Shown here: positions 1 through 64,000 of the stretch, piece by piece
Layout: each line of letters starts with the position of its first letter
How positions within the stretch are numbered: position 1 is the stretch's first letter
Assembly: GCF_000420485.1 (NCBI RefSeq)
Contig: NZ_ATVA01000001.1
Location: forward strand, 1 to 64,000
Length of the DNA: 64,000 nucleotides
Origin: Paucidesulfovibrio longus DSM 6739
GTDB lineage: Bacteria > Desulfobacterota > Desulfovibrionia > Desulfovibrionales > Desulfovibrionaceae
Direction: 5' to 3'
The notes under the pieces: generated by a model
What the model was told of the DNA's origin: nothing
The model's database searches: none
What the model saw: the letters and a program-made list of their open reading frames with translations, nothing else
Position numbers and translations under genes: made by a program

Positions 1-64
1 GACCACAATAACTCACCTTTTCGAGGCGATCCAAAGTCACCAACTTTTCTTGCAATTCTCGGCT
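1..64. other. AT-rich stretch downstream of cas2, possible CRISPR leader edge
   Basis: These bases follow the cas2 stop codon in the direction of cas transcription. In type I-E loci the main leader and array commonly lie just beyond cas2, so the main array is probably outside the left edge. No repeat unit is visible here. The assignment rests only on position and base composition. Confidence 0.25.
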
Positions 65-1258
<1,194 letters not shown>

Positions 1259-1259
<1 letters not shown>

Positions 1260-1921
1260 CACGCCCTCCGGACGAGCAGCAGGCCGAAGCCGAACCCCTT
1301 GGCGCAGCCCACGCCTTGGAACAGGGCCATCCGGAGCGCGTCCGGGTTCGCGACCCGCGCGAAGCCACGCAGATCGAGACGCCCGAGCACGATCGGCTTG
1401 CACCCGGAACTCTTGCGGAACCGGTCCTGGGCATAGCCGTCGGCCAACACGGTTTCGGGCTCCACTTCCAGTCCGAGGCCTTCCTGCCGCGCAAGCAGCC
1501 AATCGCGCCCGGCCTGTTCCGCGAGTTCGGAACGCGGCGGCAGGGCGTGCTTCGGCGTCCCCGCCTCCATAAGCCGCGTCCGCAGGTCCTGCACAACATC
1601 GTAGCGCTTCTGTTTGTCGCCTTCGCGGGTCTTGCGCACGGGGTTCACCCGCACCGAGAACAGGACGCGATCGCCGACGGCGAGCAGGGGGTCATATTCC
1701 TTCACCTCCCGGCGAATCAGAAAGTCCGACTTGACGGGAGGACGTTCCGAAACGGCCAGGAAACAGTTCGCCCCGTCGCGCCCGCCGCCGATGTCGCGGA
1801 ACAGGAAATCGCGTTTCCGCTCCGGGCCGTCCGAAAACACGTCCCACAACGCCTGGTGCATTTCATAGATACCAGCCCGCACAAGGGCGGCGGGATCGAA
1901 GCTGAGTTTGCTCATGTACAT
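1259..1921 (-). CDS. cas6e: type I-E crRNA-processing endoribonuclease Cas6e (CasE)
   Basis: Cas6e cleaves the repeat hairpin of pre-crRNA and stays bound to the 3' handle inside Cascade. The 220-residue product has the tandem RRM-like layout of CasE and ends with the glycine-rich loop GVGCAKGFGFGLLLV that marks the Cas6 superfamily. The start at 1921 has AGGAGG five bases upstream; a second ATG two codons later is a less well spaced alternative. It follows cas5e by 12 bases and overlaps cas1 by four. It would be the enzyme that processes both the main array and the one-spacer unit at 6434-6522. Confidence 0.95.
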
Positions 1922-1933
1922 GGTCGCCTCCTG

Positions 1934-2647
1934 TCATTCGCCCGCGCGCAGCCGGTGTTCAGGCCGGACGGAGAACTGCCGCCGCCCATGATGGGAAACC
2001 TGGTCGCGCACGATGAATGTTTCCAGTTTCTCCAGGCCGTCCAGCTCGTCCGAGAAGACGTCCCGGTCCGCGGCATCGACGATGCCTGTCCGGTACGGAG
2101 CCTCCCTGCGGGCCAACGCCTCGGCGAAGTCCGCCGCCTCGACGATCTCGGGCCGGAACAGCTCGTCCGCGGGGCACGACTTGCGTCCGAGGTACGGCGT
2201 CAGTCGAGGCCGGAACAGGGCGTCGCGGAGCTCCGCCAGCGGGTGCGGCGGCTCCTCCCGCGCCCAGACGCAGGCCGTGAACACCGACCCGGCCAAGTAT
2301 TCGCGCCGGGTGAGGATGGTGTTCGGCTCGTCGTCCGGCCCGAGCATGCGGCCCAGTTCGTCCTGGCGGGTGCGGTAGACAAGCTTGGCCCGCTCCCTGG
2401 GCGTCTGCACGGTGTGGTAGTCGATGAACCGTTCGCCGGGGGCGTCCACGCGCACGGCGAAGTGGTAGCCCTCGTGCAGCGCCGCGAGCCGGTTTTCCTC
2501 ATCCCGGCGGATGCCCAGGCAGGCCGCCAGCAGCCCGAAGACGCCGGAACGCGTGGGGCGGCCGGAGATCGGCCGGATTTCGCCCACGGCCACCGTTCCC
2601 CAGGCCTGGAGCGGGCCGCTCAGCGTAAAGAGCAGATATTCGCGCAT
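1934..2647 (-). CDS. cas5e: type I-E Cascade subunit Cas5e (CasD)
   Basis: Cas5e caps the 5' handle of the crRNA in Cascade. The 237-residue product begins MREYLLFTLSGPLQAWG, the hallmark start of CasD, and continues with RPTRSGVFGLLAACLGI, a conserved Cas5 segment. The upstream 23 in-frame codons overlap cas7e and were excluded; ATG 2647 sits six bases after the cas7e stop. Length is normal. It is co-transcribed with the other Cascade genes. Confidence 0.95.
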   Translation of the reverse strand: MREYLLFTLSGPLQAWGTVAVGEIRPISGRPTRSGVFGLLAACLGIRRDEENRLAALHEGYHFAVRVDAPGERFIDYHTVQTPRERAKLVYRTRQDELGRMLGPDDEPNTILTRREYLAGSVFTACVWAREEPPHPLAELRDALFRPRLTPYLGRKSCPADELFRPEIVEAADFAEALARREAPYRTGIVDAADRDVFSDELDGLEKLETFIVRDQVSHHGRRQFSVRPEHRLRAGE

Positions 2648-2652
2648 GACGG

Positions 2653-3780
2653 TCACTCCGCGATGAAGCCGCACACGGCCCGCAGGCTGCCCCCGCCGTC
2701 GGCGACGTTGAAGCATTCACTCGCAAGGTCTTGTCCGTACACGCTGTTGAGGGAATCGCGCCGTCCGAGCAGGCGCTCCACGGCGTCCGCCAGCAGATCG
2801 CCCTTCTCGCTGTTCAGCGGTTTCAGGAACGCGGCGGCCAGGCTACGCGGCTGCTCGTCGCCCTTCTCCGCGAGGCAGAAGGAGGCGTAGGCCCGACTGG
2901 CGAAGCTGTTCTGCTTGCCCGTGGGGCTGACGGTGCAGGCCGCCTCGACCAAAGCGCGCAGCGTCCGCGCGGTCAGGTTGTCGTCGCCCAGAGTCTCCCG
3001 CAGCAACTCGCGGTCGATACAGACGTAGAGGTAAAACAGGCCCGCACCGAACTCGGCGACGCCCATGTGCCCGGCCCCGGCATCCTCCTTGTTCAGGTCG
3101 TCCACGGCGGTGAAGAAGTCCTCCTCCACGGCGGCGGTGTGCACGGTAAAGGCGTGGGCCACCTGCGCGGCGGCTTCGACGTTGAACCGCTTGCTGGCGG
3201 CCAGCATGCGCCCGAACAGGGCCATGTCCGCCGAGGCCGCGTCGGCGCGCAGCAGGTCCAGCGCCTCGCCCTCGGGCACTTTGCCCGACGCGCGGCAGAC
3301 CTCGACGAGCGCGGCCACGCCCTCGATCTCCGCCGGGGAGAGATGCACGATCTGCTCGGTCTCCAGAGACTCCAACAACGCCTTCATGCTCGACTCGACA
3401 TCGTCCTTTTTCTTTTCATACTTGGCCTTGATTTTGCCGAACACGCTCCCGATGGCGCGACCGATGGCCACAGCCTTGTTCTCCTTAAGAGTGGACAATC
3501 CCCCCGTTTCTACGCCGTCGATGGCCTCATGAAGCGTCACGCCGCAGGTGAGCGCCTTGTAGGCGTACTTGCCGATTTCCTTGGTCCGCGTACCCAGCGC
3601 ACCGCCGAGGGCCTCGGCAAAAGCGTCGGAAGTGCGCCAGGCGCGTTTGAGGCTCTGGGAGGAGACGCGCAGCCGCTGCGTATTGCCCATGGTCATGGTC
3701 TTGGGGCGGCCCAGGTCGTCGCGGTTCAGGTTGGCGGCGGGATAGCTGGTCAGGATGTGGAGCTGGATATATCTGGACAT
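2653..3780 (-). CDS. cas7e: type I-E Cascade backbone subunit Cas7e (CasC)
   Basis: Cas7e polymerises six-fold along the spacer part of the crRNA; its thumbs insert at every sixth base and flip it out of the duplex. The 375-residue product begins MSRYIQLHILTSYPAANLNR and contains NRDDLGRPKTMTMGNTQRLR, both diagnostic for CasC. A strong AAGGAG lies eight bases before ATG 3780, so the 25-codon upstream extension is rejected. It follows cse2 with a 16-base gap. The every-sixth-base skip is relevant to the operator sites at 6319-6424, which vary freely exactly at position 6. Confidence 0.96.
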   Translation of the reverse strand: MSRYIQLHILTSYPAANLNRDDLGRPKTMTMGNTQRLRVSSQSLKRAWRTSDAFAEALGGALGTRTKEIGKYAYKALTCGVTLHEAIDGVETGGLSTLKENKAVAIGRAIGSVFGKIKAKYEKKKDDVESSMKALLESLETEQIVHLSPAEIEGVAALVEVCRASGKVPEGEALDLLRADAASADMALFGRMLAASKRFNVEAAAQVAHAFTVHTAAVEEDFFTAVDDLNKEDAGAGHMGVAEFGAGLFYLYVCIDRELLRETLGDDNLTARTLRALVEAACTVSPTGKQNSFASRAYASFCLAEKGDEQPRSLAAAFLKPLNSEKGDLLADAVERLLGRRDSLNSVYGQDLASECFNVADGGGSLRAVCGFIAE

Positions 3781-3796
3781 GTCTTTTCTCCTTGAT

Positions 3797-4312
3797 TTAA
3801 TTGGTAATGGCGTGGAGGTAGTATTGTTCGGCCCAGGTGCGGCTGGTGGTTTCATTCCACCAGACCGTGCCGATGGTCAGACTTACCGGGTCGACCGCGC
3901 CATCGAGCATCCGCACGAGGCGCAGCAGCATCCGGTACAGCTCGTCCCGGTCGCCGTCGCGGATGGTGATGAGCTTGCGGAACCGGGCGTCGCGAATTTC
4001 TTCGCTGGCCTTGGGAATGGCTGCGAGCTGGCGAGGAAAGGTCTTCTCGGAGGAAAGCCTGCGCGCGTGGGCCAGGATGCCTACGGGCAGGGCCAAACGC
4101 TCCAGCAACGGCGTGGAGAGTTCGAAGCCCGCACGGCGCAACAGGGGCACCAGTCCGCGCCAGAACGCCCGGGAGGTGAACACCTCAGTAGGCGACTTGG
4201 CCCGGCGCAGTTCCGCCCGGGCGCCCCGGTCCTTCTGCAAGGACTCCAACCACTCGCCCAAAACGGTCCAAAAGACTTTGTTCCCTTGCACTTCGCTGAA
4301 GCTGTTGATCAT
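3797..4312 (-). CDS. cse2: type I-E Cascade small subunit Cse2 (CasB, Cas11)
   Basis: Cse2 forms the dimer on the belly of Cascade that stabilises the R-loop. The 171-residue, mainly helical and basic product starts MINSFSEVQGNKVFW and carries the family features FWRGLVPLLRRAGFEL and WAEQYYLHAI. ATG 4312 overlaps the cse1 stop as ATGA; the longer frame upstream lies inside cse1. Length is normal for CasB (about 160-180). Confidence 0.93.
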   Translation of the reverse strand: MINSFSEVQGNKVFWTVLGEWLESLQKDRGARAELRRAKSPTEVFTSRAFWRGLVPLLRRAGFELSTPLLERLALPVGILAHARRLSSEKTFPRQLAAIPKASEEIRDARFRKLITIRDGDRDELYRMLLRLVRMLDGAVDPVSLTIGTVWWNETTSRTWAEQYYLHAITN

Positions 4313-5943
4313 TTCGAACCTCGCTCTGTCGGCAATTCGAGAATTTTCGCAAGCGCCGCGCGGTTGAAGTTCCGCATGGAGCGCCAGGCCTGAACCTGCC
4401 GTTTGATGCGTTCCGGCTGCACCTGGAACCGCTCGACCTCCGCATGGAAGCGTTCTACCGCCGTCTTGGCCAGGATGTCCGCCCACTCGATGCGAAACGG
4501 CTCGGCCTCACCGTAGTCCTCACATTCGGCAAGCCTGCGGGTCAGATGGTAAAAGCCCTTTTCCGTCGCGCCCCAGAAAGCGGTCCCGGCATTGTCGAAC
4601 ACCGTCGCGTCGATCTTGGCCTGCGACTTGGCGGCCTCGTGCACCAGCGCGTCCTTGAGCGCCCCCACGAGATTGCGCCGCACCTGATCCGCAGCGGCAA
4701 CGAACATGTCCACGGCCAGCCGAAAATCAGCCAGACGCTCCTCCGGCACATGGTAGGCCGGGAATTCGGACTCGCACCACTGCCGGGCCTTCATGTTGTC
4801 CATGTCGAACCCGCTGGCGCGCACGGTCAGCCCGAATTCGGGCTCGGCAAGCAATTCCCGCGTTTCGGGGTCGTCGAACAATTCCATGGCATTTGCCACA
4901 CAGGCCGCCCGGGCGATCCCCTTGCCGTCCCTGGTCCTGTCGTCGAACTGGCCGTAGACCACGCCGAGCCAATGGGAATAACCGGCGATGTTCGCCATTC
5001 CCTTCACGGAATACGCGTCCTTGTCCTGCCCCTGGTGGCGGTACGGGGTCAGCGGATGACGCCATGTTCCTCCATAATTATATCCGGAAGGCCGCGTGAC
5101 ATAGCGGCGCACCACCGTCCGGGAGGAAGCGGCGCAAAGGTCGCACTGCACGGGACCGGCCTCTTCATCGGGAATCAGCAGGATGCGCCGGGGCATGCCC
5201 CAATAGGCGTGCAGGGGGTGCACATCGCCGGGGTGCGTCTCCTCGCCCTTTTCGCTGGTCCGGGTCGGAGCGCCCCACGGGTAGACCGCACCGGCAAGAC
5301 CGTCGGGGCCCGGCGCGGCAGCGACTTCGTGGACACTGGCGTTCTGCGGCAACACGTTGCGCCAGACCTTCTCCCACAGCGTGCCGCCCTCCACCAACGT
5401 GGACAGCGGCCCGCCGCCGCGCAGGGAGGTGCGGTGCCCCTTGCCCCCGGAGGGCGCGAAGGTCTGGAGCGTGAAGAGCGCCATGGCCGCGCAGGCCGGG
5501 CACATGGCCTTGACGAAGCCACGCTTGATGAAGAAGTCGCCGCTGTTCTTCAGCGTATTGCCGCCGGGGGAGTCGATGAGCAGGGCCGCCACATCATTGG
5601 CGTCCTTGGGCGTGCCCGGCGGCAGCTCGAAGTCCTGCATGAACAGCGGCCGTTCGCCGAAGAGATTGAAGAAGGATTTATGCGGCTCCATGGCCGCGCG
5701 AAGTTCGTCCGGCGCAGGCGGTTCCTCGTGGAGCCGTTCCCATTCTCCGGCGGTTTCCGGAGGTCGGACCGTCTGCAGGAGCCCCACCAGGAACTCCATG
5801 AGCGCCGCCCGAAAATCCGGCCTCGGCGGCGCAAGGTCTTTGGGAGGGTTGTCCCCCGCGGCCAGCTCCCACGGCGCGATCACGCCCTCCGAGCCGTCGG
5901 CCCGGACGATGGGAAGCCAGCGCTCCTCAAGCAGATTGAACAT
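4309..5943 (-). CDS. cas8e: type I-E Cascade large subunit Cse1 (CasA, Cas8e)
   Basis: Cas8e recognises the PAM and recruits Cas3. The 544-residue product starts MFNLLEERWLPIVRADGSEG, the typical CasA start, preceded by AAAGGAGG at good spacing; an ATG 11 codons upstream was rejected. It contains a GYNYGGTWRHPLTPYR segment and a C-terminal helical bundle, as in the family. It is the first gene of the cse1-to-cas2 operon, which is closely spaced or overlapping throughout. A 600-base control region lies upstream with a probable promoter and three Cascade-target-like sites. Confidence 0.95.
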   Translation of the reverse strand: MFNLLEERWLPIVRADGSEGVIAPWELAAGDNPPKDLAPPRPDFRAALMEFLVGLLQTVRPPETAGEWERLHEEPPAPDELRAAMEPHKSFFNLFGERPLFMQDFELPPGTPKDANDVAALLIDSPGGNTLKNSGDFFIKRGFVKAMCPACAAMALFTLQTFAPSGGKGHRTSLRGGGPLSTLVEGGTLWEKVWRNVLPQNASVHEVAAAPGPDGLAGAVYPWGAPTRTSEKGEETHPGDVHPLHAYWGMPRRILLIPDEEAGPVQCDLCAASSRTVVRRYVTRPSGYNYGGTWRHPLTPYRHQGQDKDAYSVKGMANIAGYSHWLGVVYGQFDDRTRDGKGIARAACVANAMELFDDPETRELLAEPEFGLTVRASGFDMDNMKARQWCESEFPAYHVPEERLADFRLAVDMFVAAADQVRRNLVGALKDALVHEAAKSQAKIDATVFDNAGTAFWGATEKGFYHLTRRLAECEDYGEAEPFRIEWADILAKTAVERFHAEVERFQVQPERIKRQVQAWRSMRNFNRAALAKILELPTERGSK

Positions 5944-5997
5944 TGATGCGCCTCCTTTGTTGATCGATGATAACAAAAAGGCTATACTTGCAGAAAC

Positions 5998-6055
5998 GAG
6001 GCGGCCCTCCCCGCCTTGGGGAGAACCGCCCTGCGGCCACCTCGGTTAACCCGAG
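5998..6055 (-). promoter_or_regulatory. two stable hairpins in the cse1 leader
   Basis: A long GC-rich inverted repeat (GGCGG / CTCCCC / GGGGAG / CCGCC, about 6000-6030) is followed by the palindrome CTCGGTTAACCCGAG (6041-6055). In a transcript starting near 6284 both would lie between a small ORF and cse1. No U-run follows the larger stem directly, so it is not a standard terminator; an attenuator or RNA-stability role is possible. Seen as structure only; function is inferred. Confidence 0.35.
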
Positions 6056-6156
6056 ATGACCGCGGAGAATATGGGGATGACGAGAACCACGCTGCAATCA
6101 GCGCTAAGGTACATGATGACGATCGTACGCCGAGATCTAAAAACAAAAGTCTGCAT
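6046..6156 (-). CDS. possible small hydrophobic peptide in the cse1 leader
   Basis: This 36-codon frame starts ATG at 6156 with a GGAAGGAAGG purine tract about nine bases upstream, and ends TAA at 6046 inside a palindrome. The peptide has a basic start (MQTFVFRSRR) and then one hydrophobic stretch ending IPIFSAVISG, the form of small membrane-acting toxins. It lies downstream of the promoter that the mini-array guide appears to target, the place where CreTA loci carry their toxin. There is no family match I can name, and short hydrophobic frames arise by chance, so this is only a candidate. Confidence 0.25.
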   Translation of the reverse strand: MQTFVFRSRRTIVIMYLSADCSVVLVIPIFSAVISG

Positions 6157-6290
6157 GACAGCAAGCCTTCCTTCCGAGCATCAGGTTGACGGCTCGCGCA
6201 CGAAAGGCTATTTTTTGGTTCTCACACCTGTGCCTTTGTGCACACCAGCGGCCCTTTCGGACTCGATTCGAAGGGGTCGTTTTTTTATTT

Positions 6291-6319
6291 TAGGTACAGC
6301 AGCCAGAAGAGGTTGTCAA
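6291..6319 (-). promoter_or_regulatory. probable sigma-70 promoter of the cse1-cas2 operon
   Basis: On the minus strand a perfect TTGACA (6319-6314) is followed after 17 bases by TACCTA (6296-6291). Transcription would start near 6284 and give a leader of about 340 bases before cse1. The -35 box touches the PAM-distal end of the first guide-matching site (6350-6319), so Cascade bound there would block RNA polymerase. No better -35/-10 pair was seen nearer to cse1. Confidence 0.6.
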
Positions 6320-6353
6320 TTCTAATTTGTAGTTATCGTGATCATCTCTCCTT
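6319..6353 (-). promoter_or_regulatory. Cascade-target-like operator site 1
   Basis: Minus strand: AAG PAM at 6353-6351, then a 32-base protospacer 6350 to 6319. Compared with the guide at 6493-6462, positions 1-5, 7, 8, 10, 11, 13-19 and 22-24 match (19 of the first 24; 21 of 32 in all); position 6 differs, and the PAM-distal third is mostly unpaired. That pattern permits Cascade binding but is unfavourable for Cas3-mediated cleavage. The site ends on the -35 box. Confidence 0.7.
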
Positions 6354-6388
6354 CTCATTCCATGCCGTTATCGTAATCAACTCTCCTT
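6354..6388 (-). promoter_or_regulatory. Cascade-target-like operator site 2
   Basis: Minus strand: AAG PAM at 6388-6386 and protospacer 6385 to 6354, abutting the PAM of site 1 without a gap. Positions 1-5, 7, 8, 10, 13-19, 22, 23 and scattered distal positions match the guide (21 of 32). Position 6 again differs, here as T where site 1 has A and the guide has G. Confidence 0.7.
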
Positions 6389-6389
6389 T

Positions 6390-6424
6390 TTATTTCATGG
6401 CGCTCACGTTAACCAGCTCTCCTT
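6390..6424 (-). promoter_or_regulatory. Cascade-target-like operator site 3 (seed only)
   Basis: Minus strand: AAG PAM at 6424-6422 and protospacer 6421 to 6390, one base from the PAM of site 2. The seed GAGAG-N-TG-N-T is kept with position 6 now C, but the middle of the site has diverged (15 of 32 matches). It overlaps nothing coding and ends ten bases from the terminal repeat of the mini-array. Confidence 0.55.
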
Positions 6425-6433
6425 CTTGATAAT

Positions 6434-6522
6434 TTGACAATCCCCACTATGTGGGGAACATATAAACCCTTGGTGTTATCGAGAACACCTCTCTGGTTCA
6501 TCCCCGCGCACGCGGGGAACTC
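6434..6522 (-). CRISPR. one-spacer type I-E mini-array (crRNA-like guide)
   Basis: Minus strand: a canonical I-E repeat with core GTTCCCCGCGCACGCGGGG at 6522-6495, a 32-base spacer 6493-6462, and a degenerate terminal repeat 6461-6434 whose stem is rebuilt with different bases (CCCCAC/GTGGGG). The unit lies between the cas3 stop and the cse1 control region, away from the expected main array. A -35-like TTGACG at 6555-6550 in the end of cas3 could start its transcript near the repeat. Cas6e should process it to an ordinary crRNA whose seed is GAGAGGTG. Its matches lie in the adjacent operators, which suggests a regulatory rather than an immune guide. Confidence 0.85.
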
Positions 6523-6544
6523 ATTCTCCCTAACTGAGCCCCAT

Positions 6545-9238
6545 TCATCCGTCAATTTCCGCCCCCTCCCCTTCAACGTACCGTACCTCCACCACCTGCC
6601 CCTTCTCATTCCTCCCCGCACCGAACCAGCGCCCCGGCTCCCGTTCCACGAGCGGCACCAGCAGGGACCAGCGCCCCTTGTCGGGCATCCGTTCGGTCAG
6701 GACGTCCAGCGCAGTCTGCAATTCGGGCGGAACAACCATCTCCGCGAGCTTGTAGGCCGAGAGCCGGACCTCCGAGCGCAGGCAGGCCCGCATGGAGGCG
6801 TCGTCCGGTCGGGCCGCGCCCCAAAGCGCGAGTTGGCCCTCCCGAACGCGGACCAGCCGCACCTGCCGGGTCGTCTGACCGAGCCTGGTCGGGGTCTTCT
6901 GGTCCCGGTCCCAGACCGTGCCGGAGCTGCGCCTGTGGTAGCCGGCTTCGAAACGGAGTCGGTTGTTTTCCGCGAAGGCCTTGTCGGCGTATTCCTTGCC
7001 GAGTTCCTGAAGCGCCTCGTCCAGCAGGGCTTCCGGCACGTCGCCCGCATAGGCGCCCTCCACCAGGGCGCGCGCGTCCTCGGGCAGGAGCAGCCGCCCG
7101 CGATCCGCGAGCAGCCGGGCGGTGCGCCAGAGCACGTCCGGGCGGGGGTAAACGTAGCGCCCCGAGGGGAAGACGCGGCCGTACCATTCCGCATCCGCAT
7201 CCTCGACGGGCTCCGGCATGAGCACGAGCATCCGCGCCGAGCGATACCCTTCCGGACGACCGGTACGCGCCTGGTGTCGATGGCAGCGTCCGGCGCGCTG
7301 AATGAGCAGTTCCATGGGCGCGAGGTCGGAAAGCAAGACATCGAAATCAAGGTCGAGCGATTGTTCCACGACTTGGGTGGAGATGAGAATCTTCCCTCCC
7401 CGTTCCTCCGGCCTGGATTCCTTGCCGAACGTCGCCAACACTTGCGATTCAATCTCCTGCCGGTCGCAGCCCGCAAACCGGGCGTGGAATAGCAAGGCGT
7501 CCCCGGCGGGCACGCCGTACTCCTCCACTAGCCTGCGCCGGGCCGCCAGCGCATCGCCCACTGTGTTGCGGACCCAGCACGCGCAGGCTCCAGCCCGATG
7601 CGCGTCCGCCAGGGCGGCGAACATCGCGTCTTCGTCCGACACCGGGGTCACGGCCACGTCCAGCCGCCGCGAGGCCGCCACGGGTGTCTCCGTGAGACAA
7701 GTGTCCATTACCCGCGTGGCCAGGGGAAAGGCCGTCTCCCGAACGGTCATTTCCGGCAATGTCGTCCCCCCGGCGAGCTCCCTTCCCCGCACCCAGGCGC
7801 GCACCAGCTTCTCCCGGAGCTCGCGGGTCATGGTCGCCGAGAGCAGCACCACGCTGCCGCCGAGGGCCGCATGGAAGGACAGCAACGAGCACGCCAGTGT
7901 GCCCGTGTATTCATCGTAGGAATGGATTTCGTCGGCGACGAGCGTGGACCGTGACAGACCGAGCAGGCGCAGGCACTGGTGCCGGGAAGGCAGGACGCCG
8001 AGCAGCGCCTGGTCCAGAGTGCCAACGCCGCACGGTGCAAGCAGGGCCTTTTTGCGGTTGTCCGCGATCCAGGCCGAACAGGCCGCCCCTCCCTCCCAAA
8101 AGCCGCCCTCCCCTCCGACGGATGCGGGACGAATGGCTTCAAGTCCGATGCTCTCCAGATAGTCTTCTTTCAAGGCCCGGCCGCCATGGGCCAGCACCAA
8201 CGATGCCTTCTCGTCCGCGAAGAGCCGCCGGTAACTCTGCGCAAGGCGGGCGTACATGGCGTTGGAGGTGGCCATGGTCGGCAGCCCGACGAAGACGCCC
8301 GCGCTCGTCCCGGCACGCATGTGGCGATGCGCGGCCAGGATGGCGGCCTCCGTCTTGCCTCCTCCGGTCTGGTCCTCCAAGATGAGCAGCTCCGGTCCGT
8401 CCGGGTCGGGAAGATCGAGCACATACCGCTGCAGAGGGTGCGGGGACGCGTCGTCCGGGAGGCCTGGAAAATATTCGTGAAAGGAAAGCCTGCCCGACGG
8501 GGACGCGGACAGCACGCCCGTTTCCGCGACGGCGATCCGAGCCCGGTCCACAGCGTAGCCCCAATACTCCGAGACATCGCCGACCTCCGCTCGGGCTTCG
8601 AACCATTCCGAATTGGAGCCGACCCAGTCGGAAAGCACGAACAGTCCGGCGGCGAGCCAGGACAGCCGACACAGGCCGTTTTCCCCGACTCCGTCCAGGG
8701 AGACGCCGCCAAGAAACAAGTCCGCCATGTCTTTGACGAAGGCTTGCGCCTCGCACTCCGTGCCCTTGAAGAACCGTTTCACATTCGAGCAGGCGGAAAC
8801 GGGCTCGCCGTGGTGGCCGAAGGCTGCCGCCGCCAACGGGGAAAGGCATCGCTTGTTTTCCGCCCGGAGCATGATCCGCACCTGCGGCGCGACCTCCGAC
8901 CAGAGCCCCATACCGAGCTCCGTGTGGTGCGGCCCGCCTTCCGCCCGCCACTCCGGAATGCCAAGTCGCCGCGCCAGTTCGGGAACCATGTTTTGAAAGG
9001 GAAGCGAGAACTTGCCGAGGTCGTGTACGGAGGCGAAAAAACGGAGCAAAGCCAGTGTTCCGGCTTCATCCATCGAAGAAAGATGCATGAGGCGGGCACG
9101 AAACAGTGAGTCCATGTCCAAAAGAACATGAGTTACAGCAGCGACGTCAAGACAGTGACAAGCAAGGTGATGATATCCCTCGCCTGCAACCGTTTTCCCC
9201 CAAAACAGGGTGCTATGATCAGAGGTTTTATTTGACAT
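6545..9238 (-). CDS. cas3: CRISPR-associated nuclease-helicase Cas3 (type I-E)
   Basis: Cas3 is recruited by Cascade to unwind and degrade target DNA. The 897-residue protein has an N-terminal HD nuclease domain (HCLDVAAV; SVHDLGKFSLPFQ near residue 70) and a C-terminal superfamily 2 helicase with Walker A DQTGGGKTEAAI, Walker B DEIHSYDEY, motif III LLSATM and motif VI LIQRAGRCHRH. All key residues are present, so the enzyme looks active. It has its own promoter upstream and is separated from cse1 by the 600-base control region, so cas3 and Cascade can be regulated independently. Confidence 0.96.
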   Translation of the reverse strand: MSNKTSDHSTLFWGKTVAGEGYHHLACHCLDVAAVTHVLLDMDSLFRARLMHLSSMDEAGTLALLRFFASVHDLGKFSLPFQNMVPELARRLGIPEWRAEGGPHHTELGMGLWSEVAPQVRIMLRAENKRCLSPLAAAAFGHHGEPVSACSNVKRFFKGTECEAQAFVKDMADLFLGGVSLDGVGENGLCRLSWLAAGLFVLSDWVGSNSEWFEARAEVGDVSEYWGYAVDRARIAVAETGVLSASPSGRLSFHEYFPGLPDDASPHPLQRYVLDLPDPDGPELLILEDQTGGGKTEAAILAAHRHMRAGTSAGVFVGLPTMATSNAMYARLAQSYRRLFADEKASLVLAHGGRALKEDYLESIGLEAIRPASVGGEGGFWEGGAACSAWIADNRKKALLAPCGVGTLDQALLGVLPSRHQCLRLLGLSRSTLVADEIHSYDEYTGTLACSLLSFHAALGGSVVLLSATMTRELREKLVRAWVRGRELAGGTTLPEMTVRETAFPLATRVMDTCLTETPVAASRRLDVAVTPVSDEDAMFAALADAHRAGACACWVRNTVGDALAARRRLVEEYGVPAGDALLFHARFAGCDRQEIESQVLATFGKESRPEERGGKILISTQVVEQSLDLDFDVLLSDLAPMELLIQRAGRCHRHQARTGRPEGYRSARMLVLMPEPVEDADAEWYGRVFPSGRYVYPRPDVLWRTARLLADRGRLLLPEDARALVEGAYAGDVPEALLDEALQELGKEYADKAFAENNRLRFEAGYHRRSSGTVWDRDQKTPTRLGQTTRQVRLVRVREGQLALWGAARPDDASMRACLRSEVRLSAYKLAEMVVPPELQTALDVLTERMPDKGRWSLLVPLVEREPGRWFGAGRNEKGQVVEVRYVEGEGAEIDG

Positions 9239-9537
9239 AGCATACCGTCACAACGAAATTTTTTTTCGAAAAAAGGTGCCGCGACCGACAAGTCACACCG
9301 TCTGATCTGCTATTATAAGCCCTTGCCTTCGCATTCAATATTTCTACGGTTATCCCACATACATTGGATGCACGCTCTCTTTGACCAACGTTCTTGGTTC
9401 AAGGGAGGAGGGCTGCCTAGAACGGAGGTACACCCTCTGAGCAATAATCTGAAGTCCTTAACTAACCGATCTGTCGCCCGCGCACACCCCGCAGATTAAC
9501 AGAAAAAATCGGTCGACATCGCATACCGGCTGCCAAG
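9239..9537. other. intergenic DNA upstream of cas3
   Basis: About 300 bases of lower G+C DNA without a credible gene. It holds the cas3 promoter, an oligo-T/oligo-A stretch near 9260 and an imperfect inverted repeat TTGACCAA/TTGGTTCAA at 9381-9402. It probably represents worn island DNA between cas3 and the integrase relic. Confidence 0.4.
9312..9340 (-). promoter_or_regulatory. probable cas3 promoter
   Basis: On the minus strand a perfect -10 box TATAAT (9317-9312) has TATTGA (9340-9335) 17 bases upstream. The start point would be near 9305, leaving a leader of about 67 bases to the cas3 ATG. No guide-matching site was seen here. Confidence 0.5.
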
Positions 9538-9888
9538 GCCGCAGAACTGATCGAGCGGAACCATGCGGCAAGCATCCGGTATATGACGGAAAAAAACCAT
9601 GAACGCAAACGGTTCCTGTCCCCCGAACAGGTGAATCAACTGCTGGCCGCCGCACCAAACATGCGGTCCAGCCACTATCTGCCGCTGGCGATCCTTCTGG
9701 CGGTGGAACACGGCTGCAACAGGCAGGAAGCGCTGGATCTCAAATGGTCCGATGTCATCTTGAGCGAGCAGGAAAATCTCATCACCTTCCAACGGACCAA
9801 GAATGGGGTGACGAGGACGCACCGCATCCTGCTCCGCGTTCGTAAAACCAGCATCCCGCCTATGTTCCGCTCGCATTCCGCCGATTGA
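9538..9888 (+). pseudogene. tyrosine recombinase (phage-type integrase) remnant
   Basis: The frame encodes about 116 residues that match the start of an integrase catalytic domain: RFLSPEQVNQLLAAAPN, HYLPLAILLAVEHG, EALDLKWSDV and TFQRTKNGVTRTHRI. Similarity begins upstream of the first ATG (9583), as an ELIERNHAA segment, and stops around RTHRI, after which the frame ends. The N-terminal arm-binding domain, the HxxR box and the tyrosine are all missing. The first catalytic Arg position is Asn (GCNRQEAL). It lies 113 bases from the 3' end of tRNA-Ala, as expected for an integrase that once used that tRNA. Confidence 0.8.
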
Positions 9889-9960
9889 ATCCAGGCTCGA
9901 CGCCCATTCTCATCTCTCCTGCCCCCCATAACGGACCCCAAATCTACCCCGCAAGCACGG

Positions 9961-9993
9961 AAAAAGGGCTTCGGTAAACTACCGAAGCCCTTT
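9961..9993 (-). terminator. rho-independent terminator of tRNA-Ala
   Basis: A perfect 12-bp stem (AGGGCTTCGGTA / TACCGAAGCCCT) with a 3-base loop is followed on the minus strand by a T-run. It lies nine bases after the tRNA 3' end. Confidence 0.9.
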
Positions 9994-10001
9994 CATATTC
10001 G

Positions 10002-10077
<76 letters not shown>

Positions 10078-10095
10078 ACGTCGTTGGGAAGAACC

Positions 10096-10124
10096 CTTTT
10101 GCCCATTTTCGCCTTCGATGTCAA
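10096..10124 (-). promoter_or_regulatory. tRNA-Ala promoter
   Basis: Minus strand TTGACA (10124-10119), 17-base spacer, CAAAAG (10101-10096), giving a start about 12 bases before the tRNA. The second tRNA-Ala copy has a TTGACA at the same relative place. Confidence 0.6.
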
Positions 10125-10205
10125 CACGCGGAACGCGAAAAATCGCAATTCGCTTCCGGCCTTGGAGCGCTTGCATTTTTGGGCGTATCACGCGAGGAAG
10201 GCGGC

Positions 10206-11018
10206 ATGAAGGTGCAGGGCGGGAAAACGGATCTCGTGCTCGGAGCGGCTGCGGGCTACCATCTCGGGGATGTGCGGCCCTTTCTCGTTTCGCTCGCCCG
10301 GTCGGGATTTCAGGGCGAGTGCGTGCTGTTCGTCTCCCCGACCACGCGGGACCAGGAGCGCATGCCCGCGCTGGCGAGCGGGTTCGCCCTCCGGCTCGTG
10401 CCGATGCGCGCCCTGCCCGGCCTGGAGCATCTGCCCTGCAACGCCTTGCGCCATTTCCACGCCCTGAACCTGCTCCGGCGCGAGGCGGGCCGTTTTTCCC
10501 GCGTTCTGCTCACGGACGTTCGCGACGTGATCTTCCAGCGCGATCCCTTTGCCTACGCCTGGCCGAGCGGTCTGAACGCCGTGCTGGAGCACCGCGCCGC
10601 GCTGCTCGGCGACTGCCCGCACAATTCCCTCTGGGTGCGCGGCCACCTCGGCCCGCAGGCGCTCGACGCCCTGCGCCGCGCGCCCGTGTCCTGCTCCGGC
10701 ACGACCCTGGGCGATCCGGAAGCTGTGGCGGACTACCTCGAAAAGCTCACCGCCCTGCTCGCTCCCTACGTCCCGGCCCCGCGCATGGCCGGATACGACC
10801 AGGCCGTGCACAACCATCTCGTGCATGGCCGCAGCCTGCCGAAGCTGACGCTGCACGACAATTCCGGCCCGATCCTGACCCTGGCTTCGAGGCCGGGCGA
10901 GCCCGCCCTCGACGACCAGGGCGACGTGCTCAACGACGCGGGCGCGCCCGCGCTCATCGTGCATCAATACGACCGCAAGCCCGGCCTGTTTCGCCATCTG
11001 CGCGAAAAGTACGCCTAA
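10206..11018 (+). CDS. glycosyltransferase-like protein
   Basis: The 270-residue product resembles nucleotide-sugar-type GT-A proteins: a Rossmann-like first half, then RVLLTDVRDVIFQRDPF near residue 105, where the acidic DVRD cluster is the probable metal/nucleotide-sugar motif, and a late AGYDQAVHNHLVHG segment typical of acceptor-side loops. ATG 10206 is preceded by GAGGAAGG; a start nine codons earlier has no ribosome site. It is convergent with the next gene, with which its stop overlaps. Substrate unknown. Confidence 0.6.
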   Translation: MKVQGGKTDLVLGAAAGYHLGDVRPFLVSLARSGFQGECVLFVSPTTRDQERMPALASGFALRLVPMRALPGLEHLPCNALRHFHALNLLRREAGRFSRVLLTDVRDVIFQRDPFAYAWPSGLNAVLEHRAALLGDCPHNSLWVRGHLGPQALDALRRAPVSCSGTTLGDPEAVADYLEKLTALLAPYVPAPRMAGYDQAVHNHLVHGRSLPKLTLHDNSGPILTLASRPGEPALDDQGDVLNDAGAPALIVHQYDRKPGLFRHLREKYA

Positions 11019-12061
11019 GGCCGGCCCGATTCCTTCAGACTCAGCTCGTATTCCTCCCGGATGCGCTCCAAAAGCGCCTTGGTATCATCGGCCAGCAGCT
11101 TGGGCGCGGAAAAATCAGGACGCGACGCGAATTTCTGAAGCATCAGCACGTCCCGGTCGCTCCAGAGCGGCAGCAGGCCCCCGAGCACATAGCCCCGCTC
11201 CCAGGCGCGCTCCACGGCCCAGGGCAGGCCGGGGTCCGCAAGCGGCAGCTGCGCATGATAGGCGTGCATGCCGGGATGGAGCGCCTCCAGTTCCGCCAGC
11301 CGGTCGGGCAGATCCGCCCCCAGCGCATCGGCCTGGATCTTGGCAATCCCGGAATTGTCCATGCTCGTGAAAGCGCAGTCCGTGATTCCGGCGGGATCGA
11401 CGCCGGGCGCGAATTCGCGTTCCACGCCGAGCTGTCCGTAGGCGTCCCGCAGGTAGTCCTCGTAGGCCGGATGCGGGTGCACCGCGTGCGGAATGTCGCG
11501 GAAGATGGTGAACTCGCAGAGCAGGCTGATGCGCGCGTCGCTGTCCCGCTTGGGCGGCATGCTTTCGATCTCCAAGGCCAGTTCCCGCATGTCGTATTTC
11601 CGGTTGACCTTCTGCATGGTCGTCTCGTCCGTGACGCTCTGGCCGAAAAGCATGTTCACCTGAAGCTCGTCGCGAGCCGCGACGTAGGTCATCTTGGTCA
11701 GGCGCAGAGCCAGAAAGCCGTTGCGGTAATCGGGCAACACCATGAGTCCGCCCGACTCCACAGCCCCTTTCCCCGGCGCGGACCGATACAGCCCGGCAAG
11801 GCCCACCACATCGCCGGATTCGGCCCTGCCCACGAACATCTGCACGTCCGGCCCGGCATTGGCCGCGCGCAGGCGCTCCGGATCATAAACGTAGTCGAGG
11901 GGAAAGTTGTCGCCATAAATGGCGTAATACAGCCGGGCCACGTTTTCCGCGTCCTGCGGCTGAAACACGTCCGCCTTGATCTTCTGTCCGGGCTCCACCG
12001 CTTTCGCGCTCTGCCGAAGCAGCTCGATGCATTCCTCTTTCGTTCTCTGAACCAGGGCCAT
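11015..12061 (-). CDS. GNAT-family acetyltransferase-like protein
   Basis: The 348-residue protein has an N-terminal GNAT fold: a QPQDAENVARLYYAIYG start helix, a VGLAGLYRS strand and a VLPDYRNGFLALRL acetyl-CoA-loop-like segment. The C-terminal half is an alpha/beta region of unknown function, possibly a second degenerate GNAT domain. Acceptor unknown. It is transcribed alone, convergent to 10206-11018. Confidence 0.55.
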   Translation of the reverse strand: MALVQRTKEECIELLRQSAKAVEPGQKIKADVFQPQDAENVARLYYAIYGDNFPLDYVYDPERLRAANAGPDVQMFVGRAESGDVVGLAGLYRSAPGKGAVESGGLMVLPDYRNGFLALRLTKMTYVAARDELQVNMLFGQSVTDETTMQKVNRKYDMRELALEIESMPPKRDSDARISLLCEFTIFRDIPHAVHPHPAYEDYLRDAYGQLGVEREFAPGVDPAGITDCAFTSMDNSGIAKIQADALGADLPDRLAELEALHPGMHAYHAQLPLADPGLPWAVERAWERGYVLGGLLPLWSDRDVLMLQKFASRPDFSAPKLLADDTKALLERIREEYELSLKESGRP

Positions 12062-12385
12062 GTTCGCTCCGTTTTCTCAGGTGCAGACGAATTCGCCGTT
12101 GGGCAGGGGGCGCACGCCCTTCCGAAAGACCGGGCTGCGCTCCTTTCGAAATGGACGCTTCCCTCCGTTGCTACCCATAATTGCGGCTTCGGGCAATCTC
12201 CCCGCATCCGACAGACTGCGGAAGCCAAGCCGGGGCTCTTGCATTTTCCGGATTCTTGTACGCAAAAATGAAATTATGGCAAGGCATTGCATGCTTCTCA
12301 ATTTACTTTCGTTCGGCAACGATATTGTGGTATAGTTGAAGACACACTTCAACCGCGTCCGGCCGCCCACCGGAGAGGAGACCCC
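12062..12385. other. intergenic region with no clear gene
   Basis: These 324 bases separate divergent genes. A TATAGT at 12331-12336 could be the -10 box for 12386-12952, but without a good -35. A 33-codon minus frame (12077-12178) ends KGVRPLPNGEFVCT and looks oddly protein-like, but has no ribosome-binding site. Confidence 0.4.
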
Positions 12386-12952
12386 ATGCAACCCCATAAA
12401 ATACTCTTCGCATTTCTCGTCCTGTTTGCCTGCGCTTTGCCTGTTGCAGCGCAGGAAAGCGTACCCGGCCACGCCCAGGACTCTGCCGAAGACTACGCCG
12501 GAATGCCTCCCTTCACTCAATCCGAGCTGGAACGATTCCTCCACGACTGGCCCGCGTTCACAGGCTGGGCCGAGACGCGCGGCGAGGAGCTGGACCAGAG
12601 CGGCAACGAGGACGACTGGACCCGCGAGGCCGCGACCTTCGTCTCCGGGCTCGGCTGGGACCACGAACGCTTCTTCTACGTCGCCCACCAATGCGCCGTG
12701 GGCATCTCCGGCCTGGCCATGGAAGAGCAGGGTCCGGCCATCATGGCCGAGCTGGCCGAGGCCAGAAAGCAGATCATGGCCGACCAGACCATGACCGACG
12801 AGCAAAAGCAGCAGATGCTCCAGATGCTCGAACAGTCCCAGGGCGGCATGGACGGCATGCAGGACATGCAGGAGCATGTCGCGCCGCAGGAGCTGGCCCT
12901 GATCAAGTCGCGGCAGAAGGATATCCGCCGCGTCATGCAGGTGGAGGAATAA
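12386..12952 (+). CDS. secreted protein of unknown function
   Basis: The 188-residue product has a clear signal peptide (ILFAFLVLFACALPVAA) with a probable cut after VAA. The mature part is acidic, helical and rich in Met and Gln near the C-terminus, with MTDEQKQQMLQMLEQ as a likely coiled coil. I do not recognise a family. GAGAGGAG precedes the ATG. It lies upstream of, and in the same direction as, the histidine kinase, so it may be a periplasmic partner of that system. Confidence 0.6.
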   Translation: MQPHKILFAFLVLFACALPVAAQESVPGHAQDSAEDYAGMPPFTQSELERFLHDWPAFTGWAETRGEELDQSGNEDDWTREAATFVSGLGWDHERFFYVAHQCAVGISGLAMEEQGPAIMAELAEARKQIMADQTMTDEQKQQMLQMLEQSQGGMDGMQDMQEHVAPQELALIKSRQKDIRRVMQVEE

Positions 12953-13126
12953 AGAGCCTCCGGTCCTCCCTTTGCTTTGTCCCGGCGGGTCGGCTATGTT
13001 CCTTCCCGCCGGGACCGCTTTTTCCCGCCCTTGACCCCAGGCTGGTATGTGCCTTGCAGACCCACCGTGGACCGTCGGCGGCATATGGCCGTTCTCGGCG
13101 AACAGCACTCGACCCACGGGAAGGCC

Positions 13127-14557
13127 ATGAACAAGATTCGGATCAAAATCATCATCTTCTTCGTCGCGTTCATCAGCTTCATGACCCTGAACACGGCCAT
13201 GTACGGCTGGAACATCGTCTCCTTCCGCGACAGGCTCGGCGTTCTGGACCATTTCCACGAGCTGCTCTCGGACATCCTCGAAATCCGGCGCTACGAAAAA
13301 AACTACATCTTCTACCCGGAACCCGGCAGCCTCAAGGAAATGCTCGTCTACATCGAGATGACCGAGCAGACCGTGGGCATTCTTCAGGAAAACATCGTGG
13401 AGATCGGCGGGGAAGAGGAATACCAGGGCTTCATTTCGGATCTCAAGGAATACAAGCAGCGGCTGCACATCCTCTCCGAAGGGGGCAAGACCGACTTCGC
13501 GGAGGTCCGCCGCCTGGGCACGGCCATGGTCGGCTTTGCGCAGCGCCTGCTCGACCTCAAGAAGCAGCGCATCCACAACGCCCTGATCTCCATCCTCTAC
13601 ATCCCCATCTGCGTGATGATCGGGCTTGCCGCGCTGATAACGGTCCTGTTCATCTGGCAGGCCAAGCGGGTCATGGACCGCCTCGCCTACGTGCAGCAGG
13701 CGGCCGAGGGCGTGGCCAAGGGCGACTACGAAGCCATCCAGCACATCAAGAGCGACGACTACGCCTCCAAGCTGATGCGCTCCGCCTTCAGCAAGATGGC
13801 CGAGGAGATCGAGTCCCGCCAGGAACAGCTCATCGAGTCCCGCAAGCTCGTCTCCATCGGCACGCTGACCTCCGGCATCGCCCATGAGCTGAACAACCCG
13901 CTGAACAACGTCTCCCTCACGGCGGACACGCTTCTGGAGGAATTCGGCGAGCTTTCGGAAGTCGAGGCCAAGGAGATGCTTCTGGACATCATCAACGAGA
14001 CGAGCCGGGCCAGCGAGGTGGTCCGCAACCTGCTGGACTTCTCCAGGGAGGACCGCCAGCCCATGACCCGGCTCAAGGTCGCCGAGGTCATCCGCCAGAC
14101 CCTCAAGCTGGTGGGCAACCAGCTCATGCTCGACCACGTCCGCGTGATTTCGAGCATCCCGGACGACCTGCCGGACATCTGCGGCGATCTGCACTATCTG
14201 GAGCAGGTCTTCATCAACCTGTTCATGAACGCCACGCAGGCCATGCCCGACGGGGGCGTGCTGAGCATTTCGGCCCGGAGCGGCCCGGAAGGCTATGTCT
14301 GCGTGGACGTGGCCGACACGGGCTGCGGCATGTCCGCCGAAACCCTGGAACGCATCTTCGACCCCTTCTACACCACCAAGCCCGTGGGCAAGGGCACCGG
14401 CCTCGGCCTGTCCATCATATATGGAATCGTCAAGAAGCACGGCGGATTCATCGAGGTGAAGAGCGAAGTGGACCAGGGCACCACTTTTTCCATTCATTTG
14501 CTGACCATGGGCGAGGAGGACGAAGCGGATGAGCAAGTTTCGAGCTGCGGTCATTGA
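13127..14557 (+). CDS. membrane sensor histidine kinase (NtrB-like)
   Basis: The 476-residue kinase has a transmembrane helix near residues 6-26, a periplasmic helical sensor of about 140 residues, a second helix (IPICVMIGLAALITVLFIW), a HAMP-like linker, HisKA with phospho-acceptor His in GIAHELNNPLNNVS, and an HATPase domain with DTGCGMS and GKGTGLGLSI. The start at 13127 gives the membrane helix directly; longer frames add an arginine-rich tail without a ribosome site. Its end overlaps the following sigma-54 regulator, its presumed partner. Confidence 0.88.
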   Translation: MNKIRIKIIIFFVAFISFMTLNTAMYGWNIVSFRDRLGVLDHFHELLSDILEIRRYEKNYIFYPEPGSLKEMLVYIEMTEQTVGILQENIVEIGGEEEYQGFISDLKEYKQRLHILSEGGKTDFAEVRRLGTAMVGFAQRLLDLKKQRIHNALISILYIPICVMIGLAALITVLFIWQAKRVMDRLAYVQQAAEGVAKGDYEAIQHIKSDDYASKLMRSAFSKMAEEIESRQEQLIESRKLVSIGTLTSGIAHELNNPLNNVSLTADTLLEEFGELSEVEAKEMLLDIINETSRASEVVRNLLDFSREDRQPMTRLKVAEVIRQTLKLVGNQLMLDHVRVISSIPDDLPDICGDLHYLEQVFINLFMNATQAMPDGGVLSISARSGPEGYVCVDVADTGCGMSAETLERIFDPFYTTKPVGKGTGLGLSIIYGIVKKHGGFIEVKSEVDQGTTFSIHLLTMGEEDEADEQVSSCGH

Positions 14558-15884
14558 CGACGAGGGCCAGGCGGCCCGGCACATCGCCCGAGTGCTCGAA
14601 AAGCTGGGCTTCGAAACCGAAACCTTCGGTTCCGGGCACCCCTTTCTGGCCCGGATGACCGAAGCGCCCTTCCAGCTCGTGTTCATCGACCTCAGGCTGC
14701 CGGACATGGACGGCATGGAAATCCTCGACTTCGTGAAAAAAGGCTTCGAGGACGTGGAGGCCCTGGTGGTCACCGGGCACGGCTCCATCCCCTCGGCGGT
14801 CAAGGCCACGGGCAAGGGAGCGTCCAACTATCTGGTCAAGCCCCTGCGGCTTCAGGACATCCGGGCCGCGGCCCGCGAGGCCCTGGAAAAACTCCAGCTC
14901 AAGGAGGAAAACCGCAGGCTCAAGGCCGCCCTGGACAAAACCCCGCCCCTCAAGGACTTCATCGGCAACAGCCCGGCCATGCAGGAAGTCTTCGCCATGA
15001 TCCGCAAGGTTTCCAAGGTCAACTGCAACGTGCTGCTCCAGGCGGACACGGGCACGGGCAAGGAGCGGGCCGCACGGGCGATCCACGACCTCAGCCCGCG
15101 CCGCGACAAGACCTTCGTCTCCTTCAACTGCGGCGGATTCACCGAAGAGCTGATCTCCAGCGAACTCTTCGGCCATGAGAAAGGAGCCTTCACCGGAGCC
15201 ACGGCCACCAAGATCGGCCTGCTCGAATCCGCGGACGGCGGCACGGTCTTCCTGGACGAGATCGGCGAGATGCCGCTGAACATGCAGGTCAAGCTCCTGC
15301 ACGTGATCCAGGAACGGCAGATCATGCGCGTGGGCGGCACCCGGCCCATCCACCTGGACATCCGGATCATCGCCGCCACCAACCGCGACCTCCAGCAGGC
15401 CATGAGCGCGGGCGAATTCCGCGAGGATCTCTTCTACCGCCTGAACGTGGTCATGATCTACCTGCCCCGGCTGGCCGAGCGGCGCGACGACATCCCCATC
15501 CTGGTCAACCACTTCCTGAAGACCTTCAACAACCGCTTCGGCAAGTCGGTGACCTCCCTCTCGCCCCAGGCCATGGAAGTGCTCATGCACTACAACTACC
15601 CCGGCAACGTCCGGGAGCTGGAAAACATCGTCCAGCGCGCCGTGGCCCTGGCCGAGGGCGAAAGCATCGGCATCAACGAGCTGCCCCCGGACCTGCTCAA
15701 CCTGGCCTTCAGCACCTTCGGCGGCTCGGGCATGCTGCCCCTGGAGGAGATGGAGCGCCGCCACATCCAGCGGGTTCTGGAAGCCACGGGCTACAACAAG
15801 AACCTGGCCAGCCACATCCTGGGCCTGCCCCGCACCACGCTCTGGCGGCGCATCAAGAAGTTCGGCATCAAGGACGAGGAATAG
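14529..15884 (+). CDS. NtrC-family sigma-54-dependent response regulator
   Basis: The 451-residue regulator has a receiver domain (phospho-Asp in FIDLRLPDMDG), an AAA+ sigma-54 activator domain with Walker A QADTGTGKERA, the sigma-54 contact loop GAFTGA, Walker B GTVFLDEIGEM, and a C-terminal Fis-type helix-turn-helix (NLASHILGLPRTTLWRRI). The Walker A has T where GESGTGKE is usual (DTGTGKE). It overlaps the kinase gene by 29 bases. A sigma-54 promoter and three matching palindromes lie just downstream, so the genes from 16466 on are the natural targets. Confidence 0.92.
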   Translation: MSKFRAAVIDDEGQAARHIARVLEKLGFETETFGSGHPFLARMTEAPFQLVFIDLRLPDMDGMEILDFVKKGFEDVEALVVTGHGSIPSAVKATGKGASNYLVKPLRLQDIRAAAREALEKLQLKEENRRLKAALDKTPPLKDFIGNSPAMQEVFAMIRKVSKVNCNVLLQADTGTGKERAARAIHDLSPRRDKTFVSFNCGGFTEELISSELFGHEKGAFTGATATKIGLLESADGGTVFLDEIGEMPLNMQVKLLHVIQERQIMRVGGTRPIHLDIRIIAATNRDLQQAMSAGEFREDLFYRLNVVMIYLPRLAERRDDIPILVNHFLKTFNNRFGKSVTSLSPQAMEVLMHYNYPGNVRELENIVQRAVALAEGESIGINELPPDLLNLAFSTFGGSGMLPLEEMERRHIQRVLEATGYNKNLASHILGLPRTTLWRRIKKFGIKDEE

Positions 15885-16075
15885 GCGCAGCGGCCCGGAC
15901 ATCCGGTGCGGGCCGCCCCGCACGCACGCCAACGGTTCCCCTCCTTGCGGGCCGTGCTTCTCCTTTCGAAATTCCGCCGCGTCCCCTCCCACGGGCTGCC
16001 TGACGCCCAGCGAAAGACTCTTCCCCCTGTTTTTCTTCCGCCTCCCGCCGCCCGGCAATCGGAGCGCCTTCGAAT

Positions 16076-16090
16076 GGTTCATTTTGAAAC
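16076..16090 (+). promoter_or_regulatory. enhancer-type palindrome 1
   Basis: GGTTCA-TTT-TGAAAC, a 15-bp inverted repeat about 350 bases upstream of the sigma-54 promoter. It shares its layout with palindromes 2 and 3 and is a candidate binding site for the NtrC-type regulator at 14529. Confidence 0.6.
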
Positions 16091-16139
16091 AGGAAGCCCT
16101 GAAAACCGAGAACAAGGCCCCCCATATCCGTTGCCCGCT

Positions 16140-16154
16140 GTTTCATTTTGAACA
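16140..16154 (+). promoter_or_regulatory. enhancer-type palindrome 2
   Basis: GTTTCA-TTT-TGAACA, same 6-3-6 layout as palindrome 1, 64 bases (about six helical turns) further on. Confidence 0.6.
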
Positions 16155-16315
16155 ACACTTTTTCAACTCCGGAATATTTTCACAACCTCACGGCGCACTT
16201 CGCATCGGCGCGATCCCAATGATACCTTGAAGATCGGCCCATTGCGGCGTCTGCGCCCGCCTTGTTCCCCGCCGCCCTTTTGCGCGCTCCGGCCCGGCCG
16301 CCTGGCCCGGACCGC

Positions 16316-16330
16316 ATTTCAAATTGAAAC
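16316..16330 (+). promoter_or_regulatory. enhancer-type palindrome 3
   Basis: ATTTCA-AAT-TGAAAC, same layout, about 110 bases before the -24 box. This is the usual distance for an activator that loops to sigma-54 polymerase. Confidence 0.65.
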
Positions 16331-16422
16331 ACATAAAGCCGCACTTTATCCTCCACGACACGCCCAAGAATTGAAATACATTTAATTTCGCATGATTACG
16401 CACAGCCCGGTCCGCCCGTCTC

Positions 16423-16439
16423 TTGGCACCGCCCTTGCT
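16423..16439 (+). promoter_or_regulatory. sigma-54 promoter
   Basis: TTGGCAC-N5-TTGCT: the -24 GG at 16425-16426 and -12 GC at 16437-16438 are exactly ten bases apart, and the match to consensus is near perfect. Transcription should start about 16450, 16 bases before the Usp start codon. Confidence 0.9.
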
Positions 16440-16465
16440 CTGTCAGGGGCAAATGGACGCACCGG

Positions 16466-16894
16466 ATGGACAACGTACTCATAGCGATCGACTCCTCGGA
16501 ATCCAGCTTCTGGCTGGCCTTCTATGCCCTGGGACTGACCCGCAGGGTCAAGGCCAACGTCTCCATCCTCATGGTCGTGGACCAGGAGCTCATGGAGCAG
16601 TCCGGCGAGGACGACGAGTGGATCGGCCTGCCGGAACGGCGGCTGGAGTCCCTCATCGCCGAGGAAAGCTCCGACCGGGCCCGTATTCCCTACTACGTGG
16701 CCCACGGCTCCCTGGAGCAGGAGATTCTGCATTTCGTGCAGGAGAACGCGGTCACCATCCTGGTCATCGCCAAGCCGTCCGGCAAAGACCCCAAGCGAAC
16801 ACGGCGTTTCCTGGAAATGCTCGAACGAATCAGCAAACAGACCAGCTGTCATATCGAGGTCGTGCAAAAGGTTCTGGCCCAGCGGGAGCGTTGA
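16466..16894 (+). CDS. universal stress protein (UspA family)
   Basis: The 142-residue protein starts DNVLIAIDSSESSFWLA and contains YVAHGSLEQEILHFVQE and a VLVIAKPSGKD segment, a UspA fold with a changed nucleotide-loop (AKPSGKDPKRTRRF in place of G-2x-G-9x-GS). It is the first gene after the sigma-54 promoter and probably heads the operon to 23491. Role is inferred to be stress signalling; ligand unknown. Confidence 0.85.
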   Translation: MDNVLIAIDSSESSFWLAFYALGLTRRVKANVSILMVVDQELMEQSGEDDEWIGLPERRLESLIAEESSDRARIPYYVAHGSLEQEILHFVQENAVTILVIAKPSGKDPKRTRRFLEMLERISKQTSCHIEVVQKVLAQRER

Positions 16895-17053
16895 GACATG
16901 CCCAAATCGACGAACGCGCTCCCCGAAGTCCGGATTTTTGCCGCCCTCTGCGGAATGTGGAGTGGATGAGCACGCATCGCCCGGCAACGGCCGCGGGCCA
17001 GGGCCGGGAGAAGCGGACTTGACGCAATCCCTTAACAGGAAAGGAGATCGACG

Positions 17054-17983
17054 ATGTGGCATATGTACCTTCCCATCGCCGGGAACAGCGTAAACGTGAT
17101 CCTCATCTTCGCCTTGGGCGGATTCGTGGGTCTTATGTCCGGCATTTTCGGCGTGGGAGGCGGTTTTCTGATGACGCCCCTGCTGATCATGTTCGGAATC
17201 CCACCGACCGTGGCCGCGGCGTCCGACTCTAACCAGATCGTCGGTGCGTCCACCTCGGGCTGTCTGGCGCACTACCGCCTCGGCAACGTGGACTTCAAGA
17301 TGGGCCTGCTGCTCCTGGTGGGCGGCGTGGTCGGCGGGTTCGGCGGCGTGCAGGCCATCAAGATCCTCAAGGCCATGGGCAACGCCGACTTCCTCATCAA
17401 CGTCACCTACGTGCTCATGCTCGGTTTCGTCGGCTCCTACATGTTCATCGAAAGCCTCCAGGGCATGCGCAAGACCGCGCAGCCCGCGCCGACAGAGGCC
17501 GCCCCCAAGAAGAAATCCCGCTACGCGGCCATGCTGGAGAAGCTGCCCTTCCAGACGGACTTCCAGAAGTCCGGAGTGCGCCTCTCCCTGCTCATGCCCC
17601 TGGTGCTGGGCGGCCTGGTGGGCGTGCTCGCGGCCATCATGGGCGTCGGCGGCGGCTTCATCATGGTTCCGGTCATGGTCTACCTCCTGCGCATGCCCAT
17701 GCACGTGGTGGTCGGCACCAGCCTGTTCCAGATTCTCTTCACCTGCATCAACGTGACCATCCTCCAGTCCTACACCAACCACACCGTGGACTTCGTGCTG
17801 GCCCTGCTGCTCCTGCTCGGCTCCACCATCGGCGCCCAGTTCGGAACGCGGATCAGCAAGCACCTCAAGGGCGAACAGCTCAAGATTCTGCTCGCCACCC
17901 TGGTGCTGGCGGTCATGGTCAAGATGCTGCTCAACCTGCTGCTCACTCCCGACGTGCTGCTGGCCTACACCGGAGGACATTAA
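17054..17983 (+). CDS. TSUP-family (TauE/SafE) anion exporter
   Basis: The 309-residue membrane protein has two homologous halves, each with the glycine-rich entry motif of the family: GLMSGIFGVGGGFLMTPLLI near residue 25 and GVLAAIMGVGGGFIMVPVMV near residue 200, joined by a basic cytoplasmic loop. TSUP proteins move sulfite, sulfoacetate or other organosulfur anions. AGGAAAGGAG lies upstream. It is followed after two bases by a PF09608-like protein, a pairing also seen elsewhere in proteobacteria, which may be an accessory subunit. Confidence 0.9.
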   Translation: MWHMYLPIAGNSVNVILIFALGGFVGLMSGIFGVGGGFLMTPLLIMFGIPPTVAAASDSNQIVGASTSGCLAHYRLGNVDFKMGLLLLVGGVVGGFGGVQAIKILKAMGNADFLINVTYVLMLGFVGSYMFIESLQGMRKTAQPAPTEAAPKKKSRYAAMLEKLPFQTDFQKSGVRLSLLMPLVLGGLVGVLAAIMGVGGGFIMVPVMVYLLRMPMHVVVGTSLFQILFTCINVTILQSYTNHTVDFVLALLLLLGSTIGAQFGTRISKHLKGEQLKILLATLVLAVMVKMLLNLLLTPDVLLAYTGGH

Positions 17984-17985
17984 CA

Positions 17986-18747
17986 ATGAAGAAGACCAGC
18001 CTGAACATCGCGGCCCTGGCCCTGGCCTTGACCTTGACGCTGATCCTCTCCTGCGGACCGCTCTTCGCGGCCCAGGACAGCACCCTCAAGCTCCTGTCCG
18101 ACAAGATCGACATCGGCACCAACTACAACGGCACGAGCCTTTCCATGTCCGGGACCATCCCCGAAGGCGGCACCGCGGTCATCCGCGTCGTGGGCGACCG
18201 GGGGGACAAGCACTTCAAGCAGAAGGGCAAGGCCCTCGGCATGCTCTGGATGAACCTCGCCACGGTGAGCATCGAGGACGTGCCGGGCGTGCTGCTCATC
18301 GGCCTGGACGCGAACTCCGCTCCGGATTGCGATGCCGATTGGGAAAAGGCCGGACTCGGATTCCAGTCCTTCGAGGGCGAAACCGACGCATCCATCTTCA
18401 AGGAGTTCCTGCACCTCAAGAAGAACGAGGGCCTCTACCAGGTCCAGCAGGGCGCCGTCACCTACGGCAAGGACGAGGACGGGCACCGCGACTTCGACGC
18501 CCGCATCACGCTGCCTTCGGCCCTGCGCAAGGGCGCTTATGAAATCGAGCTCTTCGCGGTCCGCGACGGCAAGGTCGTGGCGAGCGCCACGGAAGAAATC
18601 CAGGCCGAACTGGTGGGCTTTCCGGCCCTGCTCTCGTCCCTGGCCTTCGGACACTCGCTGACCTACGGCATCATGGCGACCCTCATCGCCATCATGGCCG
18701 GATTGCTCATGACCGTGGTATTCAAGGACCGTGGAGGGGCGCACTAG
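17986..18747 (+). CDS. membrane-anchored TSUP-associated protein (PF09608/TIGR02186-like)
   Basis: The 253-residue protein has a signal peptide (LALALTLTLILSCGPLFAA), a beta-rich extracytoplasmic domain starting LLSDKIDIGTNYNGTSLSM, and one C-terminal membrane helix (TYGIMATLIAIMAGLLMTVV) with a short cytoplasmic tail. The fold pattern and the neighbouring TSUP gene match the Alph_Pro_TM family. Function unknown; a periplasmic partner of the TSUP transporter is the simplest reading. A signal-peptide Cys (SCGP) is also present but lacks a good lipobox. Confidence 0.7.
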   Translation: MKKTSLNIAALALALTLTLILSCGPLFAAQDSTLKLLSDKIDIGTNYNGTSLSMSGTIPEGGTAVIRVVGDRGDKHFKQKGKALGMLWMNLATVSIEDVPGVLLIGLDANSAPDCDADWEKAGLGFQSFEGETDASIFKEFLHLKKNEGLYQVQQGAVTYGKDEDGHRDFDARITLPSALRKGAYEIELFAVRDGKVVASATEEIQAELVGFPALLSSLAFGHSLTYGIMATLIAIMAGLLMTVVFKDRGGAH

Positions 18748-18758
18748 CCAGGAGAAGA

Positions 18759-21353
18759 ATGCCCATGTCGCTGAGCACGCACATACATTCGCTGCTGCGC
18801 AGGTGGCGGGGAGGGGACAAACCCTCCTTCGCCGACCTGTTCAGCCGTTTTCGGGAAATCCTGAAGCTGAACAACGCGGTGCTCACGGCAGTGGCCTCCA
18901 TGAACAGCAAGCTCGGCGGCAGCTACATCTTCGACCGCCAGTACATCCGCAGCGCGAGCAGCGAGCTGGAAAACCTGGTCGGCAAGCTGATCTACGCCAT
19001 GGACGGCCTGGCTCCGGGCAAATACCTCGGCCTGAACAAGTCCTTCCGGGCCATCTGCGGCAACATCGAGGCGGAAATCGCCGGAAGAACGGTGATTCCA
19101 GAAACCCCGATGGTGCTGCGCTACTCCCAGATCAAGCCCTCGGACCGGGAAGCCGTCGGCGCCAAGACCGCCCACCTGGCCGAACTCGGCAACACCCTCG
19201 GCCTGCGCACACCGCAGGGCATGGTCGCCACGGTGACGGCCTACCAGGCGTTCCTGGACCACAACCGCCTGCGCGAGCCCATCGCGGCCCTGACCTCGGA
19301 CTGGCAGGACGGCAAGATGGACGCCCACTCCGCCTCGGAGCGCATCCAGGAGCTGATCCTGGCCGGAGAGCTGCCGCCCCGGCTGCGCCGGGCCTTGTCG
19401 CGCGGGGCCGAGGCGCTGCGCCTGGACCCGGACGACCCGGAAACCTTCTACGCCGTGCGCAGCAGCGCCTGGGGCGAGGACGGCGAGCATTCCTTCGCCG
19501 GGCAGTACCGCAGCGTGCTCGGCGTGACCCCGGACAAGCTCCACGACGCCTACCGAGAGGTTCTGGCCGGGGCCTATTCGGCCAGGGTCATGGAATACCG
19601 CCGCGACATGGGGTTCGCCGCGCACGAGGTCTTCATGGCCGTATCCTTCCAGGCCATGATCCCGGCCCGGTCCAGCGGCGTGGTCTACAGCCTGCCGCCC
19701 GAAGCCCCGGAGGAGCGCAACGTGGTCGTTGCCGGAACCTGGGGCCTGGGCGCGCCCCTGGTTTCGGGCGACGCGGCTGCGGATCGCTTCGTGGTCTCGC
19801 GCGAGCGGCCCCACAAGCAGGTGGCCATTTCCGTGGTGCGCAAGGAAAACGCCGAGCGCGTGGCTCCGGACGGCGGCGTGCACTCCGAGGCCGTGCCCGA
19901 GGAATTGCAGACCCGGGCCAGCCTCACGGCCGGGGAGGTCACGCTCCTGGCCGAGACGGCCTTGCGGCTGGAGCGCCACTTCAAGAAGCCCCAGGACATC
20001 GAGTTCGCCTTCGACGAGTACGGCGACCTCTATCTGCTCCAGGCCCGGCCCCTGCGGGTCCAGAGTTCGGGCGAGGCGCTCTGTCGCGATCTTTCCGAAT
20101 CGCTCAAGGATTACCCCGTGCTGCTCACCGGGCGCGGCGACGTGGCCCAGCAGGGCATCGCCACAGGCCCGGTCTTCCTGATGCGCAAGGGCGTGAAGCT
20201 GGAAGACTTCCCTGCCGGAGCCATTCTCGTGGCCCCGCATTCCTCGCCCTCCTTCGCCGCGGTGCTGCGCCGGGCCGCCGGGGTGATCACGGACGTGGGC
20301 TCGGCCGTGGGACACATGGCCACCATCGCCCGCGAATACCGCGTGCCCGCCCTGCTGAACGCGGGCAACGCCACCCGCCTGCTGCGAAACGGCCAGCGCA
20401 TCACCCTGGACGCGGAGCAAAAGACCGTCTACCAGGGCATGGTCGAGGAACTCTGCATGCTGGAGCTGACCAGCGACCGCATCGAGGACGCCTACGAGTA
20501 CCGGCTGCTGCGCCGGGTGCTCCGGCTCGTGGAGCCTTTGAACCTCATCGATCCCTCGGCCTCGAACTTCTCGCCCGAAGGCTGCCGGACCCTGCACGAC
20601 ATCACCCGCTTCATCCACGAGAAGGCCGTGGAGGAGCTGATCAACATCAACCACGCCCGCCACGTGGACGACGCCAGCGCGAGCGGCAGGCTCGTGCTCC
20701 CCGTACCCCTCGACCTGGTGCTCATGGACATCGGCGGCGGGCTGGTGGAGCCCCAGAGCGACGAGGCGCGCGGAAGACGCTGGCGACGCCGGGAAATCAC
20801 CCCGGCGGACGTGGTTTCCTCGCCCATGCACGCCTTCATCCAGGGCGTGACCGAACCGGGCGTCTGGCAGTCCGGCCCCGTGCCCGTGGATTTCGGCAGC
20901 TTCATGTCCAGCCTGACGCGGACCATGCCCGCGGAACTGGTCAACCCCAAGCACATGGGCCAGAACCTGGCCGTGATCTCGGACTCCTACGCCCACCTCA
21001 GCCTGCGGCTGGGCTACCATTTCAGCATGATCGACTGCTACGCGAGCCGCTTCAAGGAAGACAACTATCTTTACTTCCGCTTCGCGGGCGGGGTCACGGG
21101 CGCAACGCGGCGCTCGCGCCGAGCCCGCTTCATAGCGGACATCCTGAGCCGACATGATTTTTCCACCACCCTCCAGGAAGACCTGGTGGTGGCCCGGATG
21201 AAAAAGCTCGACGCGCCGTTGATTCTCCGGCGGGTCCGCATCCTGGGCCTCTTGGTGGCTTATACGCGGCAGCTGGACGTCTCCATGATCGACGACGAAC
21301 AGATCCAGGCCCATGTGGAGCTGTTCGAAAAGATCGTGAAGTCCGGCGCATAA
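18759..21353 (+). CDS. PEP synthase-like phosphotransfer protein lacking the PEP-binding barrel
   Basis: The 864-residue protein has an extra N-terminal helical region (about 1-120), a complete ATP-grasp PPDK_N domain (VGAKTAHLAELGNTLGL; YAVRSSAWGEDGEHSFAGQY; GTWGLGAPLVSGDAAADRF; LYLLQARPL), and a phosphohistidine swivel domain with the His in DVGSAVGHMATIAREYRVPA near residue 520. After that, instead of the PEP-binding TIM barrel, come about 300 residues of unknown type. It therefore can phosphorylate its own His but its final acceptor is unknown. AGGAG precedes ATG 18759. It lies between transport and Usp genes of the sigma-54 operon. Confidence 0.82.
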   Translation: MPMSLSTHIHSLLRRWRGGDKPSFADLFSRFREILKLNNAVLTAVASMNSKLGGSYIFDRQYIRSASSELENLVGKLIYAMDGLAPGKYLGLNKSFRAICGNIEAEIAGRTVIPETPMVLRYSQIKPSDREAVGAKTAHLAELGNTLGLRTPQGMVATVTAYQAFLDHNRLREPIAALTSDWQDGKMDAHSASERIQELILAGELPPRLRRALSRGAEALRLDPDDPETFYAVRSSAWGEDGEHSFAGQYRSVLGVTPDKLHDAYREVLAGAYSARVMEYRRDMGFAAHEVFMAVSFQAMIPARSSGVVYSLPPEAPEERNVVVAGTWGLGAPLVSGDAAADRFVVSRERPHKQVAISVVRKENAERVAPDGGVHSEAVPEELQTRASLTAGEVTLLAETALRLERHFKKPQDIEFAFDEYGDLYLLQARPLRVQSSGEALCRDLSESLKDYPVLLTGRGDVAQQGIATGPVFLMRKGVKLEDFPAGAILVAPHSSPSFAAVLRRAAGVITDVGSAVGHMATIAREYRVPALLNAGNATRLLRNGQRITLDAEQKTVYQGMVEELCMLELTSDRIEDAYEYRLLRRVLRLVEPLNLIDPSASNFSPEGCRTLHDITRFIHEKAVEELININHARHVDDASASGRLVLPVPLDLVLMDIGGGLVEPQSDEARGRRWRRREITPADVVSSPMHAFIQGVTEPGVWQSGPVPVDFGSFMSSLTRTMPAELVNPKHMGQNLAVISDSYAHLSLRLGYHFSMIDCYASRFKEDNYLYFRFAGGVTGATRRSRRARFIADILSRHDFSTTLQEDLVVARMKKLDAPLILRRVRILGLLVAYTRQLDVSMIDDEQIQAHVELFEKIVKSGA

Positions 21354-21374
21354 CAATCAACGGAGGGGTGCGTC

Positions 21375-21770
21375 ATGACCGTCCCGGGCAAGACCAGCAT
21401 ACTTATTTTGGACGACGAGCCCATCGTCAGCAAGCGCCTTCAGCCCGCGCTGGAGAAAAAGGGCTACGAGGTCGAAAGCTACTTCCGCAGCGCGGACGCA
21501 CTGGAGCGCGTGCGCCAGCGCAACTTCGACATCGTCATCACCGACCTGAAGATGGAAGGCGTGGACGGGATGCAGTTCCTGACCGAGGTCAAGGAACGCT
21601 CCCCGCGCACGGAAGTCATCGTCATCACGGGCTTCGCGACCATGGAGACCGCCAAGGAGTCGCTGCGCAAGGGCGTCTTCGACTTCCTGGCCAAGCCCTT
21701 CAAGCTGGGCGAAATCCAGGAGGTCATCCAGAAGGCCGAGGCCAGGAGCCGGCAAGCGTCCGGCGACTGA
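21375..21770 (+). CDS. single-domain response regulator (receiver only)
   Basis: A 131-residue CheY-like receiver: acidic pair in LILDDEP, phospho-Asp in IVITDLKMEGVDG, Thr in VIVITGFATME and Lys in FLAKPF. No output domain. It lies 21 bases after the PEP synthase-like gene and 38 before a Usp-like gene, so it may act as a phospho-relay or protein-interaction switch inside this operon. Confidence 0.9.
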   Translation: MTVPGKTSILILDDEPIVSKRLQPALEKKGYEVESYFRSADALERVRQRNFDIVITDLKMEGVDGMQFLTEVKERSPRTEVIVITGFATMETAKESLRKGVFDFLAKPFKLGEIQEVIQKAEARSRQASGD

Positions 21771-21808
21771 TCCCGTTCAATCCGAGCAACGAAAACGAGG
21801 TGCGAACC

Positions 21809-22597
21809 ATGCTCAATGCACTGATACCCATCGAACTCAACCTGGCCTCCAACATCGCCCTGCGCTACGCCTGCCAGAAAGCCGGGCTTCTCCGCATGGG
21901 CCTTCAGCCCATCCACGTGGAAGAGCCGGACGGCAAGGCCCATTCCTCGCAGTCCGGCTGGATCCGCCGGACCTGGGAAACCGGGCTCCAGGAGGCCGGA
22001 CGCGAGGAGGTGCAGCGCATCCTCAACAGCGAGAAGCTGGACTGCGTGGTCATCCCCCAGGCCGTCATCGCCGTGGGCGACCGCAACGAAGCCATCCTCG
22101 ACGAGCTGCGGCGCGGCAGCTACGACCTCTTCATCGAGGGCGTGGTCACCAACTTCAATCTCGGCGAATTCCGCAAGCTGCTGCGCTCGAAGCTCTACAA
22201 GCGCATGTCCTGCCCGGTGCTCATGGTCAAGAACCTGATCATGTCCCCACGGGTGCTGCTTCTGCTCGACGAGGAAACCGACGTCGCGGCCCTGGTGGAG
22301 CAGTTCTGCCATCTCGTCGGCGACCCGGAAGCCGATTTCGACCTCTGCGTCTACGAGATGGAAGAGGAGCCGGGAGACAAGGCGGAGCAGATTCTCCGCA
22401 GCGCCCGGGAGCTGCTCGAGGCCCGCGGACGCGTTCCGGCCGATGCGCGGGTTCTGCGGGGCGCGCCCGAAGCCGCGGCCGAAGAGATGCGGGACTACGG
22501 CCTGCTCGTCTCGACCGTGGACCGCAAGTCCAGCCGCAAGTCCCCGCTGACGGAAGTGCTCGGACGGGTGCCCTGTCCTCTGCTGCTCTGCTGGTAA
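21809..22597 (+). CDS. Usp-like protein
   Basis: The 262-residue protein has an N-terminal half that follows the Usp alpha/beta order (LNALIPIELNLASNIALRYA; LDCVVIPQAVIAVGDR; YDLFIEGVVTNFNLGEFRK; SCPVLMVKNL), although the glycine-rich ATP loop is absent. The C-terminal half looks like a second degenerate domain ending in CPLLLCW. The assignment is by fold order and by its neighbour; binding of nucleotide is doubtful. Confidence 0.6.
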   Translation: MLNALIPIELNLASNIALRYACQKAGLLRMGLQPIHVEEPDGKAHSSQSGWIRRTWETGLQEAGREEVQRILNSEKLDCVVIPQAVIAVGDRNEAILDELRRGSYDLFIEGVVTNFNLGEFRKLLRSKLYKRMSCPVLMVKNLIMSPRVLLLLDEETDVAALVEQFCHLVGDPEADFDLCVYEMEEEPGDKAEQILRSARELLEARGRVPADARVLRGAPEAAAEEMRDYGLLVSTVDRKSSRKSPLTEVLGRVPCPLLLCW

Positions 22598-22618
22598 CTT
22601 CTTCAACGGGAGGCGTTT

Positions 22619-23491
22619 ATGAAGATTCTCGTGGCTGTGGATGAGAACCTCTACAGCATGTATGCGCTGGGCGAAGCGGCCCGGCTGGCCATGAACACCT
22701 GGCCCGACGTCAGCCTGCTGGCGGTGGAAAGGGAAAGCAGCCCCCTCTTCGATGACGACGCGGCCCCGGCCGACGAACGGCACCCCGGCATCGGCACGCT
22801 GCGCAACTACCGCGAGGAATTTCTCTCCATCATGGGCGAGGAGGCGCAGCTCTACGCCGCGGCCCCTGCCTCGCCGGACTTTCGGGAGGCCGGGAAGAAC
22901 GTTCTGGAGGAAAAGACGGACGGCGGCCGCAAGGACTTCCGGCTGCGGCTGCGCTCCGGCAACACGGTCAAGGCGATTCTGGCCGAGGCCCGCGAGGAGC
23001 AGAGCGACCTGATCGTGCTCGGCAGCGCCCGCAGCGGCAGCGGCTGGGGCGGCGGCGACGTGCCCGGCAAGGTGGCCGAGGGCGCGGACTGTTCCGTGCT
23101 GGTGGTCAAGGAAGCCCGCAGGCCCGCCAAGGTCACCTGCATCCTGGACCACGCCAACGTGAGTCAGCAGTCCCTGGAGATGATCAACCAGCTCGTGACC
23201 CTCTACGGCGTCGACCTGGAAATCGCGGGCGTGCTCAAGCGCGGCGAACTGCGCGAGGAGGTCGAGCGCAAGATGGGCGAGGTGCTGGACTACTACATCC
23301 AGCGCGGCGTGCGCGCCCTGGTCAAGGTCGTGGACGCGGCCTCCCTCGGCTCGTTCCTTTCCCTGGGCTCCCGCACCGACCTCATGGCCCTCTGGCTCGG
23401 CCCCAAGTCCGGACTGCAACGCTTCTTCAAGCGCGACCACGTGGCCGAGCTGGTCAACGGCGCGCTCTCCTCCGTGCTCATACTTCGTTGA
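22619..23491 (+). CDS. tandem universal stress protein
   Basis: A 290-residue protein with two Usp-like halves. The first starts KILVAVDENLYSMYALGEAA and has LIVLGSARSGSGWGGGDVPG before VAEGADCSVLVVKE, close to the G-2x-G-9x-GS ATP loop; the second begins KVTCILDHANVSQQSLEMI and ends VNGALSSVLIL. GGGAGG precedes the start. It is the last gene of the operon, followed by a terminator. Confidence 0.8.
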   Translation: MKILVAVDENLYSMYALGEAARLAMNTWPDVSLLAVERESSPLFDDDAAPADERHPGIGTLRNYREEFLSIMGEEAQLYAAAPASPDFREAGKNVLEEKTDGGRKDFRLRLRSGNTVKAILAEAREEQSDLIVLGSARSGSGWGGGDVPGKVAEGADCSVLVVKEARRPAKVTCILDHANVSQQSLEMINQLVTLYGVDLEIAGVLKRGELREEVERKMGEVLDYYIQRGVRALVKVVDAASLGSFLSLGSRTDLMALWLGPKSGLQRFFKRDHVAELVNGALSSVLILR

Positions 23492-23557
23492 CCGCGTGTC
23501 CGGGCCGGGCGTGTCTGCCCACATCCCCGGCTCTCCCACCTTCATCACGCGTCACGA

Positions 23558-23600
23558 GCCCCTGCCGGACGGTTCTCCTCCGGCAGGGGCAAATCTTTTT
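23558..23600 (+). terminator. rho-independent terminator closing the Usp operon
   Basis: A 12-bp stem (GCCCCTGCCGGA / TCCGGCAGGGGC) with a 9-base loop is followed by AAATCTTTTT. It lies between convergent genes and may serve both. Confidence 0.85.
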
Positions 23601-23635
23601 CAGGGATGTTCCAGGCGGGGAAGCAAACCGCGCGG

Positions 23636-24586
23636 CTAGCGCATCAGACGCAGGTCCAGGCCCATGTCCTCGATCTGATCGGAAATCTGCGGCCACCAGG
23701 TCGAGGCCACGAGAATGATCGGCCGCCGCTGCTCGCGCAGCAGAACCTCCGGGGCCAGCACGGGGCAGCCCATGATTTCCCGGCCCTGGCGCGAGGGGTC
23801 GGAATCGATGAATCCCAGGCAGCGGAGCGTTTCGCGATTTCTCTCGAACCATTCCCCATAGACCTGGAAAAAGCCGCCGGACGCGCCCCAGATGTAGAAC
23901 GGCGAATCCCCAAGCTCCTCGGTCAGAAACCGCGTATTCGGCGCATACATGAACTGGGTCGGCACGGAAATCTCGTCCACGCTCGTTTTCCTGGCCGCGA
24001 ATCCGAGCATGGAATGCCGCCGGAGCACGCGGTCCGGGATGATGTCCCGATAGCCGTAGCGCCGCACGTCGCCCCCGCCTTCCGCAAGGAACAGGTTGCA
24101 GTCCTCGAAGCCGTTGGCCAGGTAGTAGTCGAAGAAAAGCCCCGGCGAGAACTGGTAGAATCCGTGGTTCACGCTGTTGTTCATGGGCAGGCGGTGCAGC
24201 ACCACTCCATCGCCGCGCAAGGAGCGGACCGTGTTCTCCAGCGCCTGCGGCGTATTGAAGATGTGTTCCAGCGTTCCGCCGTCATAGATGAAATCGTAAC
24301 GATCCCAGAATGTTTTCGGCAAGGGCTCGTTCATGTTGTGCAGGAAGGTGGGCGGCGGCGTCGCCGCGATGTCCAGGGACTCCACAAAGCGAAACCCCAG
24401 GCCCCGGAACAGCTCCGGCGAGCCCCACTCCCCGCTGTCCGGAACCGGATCCCGGAGCGGCAGCACGGCCTGCGTCTGGTCCCGTGAAACGCCGAGATCC
24501 TGAATGCCGTACATCAGCATCCGCTCCCGGCCCACGGACGGCAGCACGCGCTTCAAGATGTCCAGATCGTCCCTTGTGATGCCCAT
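23636..24586 (-). CDS. SAM-dependent methyltransferase-like protein
   Basis: The 316-residue product contains the acidic motif of class I methyltransferases in a modified form (YDFIYDGGTLEHIFN near residue 95) and a C-terminal segment IYIWGASGGFFQVYGEWF-like followed by CLGFIDSDPSRQGREIMG, typical of the NAD-like C-terminal part of sugar C-methyltransferases. GAGGAG precedes the ATG. Substrate unknown; nearby glycosyltransferase-like genes suggest cell-surface sugars. Confidence 0.6.
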   Translation of the reverse strand: MGITRDDLDILKRVLPSVGRERMLMYGIQDLGVSRDQTQAVLPLRDPVPDSGEWGSPELFRGLGFRFVESLDIAATPPPTFLHNMNEPLPKTFWDRYDFIYDGGTLEHIFNTPQALENTVRSLRGDGVVLHRLPMNNSVNHGFYQFSPGLFFDYYLANGFEDCNLFLAEGGGDVRRYGYRDIIPDRVLRRHSMLGFAARKTSVDEISVPTQFMYAPNTRFLTEELGDSPFYIWGASGGFFQVYGEWFERNRETLRCLGFIDSDPSRQGREIMGCPVLAPEVLLREQRRPIILVASTWWPQISDQIEDMGLDLRLMR

Positions 24587-24663
24587 CCTTGGAACTCCTC
24601 ATGATCACGGCATGTTGCGAGGCGCAGACGGCACTCAATAGCACCAATGCGAAACAAACGAAA

Positions 24664-24698
24664 GCACGGCCCGTCCGGCACGGCCCGTCCGGCACGGC
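24664..24698. repeat. 14-bp direct repeat, 2.5 copies
   Basis: The unit GCACGGCCCGTCCG occurs twice and a half in tandem, in the 175 bases between the methyltransferase and ybaK. No function is apparent. Confidence 0.6.
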
Positions 24699-24761
24699 AG
24701 GCGCGCGGGCAGAGTTCTCCGCTGCCGTCCCGGTCGGCGGCGCTTCCGCAATCCCGGAACG

Positions 24762-25226
24762 CTACTTGGCGATGTCCGCAAAGGACGCGCCCGTGAGGGC
24801 GGCGAGGTCGCGCGGCGACAGCTCGATCTCCAGCCCTCTGCGGCCCGCGCTGACGAAGATGGTTCCGGCCGTTTCGGCGGAAGCGTCGATGACCGTGGGA
24901 AGAGGCTTTTTCTGGCCCAGGGGGCTGACCCCGCCGACCACGTAGCCCGTGACGCGCTCCACCAGCCCCACCTCGGCCATGGCGACCTTCTTCACGCCCA
25001 CGGCCCTGGCCAGGCACTTCAGGTCGAGCTGCCGCAGCACGGGAACCACGGCCACGAAAAGCGTTTTGCCCTCGCCGACCACCAGGGTCTTGAAAACCCT
25101 GGCCGGGTCCACGCCCATCTTGTCCGCCGCTTCCCTGCCGTAGGAATCCGCTGCCGGGTCGTGCTCGTACTCGTGGACGAGATATTCGATCCTGGCCTGC
25201 TTGGCCTTGTCGATAGCCGGAGTCAT
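24762..25226 (-). CDS. ybaK: Cys-tRNA(Pro)/Cys-tRNA(Cys) deacylase YbaK/EbsC
   Basis: YbaK hydrolyses tRNA-Pro mischarged with Cys. The 154-residue protein shows the family layout: an opening YLVHEYEHDPAADSYGREAA, the conserved VFKTLVV strand, KKVAMAEVGLVERVTGYVVG with the conserved Lys, and GGVSPLGQKKPLPTVIDAS. Length is normal (about 155). Transcribed on its own. Confidence 0.92.
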   Translation of the reverse strand: MTPAIDKAKQARIEYLVHEYEHDPAADSYGREAADKMGVDPARVFKTLVVGEGKTLFVAVVPVLRQLDLKCLARAVGVKKVAMAEVGLVERVTGYVVGGVSPLGQKKPLPTVIDASAETAGTIFVSAGRRGLEIELSPRDLAALTGASFADIAK

Positions 25227-25286
25227 ATCTTCTTCGTCTCTCCCGGATAGCTGCCCATGGTCTCGCCCCCCTGCCCGCCGCCCGGC

Positions 25287-25910
25287 TCAGTCCGGGTCGA
25301 AGGGCGCGATCAGCCCGTTGAAGCCCGTGCGCGCCCGCGCACGGTACAAGGCTTCGTCCGCCGCGTTGTTTTTCCGCGTATGCTTCTCGTAGTCAACCTC
25401 GCACATGATGCAGCCCGGATTGAAGATGGCCCTGCCCTGAGCCCAGGCGATGGCGGATATTTCCGTATCGCCGAAATGGCTCTGGTATTCCGGGTAGAAC
25501 ACGAAGTTGTGGTACAGGCTCCGCGCCCAGGAGCGCCGCAGGAGGCCGAAGGTGGCGATGTTGCCGTAAAAGCGCCCGTCGCTGAAGGGCAGGAGGTCCG
25601 CTCCGCTCTCGTCGAGGGTTTCCAGCGCGGCGCGCAGCCAGCCGTCGCCGGGAAACACGTCCTGGGCGAGATAGCCGAAATATTTGGAGCGGGAATGGGC
25701 GAAGATCAGATTGGCGACCTTGATGAAGCCGAGGCGCAGGGAATCGTCCACCAGCACCAGAAGCCCATCGCAGAGGGCGCGCCGCGACAGGACGGATTCG
25801 ACCCGCCTCGCCAAGGCCTGATCGATGAAGGGCAGCACGATCACGACCTGCTCATGCTCGAAGGTTGCCCCAGATTCCAGCTCGGCCACGTCCAGGAAAA
25901 CAGAGCGCAT
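25287..25910 (-). CDS. glycosyltransferase-2-like (GT-A) protein
   Basis: A 207-residue protein with a GT-A-like order: CDGLLVLVDDS as first acidic strand, YFGYLAQDVFPGDGWL as the Asp motif (QDV in place of DxD) and a late FGDTEISAIAWAQG that resembles the ED catalytic base region. A C-terminal GCIMCEVDYEKHTRKNN segment is basic. Small for the family. The substrate is unknown. Confidence 0.5.
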   Translation of the reverse strand: MRSVFLDVAELESGATFEHEQVVIVLPFIDQALARRVESVLSRRALCDGLLVLVDDSLRLGFIKVANLIFAHSRSKYFGYLAQDVFPGDGWLRAALETLDESGADLLPFSDGRFYGNIATFGLLRRSWARSLYHNFVFYPEYQSHFGDTEISAIAWAQGRAIFNPGCIMCEVDYEKHTRKNNAADEALYRARARTGFNGLIAPFDPD

Positions 25911-26010
25911 GGTTTCGCCTCGCCGCGTTGTCGTCGCGGCCGGAGGAAGCGTATCTCTCCGGCCCCTGTCAGGGTTACGCCACCGGGCATGCCCGCCCGC
26001 GCCAGCGCCG

Positions 26011-27315
26011 CTATCGGAAGGCGTGCCAGGCCCGCTTCGACGATGTGCGGAATCGGCTCATGCCGACCTCGAACAAAAAAGCGCACAACAGAAACACGAA
26101 AAAGGCGATGCAGGCCTTGGGATTGTCCGACGCGGACCGCCAGAGCAACGTGCCCAAAGCGGCCAGGCAGACCAGCGCGCCGATCAGCATGGGCGCCCTC
26201 CTCCCGTGAATCGACTCGTGCAGCTTGGCTCCGGCGAGATTCACGGCCGCGAAGATCAGCAGGAACCCCGCGCTGGCGATCATGGCGATGGACTGGAGGT
26301 CCAGGAGATTGGCCAGGGCCAGGGTGATGGCTCCGGTGATGAGCACGCCGAAGGGCTGGTTCCAGACCTTGCGTTCCATGATTTCCGGCAATTCCTTGTC
26401 CTTGGCCAGGATGAATCCCAGCCGTGCGTTGCCGTAGATGGTGGCGTTGATGGCGGAAAGCGTGGCCAGCATGGCGGCCGCGCCGACCAGGAAGAATCCG
26501 AACCGGCCGAGCGCGGGCTTGGCCGCCACCGCCAGCACGAAATCCTTGGAGGAGGCGACGAGGCTTTCCGGCACGACGCCCACGGTCAGGATCGCCACCA
26601 GGACGTAGAGCACGACCACCAGCCCGACGGAACAGTAGAAGGCGCGCGGCAGGGTCACGGACGGGTTGCGGATGTCCTCGGCGGCGTTGGCGATCAGTTC
26701 GAAGCCCTCGTAGGCGACGAAGATGACCATGCCCGCCGGGACCACGGACGACATGGGCGCCCAGTGCGACACGGCCATGCGCGCGGGCTGGATGAACATG
26801 GCCCCGGACACGAGCACCACGGCCAGCAGGATCAGCTTGAGCACCACGACGAATGTCTCGGATTTGCTGATCAGCTCCGCGCCGAGCAGATTGACGAGCA
26901 TGGGAACGACGATGGCCGCGCTGATGAGCGCGTGATGCAGAAGGGACGGATGCCACCCGGCCGGAAAGAACGTTTCGGCGTAGGATGCGAAGGCCGTGGC
27001 GTAGAGCGAGAGGGTCACCAGATAGCTGAGCCAGAGCACGAAGTTCAGTCCGCCCACCAGGCTGTCCATCCCGAACGCGCGGTCCAGGAACACCACGGTG
27101 CCGCCCTGGCTGGGAAAGGCCACGGACAGCTTGGCGTAGGAATAGGCCGTGAGCATGGCCACGCACCCGGCAAGGGCAAAGGCCACGGGCGTCGCTCCCT
27201 GCGCTATGGTCACCGCCACGCCCAGCACAGCGAAGATGCCGCCGCCCACCATGCCGCCGATGCCAATGGCGACCGCGCCGAGCAGGCTGATTTTCCCCTG
27301 CTTTTCCTCGCTCAT
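26011..27315 (-). CDS. APC-superfamily amino acid permease
   Basis: The 434-residue protein has about twelve membrane helices. The first has the unwound-helix substrate motif IGIGGMVGGGIFAVLG near residue 20; VPAGMVIFVAYEGFELIANAAED near residue 200 matches the conserved helix 6 region. The start at 27315 follows GGGAGG; an ATG 11 codons upstream is less likely. Substrate not predictable. Confidence 0.85.
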   Translation of the reverse strand: MSEEKQGKISLLGAVAIGIGGMVGGGIFAVLGVAVTIAQGATPVAFALAGCVAMLTAYSYAKLSVAFPSQGGTVVFLDRAFGMDSLVGGLNFVLWLSYLVTLSLYATAFASYAETFFPAGWHPSLLHHALISAAIVVPMLVNLLGAELISKSETFVVVLKLILLAVVLVSGAMFIQPARMAVSHWAPMSSVVPAGMVIFVAYEGFELIANAAEDIRNPSVTLPRAFYCSVGLVVVLYVLVAILTVGVVPESLVASSKDFVLAVAAKPALGRFGFFLVGAAAMLATLSAINATIYGNARLGFILAKDKELPEIMERKVWNQPFGVLITGAITLALANLLDLQSIAMIASAGFLLIFAAVNLAGAKLHESIHGRRAPMLIGALVCLAALGTLLWRSASDNPKACIAFFVFLLCAFLFEVGMSRFRTSSKRAWHAFR

Positions 27316-27387
27316 GCCCAAGACCTCCCTCTCCCTGCTTATGCCCAACCACAGCGAAAGGCAACGCGCGTTCCCAAAAGAGCGGGT

Positions 27388-27990
27388 CTAGCCCGCTTCA
27401 CGCTCCCCGGCCCCGGCCCGGACCAGCGCCATGGCCACGTCGGCCAGCTCGTCCGCAAAGGCTTCGTCCAGGGAGGCGTGCCCCACGAGCAGACGATACC
27501 ACATGGCGCCGAAAACGACGTCCGCAAGCATGTCCGGATCATGGACAAGACCGATTCGGCCCTGCTCGGCGGCCTGCGTGAAGATCGAGTTCAGGACCGC
27601 GCGCCGTTTCGCCGCGAAGCCCTCCCGGAAGCGTTCCCGGAATCCGCCGTCCTCCTGCGCCCGCGCCATGAGAAAGCGCAGGTGCGCGCCGCCTCCGTCC
27701 AGGATGGCGCGCACCGAGCCCCGCAAGAACTCTCGCAGGGTTTCCCGCAACGATTCGCGGGCAGAGACCGCGATTTCCTCGTCCGCCAGCCGGAGAACGG
27801 CCTCCAGCACGATGTCCGCCAGCGTGGGCCACCAGCGGTAGAGAGTCGGCCTGCCCACCCCGGCCCGCCGCGCCACCGCCTCCATGGTCAGACAAACGCC
27901 CCGGTTCTCGATCAAAAGCTCGTGCGCGGCGCGCAGGATCGCCTCCCGCGTCCTCTCGCTTCTCGGACGTCCGATCTTCGCTTTGGTCAT
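27388..27990 (-). CDS. TetR-family transcriptional repressor
   Basis: The 200-residue protein has an N-terminal TetR helix-turn-helix (RTREAILRAAHELLIENRG, then LTMEAVARRAGVGRPTLYRWW) and a helical ligand domain. ATG 27990 follows GAGGGGGAC; a start 24 codons upstream would overlap the promoter. It is divergent from the flavodoxin-ferredoxin gene, with a long palindrome between them, so it probably represses both. Confidence 0.88.
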   Translation of the reverse strand: MTKAKIGRPRSERTREAILRAAHELLIENRGVCLTMEAVARRAGVGRPTLYRWWPTLADIVLEAVLRLADEEIAVSARESLRETLREFLRGSVRAILDGGGAHLRFLMARAQEDGGFRERFREGFAAKRRAVLNSIFTQAAEQGRIGLVHDPDMLADVVFGAMWYRLLVGHASLDEAFADELADVAMALVRAGAGEREAG

Positions 27991-28026
27991 GTCCCCCTCG
28001 TTCTCCCTGTCCGCATTGCGCCGTGC

Positions 28027-28075
28027 TTGACACGTTTCGACAAGATAAATTACGTTACGCAACGTAAATTATCAA
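28027..28075. promoter_or_regulatory. TetR operator overlapping divergent promoters
   Basis: A 30-bp near-perfect palindrome (28044-28073) centres on TTACGTTACGCAACGTAA. On the minus strand TTGATA (28075-28070) and TAATTT (28052-28047), 17 bases apart, form a promoter for tetR that contains the palindrome. On the plus strand TTGACA at 28027-28032 is followed 18 bases later by TACGTT. Binding would block both. Confidence 0.75.
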
Positions 28076-28162
28076 GAGCGTACCGCTCCGCTTTCGGCCC
28101 GGAAAATCACCGGGCCGAGCATGGAGCGCCGCCCCTCCCCTCTACGACAACGGAGCTGAACG

Positions 28163-28975
28163 ATGGATGTGAAGAACGTCAAGGCCGCATATTTTTCCCC
28201 CACCGGCACGACCAGGGCCGTTGTCCGAGCCATTGTCGCGGGCATTGCACCGGACGCCGGAGCGGGCGAACCCGAATTCCTGGACATCACCCTCCCCGGC
28301 TCCAGGAAAAAGCCGCTCACGGTGGCCGAGGACGATCTGCTCGTGATCGGCGTGCCGGTCTACATGGGCAGGGTTCCCGCGCTCCTGGGCGACTGGCTGA
28401 ACGCTATCCGGCTTCGCGCAACGCCCACGGTCTGCGTCGTGGTCTACGGCAACCGCGCTTACGAGGACGCGCTTCTGGAGCTGAAGAACATGGTCGCGCA
28501 GCGCGGCGGGGTTCCTGTCGCGTGCGCCGCGTACGTTGGCGAGCATTCCTTCTCCTCGGCGGAGCGGCCCACGGCCCAGGGCCGCCCGGACAAGGACGAC
28601 CTGGAGCACGCCCGGGAATTCGGAAGGAAGATCCGCGCCAAAATGCAGTCCCTTTCCCCAGCGGCGCAAGTTCCCGACGTGGCCGTGCCGGGGGTGCTGC
28701 CCTACCGCAAGGACTCCAAGCTCTGGGATGTCGATTTCATCGCGGTCAGCGACGAATGCACCCAATGCGGCGCGTGCGCCGAAGCCTGCCCCACCGGAGC
28801 CATCGACCCGCAGGACGCCGCCAGGATCGATCCCGTCAGGTGCATCACCTGCTGCGCGTGCATCAAGCTCTGCCCCCAGGGAGCCAGGAGCATGAAGCCC
28901 GGCCCGGTGCTGGACGCCTCCGTGCGGCTGAACACGCTTTTCCGGGAGTGCTGCCGACCGGAATGCTTTCTGTGA
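28163..28975 (+). CDS. EFR1-type flavodoxin/ferredoxin fusion protein
   Basis: The 270-residue protein joins an N-terminal flavodoxin-like domain (AAYFSPTGTTRAVVRAI as phosphate loop; GVPVYMGRVPALL) to a C-terminal 2[4Fe-4S] ferredoxin (CTQCGACAEACPTGAID and CITCCACIKLCPQGA). It is a soluble redox carrier or FMN-dependent reductase partner. It lies behind the TetR operator, so it is probably induced by a small ligand. The C-terminus has three more Cys (ECCRPECF). Confidence 0.88.
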   Translation: MDVKNVKAAYFSPTGTTRAVVRAIVAGIAPDAGAGEPEFLDITLPGSRKKPLTVAEDDLLVIGVPVYMGRVPALLGDWLNAIRLRATPTVCVVVYGNRAYEDALLELKNMVAQRGGVPVACAAYVGEHSFSSAERPTAQGRPDKDDLEHAREFGRKIRAKMQSLSPAAQVPDVAVPGVLPYRKDSKLWDVDFIAVSDECTQCGACAEACPTGAIDPQDAARIDPVRCITCCACIKLCPQGARSMKPGPVLDASVRLNTLFRECCRPECFL

Positions 28976-29282
28976 CCGTTCGAATCCCCGTTTGCCGGGC
29001 TTTTTCCGCGCGGCGCGCAGTCCCGGCCTGTCGGGCGAAAAACGCACGCGGCAGGCCGCGGGGGAAACCCGTTGCCAAATCCACAGGGGCGGCGTAGTGG
29101 AAAATGAGGCAAGTTCTCCGCTCGACACGTCTTGAGCACATCGTCCCGGCGCATTCGTCGGCGGCCAAGCGCGGCCCCGGCAGACCGGGACGCGCCCTGC
29201 GCCTTTGCCGGGGAGTCCGGGCGACCCCCGGCCATGTTCCGCGCGCCAAACCGCCCATGCCTTGCCCCAGGAGTTTTTCCGC
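28976..29282. other. intergenic region, nothing recognised
   Basis: These 307 GC-rich bases hold no ORF with a ribosome site, RNA gene or clear promoter. The run TCCGCGCGGCGCGC near 29010 is low-complexity. Confidence 0.4.
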
Positions 29283-29999
29283 ATGAACGCCCTCTTTGCT
29301 CCGCACATGCTGGACATCGTCTGCCTGGCCATATCCACGGGCCTGTTCACGGCATATCATCTCTTCGTCGCGTGGAAGCTGAAGAAAAATCCCATCTACA
29401 CGCTCTACGGGGCCACGAAATGGGCGAAAACGGCCTGGGTCGTCAACGTCATGGAAGAGAAGAACGACATCCTCGCCGTGCAGACGCTGCGCAACTCGAC
29501 CATGGCCGCGACGTTCCTCGCCTCGACGTCGATCCTGCTCGCGGTCGGCCTGCTCACCCTTTCCGGCCAGAGCGACAAGCTCGGCCAGACGTGGCATTCG
29601 CTGAACGCGCTCGGCTCCACGACCCAAAGCACCATGACCCTCAAGCTGCTCGTCATCCTGGCGAACCTGTTCATCGCCTTCTTCAATTTCTCGTTCTCGA
29701 TCCGGCTTTTCAGCCACGTCGGGTTCATCATCAACACCCCGCCCGCGGACGAGAACTACGGGACATCGATCACCTTCGTGGCCATGCAGCTGAACAAGGC
29801 GGGAAGCTACTTCCACTTCGGCATGCGCGCCTACTATTTCCTGATCCCGCTCATCTTCTGGCTCTTCGGCCCGCTGCTGATGGTCCTGTCCACGATCATC
29901 GTGGTCGTGCTCATTTCGCACATCGAAAAGACCCCGAAGCTGGACTGCGGATATCTTGCCGCCTTTTTCAAGCAGACCTGCGCATTGCCGAAGCGATAG
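29283..29999 (+). CDS. DUF599 family membrane protein
   Basis: The 238-residue protein has four or more helices and the DUF599 signature ILAVQTLRNSTMAATFLAS near residue 65, with YFHFGMRAYYFLIPLIFW in the later part. Function unknown. ATG 29283 was chosen because the first membrane helix follows directly; the ribosome site is weak (CCAGGAG about ten bases upstream). Confidence 0.8.
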   Translation: MNALFAPHMLDIVCLAISTGLFTAYHLFVAWKLKKNPIYTLYGATKWAKTAWVVNVMEEKNDILAVQTLRNSTMAATFLASTSILLAVGLLTLSGQSDKLGQTWHSLNALGSTTQSTMTLKLLVILANLFIAFFNFSFSIRLFSHVGFIINTPPADENYGTSITFVAMQLNKAGSYFHFGMRAYYFLIPLIFWLFGPLLMVLSTIIVVVLISHIEKTPKLDCGYLAAFFKQTCALPKR

Positions 30000-30102
30000 A
30001 AAGTTGCGGACGCAGGCCGCGTTGCTGGCGGGCGTTCGGGAATGCGGGAAAACAGGGCGGGAAAAGCGCGTTGCGTTCCGGGGGCGGCCCCCCGCGAACA
30101 GG

Positions 30103-30130
30103 AGGGGTTCCGGCCATGGCCGGAACCCCT
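30103..30130. terminator. bidirectional terminator
   Basis: A perfect 13-bp stem (AGGGGTTCCGGCC / GGCCGGAACCCCT) with a 2-base loop between convergent genes. T-rich tails are short on both sides. Confidence 0.65.
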
Positions 30131-30143
30131 TCCGCGTTGAGGA

Positions 30144-30935
30144 TCAGTACAGTCCGCCCAGATTGGCGGCGGTATGGATGGTGTCGGCGAAGAACCCGGC
30201 CCGGCCCGCCAGCTCGCCCAAAAGGAGCAGCACGGGCAGCCAGACGGGGATGCCCTTGGTCAGCCGGAACACGAGCAGGCAGGCCGCGAGCACGGCCACG
30301 TGCACCCAGTAGAAGCCCGAACCCAGCCAGGTCTGTCCGGTCATGCGCATGACCGCTCCGCCGGAAAGCCACACGCAGGGCACGACCAGATAGAGCACGA
30401 GCGCCACCAGCAATCCGGCCCCGAAGATGCCGCCCATAAGCGGCTGCCTGGACTCGGAGGCGAACCAGCTGCCGAAGCCCGCGCCCAGGGTCACGGCCGA
30501 GAGCAGGAAGAAGGTGGCCGGGAGGGCGTTGTTCACCGCGGGGAAGGCGGGCGGCGCGTAGGTCATGCCCGCCGAGAGGATCAGCCCCAGCCCGACCAGG
30601 GAGCCGGCCCAGGCAAGAACCGGGTTGACCTCGGTCTTGCTGACGAGCACGGCCAAAACCGCCAGGACGGCGAACGTCCCGGCCAGCAGCACCTCGCGGC
30701 TGAGCCAGGCCGTGGACAGATGGACCAGGGCTCTGGGCGCGCCCGTGGGGTGGCCCAGGTGGAACAACGAGGCCAGAAGCCCCAGCCCGATCAGGCCCGC
30801 GACCATGATCCACTCGCGGCGGGGGCTGCGGCCCTGCGGACCGCTGGAAACGCGCACCGCGCCCATGAGCGCCAGACCCACGGCGGCCTGGGAGAGCACA
30901 GTGAAGAGGACCAGCGGGAATTCCATGGATTGCAT
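30144..30935 (-). CDS. DmsC-like membrane anchor subunit
   Basis: The 263-residue, eight-helix protein begins SMEFPLVLFTVLSQAAVG and has SLFHLGHPTGAPRALVHL with the conserved His, both typical of DmsC quinol-oxidising anchors. AGGAGG lies five bases before ATG 30935, which starts three bases after the dmsB-like stop. It anchors the catalytic dimer in the membrane and passes electrons from menaquinol. Confidence 0.88.
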   Translation of the reverse strand: MQSMEFPLVLFTVLSQAAVGLALMGAVRVSSGPQGRSPRREWIMVAGLIGLGLLASLFHLGHPTGAPRALVHLSTAWLSREVLLAGTFAVLAVLAVLVSKTEVNPVLAWAGSLVGLGLILSAGMTYAPPAFPAVNNALPATFFLLSAVTLGAGFGSWFASESRQPLMGGIFGAGLLVALVLYLVVPCVWLSGGAVMRMTGQTWLGSGFYWVHVAVLAACLLVFRLTKGIPVWLPVLLLLGELAGRAGFFADTIHTAANLGGLY

Positions 30936-30937
30936 AC

Positions 30938-31498
30938 TTACCTCCTCACCAGTCTGGGAAGCTTGGGCAGGATGAACCGTGTGGACGGATTCACATCCTC
31001 CATTTTCGGGAAGCCGGCCGGATACTGCACCTGATTGCCGGGCTCCAGCTCGGCGAGATCGACCATGCTCAGCGCGCCCGTGGGGCAGGACTGGATGCAG
31101 GCGGGCTTGAGCCCGGCGTCCAGCCGCTCGTGGCAGAAGCTGCACTTCTCGGCCCGCTTTTCCACGGGATTGTACTTGGGCGCGCCATAGGGGCAGGACC
31201 GGATGCAGTTTCCGCAGCCGATGCACTTCTCCTGATGGTGGACCACCACCCCGTCCTCTTCGCGCTTGGTGTAGGCTTCCACGGGACAGACGTTCAGGCA
31301 GGTCGGATTTTCGCAATGGTTGCAGGCCAGGGAATAGAAGGCCCGTTCCCGGTGCGGGTAGATCTCCTCGTCCAGGGGATAGACCTGCCGCCAGATCACG
31401 CCTTCGGGCGGATGGTAGTAGTTGCGGCAGGCCATGGCGCAGGTAAAGCAGCCGATGCACAGCTCGGAGTCCACCAGGAATGCGTATTGTTTCTTCAT
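30938..31498 (-). CDS. DmsB-like 4x[4Fe-4S] electron-transfer subunit
   Basis: The 186-residue ferredoxin starts KKQYAFLVDSELCIGCFTCA and has four Cys clusters: CIGCFTCAMAC, CNHCENPTCLNVCP, CIGCGNCIRSCPYG and CSFCHERLDAG...CIQSCP. This is the DmsB/PsrB pattern. It carries electrons from the membrane anchor to the molybdenum subunit. Confidence 0.93.
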   Translation of the reverse strand: MKKQYAFLVDSELCIGCFTCAMACRNYYHPPEGVIWRQVYPLDEEIYPHRERAFYSLACNHCENPTCLNVCPVEAYTKREEDGVVVHHQEKCIGCGNCIRSCPYGAPKYNPVEKRAEKCSFCHERLDAGLKPACIQSCPTGALSMVDLAELEPGNQVQYPAGFPKMEDVNPSTRFILPKLPRLVRR

Positions 31499-31509
31499 CG
31501 TTTCGCTCC

Positions 31510-33753
31510 TTAGGCCTTTTCAACGTCGGCGAACTGGTCGTGGATGGCCACGCCCGGCGCTCCGGCCTTGTACTCGCCCATGTCGGCGGATTCGTCGTCG
31601 ACCAGGTTCTGGACATTGAAGGTCGAACCCTTGCCGAACCAGGCTTCGTAGATGAGCAGGCAGTCCTTGGCCACGTTGGTGGTCAGCTTGGCCACCACCT
31701 TCTGCTCGCCCACCTTGTTGAAGACCCGGACCATGTCCAGATCCTTGATGCCCTTTTCCGCGGCGGCCTCCGGATGCATGTAGAGGTAGGGCTGCTTGTC
31801 GTATTCCTGCATCCAGTCCAGGTTCAGGAACTGGGAATGGATGGCGAACTTGGTGTGCGGGGTGAGCAGGCGGAACTTGTCGTAGCTCTTGCGCGGCTCC
31901 ATGTATTCCGGGAGCGCCATGTGGCCGTTGTCCTTGCAGATGTCCGAGCGGAACTCGTACTTTCCGGACGGCGTGCCGAACTGGAAGGTGCTCCACGAGG
32001 CCGAGGAGGCCAGCTTGGCCTTGACGGGTCCGTTCTTGAGCGCGGTCCAGTCGTCGATGCCGAAGAGGTCGTAGATGCCCTGGTTGAACTCCTTGGCCAT
32101 CCATTCCCTGGTGTCCGGCTCCTGCGGGAAGGTGCACGAACCAGGAGAAAGCTCGTTCATCTTCCTGGACAGAGCCATGCCGATCTCGATGTTGGACTTG
32201 GCCTCGTACATGGGCTTGATGGCCTGCTCGTTGAGGCCCAGCCAGTAGTGCCAGTAGGAGGCGTTGACGGTCCATTCCTCGAACAAGGTGGTCACGGGCA
32301 GGACGATGTCCGAATTGGCCACGGTCTCGTTGAAGAACTGGTCCACGGTGACGACCATCTCCAGGGTGTCGAAGGCCTTTTCCAGCTTGGGCCTGTCGAA
32401 GTCCTGGCCGAAGGGGTTCTTGCAGGAGACCCAGAGCATCCGGAGGGCCGGATCCTTGGTGTCGAGGATGTTCTGCGCGGTCTTGTTGATGTTCACCGTG
32501 CGGTCCGAGTAGCTGGCCTCGGAGCCGGAGGTGAAGTCGAACTCGCCCTTGGCCGCGCCGCCCACGAAGCCCACCGAGCCTTCCGGCTTCTGCTGGATCA
32601 TGGCGTTGTAGTTGAATCCCCAGGTCTGGAGATGGCCGTAGCGCGCGCCGCCGCCTTCCTTGCCCACGTTGCCCGTCATGGCCACCAGGGCGTCGATGGA
32701 GCGCACCGAAGCGCCGCCGTTGGTGTGGCGCTGCATCCCGTAGCCGATCCAGATGGTGGCGGGGTCGGCGGAGGCGAACTCCTCGGCCACCTGCCGAATC
32801 TCCTCGGCCGGGATTCCGCTCTGCTCCGCGGCCCACTCCACGGTGACGTTGCCGCGCAGGTAGTCGGCGAACTCACCGAAACCGAGGCCGTGGTTGTCCG
32901 TGAAGTTCCGGTCCACCATGCCCTTGTCCAGGATGTGGCGGGCCATGCCCAGGGCCAGGGCGCCGTCGCTGGCGGTCTTGGGCTGCCAGTAGACGTCCCC
33001 CTTGGCCGCGGTCTGGGTGAAGACCGGGTCCACGACCACCACCTTGGCGCCCCGGCGCTTGGCCTCCATGATGTATTTCATGGTGTGCACCGAGCACCAG
33101 GCCGGGTTGGCCCCCCAGATGATGATGTACTTGGACTTGACCATGTCTTCGGGGTCGTTGCACCACATGTTGCCCATGTCGTAGTTCTGGGCGTCGATCC
33201 CCGCGGGCCAGCACGGAGTGCCCACGAAGCGCGTGGTGTAGCCCAGGGAGGACATCAAGCCCTCCACGGCGTAGTTGGTGATGCCGAAGTTTCCGGAATA
33301 CTTGGTCATGCCCAGGCCAAGCAGGTTGCCGTCCTGTTCCTTGAGCTCCAAAATCTTCCTGGCGATCTTGTCCATGGCCTCGTCCCAGGAGACGCGCCGC
33401 CACTTGCCGCTGCGGCGTCCGTCCTGGACCATGGGATATTTGACCCGGTCGGGGCTGTAGGGACGGCGCGTGTAGGCGTAGCCCTTCACGCACAGGCCGC
33501 CCCTGGTGAAGGTGGACTCCGGAGCGCCCTCGATGAACCGGACCACCCCGTCCTTCACGTAGGTCTTGATGCTGCACGTGTCGTAGCAGTTGCGGGGGCA
33601 GGCGTTGCGGAACACCTGGAACTCTTCCGGATCGAAGGCCGCGGCCTGGGCCTGGGGCACCAGGAACCGGCACGGCAGCAGCCCGGCCACGCCGGCACCG
33701 ACCATGCCCTTGATGAATGAACGCCTGCTGAAGGCGCTTTTGTTCGTTGCCAT
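31510..33753 (-). CDS. Tat-exported molybdopterin oxidoreductase, DMSO reductase family catalytic subunit
   Basis: The 747-residue enzyme has a twin-arginine signal (SRRSFIKGMVGAGVAGLLP), a [4Fe-4S] motif (CPRNCYDTC ... GGLCVKG), and bis-MGD binding segments such as IIIWGANPAWCSVHTMKY. ATG 33753 follows AGGAGG at good spacing; an earlier ATG eight codons up was rejected. The Mo ligand cannot be assigned by eye: the region around FVGTPCWPAGIDAQNYD lacks the Ser context of true DmsA, so the substrate may be a sulfur compound other than DMSO. Operon: torD-like, this gene, dmsB-like, dmsC-like. Confidence 0.9.
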   Translation of the reverse strand: MATNKSAFSRRSFIKGMVGAGVAGLLPCRFLVPQAQAAAFDPEEFQVFRNACPRNCYDTCSIKTYVKDGVVRFIEGAPESTFTRGGLCVKGYAYTRRPYSPDRVKYPMVQDGRRSGKWRRVSWDEAMDKIARKILELKEQDGNLLGLGMTKYSGNFGITNYAVEGLMSSLGYTTRFVGTPCWPAGIDAQNYDMGNMWCNDPEDMVKSKYIIIWGANPAWCSVHTMKYIMEAKRRGAKVVVVDPVFTQTAAKGDVYWQPKTASDGALALGMARHILDKGMVDRNFTDNHGLGFGEFADYLRGNVTVEWAAEQSGIPAEEIRQVAEEFASADPATIWIGYGMQRHTNGGASVRSIDALVAMTGNVGKEGGGARYGHLQTWGFNYNAMIQQKPEGSVGFVGGAAKGEFDFTSGSEASYSDRTVNINKTAQNILDTKDPALRMLWVSCKNPFGQDFDRPKLEKAFDTLEMVVTVDQFFNETVANSDIVLPVTTLFEEWTVNASYWHYWLGLNEQAIKPMYEAKSNIEIGMALSRKMNELSPGSCTFPQEPDTREWMAKEFNQGIYDLFGIDDWTALKNGPVKAKLASSASWSTFQFGTPSGKYEFRSDICKDNGHMALPEYMEPRKSYDKFRLLTPHTKFAIHSQFLNLDWMQEYDKQPYLYMHPEAAAEKGIKDLDMVRVFNKVGEQKVVAKLTTNVAKDCLLIYEAWFGKGSTFNVQNLVDDESADMGEYKAGAPGVAIHDQFADVEKA

Positions 33754-33763
33754 GCAATCCTCC

Positions 33764-34360
33764 TTACGTTCCATCATTATGCAAGCTTTGTCCGGTCCGT
33801 TCCGCCTCGATTTCGCTCCGGGCGGCTTCCAGCCAGACGGTCAGCGCCTTGACGGCGACGGCCACCGGCGCGCTGACTCCCCGCTGCCCTTCGACCGCCT
33901 CGGCAAAACGCGGCACCCAGGCGCCCATGTGCTCGGCGATGAGCCATGCCTTCACCTGGGCAGATTCGTTTCCGGCCCCGGCGGGATCCAATCCGTCCAG
34001 GGCCACGACCGCGTCCAGCTCGAAGGCCAGATGGTCATCGGGCGTGGTTCCCTGGTTCGGCACGGCCAGGCCGAGCCGCTCATAGGCCCGCCGCGCCTCC
34101 AGGGCGGGTTCGCCCATGAGCGCTGGCTGCTCCCGCCCCGCTTGGTAGGCCGAGGCGTACGGCGGGGCAGGAACCGCTGCCGGACCGACGAAAAGCCGGT
34201 TGAAATCGTACTCGACCTCGGTCCAGTCCGTGGCGGCGTCCAAAGGCAGGTCGAACTGCGCGGCGATGCCCTCGGCGGCCTCACGCAGATCCCCCGCGTC
34301 CACGGACGCGAAAAAGTCGCGGAGTACCGCCGCCTTCCGATTCAAAATAATTTTATCCAT
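33764..34360 (-). CDS. TorD/DmsD-family chaperone
   Basis: The 198-residue all-helical protein is the dedicated maturation chaperone of the molybdoenzyme: YDFNRLFVGPAAVPAPPYASAY-type segment near residue 50 and a TTPDDHLAFELD motif (the conserved E-P-D-H-region) near residue 105. It is first in the operon, ten bases before the catalytic subunit gene, and has a strong GTAAGGAG ribosome site. Confidence 0.88.
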   Translation of the reverse strand: MDKIILNRKAAVLRDFFASVDAGDLREAAEGIAAQFDLPLDAATDWTEVEYDFNRLFVGPAAVPAPPYASAYQAGREQPALMGEPALEARRAYERLGLAVPNQGTTPDDHLAFELDAVVALDGLDPAGAGNESAQVKAWLIAEHMGAWVPRFAEAVEGQRGVSAPVAVAVKALTVWLEAARSEIEAERTGQSLHNDGT

Positions 34361-34395
34361 CCTCTCTCCTTACCAGAACAATGCGGAACATGCAC

Positions 34396-34424
34396 ATTAT
34401 TCTCCTAAGCCAGGAGCAGGGACA
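34396..34424 (-). promoter_or_regulatory. probable activator-dependent promoter of the dms-like operon
   Basis: Minus strand AATAAT (34401-34396) has only a poor -35 match (TGTCCC, 34424-34419) 17 bases upstream. A weak -35 is what an activator-dependent promoter shows. The start would be near 34389, 28 bases before the torD-like ATG. Confidence 0.45.
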
Positions 34425-34442
34425 GGCTACAGATGGGAAAAA

Positions 34443-34459
34443 GGGTATAGAATGGGTAG
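34443..34459 (-). promoter_or_regulatory. shared 17-bp element, dms-side copy
   Basis: Minus strand CTACCCATTCTATACCC: two TACCC direct repeats one helical turn (11 bp) apart. Its centre is about 62 bases upstream of the inferred start, the classic class I activator position. The same element recurs at 35828-35844. Confidence 0.65.
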
Positions 34460-34473
34460 ACCCGGATCCCCAG

Positions 34474-35808
34474 TCAGGGGTTCAGGCCCATGGTCTTGAG
34501 GTGGGCGTAGAGGCTGACGCTCTTGCCCTGGATGCCGAGCTTGCGGCGAATGTTCTTGCGGTGCGTCTGCACGGTTTCCAGGGAGAGGTTCAACGTGTTG
34601 GCGATATCCTTGGAAGATTGTCCGGCCTGGATGAACTGGCTCACGCGGGTTTCCATATGGGTCAGCCGGAGCAGCAGCGGGTCCGCGAGCCCGCCGCCAG
34701 GAGCCAGCCGGGCCAGCTGGTCCTTGACCACGGTGATGTACCCCTTGCGGATTTCCTCGTCGTTCTCCTCCTCGATGCGGACGAGGGCGGGCAGAACCTG
34801 ATTGTTGACCTTGGCCGTGACCTCGTCGAGCAGCGCCGCGCGTTCCTTGTCGATGCTCTTGAGCACGTTGCGCAGGGTGATGTTCATTTCCTCGAGCTGC
34901 TCCTTTTCCCTGCGCAGAGCTTCGGTCCGCTCCGAAACCACATGCTCCAGAATCTCCCGCTGGGCCGCGTGCACCGTGACGTTGTTCAGCATGACCATGT
35001 ATTCGTCGCTGGCCATGCTCACGCTGCCGATGGGGCTGATCTGCATGCGGTAGACGCCCTCGTTGCCGAACGGGCTCAGCTCGCAGGAGATGCCCACGGG
35101 ATAATACTTGAGCAGCTCCTCCATGGACCGGCCCTCCAGGTCCAGAACCTGCCAAACGGGCGCTCCCAGCACCTTTTCCTGCGGCAGCACCTGGCTCGCG
35201 GAGCGGTTGACCTTGGTCACCAGGCCGTCGCTGCCGACCACGAAGACCAATGCCGAAGTGGAATTGAGGATGTTCTCGTAGCGGCACTTCTCCAGGGTCA
35301 GCAGACGGTTGGTTTCATCGAGCTTGCGCGCGGTCATTTCCGGCAGAATCCGGGTCCAGTCCCGCACGAACAGAACCTCCAGCGCGTCGCCGTAGAGCTT
35401 GACGTGCCGCCGGGCCTGGACCTTGCTCTCGTAGGAGCCGTCCAGCTTCTCGATGACGTCGAGCAGGCTGTGGATGAAGGTCTTGAAGCAGCCCAGATAC
35501 ATGTCGGAGGTGATGCCGCGCATGCGGTGCCGCCGCGCGGTCTCGATCTGCGGCCCGCCCCAGCCGTCCCGGTCCTGGATGAGCCAGGGATATTCGGGCG
35601 ACGCGATGCCCTGCTCCCAGTGCTCCCGAATGGGGGCGAGAAAATCGTTCAGAGCGCGGACGCAGTCCACCCGCTTGGCCGTGGTGTGGCGCAGGTATCC
35701 GGCCTGGTCCATGCGCAAGGCCCAGCGCTCCAGGTAGTATTCCTCTTCCTCGGCGATGGACTGGATCATGCGCCAATAATGCTGTTGCGCTCCGATCAGA
35801 TCGTGCAT
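34474..35808 (-). CDS. PAS-containing LuxR-type transcriptional regulator
   Basis: The 444-residue protein has a helical N-terminal sensor domain (about 1-165, rich in His, Trp and Tyr), a PAS domain (YENILNSTSALVFVVGSDGL near residue 180), a long coiled coil, and a C-terminal LuxR helix-turn-helix (SKDIANTLNLSLETVQTHRKNIRRKL). There is no kinase or receiver domain, so it senses and binds DNA directly. It lies immediately upstream of the dms-like operon and is the probable regulator of it. Confidence 0.8.
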   Translation of the reverse strand: MHDLIGAQQHYWRMIQSIAEEEEYYLERWALRMDQAGYLRHTTAKRVDCVRALNDFLAPIREHWEQGIASPEYPWLIQDRDGWGGPQIETARRHRMRGITSDMYLGCFKTFIHSLLDVIEKLDGSYESKVQARRHVKLYGDALEVLFVRDWTRILPEMTARKLDETNRLLTLEKCRYENILNSTSALVFVVGSDGLVTKVNRSASQVLPQEKVLGAPVWQVLDLEGRSMEELLKYYPVGISCELSPFGNEGVYRMQISPIGSVSMASDEYMVMLNNVTVHAAQREILEHVVSERTEALRREKEQLEEMNITLRNVLKSIDKERAALLDEVTAKVNNQVLPALVRIEEENDEEIRKGYITVVKDQLARLAPGGGLADPLLLRLTHMETRVSQFIQAGQSSKDIANTLNLSLETVQTHRKNIRRKLGIQGKSVSLYAHLKTMGLNP

Positions 35809-35827
35809 GCGGCTGCCTCAAAAAATA

Positions 35828-35844
35828 CTACCCAGTGGATACCC
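35828..35844 (+). promoter_or_regulatory. shared 17-bp element, regulator-side copy
   Basis: CTACCCAGTGGATACCC: 13 of 17 bases are identical to the element at 34443-34459, and the four differing bases are all in the centre. It lies between the divergent regulator and 35884-36288, just downstream of a GATAAT -10 box for the regulator, suggesting autoregulation. Confidence 0.65.
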
Positions 35845-35883
35845 ATGCCTTGCATTATCCCTTGGGAGTCTTAAAATCAAGAC

Positions 35884-36288
35884 ATGCAAAAAATACTCGC
35901 CTCAGCCAGAGTCTTCGGGACGCTCCTGCTGCTGTTTCTGGTCCTCCCCGGCCCGGTCCGGGCGGCGGAGCCCGCCCCGCCTCCGGACGCAAACCTCGTC
36001 CTGCGCGGCGAGCTGCGCGTCGGGCAGCCGGTGGAGGCCCTCTTCGACCTCAAGGGATACGAAATCCCCATGGGTTCCTATGCCTCCATCAAGGTCATCT
36101 TCATCGACAAGCCGGACGGGCCGGAACCCGCGGTGCGGACCGGATATCCCACGACCACCATCACCTTCCACCAGCCCGGGGAATACCGGATCGGCTTCCT
36201 GCTCAACGAAGTCACCAAGGGCAGCTGCGGCGGCGCGCTCGCCAAAAACCTGCTGGAAGCCCAGCGGACCCTGGTCATCACGAAATAG
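35884..36288 (+). CDS. small secreted protein of unknown function
   Basis: The 134-residue product has a signal peptide (GTLLLLFLVLPGPVRAA, cut probably after RAA) and a short beta-rich mature domain (KVIFIDKPDG; TITFHQPGEYRIGFLLNEV). Two Cys are absent except one in KGSCGG. No family recognised. There is no ribosome-binding site, and a TTGCAT-16-TAAAAT promoter would start at or next to the ATG, so the mRNA may be leaderless. Divergent from the LuxR-type gene and next to its element, so probably in the same regulon. Confidence 0.6.
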   Translation: MQKILASARVFGTLLLLFLVLPGPVRAAEPAPPPDANLVLRGELRVGQPVEALFDLKGYEIPMGSYASIKVIFIDKPDGPEPAVRTGYPTTTITFHQPGEYRIGFLLNEVTKGSCGGALAKNLLEAQRTLVITK

Positions 36289-36352
36289 CCTTCCCGCGCG
36301 GGAGCCGCCCTTTTTCCGGCACTCCCGGAGCTATCCATCGGCACCAATTGAA

Positions 36353-36385
36353 AAGGCCCGGTCTGCATTGCGCGGACCGGGCCTT
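36353..36385. terminator. terminator, probably the original tRNA-Ala terminator
   Basis: An 11-bp stem (AAGGCCCGGTC / GACCGGGCCTT) ending in TTTTC on the minus strand. It lies 15 bases beyond the duplicated tRNA 3' piece, so it would have closed the tRNA gene before the insertion. It also lies after 35884-36288. Confidence 0.75.
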
Positions 36386-36400
36386 GTGGAAATATGATGA

Positions 36401-36443
36401 TGGAGCTGGAGGGAATCGAACCCACGACGTCTTGAATGCCATT
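36401..36443 (-). repeat. duplicated 3' part of tRNA-Ala (att-site remnant)
   Basis: These 43 bases equal the 3' part of tRNA-Ala(GGC) from the last body base to the anticodon loop, with one mismatch at 36429. The upstream half of the tRNA is missing. It is in the same orientation as the intact copy at 38364-38439, 1.96 kb away. This is the mark of site-specific insertion into a tRNA gene. Confidence 0.9.
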
Positions 36444-36458
36444 TTTGAGGAATATAAA

Positions 36459-38147
36459 TCACACACCGTGCTTATCCAAGAAACGCTGTTCATTTTCTGC
36501 CGCGCCGATGACAAGCAATGATGCCCCTTTGTCCAACGGGCGCTCCGGATCAGGGTTGACTTCCATTTCCTCACCGCGGGACACTGCGATGATACTGCAA
36601 CCGGTTTCAGCGCGAACGTTGCTTTCCACGAGCGTTTTCCCGGCAAGCGAGGCCCCCACTTCGACCTGGAATATATTCAGCCCCTCAGTCAGGGTCAGCA
36701 CTTTGCCCGGGCTCAGCAGGTTGATAATCGTATTGGCCGCCATGGTGGCGTAAGACATGACCAGATCGGCTCCGGCCTTGTGCATTACCGAAACGTTTCG
36801 GTCCAGCGTTGCCCGACTGATAATATGAATGTCCGGCCTGAGCCTCCGGCAATAAATCGTCAGGTAAATATTCAGGTCGTCGTTGTGAGTGGTGACGAAT
36901 ACCGACGGAGCTTTATCAATGCCCGCCGTTTTCAGCACATCGAGATCTGAGGCGCTCCCAAGAACAGAATTGGTATCGTTCTGAATCAGCGCGGGGTTTT
37001 TCTCCACAATCTTGTAGTCGACAGCCCGTTGCCTGAGCACTTGCGCAGCGGCTTGCCCCACCCGCCCGCCGCCGAGGATGAGCACAGGAGCTTCCATGGA
37101 CGGAGCTTCACCGACATAGGCATCGTAACCCTTGAGCTGCTCCTCGGTCCCGGCCAGAATCATGATCGATCTGGAAGTGATAACGGTCTCCGGGCGGGCA
37201 GACACCAACCGACCATGTTCCCATAAGCCGACGAGGTTCATGTTGGTAGCGGAACGCAGACCGCTATTCTTGACGCTTCGCCCCACAAAAGGCGTATCCG
37301 CAGCGGGTGCCTCGGCAATCTTCAAATTGTTTATGCTGCCGATGACATTATGTCGGGTGCCTGTCCCCAGGGTTCGCCGAGCGAGGATCTCACCAAGCAT
37401 GTGCATAAACTGAAAGACGTGGCTCGCCCCGGCCAGCTGAAGAATATCGACCGATTCTTCGGAATCGGCATTGGTTACCACCTGTACGTCCGCCGACACC
37501 TCACGGATCGTGTAGACAGCATTGGTATTCTTCATGTCGTCGTTAAGGACCACAACCATGGCCGCCTGATCAGTTCGCAGTCGTATATATGTTTCCGCAT
37601 TATCGGCATCGCCCACCACAGCATTGTATCCTTGATCGACCAGATCCAATGCGTGGTTCACCTCATTGACCAGAACGCAATACTTGTAGTTGTACTGCTT
37701 AACGAGCGAAGCCAAACTGAGGGCCACTAAATCGGAGCCGACAATAATCAAATGCCCGGATGTTTCTTCGGGTAGTTCGCGGGCGGCTCTGGACTTCGTC
37801 TGGGCTTCAAGAAATGGCGCGTAAAAGAATTGAATAAAGGTGAATGGCAGCATCACCAGCAAGAAAACAATACCGGACATAAGGACACAGATTGAAAATA
37901 ATTTTCCTATATCAGATATGAAGGTTATGTCGCCGAACCCAAGCGTCGACATGACCGTCAGCGTCCAATATAAGCCGGTGATCCAGGAGTGGTGCTGTCC
38001 TTCCATTTCCATAAGGATATGGAACAACGCACTGTAGACAGTTATGAAGAAGCACAGCAACAGGATGAATCGGATGAGGGAATGCAGATTGCGCTGAGCG
38101 CGTCGATCTTGGAAAAAGTATACCAACTGGGAAGGAATAAATTTCAC
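36459..38147 (-). CDS. two-helix K+ channel with two RCK (TrkA-N) domains
   Basis: The 562-residue protein has two membrane helices around a pore loop with filter TLGFGD (residues 68-73; Phe instead of the usual Tyr of TVGYGD), then two tandem RCK units, each with a Rossmann GxGxxG-like start (LIIVGSDLVALSLA; VLILGGGRVGQAAAQVL) and a C-terminal RCK_C part. The start is GTG 38147. Codon use and base composition are visibly less G+C-rich than those of the neighbours, and the gene is the only one between the two tRNA pieces, so it is probably acquired cargo. Confidence 0.88.
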   Translation of the reverse strand: MKFIPSQLVYFFQDRRAQRNLHSLIRFILLLCFFITVYSALFHILMEMEGQHHSWITGLYWTLTVMSTLGFGDITFISDIGKLFSICVLMSGIVFLLVMLPFTFIQFFYAPFLEAQTKSRAARELPEETSGHLIIVGSDLVALSLASLVKQYNYKYCVLVNEVNHALDLVDQGYNAVVGDADNAETYIRLRTDQAAMVVVLNDDMKNTNAVYTIREVSADVQVVTNADSEESVDILQLAGASHVFQFMHMLGEILARRTLGTGTRHNVIGSINNLKIAEAPAADTPFVGRSVKNSGLRSATNMNLVGLWEHGRLVSARPETVITSRSIMILAGTEEQLKGYDAYVGEAPSMEAPVLILGGGRVGQAAAQVLRQRAVDYKIVEKNPALIQNDTNSVLGSASDLDVLKTAGIDKAPSVFVTTHNDDLNIYLTIYCRRLRPDIHIISRATLDRNVSVMHKAGADLVMSYATMAANTIINLLSPGKVLTLTEGLNIFQVEVGASLAGKTLVESNVRAETGCSIIAVSRGEEMEVNPDPERPLDKGASLLVIGAAENEQRFLDKHGV

Positions 38148-38320
38148 TTACTCTCGCTCTGCTTTGCGATGCGTGACCAGCCTAAACAAGCACACTCGCA
38201 GATTCTGCCAGCCAACTGTAGCGTTATCGGGAACAGGGTGGGCCATACCCGACTCCCAATCCCTCAACCCCAGCCATTACCCACCTGATATCATTTGTAT
38301 ATCCTTTTGTATATTCCACA

Positions 38321-38356
38321 AAAAAAGGCTTAGAAGGAAAACCTTCTAAGCCTTTA
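38321..38356 (-). terminator. rho-independent terminator of the second tRNA-Ala
   Basis: A 14-bp stem (AAAGGCTTAGAAGG / CCTTCTAAGCCTTT), 4-base loop, and a T-run on the minus strand. It lies inside the inserted segment, so the element brought its own terminator for the rebuilt tRNA. Confidence 0.9.
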
Positions 38357-38363
38357 AAATTCT

Positions 38364-38439
<76 letters not shown>

Positions 38440-38456
38440 ACGTCGTTGGGAGAGTT

Positions 38457-38485
38457 TTACTGCCCCTTTTCCGGCCGGTTGTCAA
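38457..38485 (-). promoter_or_regulatory. promoter of the second tRNA-Ala
   Basis: Minus strand TTGACA (38485-38480), 17 bases, CAGTAA (38462-38457). Confidence 0.55.
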
Positions 38486-38705
38486 TGCGCGGCCGCACTT
38501 TTTTTCCCACTTGCCTCGGAAGCGTTGTCCGGCGTTGATTCGCGGCGTCCGGCTTTGGGTTCGCTTGGGGCCTGGCTTTGATCTCTCTCCGGCAGCAGGA
38601 GCCCTGCAAGCTCGGCTCCAAGCAATAGCCGCATTCCGGGCCTGCCCATCGGCAAGCAGGGTGCGTCTTTCCCATGAGCGTATCCGGACAAATCAAACCT
38701 GCCCC

Positions 38706-38733
38706 TAAAGAAAGATCAAGCGCCTGCCGATAA
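38706..38733 (+). promoter_or_regulatory. sigma-28 (FliA) type promoter
   Basis: TAAAG at 38706 and a perfect GCCGATAA at 38726-38733; the gap between TAAA and GCCGATAA is 16 bases, one more than consensus. The start would be near 38741, 48 bases before the flagellin-like gene. The rest of 38486-38705 shows nothing recognisable. Confidence 0.75.
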
Positions 38734-38788
38734 GACCTGCGAAAGCTCATATTCCGTTTTCAGCTTTCGACAGGCCCAAGGGGTTGCC

Positions 38789-39613
38789 ATGTCTCTCAGC
38801 GACCAGGAAAAAAACTTCATCTACGAATATTCCACGCGCCTGCTCTCGCAGGACATGCTCACGAACGCCCTCTTCGCCAATTCCGGCGTGGGGCGATCCC
38901 TGCGCGACATGATGCTGGCCAAGCAGCCTGTGCAGCCGCTGACCAATCCCATGGAAGCCGCGCTCACCGGCACCCTGCGCGCGGATTCGGCCGCCGTGCG
39001 CCAGAACGCCCGCAACGTGGGCGAGGCCGCCAACATGATGGGCACGGCCAAGACCGCAGTGGCCCAGATTTCCGACGCGCTCGCGGACATGGAAGACATC
39101 ATCGACAAGATCAACCAGGGGGAGCTTTCCGCCAGCAGCAGCGTGGTCCAGGCGGACTACGACGCTCTGCGCGACAAGATCACCGGCCTGATCTCCTCCA
39201 CGGACTACAACGGCATCTACATGCTCGACGGCTCCCAGTGGGGCACGGACCAGATCGATTCCAACGGCAACGTCTGGATTCAGGCTTACAAGGACGGCGG
39301 CTTCGACGTCACCTTCCACAACCTCGACGGCATCGACTGGACCCAGCTTTCGGGTGCGGGGCTGAACACCGACATCAACGCCCAGCTCGCCTATGTGCAG
39401 AGCTACGCCTCGGACGTGAACGCCATCCTGGACAACTACGCCTCCAAGCAAAGCAGCCTGGAATATCAGCAAACCCAGCTCTCGTCCCAGGCCGACCTGC
39501 TGGACCAGGCCGTGGCCAACCGCTCGCCGGAAACCTCCGCCCTGAGCACGGAGCAGCTCCTGCTGAACCTGATTCTCTCGGAAACAGGCCGCATCGTGGA
39601 CGAAAGCCGCTGA
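38789..39613 (+). CDS. flagellin-like protein
   Basis: The 274-residue product has a helical N-terminus with heptad Ala/Asn pattern (ADSAAVRQNARNVGEAANMM), a central beta part (TDYNGIYMLDGSQW) and a C-terminal helix ending SSQADLLDQAVANRSPETSA then LLLNLILSETGRIVDESR. This is the D0/D1-like scheme of flagellins, but the N-terminus is divergent. A sigma-28 promoter upstream supports membership of the flagellar late regulon. It may be a minor or specialised filament protein rather than the main flagellin. Confidence 0.7.
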   Translation: MSLSDQEKNFIYEYSTRLLSQDMLTNALFANSGVGRSLRDMMLAKQPVQPLTNPMEAALTGTLRADSAAVRQNARNVGEAANMMGTAKTAVAQISDALADMEDIIDKINQGELSASSSVVQADYDALRDKITGLISSTDYNGIYMLDGSQWGTDQIDSNGNVWIQAYKDGGFDVTFHNLDGIDWTQLSGAGLNTDINAQLAYVQSYASDVNAILDNYASKQSSLEYQQTQLSSQADLLDQAVANRSPETSALSTEQLLLNLILSETGRIVDESR

Positions 39614-39712
39614 CACCGTTCCGCGCGCCCTTCCCTGTCCGACCTCCTGCCTTTTTCTCTGGTTGACATGCCGGCTGTTCTGATCGACCTTTTCCAAAAA
39701 AGGGGAATCAGA

Positions 39713-40861
39713 ATGAAGGAATACATGTTCCAATCACCGGCCCGTATCCACTTCGGCCGCGGCGCGGTTTCCAAATCCGGAACCGAGGCCGCCCGCTTCG
39801 GCAAAAGCGCCCTGGTGGTCACGGGCAAGGGTTCGTCCGCGCGCACGGGCAGCCTGGACGCGGTTCTGGCCTCGCTGAAGGCTGCGGGCGTGGCCGCCAC
39901 CGTTTACGCCCAGGTGGAGAGCGACCCCAGCGTAAACACCGTTGAAGCGGGCGCAAAGCTGGCGCGCGAAAATGGCTGCGACGTGATCGTGGCCCTGGGC
40001 GGCGGCAGCCCCCTGGACGCGGCCAAGGGCATCGCCATGCTCCTGACCAACGGCGGCAAGGTCACGGACTACGAGTTCAAGTCGCCGGAAAAGGACGGCA
40101 CGCCCATCATCGCCGTGCCCACCACCGCCGGCACCGGCTCGGAGATCACCCGCTTCACCGTGCTCACGGACACGGACCGCAAGGTCAAGATGCTCATCCA
40201 GGGCGCGGGCCTGATCCCCAAGGTGGCCCTGCTCGACCCGGAACTGACCCTGTCCATGCCCGCCCACGTCACCGCGGGCACGGGCATGGACGCCCTGACC
40301 CACGCCATCGAGGCATACATTTCCAAGATCGCCACGCCCATGACCGACGTGCACGCCCTGGAGGCCATCCGGCTCATCGGCGAAAACCTGATCAAGGCCG
40401 TGCACGGCCCGGAGAACATGCAGGCGCGCGAGGGCATGCTGCGCGGGCAGATGCACGCCGGGCTCGCCTTCGGCAACGCCTCCGTGGCCCTGGTGCACGC
40501 CATGTCCCGGCCCCTGGGCGCGCTCTTCGGCATTCCCCACGGACAGGCCAACGCCATGCTCCTGCCCGTGGTCATGGACTACAACCACAGCGCCGCTCCT
40601 GAGCGTTTCCGCGACATCGCCAGGGCGCTGGGCGAAAACGTGGACGATCTCAGCCTGCGCGACGCGGCCCGCACCGCGGTGCTGTCCGTGGAGGAACTCC
40701 TTGAGGAAACCGGGCTGGAAAACCGCCTTTCCGCATTCGGGGTCAAGGAATCCGACATCGACCGCCTGGCCTCGGACGCGGCCGTCAACGGCAGCTGCAA
40801 CTTCAACCCGCGCAAGCCGGACAAGGAAGAAATCGCCGCGCTGTATGCGGCGGTGCTGTAG
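39713..40861 (+). CDS. iron-containing alcohol dehydrogenase
   Basis: The 382-residue group III dehydrogenase starts YMFQSPARIHFGRGAVSKSG, binds NAD(P) through ALGGGSPLDAAKGIA (GGGS motif near residue 95), and has the iron-binding set with TAGTGMDALTHAIEAYIS, HAMSRPLGALFGIPHGQANA and HG. The start at 39713 follows AAGGGGAA. Substrate among short alcohols or aldehydes cannot be chosen from sequence. A terminator follows. Confidence 0.92.
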   Translation: MKEYMFQSPARIHFGRGAVSKSGTEAARFGKSALVVTGKGSSARTGSLDAVLASLKAAGVAATVYAQVESDPSVNTVEAGAKLARENGCDVIVALGGGSPLDAAKGIAMLLTNGGKVTDYEFKSPEKDGTPIIAVPTTAGTGSEITRFTVLTDTDRKVKMLIQGAGLIPKVALLDPELTLSMPAHVTAGTGMDALTHAIEAYISKIATPMTDVHALEAIRLIGENLIKAVHGPENMQAREGMLRGQMHAGLAFGNASVALVHAMSRPLGALFGIPHGQANAMLLPVVMDYNHSAAPERFRDIARALGENVDDLSLRDAARTAVLSVEELLEETGLENRLSAFGVKESDIDRLASDAAVNGSCNFNPRKPDKEEIAALYAAVL

Positions 40862-40886
40862 CCGCTGCGGCCAAACAACGACGAAC

Positions 40887-40920
40887 GCCCCTGCCGGAAC
40901 AATCCGGCGGGGGCTTTTTT
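40887..40920 (+). terminator. rho-independent terminator
   Basis: Stem GCCCCTGCCGGA / TCCGGCGGGGGC with an ACAA-type loop, then TTTTTT, directly after the dehydrogenase. Confidence 0.9.
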
Positions 40921-41020
40921 CGCGCCGGAGCGGGCCTGCCCCCGGCGGGACGCCAACCCGGCGATTGCCAGCGGGCCGCGCTTTGCGTATGAACAGGACG
41001 TACAAACCTCAAAGAGGCCC

Positions 41021-42013
41021 ATGTCCATACTCAAGCGCATCCTCATCAAACTTCTCTGGGTGGCCGTGGTCTTTTTCGGCATCACGGTCATCAGCTTCTG
41101 GGTCATTCATCTGGCTCCGGGCTCGCCCACGGACCTGGAAACGCAGCTCAACCCGACCGTGACCCCGGAGGCTCAGCAGCGCCTGGCCGCGCTCTACGGC
41201 CTGGACAAGCCCATCCACGAGCAATACGCGGCCTGGGTCGGCAGGCTCGTGACCTTCGACTTCGGCCAGTCCCTGTCCGGCGACCACCAGCCGGTCTGGC
41301 AGAAAATCAAGGAGCGCCTGCCCCTGACCTTCGGCATGAACGTGGCCTCCCTGGTGCTGACCCTGTTCATTTCCGTGCCCATCGGCGTGCTCTCCGCCTG
41401 GCGGCGGGGCGGCGCCTTCGACAAGAGCATGACCGTGCTCGTGTTCATCGGCTTCGCCATGCCCGGCTTCTGGCTCGCGCTGCTGCTGATGCAGGCTTTC
41501 GGCATCTGGTGGAACATCCTGCCCATTTCCGGCCTGACCAGCCTGGACTTCCCGCGCATGGGCTTTTTCGGGCAGATGTGGGATCTGGCCAGGCATCTGG
41601 CCCTGCCCATCTTCATCTACACCTTCGGTTCCCTGGCGGGCATGTCCCGGTTCATGCGCACGAGCATGCTGGAGGTGCTGCGCCAGGACTACATCATGAC
41701 CGCCCGCGCCAAGGGCCTGCCCACGCGCACGGTCATCTTCAAGCACGCCATGCGCAACGCGCTCATGCCCGTGATCACCATTCTCGGCCTTTCCGTGCCG
41801 GGGCTCATCGGCGGCAGCGTGATCATCGAATCCATCTTCGCCCTGCCCGGCCTGGGCCAGCTCTTCTACCAGGCGGTCATGGCCCGCGACTATCCGCTGA
41901 TCATGGGCTCGCTTGTGCTCGGCGCGGTGCTGACCCTGGCGGGCAACCTGCTGGCGGACGTGGGCTACGGACTGGCCGACCCGCGCGTGCGGCTGGCCGG
42001 GAGGGACGCATGA
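41021..42013 (+). CDS. DppB/OppB-type ABC transporter permease
   Basis: The 330-residue permease has the typical start (ILIKLLWVAVVFFGITVISFWVIHL), the large periplasmic loop and the EAA-type loop DYIMTARAKGLPTRTVIFKHAMRNALMPVI near residue 230 that docks the ATPase. It overlaps the next gene by ATGA. No substrate-binding or ATPase gene adjoins, so the pair must work with subunits encoded elsewhere. Likely peptide, or nickel/opine-type substrate. Confidence 0.9.
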   Translation: MSILKRILIKLLWVAVVFFGITVISFWVIHLAPGSPTDLETQLNPTVTPEAQQRLAALYGLDKPIHEQYAAWVGRLVTFDFGQSLSGDHQPVWQKIKERLPLTFGMNVASLVLTLFISVPIGVLSAWRRGGAFDKSMTVLVFIGFAMPGFWLALLLMQAFGIWWNILPISGLTSLDFPRMGFFGQMWDLARHLALPIFIYTFGSLAGMSRFMRTSMLEVLRQDYIMTARAKGLPTRTVIFKHAMRNALMPVITILGLSVPGLIGGSVIIESIFALPGLGQLFYQAVMARDYPLIMGSLVLGAVLTLAGNLLADVGYGLADPRVRLAGRDA

Positions 42014-42849
42014 GCCGCGAGCTGAAACGGCGCGGTTTCCTCTCGCGCCAGACCCTGCTCCTGATGGGAGTGCTCATCGTGGGTTCGGTTTCCCTGGCCG
42101 CGCTGCTCGCGCCCTGGATCGCGCCCTACCCGCCGAACGCCATCGACGTGAACGCCATTCTTCTGCCGCCCGGCCCGCAGCACCTCTTCGGCACGGACGC
42201 CCTGGGCCGCGACATTTTCTCGCGCATGCTCTGGGGCGGCCGCGTCTCGCTCTGGGTCGGGTTCGTGGCCGTGGGCCTGTCAACGGCCATCGGCCTCGTG
42301 CTCGGCCTCATGGCGGGCTACTTCGGCAAGCTCGCGGACGAGATCATCATGCGCATCGTGGACGTGATGCTCTGCTTCCCCAGCTTCTTCCTGATCCTGG
42401 CCGTGATCGCCTTCCTGCAGCCGAGCCTTTTGAACATCATGATCGTCATCGGCCTGACCTCCTGGATGGGCGTGGCCCGCCTGGTGCGGGCCGAAACCCT
42501 GACCCTGCGCGAGCGGGACTTCGTGCTCGCGGCGCGCGTGGCCGGGGCCGGGCCGGGCCGGATCATCTTCAAGCATATCCTGCCCAATGCGCTGGCCCCG
42601 GTGCTCGTCTCCGCCACCCTCGGCGTGGCCGGGGCCATCCTCGTGGAGTCCTCGCTCTCCTTCCTGGGCCTGGGCGTGCAGCCGCCGGACCCGTCCTGGG
42701 GCAACATGCTCACGGAAGGCAAGGAAGTGCTCGGCGTGGCCTCCTGGCTCTCCATCTTCCCCGGCCTCGCCATTCTCGTCACCGTGCTCGGCTACAACCT
42801 GCTCGGCGAGGGCCTGCGCGACCTGCTCGACCCAAGATTGAAACAGTAG
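42010..42849 (+). CDS. DppC/OppC-type ABC transporter permease
   Basis: The 279-residue partner permease has the OppC opening ([38 protein letters not shown]), the docking loop [31 protein letters not shown] and a C-terminal [13 protein letters not shown] segment, all family hallmarks. Its ATG is inside the stop of the preceding gene. Confidence 0.92.
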
Positions 42850-43164
42850 CGGCTCGCACCGCCCGCGCGCCGCAGCGCCCGCGCCGGAGGACTTCGGCTC
42901 GGCTGCGGCTCGGCTGCGGCTCGGCTGCGGGCTCTCATTCGAAAATTCTTCCCCTCGCCGCCCCCGTTTCCAAAAAATTCCTCGGTTTCCCGAACATCCT
43001 TCCCCCGAATATCCTTCCCCGATACCTTCCTCCCCGACACGCCCGACACGACAACACATTGTCGAGACTTGATTTTTCGTCAAAACTTCGCGCCCGAAAT
43101 TTTAGCTTTACCTTCAAACTATCCAGCGATAGGAAATCTTGAAAATCAAGCTAACGGAGTGTCC
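42850..43164. other. intergenic region with simple repeats
   Basis: These 315 bases contain a threefold 11-bp tandem repeat and then a stretch rich in TTCCCC/TTCCTC. No gene, RNA or clear promoter was seen, apart from an AT-rich patch near 43100 before the metal-transporter gene. Confidence 0.4.
42898..42930. repeat. 11-bp tandem repeat, three exact copies
   Basis: CTCGGCTGCGG three times without change. Probably polymerase slippage. Confidence 0.8.
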
Positions 43165-43935
43165 ATGCCCCAAGAACACGTTTTTCTCGTGGCCCTGCAA
43201 TCCTCCCTGCTTCTCGGCCTCGTGCACGGCGTCAACCCCTGCGGCCATTCCTGGCTGGCCTTGGCCCCGTTCGTTTCCGGCGAACGCCGCGCCTCCCGCG
43301 TCCTGGCCCTGACCGGGGCTTTTCTGGGCGGCACGGCCCTGGCCTGCCTGCTGCTGGGCCTTACCCTCGGCGCGGTTTCCACGCTCTTCCCGCCCTCGTT
43401 CAGCTACTGGCTGGACATCGTCGCCGCCGCAGCCATCATTCTGCTCGGACTGGTTCTGGCCGTGCGGCCCCACCTGCTGCACAGCCACGAACACGGCCAC
43501 GAACACGGCCACGAACACGGGCATGACCACGGCCACGGCCACGGGCAAGCCCATAACCACGAACACGAGCAGGACCGCTGCCGCGTGCACGACTCCTGCG
43601 ACTGCGCCGGTTCCCCCGGTCCTTCCAAGCTGCGCAAGGCCGCAGTGCCCGGCCTGTTCGCCTTCGGCTTCGTGAACATGATCGTGCCCTGCCCCACGGT
43701 GGCGATCATGTATTCCTACGCGCTCAATTCCGGAAGCGTCTGGCGCAGCGTGGCGGTTTTCGCGGCCTATGCCCTGACCACGGCCCTGGCCGTGGGTGCG
43801 GTGATCTGGGCGCTTTTCCGGGCCGCGAGCTGGGCGCGGCGGCTGGACGACCATCGCTTCGAGGAATGGATCATGCGCGGCATCGGCCTGATGACCGTGG
43901 CCTTCGGACTCTATACGTTGTATCAGGGCATTTGA
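43165..43935 (+). CDS. histidine-rich metal-transporter-like membrane protein (NicO/UreH type)
   Basis: The 256-residue protein has about six helices with HGVNPCGHSWLALAPFV near residue 20, a cytoplasmic loop with repeated HEHGHEHGHEHGHDHGHG (about residues 108-140, a metal-binding tract) and a second NMIVPCPTVAIMYSY motif. The His tract and helix pattern point to nickel or cobalt export/import, or an accessory transporter related to UreH/DsbD-type proteins. ATG 43165 follows ACGGAG. A MarR gene follows after 23 bases and could respond to the same metal or a linked stress. Confidence 0.65.
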   Translation: MPQEHVFLVALQSSLLLGLVHGVNPCGHSWLALAPFVSGERRASRVLALTGAFLGGTALACLLLGLTLGAVSTLFPPSFSYWLDIVAAAAIILLGLVLAVRPHLLHSHEHGHEHGHEHGHDHGHGHGQAHNHEHEQDRCRVHDSCDCAGSPGPSKLRKAAVPGLFAFGFVNMIVPCPTVAIMYSYALNSGSVWRSVAVFAAYALTTALAVGAVIWALFRAASWARRLDDHRFEEWIMRGIGLMTVAFGLYTLYQGI

Positions 43936-43958
43936 GGCGACAAAGACAAGAGGCGGAA

Positions 43959-44381
43959 ATGACGCGGAAGGAATCGGACAATCTGGCCCAGCTCATCGTA
44001 GAGTTCTACGAGAAGCTCTCGTCCTGGGAACACGGAGTGGTGCGCGGCACCGGCCTGACCCCCACGCAGATGCACGTCATCGAGATTCTCGGCGCGCACC
44101 AGGCCCTGCGCATGAAGGAACTGGCCGAACGCATGGGCGTGACCACGGGAACGCTGACCGTGGTCGCGGACAAGCTGGAGCAGCGCGGCCTGCTGCGCCG
44201 CAGGCCCAACGACCAGGACCGCCGCTCCATCCTCGTGGAGCTGACCGGAGCCGGGCAGGAGCGCTTTCAGGAACACGACAAGCTGCACGCGGACCTGACC
44301 CGCGAGATCATCGCGGACCTCAGCCCGGAGGAGGCCGCCTGCCTCGCGGCCTGCCTGGGCAAGATCAACCGGGTTTTCTAG
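43959..44381 (+). CDS. MarR-family transcriptional regulator
   Basis: A 140-residue winged-helix protein: GLTPTQMHVIEILG, recognition region MKELAERMGVTTGTLTVVADKLEQRG and wing RRRPNDQDRRSILVELT. AGGCGG lies before ATG 43959. It is 23 bases downstream of the metal-transporter-like gene, hence probably in its operon. Confidence 0.9.
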   Translation: MTRKESDNLAQLIVEFYEKLSSWEHGVVRGTGLTPTQMHVIEILGAHQALRMKELAERMGVTTGTLTVVADKLEQRGLLRRRPNDQDRRSILVELTGAGQERFQEHDKLHADLTREIIADLSPEEAACLAACLGKINRVF

Positions 44382-44426
44382 AGGGAACGTCGCCGCCGCA
44401 GAGGCGCGGCAGGAAAAGGCCCTGAA

Positions 44427-45029
44427 TCAGGAACCGCAGCTCCCGCAGCCGCAGGGGCCTTGATTCGACGGCGCGAAGAGTTCCAGCCCCTCTGGCCTCT
44501 CGCACTGCTCCGTGCGGGCCAGCAGCCCCTCCACGAACATCATGAACCAGAACGCGACGCGCTCCACGCTCGCGGACAGCCTGTGCCCGTCCGGGACCAT
44601 GTGCAGGGTGCAGCGGGTGATTTCGGCCAGCCGCAAGGCGTTGCGAGCGGGAACCACCTCGTCCTGCCAGCCGTGGACCACCTCCAGCGGGCAGCCCGTG
44701 TCCGCGAACTCCTGGCGCGCGTAGCCCGGCAGATAGACCGCCGGAGCCAGGGCAAAGACGCCCAGCGGGCGAACCTCGGCCGCGGCGCACAGGCTGACGT
44801 AGGCCCCCATGCTCGATCCGGCCAGGACCAGCGGTCCGGGGATCCGGGCGCAGCAGTCCAGCAGCCGCCGCACCCGCTGTTCCGGGGCGTCGGCCATGTC
44901 GTTCAGATCCTGGTAGTCCACGATCTCGAAATCCACGCCCAACTGACGGGCCATTTCCGCCATGCGGCGGCTCTTGGCCCCCCAGGGGCTCGCGTCCTTG
45001 CCGTGGGACCAGATCACCGTTGCGCTCAT
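44427..45029 (-). CDS. alpha/beta hydrolase (YqiA-like esterase)
   Basis: The 200-residue hydrolase starts ATVIWSHGKDASPWGAKS, has the nucleophile elbow LAGSSMGAYVSLCAAA (Ser near residue 73), an Asp in VVHGWQDEVVPARNALR and a His in MVPDGHRLSASVER, a complete triad. The tail CGCGSCGS could bind metal. Substrate unknown. Confidence 0.82.
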   Translation of the reverse strand: MSATVIWSHGKDASPWGAKSRRMAEMARQLGVDFEIVDYQDLNDMADAPEQRVRRLLDCCARIPGPLVLAGSSMGAYVSLCAAAEVRPLGVFALAPAVYLPGYARQEFADTGCPLEVVHGWQDEVVPARNALRLAEITRCTLHMVPDGHRLSASVERVAFWFMMFVEGLLARTEQCERPEGLELFAPSNQGPCGCGSCGS

Positions 45030-45109
45030 GCCGTTCCTCCCTGTTGCGTTCCACGTTCCGCCTCTCCGGCTGCCGGACTCTTCCAGAAAACCCAGCCCGG
45101 AGCAAGCAA

Positions 45110-45144
45110 GCGGCCCGCCTTCCGGGGTGGGGAAGACGGGCCGC
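45110..45144 (-). terminator. hairpin downstream of the MCP gene
   Basis: GCGGCCCG / CGGGCCGC, 8 bp, with inner pairing CTTCC/GGAAG; only a short T-rich tail on the minus strand. Possible terminator. Confidence 0.45.
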
Positions 45145-45166
45145 TGTCGTTCATGCGGGTCCGGGC

Positions 45167-47512
45167 CTAGTAGCGGCCGAACTCGTCGTCGTCCAGATGG
45201 ATCACGATTTCCGGATCATTTTGCCCACGACCCTTGGCGCTGCCTTGGGGTCCGGGCTTGGGGCCTTCCTGTTCCGGCTTCGCGCCCCAGGCGTCCTGCG
45301 GGGTGGAGCTGCCGGGCTTGGGCGCGGACGGCTTGCGCTTCTGGGCGGGGGTGTTCCCCTGGGGCAGCTGCTGCGGGGGCCTGCGCTGCACGCGCAGCCG
45401 CGAAGGCTCGGCAGCGCGGGAATCCCTTTCCCTTTCCTGCCGTACCGGCTCGCCGCGTCCGGCTCCTTCCCGCAGGCGGAAGTTGGCGAGCAGCGAACGG
45501 AGCAGCCCGGCCTGGCTGGAAAGCTCCTGCGCGGCCGAGGAGGTCTGCTCCGCGTTGGCCGTGTTGCGCTGGGTCACGGTGTCCACCTGCTGCAAGCCCT
45601 GGGTCACTTCCATGAGCGCCTGGGACTGCTCGGAAGAGGCCGTGGCGATGGCGTCCACCAGGGTGGCCACCTCGGCCACGTCCGCGACCACGGCCTGCAT
45701 GCCTTCGGCGGTCTGTCCCACCATCTCGCTGGTGCGCCGGACCTTGTCGCCCGAACCTTCGATGAGCTGCGCGGTTTCGCGGGCGGCCTTGGCGCTGCGC
45801 GAGGCCAGATTGCGGACCTCCTCCGCGACCACGGCGAAGCCCTTGCCGTGCTGCCCTGCGCGGGCCGCCTCCACGGCGGCGTTCAGGGCCAGGAGGTTGG
45901 TCTGGAAGGCGATCTCGTCGATGACCTTGATGATCTTGGCGATGGCCTGGGAAGAGTCGCTGACCTCCTGCATGGCCGCGACCATGCGCTCCAGTTCCTC
46001 GTATCCCTTGCTGGCGCGCTCGCGCACGGCGTCCGCGTTCTTGCTCGCGCGGGAGGCGTTTTCCGCGTTCTCGCGGGTCTGGGAGGAAACCTGGGTCAGG
46101 GAGCTGGTGATCTCCTCCAGGGAGGCGGCCTGCTCGGTCGCTCCCTGGGAAAGGGCCTCGCTGGCCGCGGAAACCTGGCCCGCGCCGGAGTCCACTTCCA
46201 GGGCGCTCTGGAGCACGGATCCGAGCACGCGGTTCAGATTGCGCGACATCTGGCGCAGGGCCTTGCCGAGCACGTCCTTTTCCGAGGCGATTTCGACCTC
46301 GGCGGTCATGTCGTTGGAGGCGATGGCCTGGGCCAGCCCGGCCTTGCGTTCCAGCCCGTCGGCCATGTGGTTCAGGGACCGGGCCAAGACCCCTATCTCA
46401 TCCCTGGACTCGTATTCGAGCCGGTCGGACAGGTCGCCCTGGCGGACCATCTCGGCCAGGGCGGCGGCCCGGCGGATGGGTTCGGCGATGGAACGCGCCA
46501 GGAACCAGATCATGGCGCAGAGCAGCAGCACCACGCCGAGGCTGATGCCCACGGCCCGGTAGAGCATGGCCTGGGAGTCCGCCAGGACCACGTCCATGGG
46601 GATGTCCACGCCCAGGCCCCAATACTGCCCGTTTCCGGTCACGTCGATGGGCACGAAGATGCGGTACCACAGCGCGCCGTCCGTCTCGAAATCGAAGACG
46701 ACCTCCTTGCCCGCGGCAATGGCGTCGTGAATGGCTGCGGCCTGGGCGCCGAAAGCGTCCTTCATGGGCTTGGCCATCATGGCCTTGTCCGGGTGGCCCA
46801 CGAAGGTGTCGTCGTCCGCCACGATGTAGGCCCGGCCCGTGCCGAAGGGCTTGATTCCGGCGGCCATGTCCATGAAGGCGGTCACGTTGTAGTCGATGCC
46901 CACCGCGCCGAAAAAGCGGCCCTTCACGATCACGGGGATGCAGGAGTCGATGCCGAGCACGGTCTTTCCGCCCGCCTCGAAGGAATACGGCGCGGTCAGG
47001 TAGTCCTTTTTGGTGTCGCGCGGCACGGTGTACCATTTGGCCGATTCCGGATCGGAACACGGCTGCGAATCGATGCCGGACGCCGTGCGGAAATAGTAGG
47101 GCTTGTATCTTCCGCTGGCGTCGTGCGCCTTGTTGAAATTCCCGTATTCCGCGTCCCTTCCGTCGAGCGCGTTGGGCTCGAAGGCGGCCCAGACGCCGAG
47201 AAAGGACGGTTCGCGCTCCACCATGCGATACAGAATGTGGCTGAACTGCTCCCGGCTCACGCCCGCCTCGCCCTGGATCGAGCCTTCATACACGGCGGCC
47301 AGCGCACGGGCCTGATCCATGATCGGATTTATGAAATCCAATACTTCCGTAGCGTGGCGTTCCGCAATCTGCCGGGCGAGATCCCTCGCATCGTTTTCTG
47401 CGGAGCGCCCCATCCAGGAGGCAAGCAGCAGACTCGTGGCGAGCATCCCCACTGCCACCACTGCGCAGGTCGGCAATAGTATCTTGTTGCGAATACCTAA
47501 ATTTTTGAACAT
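45167..47512 (-). CDS. methyl-accepting chemotaxis protein with dCache sensor
   Basis: The 781-residue receptor has a membrane helix near residues 10-32, a large dCache-type periplasmic sensor ([34 protein letters not shown]), a second helix ([18 protein letters not shown] near residue 325), HAMP, and the MCP signalling hairpin with tip [22 protein letters not shown] long Pro/Gln/Lys-rich tail (about 660-781) ends [16 protein letters not shown] and may tether CheR/CheB. Single gene unit. Confidence 0.93.
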
Positions 47513-47692
47513 TCCCCTTCCCCTGTTGTATTCGTTTCAACATTCCCTAACAGACACGCACCTTCCGCGCCAGCCGGGAGCGGGCACCCCGCCGCATTTT
47601 CGTTTTCGCGGGCGGCCGTCCGGTTCGCTTGGCAGCACGCCCCAGTTGGGATACAACTCGCTGAACCGAACACCGCCGGAGAAGTCCCGACC

Positions 47693-49288
47693 ATGCTGGA
47701 ACTGTTACGCATACATGACCTCGCCCTCATCGAGGACGCCGAGCTGGAGTTCTCCTCCGGCCTGAACGTGCTTACCGGCGAAACCGGAGCGGGCAAGTCC
47801 TTCATCCTCCGCGCCCTGGATTTTCTCACCGGGGAGCGCATGAGCCGCGACATGGTCCGGCCCGGCAAGGAAAAGGCCGTGGTCGAGGCGCTCTTCGTGC
47901 TCCCGGAGGGCGAGGCCCTCATCCGGCGCGAACTCTCGGCGGAAACGGGACGCAGCCGAATCTACGTCAACGACAGGCTCGGCTCCCAGGAGACCATCCG
48001 CGACCTTCGCCCCCGGCTCATCGTGCACACCAGCCAGCACGGCCAGCAGAAGCTGCTCTCCCCGGCCTACCAGATGCGCATCGTGGACGACTTTCTGCCG
48101 GATTCCGGCCTGCTCGCCGAGCGCGACGAGGCCGCGAAGGCGCTGGACGAGGTGCTGGAATCGCGCCGGGAGCTGGAGCTGCGCGCCGAGGGGCTGGCCA
48201 GCCAGCGCGAACTGCTGGAGTTCCAGCGCGCCGAGATCGACAAGGTCGACCCGCAGCCCGGCGAGGAAGAGGAACTGGAAGCGCTCAAGCAGCGCCTCAA
48301 GGACCAGGAAATCGCCGCGGAATCCCTGAGCCGCGCCCTGGACCTGCTGCACGGGGACGTGGCCCTCTCCGACCTGCTCTCGGCCCTCTCGCGCCAGATG
48401 GACGAGATTGCCCGCATGTACCCTGATTTTTCCGAAGACCGCGACGCGGTCAACGAGTTCCGCCACCGTGTGGGCGACCTGGACGCGCGCCTGCGCCGCA
48501 ATCCGGCCGAGGCCGTGGAAGAAGGCGACCTGAACAGCGTGGAGTCGCGGCTTTTCGCCATTTCGCGGCTGAAGCGCAAGCTGAACCGATCCCTGGAAGA
48601 CATCCTCCGGCTCAAGGACGAGATCGCCGAAAACCTCTCCTTTCTGGACGCCTGCGCCCTGGACAGAAAACGCCTGGAAAAGCTGGAAGCCGAGGCCTCG
48701 GCGCGGCTCGGAGGCATTCTCGACAGGCTCAACCAGGCGCGCAAGGCCGCGGCCGGAGACTTCTGCGCCCGCGTGGAGGAGGAGCTGCACGGACTGGGCT
48801 TTTCCGAGCACGCCCGCGTGGACATGGAATTCTCGCCCCACGAGCCCTATCCGGGACTCATCGAGATGCGCGGACGGCTGATGTGGATCCCCAACCCGGG
48901 CCAGGCTCCCCAGCCCCTGGACCGCATCGCCTCGGGCGGCGAGCTGTCGCGCTTTCTGCTCGCGCTGGTCAGCATACGCACCGGACGCGGCGACGACCTG
49001 CCCTCCCTGCTCTTCGACGAAGTGGACGCGGGCGTGGGCGGGCTGACCCTGAACAGCCTCGGCGACAAGCTGCGCTCCCTGGCCGAACGCCAGCAGGTGC
49101 TGCTGATCACCCACTGGCCCCAGCTCGCGGCCCTGGCCGTGCGCCATTTCCTCATCGCCAAGGACGTGCAGGGCGGCGAGACCTTCACCCGCTGCGAACG
49201 GCTGCGCGGCGAGGCCGTGCGCGCCGAGCTTTCGCGCATGGCCGGCGGCGGCGAACGCGGCGAGGCCCTGGCCGGAAAACTGCTCTGA
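47693..49288 (+). CDS. recN: DNA repair protein RecN
   Basis: RecN is an SMC-like ATPase that acts at double-strand breaks. The 531-residue protein starts MLELLRIHDLALIEDAELEF, Walker A is NVLTGETGAGKSFI, two long coiled-coil arms flank a hinge, the signature is RIASGGELSRFLLAL and Walker B LLFDEVDAGVGG. Length is normal. No SOS box was recognised upstream by eye. Divergent from the MCP gene. Confidence 0.95.
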   Translation: MLELLRIHDLALIEDAELEFSSGLNVLTGETGAGKSFILRALDFLTGERMSRDMVRPGKEKAVVEALFVLPEGEALIRRELSAETGRSRIYVNDRLGSQETIRDLRPRLIVHTSQHGQQKLLSPAYQMRIVDDFLPDSGLLAERDEAAKALDEVLESRRELELRAEGLASQRELLEFQRAEIDKVDPQPGEEEELEALKQRLKDQEIAAESLSRALDLLHGDVALSDLLSALSRQMDEIARMYPDFSEDRDAVNEFRHRVGDLDARLRRNPAEAVEEGDLNSVESRLFAISRLKRKLNRSLEDILRLKDEIAENLSFLDACALDRKRLEKLEAEASARLGGILDRLNQARKAAAGDFCARVEEELHGLGFSEHARVDMEFSPHEPYPGLIEMRGRLMWIPNPGQAPQPLDRIASGGELSRFLLALVSIRTGRGDDLPSLLFDEVDAGVGGLTLNSLGDKLRSLAERQQVLLITHWPQLAALAVRHFLIAKDVQGGETFTRCERLRGEAVRAELSRMAGGGERGEALAGKLL

Positions 49289-49399
49289 GCGAGAAATAAT
49301 CCGCCTGGACTCGATTTTTCATCTCATCTATGTGACATTCCTCCGGGCGACACGACTCTGGCGACGCAGTGCGTCGCCCTCTACATCACAGGAGAACGC

Positions 49400-49765
49400 A
49401 TGCACCTGACCCTCAAATTCGACACCGTGAACATCGACTGGGAAAAAGCCGCCGAAATCTACCGCGCCGCCGAGTTCACCGGCAGGGACGCGGCCGGACT
49501 GCAATCCGCCTTTGACGCCGCGCAGGCCGTCTGCTTCGCCTTCGACATGGACAAGCTCATCGGCCTTGCCCGCGTGGCGGAAACGGACCACGGCCCGGCG
49601 CTGCTGGACCTCTGCATCTACGCCTCCTACAAGGGCTTCGGGCTGGGACACACCATGCACGACTACCTCGCCCGCAAGGTGGAGGGAAAGCTGCCCATCG
49701 CGGCGGGCGACGAAAAGGAGCGGGAGTTCTACAAGGCCATGGAACTCGACGAGCTGTTGGACTGA
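49400..49765 (+). CDS. small GNAT acetyltransferase
   Basis: The 121-residue protein has a minimal GNAT fold: VDW-type start NIDWEKAAEIYRAAEF, strand KLIGLARVAET and acetyl-CoA loop YKGFGLGHTMHDYL. It is a paralogue of 50374-50799, sharing the DWE-AA start, QAVCFAFD, LIG-AR and LLD-CIY blocks. MarC-type gene lies between them. CAGGAG precedes the start. Confidence 0.75.
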   Translation: MHLTLKFDTVNIDWEKAAEIYRAAEFTGRDAAGLQSAFDAAQAVCFAFDMDKLIGLARVAETDHGPALLDLCIYASYKGFGLGHTMHDYLARKVEGKLPIAAGDEKEREFYKAMELDELLD

Positions 49766-49769
49766 CGCC

Positions 49770-50363
49770 GTGAACGTGTCGCTGTTCATTTCGGTCTTCA
49801 TCAAGATCTTCTTTCTGCTGACGCCCTTCTTCGGGCTCTCGGCCTTCATGTCCATGACCAAGGGCCTGGACGCGCCCAAGCGGCGCAGCACGGCCATGCG
49901 GGCCACGGGCGCGGTCATGGTCGTGAGCCTCGTGATCTTCTTTTTCGGCCCGGCCATCTTCGAAACCCTGGGCATCACCCTGGACGCCTTCCGCATCGGC
50001 GCGGGCGCGCTGCTCTTTCTTTCGGCCATCTCCCTGGTCAAGGGCAAGGCCGCGCCCGAAGAGCCCGAACCCGGCGACGACATCGCTGTGGTGCCCCTGG
50101 CCGTGCCCATCATCGTCGGCCCGGCCACCATCGGCACGCTCATGGTCCTCGGCTCCGAGCTTTCCGGCCCGGAACGCTACACCGGGGCCGTCGCCCTGCT
50201 CTGCGCGGCCCTGGGCATGGGCCTGATCCTGCTCGGCTCGCGCCACCTGGAGCGGCTGCTCGGCTCCATGGGACTCTCCATCCTCATGAAGCTCACCGGC
50301 CTGATCCTCGCGGCGCTTTCCGCGCAGCTCGTCTTCACGGGCATCAAGCACTTCCTGGCCTAG
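49770..50363 (+). CDS. MarC-family integral membrane protein (UPF0056)
   Basis: The 197-residue, six-helix protein shows the MarC pattern: FFLLTPFFGLSAFMSMT, DAFRIGAGALLFLSAISLV and VPLAVPIIVGPATIGTLMV, followed by a C-terminal LIMKLTGLILAALSAQLVF-like segment. The start is GTG 49770, five bases after the stop of the preceding gene; no ATG fits. Function of the family is not settled. Confidence 0.85.
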   Translation: MNVSLFISVFIKIFFLLTPFFGLSAFMSMTKGLDAPKRRSTAMRATGAVMVVSLVIFFFGPAIFETLGITLDAFRIGAGALLFLSAISLVKGKAAPEEPEPGDDIAVVPLAVPIIVGPATIGTLMVLGSELSGPERYTGAVALLCAALGMGLILLGSRHLERLLGSMGLSILMKLTGLILAALSAQLVFTGIKHFLA

Positions 50364-50373
50364 GTGTGTCCAT

Positions 50374-50799
50374 ATGCCGATCCAGTTCTCCTCCGATTTG
50401 GCCGATGTCGATTGGGAAGAAGCGGCAGGTCTGATCTCCTGCACCCTGGCCCGGCGCGATCCCGCTCCGCTTCGCCTGGCGTTCGAAAATTCCCAGGCCG
50501 TGGTCTTCGCAAAGGACGAGACTCGCCTCGTGGGCATGGGCCGCGCTTTGGACGACGGCGTGTTTCAGGCCGTGCTCTACGACATCTGCCTCCTGCCTGC
50601 ATATCAGAGCCAGGGCCATGGGAAGGCGCTGCTGAACCACCTGCTGGCAAGGATCAAGGGGGCTAACGTCCTGCTCTACGCCGTTCCCGGCAAGGAAGCC
50701 TTCTACGAGCGCTTCGGTTTTCGAAAGATGACCACGGCCATGGCCCGCTTCGGGGACGCCGAGCGCATGGTCCGCCTGGGATACATCACGCCGCGCTAA
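50374..50799 (+). CDS. small GNAT acetyltransferase (paralogue of 49400-49765)
   Basis: The 141-residue protein has the complete GNAT set, with acetyl-CoA loop YQSQGHGKALLNHLL and the C-terminal AFYERFGFRKM strand. It follows the MarC gene by ten bases. Confidence 0.88.
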   Translation: MPIQFSSDLADVDWEEAAGLISCTLARRDPAPLRLAFENSQAVVFAKDETRLVGMGRALDDGVFQAVLYDICLLPAYQSQGHGKALLNHLLARIKGANVLLYAVPGKEAFYERFGFRKMTTAMARFGDAERMVRLGYITPR

Positions 50800-50832
50800 G
50801 GTGCTTCGGGAACGCTCCACACTGTTGCATTA

Positions 50833-51777
50833 ATGCAACAACACGCCGCACTTCTTTACTTTGGCTACTCCATATTCTATCTTCATTGGGAAGCCTGTCC
50901 CCATAGCCTGGATAAGAATGTGACCTTCGGCTGCGCACACATTTCATCTGCCCGCAAGCACTACCTTTTTCTGGGCATATTGCTGCTCTCCTGCCTGGCG
51001 ATCAATCTCTCGCTGGGCGAACTGGCCCTTCACTACTCCCTGCCGCTCTACCTGGACGCTCTCGGAACCACGCTGCTCGCGGTGGTCTGCGGTCCTCTGG
51101 CGGGCGCTGCCTGCGGAGCGCTGACCTCCGCGGTCTGGGAACTCTGGCGGCCCGGCATGATCTACTGGGCGCCGTCCGGCGCCATCGTCGGGCTTTGCGC
51201 GGGCTGGTGCATGCGCATGGGACTCTTCCGCCACTGGGCGACCACGCTCATGGCGGGCGGCATCCTGGCCGCAGCGGCCACCCTGGTTTCCGTGCCCATC
51301 CGCCTGCTCGCGGACGGCGCGCTGACCTCCGGCGAGGGCGTCATCTCCCAGCTGCTGATCCGTTCGGGCAAGGACGTCTGGGAAGCCGTCATCAGCACGT
51401 CCTACCTCGTGGAACTCACGGACAAGGTCAGCATCTGCCTGCTGGCCAGAGCCCTCGGACTGGGCATCCTCTTGCTGCGCCCCCCGCTCGGCACCGTCCC
51501 GCTCGCCCAGCGGCTGAGCGCGCCCGCCTCGGAGCGGGTGCCCATCCTGGCGGTGATCGGAGGCTTCCTCGGCGCGGGGGGCCTGTATCTCTGGTTCTTC
51601 CTGCATGAAATCGTCTCGACCACGCCCCAGATCTACGACCACTCCGCGTATGAATCCTTCATCGCCCTGGCGCGGGTCGGATTCGGCGACTTCATCACCC
51701 TGGGGGCGGCCTACTCGCCGACAGTGGCGGCCTTCGGCGGCGTTCTTCTGCTCGTGGGCCTGATCTTCCGGGTCTAG
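50833..51777 (+). CDS. ECF-transporter S-component-like membrane protein
   Basis: The 314-residue product has about seven helices. LYLDALGTTLLAVVCGPLAGAACGALTSAVWE near residue 75, with GMIYWAPSGAIVGLCAGW after it, follows the small-ligand-binding pattern of ECF S components. The C-terminal part (after 230) adds helices not usual for S components. The first ATG (50833) gives 40 soluble residues before the first helix; a start nearer 50941 is possible. No ECF ATPase or T-component adjoins. Confidence 0.5.
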   Translation: MQQHAALLYFGYSIFYLHWEACPHSLDKNVTFGCAHISSARKHYLFLGILLLSCLAINLSLGELALHYSLPLYLDALGTTLLAVVCGPLAGAACGALTSAVWELWRPGMIYWAPSGAIVGLCAGWCMRMGLFRHWATTLMAGGILAAAATLVSVPIRLLADGALTSGEGVISQLLIRSGKDVWEAVISTSYLVELTDKVSICLLARALGLGILLLRPPLGTVPLAQRLSAPASERVPILAVIGGFLGAGGLYLWFFLHEIVSTTPQIYDHSAYESFIALARVGFGDFITLGAAYSPTVAAFGGVLLLVGLIFRV

Positions 51778-51853
51778 CCCGGACGCCGGGGCACGAAAAA
51801 AGGCGCGAGCCGAAGCCCACGCCCTGATGATTTCCTCTTCGCCCCGTCGCGGG

Positions 51854-52420
51854 CTACTTCTGCTTCCAGCCGCCGCCGTCCTGTATCCAGGTGCCCGGTT
51901 CGGCAAAGCCCTTCCAGACATCGGCGTAGATGGCCTGAACGTCTCCGACCTTGTCCGGAGTCTGGGCCGCCTTGGCCTTTTCCTGGTAGAGCTGCATCTT
52001 CAGGGAACGGTCCTGAGCCGCGAGGCGGTTGATCTCGCCGACCTGCTGCATGTTCAGCCCGCTCTTGTCGCGCAAGACCGCGAACCCGTCCTCGTCCAGG
52101 CCCATGTTGCCGGAGGCGAGGTAGGGCTTGAGCTGGGGATAGAGCTGCTTGAGCTGCTCGCCGATGCCCCGCGTCACCGAGTTGGAAAGGGACTTGTAGT
52201 CCTGGGCGAAAGCCTCCCTGGGGCCGACAAGGTTCAGCCAGGAGCCTTCCTTGGGAGCCTCGGTTCCGGGCTTTTGCTGGCCTTCGATGCCGTAGACGCT
52301 CTTGACCACGTCCTCGGCGTCCTTCTTGATCTCCGCAGCGGGGAAATAGATGTTCACGGTCACGCAGGCCGTGACCAGAAGCATGACCAGAGCGGCCTGA
52401 ACCTTGAACAGTCGTTTCAT
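51854..52420 (-). CDS. DUF1318/YdbL-family lipoprotein
   Basis: The 188-residue lipoprotein has a lipobox (LLVTAC, Cys 19), then TVNIYFPAAEIKKDAEDVV and the DUF1318 C-terminus GEINRLAAQDRSLKMQLY ... PGTWIQDGGGWKQK. It starts nine bases after the stop of the large AsmA-like gene and is its presumed partner, as YdbL is of YdbH in enterobacteria, in transport of phospholipid between membranes. Confidence 0.8.
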   Translation of the reverse strand: MKRLFKVQAALVMLLVTACVTVNIYFPAAEIKKDAEDVVKSVYGIEGQQKPGTEAPKEGSWLNLVGPREAFAQDYKSLSNSVTRGIGEQLKQLYPQLKPYLASGNMGLDEDGFAVLRDKSGLNMQQVGEINRLAAQDRSLKMQLYQEKAKAAQTPDKVGDVQAIYADVWKGFAEPGTWIQDGGGWKQK

Positions 52421-52429
52421 GTGCGCCTC

Positions 52430-55261
52430 CTATGGCGTGCCGGACGGCGGCCCGCTCGTTGCCGAGCCCTTGACCACCCGCTGGATGCGTTCCAGCATGT
52501 CCGAAAAGCTGATGTAGTTCTCAGGGTTGCCGTTGACAACGTTGATTCCCGTCAAGAACGGCTTCTTGATCAGGTATTCCACGCCACCCTCGCGGATCAG
52601 CCCGCGCACCTGGAATCTATCATTGTTCAGGATGCATTGGAAGCCGATGCGCGAATAGGAAAACTCCTCGAAAAAGGAAGCGAAGAGCCCCACGCCCACG
52701 TCGCCTATGCCGGAGCCCGTGCCGATGACGGACAGGGAGTTGACCGCGCGCAGGCTGACGCTCTTCTCGAAATCGTCGTTCTCGGACGTCGTCGCGGAGA
52801 GCGTGAACCGCGCGGGCTGGCCAAAGGCGAAGAGCAGGCCGCGCAGGTCCAGGTCGATCAGTCCTGTGACCCGGCCGATGCCCAGCGCGCCGGAAAGCCG
52901 CTCCAGGTCGAGCCCGCGCACCAGAGCGCTCGCCCCGAACTGTCGCCGGGCCTCCAGGGGCCAGTCCATGAAAAATCCGTCCGCATGGACCGCGCCGCCG
53001 AAAAAGTCGCCCTCCACGGACCCCGGTATGGCGACGCGCTTGCGGGTGGCCGTGATCCGGCCCAGGTCGCCGTGCAGCACTCCCTCGAGCGGAACCGCCT
53101 CGCGCGACCACTGCGAGAGGTCGATGTCCTTGAAGGCGGCGGTCAGGGACAGCTCGAAGTCGCGGGAGAGCGGCGCATCGCAGAAGAGGTCTTCGAGCCG
53201 GATGCGCCCGCCGAAAAGCGGGATGCGGATGGGGTCGAGAAGGTAAAAGCGGTTCGGGACCAGGGCCATGCGCACCGCGAAATTTTCCCGCTCGGACCAA
53301 GGCGTCCGCATGCGCGCGATGCGCAAGGCGCCGAGCTGCTCGTCGCGCAGGGCGCTCCGAGCGGGCGGCGCGGCCGGGCCTTTGAGGCGGTAGGTCAGGG
53401 GCAGGTCCAGGTAGGCTCCGCGCAGGTCCACCTGGCCTTCGGCGCTGCGCAGCGAGGCATCCTCCAGGCGCAGCCGTCCGCGCAGGTCCGCCGTGGTGCC
53501 GTCCGCGTTCACCGCGAGGGAAAAGCCGCCTCTGCCGCCCAGGCCCGCATCCGGTCCCTGCCAGCGCGTCAGGCCCTGGGGAGCGGCCACGAAGGTCTGG
53601 AAGAGCGCGCCGAGGTCCAGGCCGTCGGATTCGGCCTCGCCCCGGTAGCGCCAGTCCGTGAAGGGGCCGTGGGCCCAGAGGTCGCCCTCGGCCCGCAAGT
53701 GGCCGAATCCGGACCAATCCACCACGGCCTTGAGATCCTTGAAGCGGTCCGCGCCGATCTGGTTGGCGTTGGCCGTGAAGCGCAGGGGCGAGTCCGCGAG
53801 ATTGAGGTACGTGGCTCCGAAAAGGGCTTCGCCCTTGTCCAGGCGCAGGTCCGCGTTGACCCAGCGGCGCAGGGTCTTCAGGCTCAGCCGCGAGCGCAGG
53901 CGCAGATCGCCCCCCAGGCCCTGGCCCATGTGCAGGGCGTCCGGGGACATGTAGTTCAGCCCGCGCAGACGCAGGCGCACGTCGCTGGTCACGTTCTCGG
54001 CGTCCATGTCCAGGCTGCCGGAAACATCCAGCCGCCCTTCGGCGGTCCAGTCCGCCAGCCCGGCCAGGATAGCCAGGCTCGGCCCGAGACGCGCCAGGTC
54101 CAGGCCCGGTCCCCGGAAATCGCAGTGCGCCGTGCCGTTGCCGTCCACAGCGCCCGTGGCCGTGAACGTTCCTCCCGGCACTTGCAGGCGCAGCTCGTCG
54201 ATGCTCCATCCGTCCTGCGGCAACGGCGAAAGCGTGCCGGAGAGGGTCGCGGAGCCCAGCGGCAGCCTGCGCCCGGCCAGAGCCAGCCCGTCCGCGCTGG
54301 AGACGCGCAGCCGCCGGAGATGATACGCGCCGCCGGACATGCCCGCCTCGAATTCCATGCTCGGCGAGCGCAGCTCCACGCCGCCCGGCGCGAGCGTTCC
54401 GCGCACGTCCACCCGGCCCGCTGCGTCCCACTGCCCGCCCGTGCCGGGATGCAGGTCCGCTTCGGCGCGCAGGCCGGGCACGGATACCGTTGTTCCGGAA
54501 AGCTCAATGCCCAGGGACCGCTTCACGTCCAGGGTCAGGTGCAGGTCGTCCGGAGCGCGGCCCGCGCCGCCCATGGCGAAGCCCAGTCCCAGACGCAGCG
54601 CGCCGCGCAGCCGCAAGCCCTTCAGCGTTTCGGGAAATATCCGCGCCAGGAGCGCAGCGAACCGGCTCCCGTCCGAGGCGTCCAGGGAAAAATCCGCATC
54701 CAGCCCGCCGGAGTCGGACCAGCGCAGGCCCCCTTCCAGCACCAGCCCGCCGGACAGCTCGACCCGAAGCCGGTCGAGGCGAAGCTCGCCTGCCGAGGCG
54801 ATCCAGACCCCGTTCCCGGTCAGCAGGATGTCCGTTTCCGCGTCTTTTGGCGCGCCGCTCCCGGCGGCTCCTTCCTGGGCGTGCAGTCGGGCCTTGTCCA
54901 TGCGCAGCCGCACGCGCTCGAAAACGATGCGCTCCCCGTCCACGCGGGCCTCGGCCTCGCCCGCGAGCAGCCCCCGGATCCAGGGGGAATCCAAAAGCGT
55001 CGGCTCCAGGGCCAGCGTCCCCCGCAGGGCCGCACCGTCGAAACGCAGCTCCCCGACGGGATGCAGGGTCAGCAGCGGCGAGCCGTCCGCGCCGCGCAGG
55101 ACCACTGTCGGCCCGCCGGAAGCCGCGCTTCCCGCTTGCGCCGCCCGCGCCGGAATGGCCAGGAGCGCAAGCACGGCCAGCGCGCAGCAGAACGCTGCGG
55201 CCAAACGCTCAACGGAACGCGCCGGAAACGCGCGCGGAAAAAGGAGCGGGGAACGGGTCAT
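52430..55261 (-). CDS. YdbH-like AsmA-superfamily envelope protein
   Basis: The 943-residue protein has an N-terminal signal or anchor (AAFCCALAVLALLAIPARA), long repeated beta-strand segments with LRLRGLNYMSPDALHMGQ and DLSQWSREAVPLEGVLHGDL, and a conserved C-terminus VGLFASFFEEFSYSRIGFQC then GVEYLIKKPFLTGINVVNG, matching YdbH/DctA-type bridge proteins. It is likely to span the periplasm as a lipid conduit. Operon with the DUF1318 lipoprotein. Confidence 0.78.
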   Translation of the reverse strand: MTRSPLLFPRAFPARSVERLAAAFCCALAVLALLAIPARAAQAGSAASGGPTVVLRGADGSPLLTLHPVGELRFDGAALRGTLALEPTLLDSPWIRGLLAGEAEARVDGERIVFERVRLRMDKARLHAQEGAAGSGAPKDAETDILLTGNGVWIASAGELRLDRLRVELSGGLVLEGGLRWSDSGGLDADFSLDASDGSRFAALLARIFPETLKGLRLRGALRLGLGFAMGGAGRAPDDLHLTLDVKRSLGIELSGTTVSVPGLRAEADLHPGTGGQWDAAGRVDVRGTLAPGGVELRSPSMEFEAGMSGGAYHLRRLRVSSADGLALAGRRLPLGSATLSGTLSPLPQDGWSIDELRLQVPGGTFTATGAVDGNGTAHCDFRGPGLDLARLGPSLAILAGLADWTAEGRLDVSGSLDMDAENVTSDVRLRLRGLNYMSPDALHMGQGLGGDLRLRSRLSLKTLRRWVNADLRLDKGEALFGATYLNLADSPLRFTANANQIGADRFKDLKAVVDWSGFGHLRAEGDLWAHGPFTDWRYRGEAESDGLDLGALFQTFVAAPQGLTRWQGPDAGLGGRGGFSLAVNADGTTADLRGRLRLEDASLRSAEGQVDLRGAYLDLPLTYRLKGPAAPPARSALRDEQLGALRIARMRTPWSERENFAVRMALVPNRFYLLDPIRIPLFGGRIRLEDLFCDAPLSRDFELSLTAAFKDIDLSQWSREAVPLEGVLHGDLGRITATRKRVAIPGSVEGDFFGGAVHADGFFMDWPLEARRQFGASALVRGLDLERLSGALGIGRVTGLIDLDLRGLLFAFGQPARFTLSATTSENDDFEKSVSLRAVNSLSVIGTGSGIGDVGVGLFASFFEEFSYSRIGFQCILNNDRFQVRGLIREGGVEYLIKKPFLTGINVVNGNPENYISFSDMLERIQRVVKGSATSGPPSGTP

Positions 55262-55460
55262 GTTTTCAGCATACCAGTATTTCAGGCGGTTTCAAAGCAT
55301 CGCCCCCGATCATGGAGCCGGACCGATCCAAAGCGTCCTGCGGCATCCGGACGCTTCGGCTGCGGCCCCAATGCGTCGAAATACGCCCCCTTACGCATCC
55401 CGGCCTTGCCGCACGGCGGGCCTTGGGCTAACGTACCCCCTGCGAAAAGAGGAGAATCCC

Positions 55461-56000
55461 ATGTCCGAACCGATGAATCCAGAGGCCGATCCCGTTCTGG
55501 CCGCCATCCGCGAACGGCGCTCCATCCGCCGCTACAGCGGCGAACATCTCTCCAAAGAGGAAATCCTGACCGTGCTCGAGGCGGGCCGCTGGGCTCCGAG
55601 CGGGCTGAACAACCAGCCCTGTCGCTTCCTGGTGCTCCCGCCGGACGACCCGCGCCGGGAGGGACTGACCGCACATACCAAATACGCTCACATCGTGCGC
55701 ACCTGCGACGTCATGATCGCCCTGCTGCTGCGCAAGGACAAGCTCTACAACGCCCGCAAGGACCACCAGGCCGCCGGGGCCAGCGCACAAAACATGCTGC
55801 TCGCGGCCCATGCCCTGGGCCTGGGCGCGGTCTGGCTCGGCGAGATCATCAACCAGGAATCCGAGGTGCTCCAGGTTCTGGGCCTGGACAGCGAGGTCTA
55901 CGAGCTTCAGGCCGTCCTCGCCCTGGGCCGCCCCGCCCAGAAGGGCAGCTCCGAGCGCCTGCCCCTTTCCGAAATCGTCCTGGAGGGCTTCGCTTCATGA
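55461..56000 (+). CDS. nitroreductase-family FMN protein
   Basis: A 179-residue nitroreductase: FMN-binding RRSIRRYSGE, AGRWAPSGLNNQPCRFLVL and the C-terminal glycine helix AAHALGLGAVWLGEI. AGAGGAG precedes the ATG. Its stop overlaps the start of the metallo-beta-lactamase gene, so the two are coupled in a small redox operon that runs to 57469. Confidence 0.92.
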   Translation: MSEPMNPEADPVLAAIRERRSIRRYSGEHLSKEEILTVLEAGRWAPSGLNNQPCRFLVLPPDDPRREGLTAHTKYAHIVRTCDVMIALLLRKDKLYNARKDHQAAGASAQNMLLAAHALGLGAVWLGEIINQESEVLQVLGLDSEVYELQAVLALGRPAQKGSSERLPLSEIVLEGFAS

Positions 56001-56623
56001 AAGTGACTGCACTGAACCTCGGCCCCCTTGAAACGAACTGCTTCGTCTGCTCCGAGGCGGGCAAGGCCGTGGTCATCGATCCGGGCGGGGAGCCGTCCGC
56101 CGTTCTGAAAATCCTCCGGGCCGAGAAGCTCGAACCGACGCATATTCTGGTCACGCACCTGCACTGTGACCATATATATGGTTGCAAGGCCCTGGCCGAG
56201 GCCACGGGCGCGCCCGTGCTGGCATCCGCAACGGATGACTTCCTGATGCAGACTGAAGTCGGGCGCGGCGGGCTGTTCGGCCTGCCCCTGGTGGACGAGT
56301 TCGCCTACGCCGACCTCAAGCCCGGCAAGCATGAATTCCTGGGCCTGGAGTGCCGTGTCCTGGCCACGCCGGGCCACACGCCCGGCAGCCTGACCTTTTA
56401 TTTCCCCTCGCAGGGGCACGCCTTCGTGGGCGACCTGCTCTTCTACCGCTCCGTGGGGCGGACGGATTTCCCCGGCGGAAGCAGCGAAACCCTGAGCCAA
56501 TCGGTCCGCAGCGAGATATTCACCCTGCCGGGAGAGACCGTGATCCACCCCGGCCACGGACCGGACACCAGCGTGGGCGACGAGAAGCACCACAATCCCT
56601 TTTTCGCGGGGTTTCAGCCATGA
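55997..56623 (+). CDS. MBL-fold hydrolase (glyoxalase II/persulfide dioxygenase type)
   Basis: The 208-residue protein has the metal motif THLHCDHIYG (HxHxDH with a Cys), TPGHTPGSLTFYF, VGDLLFYRSVGRTD and a terminal HPGHGPDTSVGDEKHHNPF. This is the small YcbL-like branch. It is joined by ATGA overlaps to the nitroreductase upstream and to the selenoprotein downstream. Confidence 0.9.
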   Translation: MKVTALNLGPLETNCFVCSEAGKAVVIDPGGEPSAVLKILRAEKLEPTHILVTHLHCDHIYGCKALAEATGAPVLASATDDFLMQTEVGRGGLFGLPLVDEFAYADLKPGKHEFLGLECRVLATPGHTPGSLTFYFPSQGHAFVGDLLFYRSVGRTDFPGGSSETLSQSVRSEIFTLPGETVIHPGHGPDTSVGDEKHHNPFFAGFQP

Positions 56624-56847
56624 ACGTGAAGCACCGCCTGGACCTGCGCGGCAAATGCTGAGGCGTGGGCATGGAGATAGGCTGGTATCTCCGCTTCACC
56701 AGGGATGGGGCCATCGAGGCGCTCATCGACGAGGCGCAGCTCGCCCAGATCGAGCACGCCCTCTACATCGTGCCGGAATGGACTTTTGAGACGTTCCGCG
56801 AGAACGGCCATCTGCGCGTTCTCCTGAGCCGGAAACAAACGATCTGA
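56620..56847 (+). CDS. predicted TusA/SirA-like selenoprotein (in-frame UGA as selenocysteine)
   Basis: Reading from ATG 56620 (overlapping the MBL stop as ATGA) gives MNVKHRLDLRGKC, then TGA (56659-56661), then GVGMEIGWYLRFTRDGAIEA and on in the same frame to TGA 56847: 75 residues, normal for TusA (about 80). The opening LDLRGKC is the TusA/SirA signature (usually LD-RG--CP), so TGA replaces the Pro after the active Cys, giving a Cys-Sec pair. The later RDGAIEALIDE and EWTFETFRENGHLRVLLSRK follow the family order. A SECIS-like hairpin follows. Read as two genes, neither half would be complete. Probable sulfur/selenium or redox transfer with the neighbouring MBL and flavoprotein. Confidence 0.85.
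56673..56692 (+). promoter_or_regulatory. bacterial SECIS element
   Basis: A perfect 7-bp stem GGAGATA / TATCTCC closes a 6-base loop GGCTGG. The loop starts 18 bases after the UGA and begins with GG, both inside the range known for bacterial SECIS elements (apical loop about 16-37 bases after the UGA, G among the first loop bases). Confidence 0.8.
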
Positions 56848-56872
56848 TTCGATCAGCAAGGAGCATACGGAC

Positions 56873-57469
56873 ATGAGCAATCCCCTTCTGTTTCAATGCA
56901 GCCACCGCGCCCAGGGCAACAGCAACAACGCCGTGAACCTCTTTCTCGAAGGGGTCCGCGAGGCGGGCGGCGACGCCGAAAGCATCTACATCCGCAAGAT
57001 GGACTTCAAGCCCTGCCGCGCCTGCCGCATCTGCGAAAAGGACCAGGCCAGCCCCTGCGCGCTCCAGGGCAAGGACTACGCCCTGGATCTCTTCGAAACC
57101 ATGCTCGCGGCTCCCTTCGTCTTTTTCGCCGCGCCGATCTACTTCTACCATCTGCCCTCCCGGCTGAAGACCCTCATCGACCGCAGCCAATGGGTCTACG
57201 CCCGCAAGATGAAGAACGATCCCGAAGTGGCGGGCCGCCCGAAGCGCCCGGCCTATCTCGCGCTCTTCGCGGGACGCACCGAGGGCGAAAAGCTCTTCGA
57301 GGGCTCCCGCTTGACCATGAAATACTTCCTGGACAGCTTCAATCTGGAGCTTCAGCCTCCGCTGGAATTCCGGGGATTCGACAAGATCGCGGACATGGAG
57401 CGCCATCCTGAAGCCGCCGAGCAGATTCGCAGCCTCGGCCGCGACGCCTGGAAAAACCACGCGGGCTGA
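56873..57469 (+). CDS. NAD(P)H-dependent FMN reductase (flavodoxin fold) with Cys cluster
   Basis: The 198-residue protein starts LLFQCSHRAQGNSNNAVNLF, a flavodoxin-like phosphate loop, has the KPCRACRICEKD Cys motif typical of iron-sulfur/multimeric flavin reductases, and VFFAAPIYFYHLPSRLKTLIDRS. It lies 25 bases after the selenoprotein and is a candidate electron donor for its Cys-Sec pair. Confidence 0.85.
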   Translation: MSNPLLFQCSHRAQGNSNNAVNLFLEGVREAGGDAESIYIRKMDFKPCRACRICEKDQASPCALQGKDYALDLFETMLAAPFVFFAAPIYFYHLPSRLKTLIDRSQWVYARKMKNDPEVAGRPKRPAYLALFAGRTEGEKLFEGSRLTMKYFLDSFNLELQPPLEFRGFDKIADMERHPEAAEQIRSLGRDAWKNHAG

Positions 57470-57479
57470 TCGCGGCGCC

Positions 57480-58238
57480 ATGCCCGGAGCGCTCAGCCGA
57501 CTGCTCCGCTCGTTCGGGCGGCGGACCGGGATTCTCCAGGTCCGCTGCCCGGCCTGCGGCGTGCCCGCCCCCGCGGACAGGGCCGACGGGCTTTGTCCCG
57601 GCTGCGCGGCCGCCCTGGCTCCCCGGGAGGGCGGCTTCTGCCCCGGCTGCGGAGCCATGTTCGGCCTGGAGAGCTACGAGCCCGCGCTCTGCGGGGATTG
57701 CCGCGCCGCGCCGCCGCCCTGGGGGCGCTTCATTTTCCACGCGCGCTACGACGACCCGCTGCGCGGGCTGATCATCGCCTTCAAGTACAACGCCGGGCTG
57801 GAGCATTCCGCCCTGCTGCGGAGCATGGCCGCCTCGGCCTGGGAGCGGGCCGTGAACCAGCCTTCGGAATTCGCGCCGCCCCCGCGCAGGCCCGACCTGG
57901 TCGCGCCCGTGCCCCTGCACGGGAAACGACTGCTCTGGCGCGGCTTCAACCAGAGCCTGGAGCTGGCCTCGGCCGTGGCCGCGCGCGCCGGCGCGCCGCT
58001 GGAGCCGGCCGCGCTGCAACGGCTGCGCGACACCCGGCCCCAATCGACCCTTTCCGGCAGCGAACGGCTGACCAACCTGCACGGCGCGTTCGAGGCGGAC
58101 GCGGCCCTGGTGGGCGGCAAGCGGGCGCTGCTGGTGGACGATGTCTGCACCACGGGCTCCACCCTGCGCGAATGCGCGAAATCTCTGCTCGAAGCAGGCG
58201 CCAAAGCAGTTGACGTACTCGTGCTTGCCAGGGCATAA
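57480..58238 (+). CDS. comF: ComF-family phosphoribosyltransferase-like protein
   Basis: The 252-residue protein has N-terminal zinc-type Cys pairs (CPACG, CPGCA, CPGCG, CGDC), then FKYNAGLEHSALL and a PRT domain with PVPLHGKRLLWRGFNQSLEL and the PRPP loop RALLVDDVCTTGSTLRE. ComF acts in DNA uptake in competent bacteria; role here unknown. Confidence 0.9.
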   Translation: MPGALSRLLRSFGRRTGILQVRCPACGVPAPADRADGLCPGCAAALAPREGGFCPGCGAMFGLESYEPALCGDCRAAPPPWGRFIFHARYDDPLRGLIIAFKYNAGLEHSALLRSMAASAWERAVNQPSEFAPPPRRPDLVAPVPLHGKRLLWRGFNQSLELASAVAARAGAPLEPAALQRLRDTRPQSTLSGSERLTNLHGAFEADAALVGGKRALLVDDVCTTGSTLRECAKSLLEAGAKAVDVLVLARA

Positions 58239-58356
58239 GCGGTCCTGGCCTGGAGCCGCCCAGCGAAATTCGCGGGCCGCGATCCGCGCAGCCCAGGCGC
58301 CAGAGCGTGAAAAGCGTGATTTTTTCGAGCAGCGATAAAAAACTCGCTCGCGGGGC

Positions 58357-58386
58357 TTGACTTTACCGCACCCTTGCGGATAGGTT
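58357..58386 (+). promoter_or_regulatory. promoter of rplU-rpmA
   Basis: TTGACT (58357-58362), 18 bases, TAGGTT (58381-58386), leading to a start near 58393, 25 bases before rplU. Confidence 0.5.
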
Positions 58387-58417
58387 GCCCTCCTTGCGAG
58401 ACGGAGGTAACACCATT

Positions 58418-58729
58418 ATGTTTGCAATCATCGAGACCGGCGGAAAACAGTTCCGCGTGGAAGAAGGCCTCGAAATGGACGTGGAACTTCTCAAGGCCGA
58501 GGCCGGTTCCACTGTTTCCATCGATAAGGTTCTGCTGGTGGGCGACGGCGACGCCACCAAGATCGGCGCTCCCTACGTTGAGGGCGCGAAGGTCGACTGT
58601 GAAGTCGTCACGCATGGCCGCGGTAAGAAAATCGTGGTCTTCCACAAGCTTTCCAAGAAGGACGCCCGCAAAAAGCAGGGCCACCGCCAGGACTTCACGC
58701 GCCTGAAAGTGAAAAGCATTTCGGCCTAG
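58418..58729 (+). CDS. rplU: 50S ribosomal protein L21
   Basis: The 103-residue protein starts MFAIIETGGKQFRVEEG and carries the L21 signature region (KKDARKKQGHRQDFTRLKV). AGACGGAGG precedes the ATG; an earlier start 11 codons upstream was rejected. First gene of the rplU-rpmA-obg group. Confidence 0.98.
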   Translation: MFAIIETGGKQFRVEEGLEMDVELLKAEAGSTVSIDKVLLVGDGDATKIGAPYVEGAKVDCEVVTHGRGKKIVVFHKLSKKDARKKQGHRQDFTRLKVKSISA

Positions 58730-58747
58730 TGCCGCAAGGAGAACGTC

Positions 58748-59017
58748 ATGGCTCATAAAAAAGCAGGCGGCAGCTCCAGGAACGGTCGCGATTCCCAAGG
58801 CCAACGGCGGGGCGTTAAGCGCTTCGGCGGCCAGCAGGTTCTCGCGGGCAACATCCTCGTGCGCCAGCTCGGCACCAAGGTTCACCCCGGCAAGAACGTC
58901 GGCATGGGCAAGGACTTCACCCTGTTCGCCCTCACCGACGGCGTCGTCAAATTCGAAAAGTACACCCGGCACAAGAAGGTCAAGACCCGCGTGCACGTGG
59001 TCCCGGCCGAAGCCTAG
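58748..59017 (+). CDS. rpmA: 50S ribosomal protein L27
   Basis: An 89-residue protein starting [20 protein letters not shown], with [19 protein letters not shown]; no N-terminal extension for cleavage, so the mature form is made directly. 18 bases after rplU. Confidence 0.98.
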
Positions 59018-59042
59018 CCGCGATCGGCTAAAGCGCGATTTC

Positions 59043-59072
59043 AGGGCAGGAGCTTCTCCTGCCCTTTTTTTT
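59043..59072 (+). terminator. rho-independent terminator after rpmA
   Basis: Stem GGGCAGGAG / CTCCTGCCC, 3-base loop, then eight T. It separates the ribosomal pair from obg, so obg expression needs read-through or its own promoter. Confidence 0.92.
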
Positions 59073-59122
59073 GTTGTACCTCTCGGTAAACTCCGGCGAG
59101 AACGCCGGGCAGGAAGGAACAG

Positions 59123-60352
59123 ATGCGATTCGTCGACGAAGCAAGCATAACCGTGCGATCCGGCAAGGGCGGGAACGGCTGCGCCTCGTTCCGCCGCGAG
59201 CGCTGCGTTCCCAAGGGCGGCCCCAACGGCGGCGACGGCGGCCGGGGGGGCGACGTGATCTTCCGCGCCTCCGACCGGCTCGTGACCCTCTACGACTTCC
59301 GGATCAAGCGGCTCTACGAAGCCCGCAACGGCCAGCCCGGCATGGGCCGCGACCGCTACGGCAAGGCCGCCGATCCCCTGGTCATCGACCTGCCCGTGGG
59401 CACGCTCGTTTTCGAAACCGTGGAGGACGAGGACGGAAGCGTCCGCGAACGGCTCATCGCCGACCTGGTGCGGGACGGACAGGAAGTGCTCATCTGCAAG
59501 GGCGGCGACGGCGGACGAGGCAACCTGCACTTCAAGACCGCCACCAACCGCGCCCCCCGCCGCTGCGAGCCAGGCTTTCCCGGAGAGGAACGCCACGTGC
59601 GCCTGGAGCTGAAGATTCTCGCGGACGTGGGTCTGCTCGGCCTGCCCAACGCGGGCAAATCCACCTTCATCTCGGCCGTGTCCGCGGCCCGGCCCAAGAT
59701 CGCGGCCTACCCCTTCACCACGCTGGTGCCCAACCTCGGCGTCATCGAGGACGAAATCGGCAGGCGCATGGTCATCGCGGACATCCCCGGCCTCATCGAG
59801 GGCGCGAGCGAAGGCCAGGGACTCGGCCACACCTTTCTCAAGCACGTGGAGCGCACCCGCTTCCTCGTGCACATCCTCAGCTGCGAGGACGTGGCCCACG
59901 GCGACGAGAGCGATCCCTTCTCCGGCTTCGCCATGCTCGACGAGGAACTGGCCCGCTACAATCCGGAACTGGCCCAAAAGGAACAGATCCGGGTGCTGAA
60001 CAAGATCGATCTCCTGGACGACGAGCAGCTCGACCAGCTCAAAAGCCTCGCCAAGGAATCCGGGTTGGAGCTGCACTTCCTCTCGGCCCGGCGCGGCGAC
60101 GGCCTGGAGGAATTCGTGGACCTGCTCTGGTCCCGCCTGAACGCGCTCAACGAGGCCGAGGCCGCCGAACGCGCCGCCGAAGACGCGGCCCGCGAAGCCG
60201 CAAATTTCGACCACGGCGCGGGCTTCGAATCCGCAACCGTCTCTCGCGCCCGCGAGGAATGCGATTTCGGGGAAGACGCCTGCGGCTGCGAGGACGGGGA
60301 AGAGCTTGAAGACCGGGACGAGACGCTGGACGAGACGCGGGAAAACGAGTAG
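59123..60352 (+). CDS. obg: GTPase ObgE/CgtA
   Basis: Obg acts in late 50S assembly and the stringent response. The 409-residue protein has the glycine-rich Obg domain (ITVRSGKGGNGCASFRRE; GGPNGGDGGRGGDVIF), G1 GLPNAGKSTFI, G3 DIPGLIEGASEGQGLG and G4 LNKIDL, and an acidic C-terminal tail with several Cys and Glu. It is normal except for this long acidic tail. Confidence 0.96.
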   Translation: MRFVDEASITVRSGKGGNGCASFRRERCVPKGGPNGGDGGRGGDVIFRASDRLVTLYDFRIKRLYEARNGQPGMGRDRYGKAADPLVIDLPVGTLVFETVEDEDGSVRERLIADLVRDGQEVLICKGGDGGRGNLHFKTATNRAPRRCEPGFPGEERHVRLELKILADVGLLGLPNAGKSTFISAVSAARPKIAAYPFTTLVPNLGVIEDEIGRRMVIADIPGLIEGASEGQGLGHTFLKHVERTRFLVHILSCEDVAHGDESDPFSGFAMLDEELARYNPELAQKEQIRVLNKIDLLDDEQLDQLKSLAKESGLELHFLSARRGDGLEEFVDLLWSRLNALNEAEAAERAAEDAAREAANFDHGAGFESATVSRAREECDFGEDACGCEDGEELEDRDETLDETRENE

Positions 60353-60362
60353 TTCCCAGCCC

Positions 60363-61514
60363 ATGAACGCATCCGATCGCCGCAGCCTGCTTGCATCCGC
60401 CCGCCGGGTGGTCGTCAAGGTCGGGTCCGCCGTCCTGACCATGGAAGACGGCCTCGACCTGAACATGATCCGTCATCTCGTGCGCGAGATTTCGGCCCTG
60501 CGCCAGCGGGACATGCAGGTCCTGCTGGTCACTTCCGGAGCCGTTGCCGCCGGACGCCGCCGCATCCAGTTTATGCAGCCCGACGCGGCCCATCTTTCGG
60601 ATCTGCCCGGCCGCCAGGCCGCCTCGGCCATCGGCCAGGGCACGCTGATGCACGAATACGACCGCGCCCTTTCCGAGCTGGGCATCGTGGCCGCGCAGGT
60701 GCTCCTGACCCGCGAGGGGCTGCGCCAGCGCGAACGCTTCCTGAACGCGCGCAACACCCTGGAACGCCTGCTCGACTGGGGCGCCGTGCCGATCATCAAC
60801 GAGAACGACACGGTCTCGGTCAAGGAATTGCAATTCGGCGACAACGACACCCTGGCCAGCCTGACCGTGGGGCTCGTGGGCGCGGACCTGTTCATCAACC
60901 TGACCTCGGCGGACGGCGTCTTCGACAAGAATCCGGACCAGAATCCGGACGCCCGGCATCTCGACGTCATCGAAGACATTTCGGCCCTGGACATCCCGGC
61001 CATGTGCGACGGCAAGACCGCCGTGGGTTCCGGCGGCATGTATTCCAAGCTGCTCGCGGCCCGGCGCGCGGCCCAGCTCGGCGCGCCCACCCTGATCCTT
61101 TCGGGGCGCAAGGGGTTCTCGCTCTGCGCGGCCTTGGACGGCGCGCCCGGCGGCACGCTGGTCCTGCCCTGCGACCGCTGCGTTTCCAGCAAGAAATTCT
61201 GGCTGGCCTACCACGACAAGCCCGCCGGAACCATCGTCGTGGACGACGGCGCGGCCCGCGCGCTCTGCGAGCTGGGCCGGAGCCTTTTGCCCGCGGGCAT
61301 CGTGGCCGTCGAAGGCGAGTTTCCCCAGGGCGCCCTGGCCGGCATCCGCACCCAGGCCGGCCGCGTGCTCGGCGTGGGCCTCTGCAACTACGCCTCGGAC
61401 GAATTGCGGCGCATCATGGGCCGCAAGAGCACCGAAATCCAGGCGGAACTGGGAGCCTGCCCCTACGAGGAAGCCGTCCACCGCGACAACATGCTCCTCG
61501 ATCCCGCCATCTGA
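60363..61514 (+). CDS. proB: glutamate 5-kinase
   Basis: First step of proline synthesis. The 383-residue protein has the amino acid kinase domain (RRVVVKVGSAVLT; LLVTSGAVAAGR; IINENDTVSV; TSADGVFDKNP; GSGGMYSKLLAAR) and a C-terminal PUA domain (AGIVAVEGEFPQGAL). It starts ten bases after obg. Confidence 0.96.
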   Translation: MNASDRRSLLASARRVVVKVGSAVLTMEDGLDLNMIRHLVREISALRQRDMQVLLVTSGAVAAGRRRIQFMQPDAAHLSDLPGRQAASAIGQGTLMHEYDRALSELGIVAAQVLLTREGLRQRERFLNARNTLERLLDWGAVPIINENDTVSVKELQFGDNDTLASLTVGLVGADLFINLTSADGVFDKNPDQNPDARHLDVIEDISALDIPAMCDGKTAVGSGGMYSKLLAARRAAQLGAPTLILSGRKGFSLCAALDGAPGGTLVLPCDRCVSSKKFWLAYHDKPAGTIVVDDGAARALCELGRSLLPAGIVAVEGEFPQGALAGIRTQAGRVLGVGLCNYASDELRRIMGRKSTEIQAELGACPYEEAVHRDNMLLDPAI

Positions 61515-61666
61515 GCCTTCCCGCTCCTCCTGCGCCGCGCGCCGCCTTCTGCCGAAGTCCTTTTCGGCGCTCTTCCCTTTTCCCCGGACTCCGGCTTGCC
61601 CTGCGCGCAATCCTGGTCCATATTGAGCACTTGCCCCGCGCCATCCCAACACGCAAGGAGAGAGCC

Positions 61667-62602
61667 TTGGCTTCCGGTTCCAAGAAAGTCATCATCGCGG
61701 CCATGCTCGGCAATCTGGCCATCGCGGCCACCAAATTCGTTGCCGCCGCCTTCACGGGCAGCTCGGCCATGCTGTCCGAGGGCGTGCACTCCACCGTGGA
61801 CACGGGCAACCAGATCCTGCTGCTCCACGGCATGCGCCGGGCCGCCCTGCCCGCGGACGAGCGTTTCCCGTTCGGCCGAGGCAAGGAAATCTACTTCTAC
61901 AGCTTCGTGGTCGCCATCCTCATCTTCGGCCTGGGCGCGGGCGTGTCCATCTACGAAGGCATCGTGCACCTGCGCCGCCCGGAGCTGCCGGAAAACCCGC
62001 TTCTGAACTACGCGGTTCTCGCCATTTCCATGCTCTTCGAAGGCGCGGCCTTGACCCTGGCCCTGCGCGAGTTCCGGCGCACCAAGGGCAAGCGGGGCTG
62101 GCTGCGGGCCGTGGCGCGCAGCAAGAACCCCTCCCTGTTCGTGGTGCTCTTCGAGGACAGCGCCGCCATGCTCGGCCTGGTCGCGGCCTTTGCGGGCGTG
62201 CTCCTGACGCAGATCACGGGCGATCCCCGGTTCGACGGCGCGGCCTCCATCGTCATCGGCTGCATTCTCGCGGGCACGGCCTCCTGGCTGGCCTACGAGA
62301 CGCACGGCCTGCTCCTGGGCGAGGGCGCCCACCCCGAAGTCGTCGCGGCCATCCGCAAGATGGTCCTGGAACGCCCGGAAATCGACGTAATAAACGAACT
62401 CGCCACCCTGCACATGGGACCGGAATATGTGGTCGTCACGCTTTCCGTGGATTTCGCGGACAGGGAGAGTTCCTGCGACGTGGAGAGCGTGGTCGCGCAG
62501 CTCGACCGCCAGATCAAGGCGGCCTTTCCCAACGTCAAACGCGTTTTCGTCGAGGCGGAGGCCAAAAACCCGCTGGGCCCTGTTTCCGGCGAGAACCGTT
62601 AG
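61667..62602 (+). CDS. cation diffusion facilitator (CDF) transporter
   Basis: The 311-residue protein has six helices with the metal-site residues of the family (SEGVHSTVDTGNQ, H and D; LFEDSAAMLGLV) and a cytoplasmic C-terminal domain (VINELATLHMGPEYVVVTLS). The start is TTG 61667 with AAGGAGAG six bases upstream; no ATG fits before the first helix. Probable zinc or iron efflux. Confidence 0.88.
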   Translation: MASGSKKVIIAAMLGNLAIAATKFVAAAFTGSSAMLSEGVHSTVDTGNQILLLHGMRRAALPADERFPFGRGKEIYFYSFVVAILIFGLGAGVSIYEGIVHLRRPELPENPLLNYAVLAISMLFEGAALTLALREFRRTKGKRGWLRAVARSKNPSLFVVLFEDSAAMLGLVAAFAGVLLTQITGDPRFDGAASIVIGCILAGTASWLAYETHGLLLGEGAHPEVVAAIRKMVLERPEIDVINELATLHMGPEYVVVTLSVDFADRESSCDVESVVAQLDRQIKAAFPNVKRVFVEAEAKNPLGPVSGENR

Positions 62603-62685
62603 ACAAGGCCACGGCCCTGTGATAATTTTCGAGCAATTTCGGAACGCGCGCCTTGCGCGTTCCTCGCAGCGCCGGGAGAACGGTC

Positions 62686-63855
62686 ATGGCAATCAAGAGT
62701 CTTCTTGAACTCCGCAAGTTCGTGGCTCCGGAATTCGTCTTCGGCGAAGGGGCCGCCGCCCTGGTGGGCAGATACGCGCGCAACCTCGGCGCGGAGCGGG
62801 TTTTGCTGGTCACGGACCCGGGGGTCATCGAAGCCGGCTGGGCGGACGCGGCAGCGGCCTCCCTGCGCGAGCACGGCCACAAGGTGACCATGTTCTCCGA
62901 CGTCTCCCCCAATCCCCGCGACAGCGAATCCATGGCCGGAGCAGAGATCTACAGGCGCAACGACTGCAACGCCATCGTCGCCGTGGGCGGAGGCAGCCCC
63001 ATGGACTGCGCCAAGGGCATCGGCATCGTCGTGACCAACGACCGCCACGTGCTGGAATTCGAGGGCGTGGACAACGTGGGCCGTCCCGGCCCGCCCCTGA
63101 TCTGCCTGCCGACCACTTCGGGCAGCTCCGCGGACGTTTCCCAGTTCGCCATCATTCTTGACTCCGCGCGCAAGGTGAAGATCGCCATCGTCAGCAAGGC
63201 CGTGGTCCCGGACGCGTCCCTGCTCGATCCGGAACTGACCTCGACCATGAGCAAGGAGCTGACCGCGAACACGGGGCTGGACGCGCTCACCCACGCCATC
63301 GAGGCGTACGTGTCCAACGCCTCCTCCCCGGTGACGGACCTCTTCGCGCTGGAGGCGGTCCGCTTCGTCAAAACCCATCTGGCACGGGCCATCGACGATC
63401 CTCTGAACATGGAAGCCCGAGGCGGAATGCTGCTCGGCAGCCTGTATGCGGGGCTGGCCTTCTCCAACGCCATTCTCGGCGCGGTGCACGCCCTTTCCCA
63501 CAGCCTGGGCGGCCTGCTCGACCTGCCGCACGGCAAGTGCAACGCCATCCTGCTGGACCACGTCATCGCGCACAACTTCGAGGCCGAGCCGGAGCGGTAT
63601 TCCGCCGTGGGCGCGGCCCTGGGCGCGGACATCATGCCCGGCATGAACATGGCCGAACAACGCGACGCGGTCATCGACGCGGTGCGCTCCTTCAAGACCG
63701 ACGTCGGCGTGACGGAAACCCTCTCCTCCCTGGGCGTGACCCGCGAAGACCTGCGGGGCCTGGCGGAATTCGCCCTGGCCGATCCCTGCATGGCCACGAA
63801 CCCGTCCGCCCTGACCACGGAAGAAATCATGGAGATCTATGCGCAGGCGCTCTGA
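62686..63855 (+). CDS. ercA: ErcA-like iron-containing alcohol dehydrogenase
   Basis: The 389-residue group III dehydrogenase starts KSLLELRKFVAPEFVFGEGA, has VAVGGGSPMDCAKGIG for NAD(P), PTTSGSSADVSQFA and the metal motifs with TGLDALTHAIEAYVS and HALSHSLGGLLDLPHGKCN. The ErcA assignment comes from the overlapping histidine kinase gene, a linkage known for this clade, which is thought to serve in regulation of alcohol oxidation rather than in bulk metabolism. Start 62686 follows GGGAGAA. Confidence 0.88.
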   Translation: MAIKSLLELRKFVAPEFVFGEGAAALVGRYARNLGAERVLLVTDPGVIEAGWADAAAASLREHGHKVTMFSDVSPNPRDSESMAGAEIYRRNDCNAIVAVGGGSPMDCAKGIGIVVTNDRHVLEFEGVDNVGRPGPPLICLPTTSGSSADVSQFAIILDSARKVKIAIVSKAVVPDASLLDPELTSTMSKELTANTGLDALTHAIEAYVSNASSPVTDLFALEAVRFVKTHLARAIDDPLNMEARGGMLLGSLYAGLAFSNAILGAVHALSHSLGGLLDLPHGKCNAILLDHVIAHNFEAEPERYSAVGAALGADIMPGMNMAEQRDAVIDAVRSFKTDVGVTETLSSLGVTREDLRGLAEFALADPCMATNPSALTTEEIMEIYAQAL

Positions 63856-64000
63856 CACACCGGAAAACGGCGAAGAGGCGAACCAGCGGTCCTCGACCTC
63901 GTTGCGCGAGAAGCTCATCGGACTGGGCGAAAGCTCCGTGCGCAAGAGCTACTACCCGGAACTCCAGGCGCGCCTGCAACAATTGCAGCGCTTCCGCGCC
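63839..64000 (+). CDS. PAS/histidine kinase linked to ErcA, N-terminal fragment
   Basis: The frame starts ATG 63839, 17 bases inside the end of ercA, and stays open for 54 codons to the window edge. It reads LREKLIGLGESSVRKSYYPE then LQARLQQLQRFRA, the linker that precedes the PAS domain in ErcA-associated sensor kinases. The rest lies outside. Confidence 0.75.
   Translation, partial: MRRRSDTPENGEEANQRSSTSLREKLIGLGESSVRKSYYPELQARLQQLQRFRA

Follow-up and report, generated by a model that had tools for sequence, protein, structure and literature searches.

Proteins of the TusA/SirA family (PF01206, which includes YeeD/TsuB) carry a reactive residue, normally a cysteine, just before the first helix. 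In TusA, Cys19 accepts persulfide sulfur, and in the E. coli protein the conserved Asp45 and Asp51 lie near this Cys (PMC2854127). The Cys of the corresponding motif in YeeD reacts with thiosulfate and releases sulfide (PMC11073785). A SirA-type domain has also been tied to selenium in YedF, the "selenium metabolism protein", which combines a SirA domain with a C-terminal DsrE domain.

According to Table 1 of a 2026 inventory (PMC13188914), there are 119 selenoprotein families, including DsrE-like, rhodanese-like and YeeE/YedE proteins. YedF is absent from it, and no family in that table is listed under TusA, SirA or PF01206. Several bacterial selenoproteins have a vicinal Cys-Sec (CU) motif, namely HgcA, SaoL, SaoC, MbdU and KCU-star, and none of these is placed under PF01206 in the inventory. 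Neither TusA nor SirA is mentioned in the accessible portions of the main texts of PMC12013277, PMC9312934, PMC2398784, PMC1088965, PMC5029168 and PMC8318568, and no Sec-containing TusA or SirA was found in the open-licence literature, as far as its accessible portions go. A first-pass annotation of the DNA discussed here had described SirA-like selenoproteins as known. In the accessible portions of that literature, the SirA-like proteins are YedF and others whose SirA domain is connected with selenium or sulfur metabolism, rather than a SirA containing Sec, and no support for the description was found.

The window analysed is a stretch of 64,000 nucleotides from Paucidesulfovibrio longus DSM 6739 (positions 1 to 64,000 of contig NZ_ATVA01000001.1). 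Within it, 56620-56847 very probably encodes an unannotated selenium-containing protein, seemingly truncated by a stop codon (Table 1). The listing of ordinary open reading frames holds only two in this frame, a 103-residue ORF that ends at the TGA and a 60-residue ORF from GTG 56665, in line with the first-pass annotation, where gene calling yields no gene or a 58-60-residue fragment after the UGA. With the TGA translated as Sec, the sequence is MNVKHRLDLRGKCUGVGMEIGWYLRFTRDGAIEALIDEAQLAQIEHALYIVPEWTFETFRENGHLRVLLSRKQTI, in which the TGA is the sole interruption; this is the normal-sized protein with an LDLRGKC N-terminus that had been proposed. Start codon and upstream stop share the sequence ATGA, and the preceding gene has the same type of overlap, as the annotation had also remarked. 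Among the 60 codons downstream of the TGA, the two members of a same-genus pair (L009 and L010) differ in frame by 15 synonymous and 13 non-synonymous changes, as against 4/24 and 2/21 (synonymous/non-synonymous) in the other two frames. This pattern implies that the frame after the TGA is not there by chance.

Table 1. Features of the selenoprotein locus and its neighbours in the window.
Feature	Position	Strand	Details
Nitroreductase-family gene, first of conserved run	55461..56000	+	Pfam PF00881; neighbour conservation
MBL-fold hydrolase gene (glyoxalase II-like), ATGA overlap with selenoprotein start	55997..56623	+	Pfam PF00753; NCBIfam GSH_gloB below cut-off; neighbour conservation
Predicted selenoprotein gene	56620..56847	+	75 aa; Sec is residue 14 (MNVKHRLDLRGKCUGVG...)
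Cys13 codon, vicinal to Sec	56656..56658	+	Cys in 82/83 distinct TGA-containing sequences, Gly in 1 (L122)
In-frame TGA, codon 14, read as Sec14	56659..56661	+	Aligned with reactive Cys of TusA
SECIS-type hairpin	56673..56692	+	7-bp stem GGAGATA (56673-56679) / TATCTCC (56686-56692), loop GGCTGG (56680-56685)
FMN reductase-type flavoprotein gene, CxxCxxC...C	56873..57469	+	Pfam PF03358; neighbour conservation
ComF family gene, last of conserved run	57480..58238	+	NCBIfam comF and GntX below cut-off; neighbour conservation

We put the probability that this product is a selenoprotein with a TusA-type fold at roughly 0.93, a figure that does not extend to its mechanism. This reading follows from the computed evidence taken together: the reading frame, the conserved TGA, the Sec machinery, a hairpin under selection, a Cys-containing relative, the predicted fold and the conserved gene run.

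The protein was compared with 59 related genomes, of which 31 gave a match, each with exactly one in-frame stop, and this was always TGA. A profile was built from 31 members (L039 was omitted because it comes from the same contig as L010, which lies wholly inside it) and run against 348 genomes of the order, the Desulfovibrio-type bacteria. It matched 168 of them. The gene thus occurs in about half of the genomes searched in this order, and the annotation models searched (Pfam and NCBIfam) do not include it. The match contains a TGA in 165 of the 168, and the remaining three (G074, G240 and G243) have only stop-free matches. The 165 comprise 150 listed genomes, with one row each and all with TGA, and 15 of the other 18 genomes on a renewed search; a further stop is present in three of the 150 rows (a TAA in G293, a second TGA in G219 and G220). 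For most of these genomes it is known only that the match contains a TGA, its position having been read in 83 distinct sequences. In all 83 it falls in the same column, and it is preceded by Cys in 82. The stop at this site is TGA and neither TAA nor TAG, and the downstream frame is conserved across relatives. In the 31 aligned members, all of which were drawn from matches with a TGA, conservation extends jointly over the LDLRxKC ahead of the TGA and the protein that follows.

In a sample of 395 genomes from the phylum, six match, every one from the family to which the window belongs. A single-sequence scan of a collection of genome contigs found two relatives, and the same kind of scan of viral contigs found none. 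Within this sampling, the selenoprotein family looks restricted to the Desulfovibrio-type order. Three of the sequences deserve individual mention. L122 (G227) has Gly-Sec in place of Cys-Sec and a hairpin with 7/7 pairs, the TGA having persisted after loss of the vicinal Cys. L081 (G293) has the extra internal TAA and is probably a decayed copy. L121 (G311) is strongly diverged, yet retains Cys-TGA and 6/7 stem pairs.

Relatives with Cys in place of Sec are also found. A second-round listing of 33 genomes gave 49 rows, 19 of them stop-free, and 16 of the 19 are second copies beside a TGA form. Fourteen of the stop-free rows were read. In thirteen, namely L099 and 12 paralogs, the Sec position is occupied by Cys, and the match of the other, L114, misses the site. 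L099, from G074, is flanked by MBL and flavoprotein genes as the Sec form is, and reads DLRQACPCTLTRD. Its counterpart in G073, a genus mate, is DLRRVCUGLTRD, so that L099 has Cys at the Sec position and one inserted residue. The best SelB match in G074 scores 92 bits, below the cut-off of 242, whereas G073 and G042, of the same genus, have TGA forms together with SelB at 383 and 374 bits; this is a single case of Cys for Sec where SelB is unmatched, and the G074 genome is 85% complete. The 12 Cys-type paralogs (L100, L109-L113 and L115-L120), from the same order, have the motif DLREVCCGLVP or xCGLVP. They match the profile and have no TGA; in all 12 the Sec position is a Cys, and the residue before it varies (C, V, T, A or K). 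No Pfam match was obtained for the three that were scanned, and none of the four neighbours turned up next to the paralogs. Together with L099, they provide natural controls.

The genome from which the window is taken (3.70 Mb, 99.99% complete) contains a tRNA-Sec (86.3 bits; cut-off 47), as well as SelA (596 bits), SelB (368 bits) and SelD (324 bits), and thus has all four of selA, selB, selC and selD. The SelD match itself contains one TGA. A second match to the tRNA-Sec model, 77 bases long and scoring 47.1 bits, probably represents an ordinary tRNA. SelB is above the cut-off in 52 of the 59 related genomes, and two of the seven others, G002 (89% complete, in about 230 contigs) and G015 (95% complete, in about 430), have the TGA gene. 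Contigs missing from these fragmented assemblies may explain the two cases.

The TGA is followed by a SECIS-type hairpin. The first-pass annotation had placed a 7-bp stem with a GG-starting loop 18 nt after the UGA; the stem and loop are as described, and the 18 nt is the distance to the start of the loop, with the stem starting at 11 nt. No Rfam family matches over 56500-56900. The hairpin was analysed in the 83 distinct sequences by comparison with 1000 redraws, in which synonymous codons were taken from the downstream parts of the same genes. The seven stem pairs are formed in 532 of 581 instances, against 375 +/- 8.5 expected and a maximum of 406 among the redraws, and all seven are present in 58 of the 83 sequences (redraw mean 3.2, maximum 10). 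Because the 83 sequences are related to each other, the analysis was repeated with one sequence per genus, in 24 of the 25 genera matched in the first search. This gave 152/168 pairs against 112 +/- 4.6, and all seven pairs in 13 genera against 0.8 expected (maximum of 5 in 5000). When one arm of the stem was slid by one to three bases, the 24 genera formed 62 to 120 pairs. Eleven of the 24 lack at least one pair, and L013 and L022 form 4/7. Folding energy alone gives a weaker signal (mean z -1.57; 33/83 at p < 0.05).

The substitutions in the stem are informative. Pair 18-29 is A-T in 29 sequences, G-C in 36, G-T in 16, G-G in 2 and A-C in none, and follows the sixth codon after the TGA: where this encodes Ile the pair is always A-T (29/29), and the G-C, G-T and G-G pairs all occur with Val or Ala. 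Pair 14-33 is G-C in 74, C-G in 5, T-G in 1, C-C in 2 and G-A in 1. The Leu codon at +10 is CTC in 73 of 83 sequences, compared with 14/114 further downstream, where CTG accounts for 60/114. Codon choice thus maintains the hairpin beyond what the protein itself requires, and compensatory changes occur. In the Cys paralogs, where no stem is expected, 1 to 6 of the 7 pairs can form (highest in L116, with 6, and L120, with 5), and the Cys relative L099 has 3/7.

It is worth adding that the loop may occur in more than one form. In the 58 sequences whose 5' arm ends in A, the next codon is GGT in 41 and GGG in one, whereas in the 21 whose arm ends in C (for example L013, L016, L023, L029, L033, L036 and L038) it is GGG in 13. 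The split would fit the use of a second type of loop.

These observations bear on two simpler accounts of the TGA. It could be a true stop, the remainder being a separate 60-residue gene from GTG 56665 or a remnant. An ordinary ORF of that kind does exist, and L081, with its extra TAA, is probably a decayed copy, but the joint conservation of LDLRxKC and the protein after the TGA in the 31 aligned members (all chosen from TGA matches), the codon choice that holds the hairpin, and the Cys relative L099, which reads straight through the site, leave this account a negligible probability. A very slight chance is also given to the TGA, predicted from sequence to encode Sec14, being read by a near-cognate tRNA as another residue, Trp or Cys. 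Against such a reading stand the full Sec machinery, a SECIS-like hairpin of bacterial type, and the presence of Cys at the site in the sole case without a SelB match (L099, in G074). The hidden selenoprotein proposed in the first-pass annotation is upheld by the sel genes, by the TGA in 83 of 83 stop-containing sequences, by the conserved downstream frame and by the existence of a Cys relative.

For the fold, an AlphaFold2 model was calculated from the 31-sequence alignment, with Sec entered as Cys. It has a mean pLDDT of 89.6 and the order beta-alpha-beta-alpha-beta-beta. In Foldseek the top match is TusA (3lvj) at E 0.0021, followed by YeeD and a SirA-like protein, with none below E 0.001. 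VIA-align gives YeeD/TsuB at Z 11.0 (rmsd 2.0, 72 residues aligned), the SirA-like protein 3hz7 at Z 10.0 (rmsd 1.9, 69 aligned) and TusA 3lvj at Z 9.6 (rmsd 2.4, 72 aligned), with the Smr and Alba folds lower, at Z 8.1-8.5. The predicted structure is therefore likely to be a TusA fold, by a modest margin over other folds. Sequence profiles do not make the same connection. Pfam and NCBIfam gave nothing beyond chance for the window protein and the 31 members, the TusA model being unmatched in the 31 at E up to 1, and a sequence-profile search of the PDB returned two matches only, at E 0.5. The genome of the window has a separate match to PF01206. The earlier assignment to the TusA/SirA family thus agrees with the predicted fold, and is not borne out by the profiles.

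In the structural alignment residue 1 of the model corresponds to TusA residue 6, which places U14 on Cys19 if no gap precedes it. When the family was aligned globally by profile with 23 TusA domains from relatives, at an hhalign probability of 4.5% and solely for the register of the Cys, U14 coincided with the TusA Cys and G15 with the first Pro. The local hhalign alignment with the same domains (probability 17%) misses the Sec site. Sec14 is in the place of the reactive Cys of TusA and Gly in that of its Pro, so that CPxP becomes UGxG, and Cys13 is an extra residue. The first-pass annotation had read the change as Cys-Pro to Cys-Sec, and the register of this weak global alignment differs, with Cys13 additional to the TusA motif.

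The product thus resembles TusA/SirA proteins in its predicted fold, the order of its elements, the N-terminal LDxRG and the reactive residue just before helix 1. It differs in having Sec for Cys, an extra preceding Cys, UGxG for CPxP (from a consensus in which Sec is shown as C), and no profile match. Unlike E. coli TusA with its Asp45 and Asp51, the family alignment has no invariant or nearly invariant Asp beyond position 8. It shares with YedF a SirA-type domain tied to selenium, but is a single 75-residue domain that contains Sec, with no DsrE match in the 31 members. The vicinal Cys-Sec is the feature that it shares with the CU-motif selenoproteins.

In mammalian thioredoxin reductase, a Cys-Sec pair forms a selenylsulfide. 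Since Sec with a vicinal Cys could do so here too, a redox cycle on sulfane sulfur fits the family better than a plain carrier, and we tentatively suggest that the protein uses its Cys-Sec pair for redox catalysis on sulfane sulfur. The Sec selenolate would attack a sulfane-sulfur species, where persulfide, polysulfide, thiosulfate and tetrathionate are guesses at the substrate. Cys13 would then resolve the adduct to a Cys-Sec selenylsulfide, with release of sulfide or thiosulfate. The product of the adjacent flavoprotein gene, our guess for the reductant, might re-reduce the selenylsulfide directly or via a thiol carrier. It is possible, at a little under even odds, that this is the first TusA-fold family to have Sec for the sulfur-carrying Cys and a vicinal resolving Cys, by which a sulfur carrier would have become a selenium-based reductase or a sulfane-sulfur-releasing enzyme in sulfate-reducing bacteria. 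The predicted family would add to the Desulfovibrio-type order a selenoprotein in a fold missing from the 119-family inventory of 2026 (PMC13188914). Ordinary ORF calling splits or drops such a gene. Selenium would here be placed where sulfur-relay proteins hold their persulfide, which would make sulfur and selenium chemistry comparable within one fold.

The same selenoprotein could serve other purposes. Its Cys-Sec pair might bind or transfer a soft metal or metalloid such as mercury, arsenic or copper, since the CU motif recurs in HgcA, the MerB-like SaoL, SaoC, a CopZ-type (2Fe-2S) protein and the metal-binding MbdU (PMC13188914). We consider this unlikely, as the conserved run (nitroreductase, MBL hydrolase, flavoprotein, ComF) has no recognised metal-resistance gene, and L122 retains its U behind Gly. 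Delivery of selenium or sulfur, for example towards SelD as proposed for YedF, is likewise improbable. It would accord with the association of SirA-domain proteins with selenium metabolism in the accessible literature, with the gene in G032, which lies about 1.1 kb from selB, and with a DsrE-like protein encoded upstream in L029 (Pfam E 0.00028, narrowly missing the cut-off). Genomes such as G003, G005 and G029 have SelB and not the gene, which is thus not needed to make selenoproteins; moreover, a carrier that itself requires Sec is circular, though the same can be said of SelD.

In loci L009-L040 (n=32, with L010 and L039 on one contig) the flavoprotein gene is downstream in 28 and the MBL gene upstream in 27; the MBL gene is about 1.1 kb away in L017, L019 and L025. 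All four neighbours are absent at L016, L027, L036 and L038. The four cysteines of the flavoprotein (CxxCxxC...C) are invariant in all 28 aligned loci, one pair of which is from the same contig. They may bind an iron-sulfur cluster, in an arrangement that we presume to resemble that of the archaeal iron-sulfur flavoprotein (Isf). NCBIfam has no good model for this flavoprotein.

The gene run was also analysed at 26 loci with an MBL gene, 22 from genomes unmatched in the first search and four from holders of the selenoprotein (G007, G011, G026 and G032), in which the selenoprotein is located elsewhere. The flavoprotein is downstream in 19 of the 26, and in 18 of these the gap up to its aligned start is at most 100 bases, too small for the selenoprotein. 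Given that many genomes have the run without it, the flavoprotein is not dedicated to the selenoprotein, which is an optional member of the run. A fixed partnership between the two, considered as a candidate, is weakened by the same loci. Outside the usual run, L038 has a VKOR-DsbA fusion-like ORF downstream and an Aat-like ORF upstream, as judged by eye.
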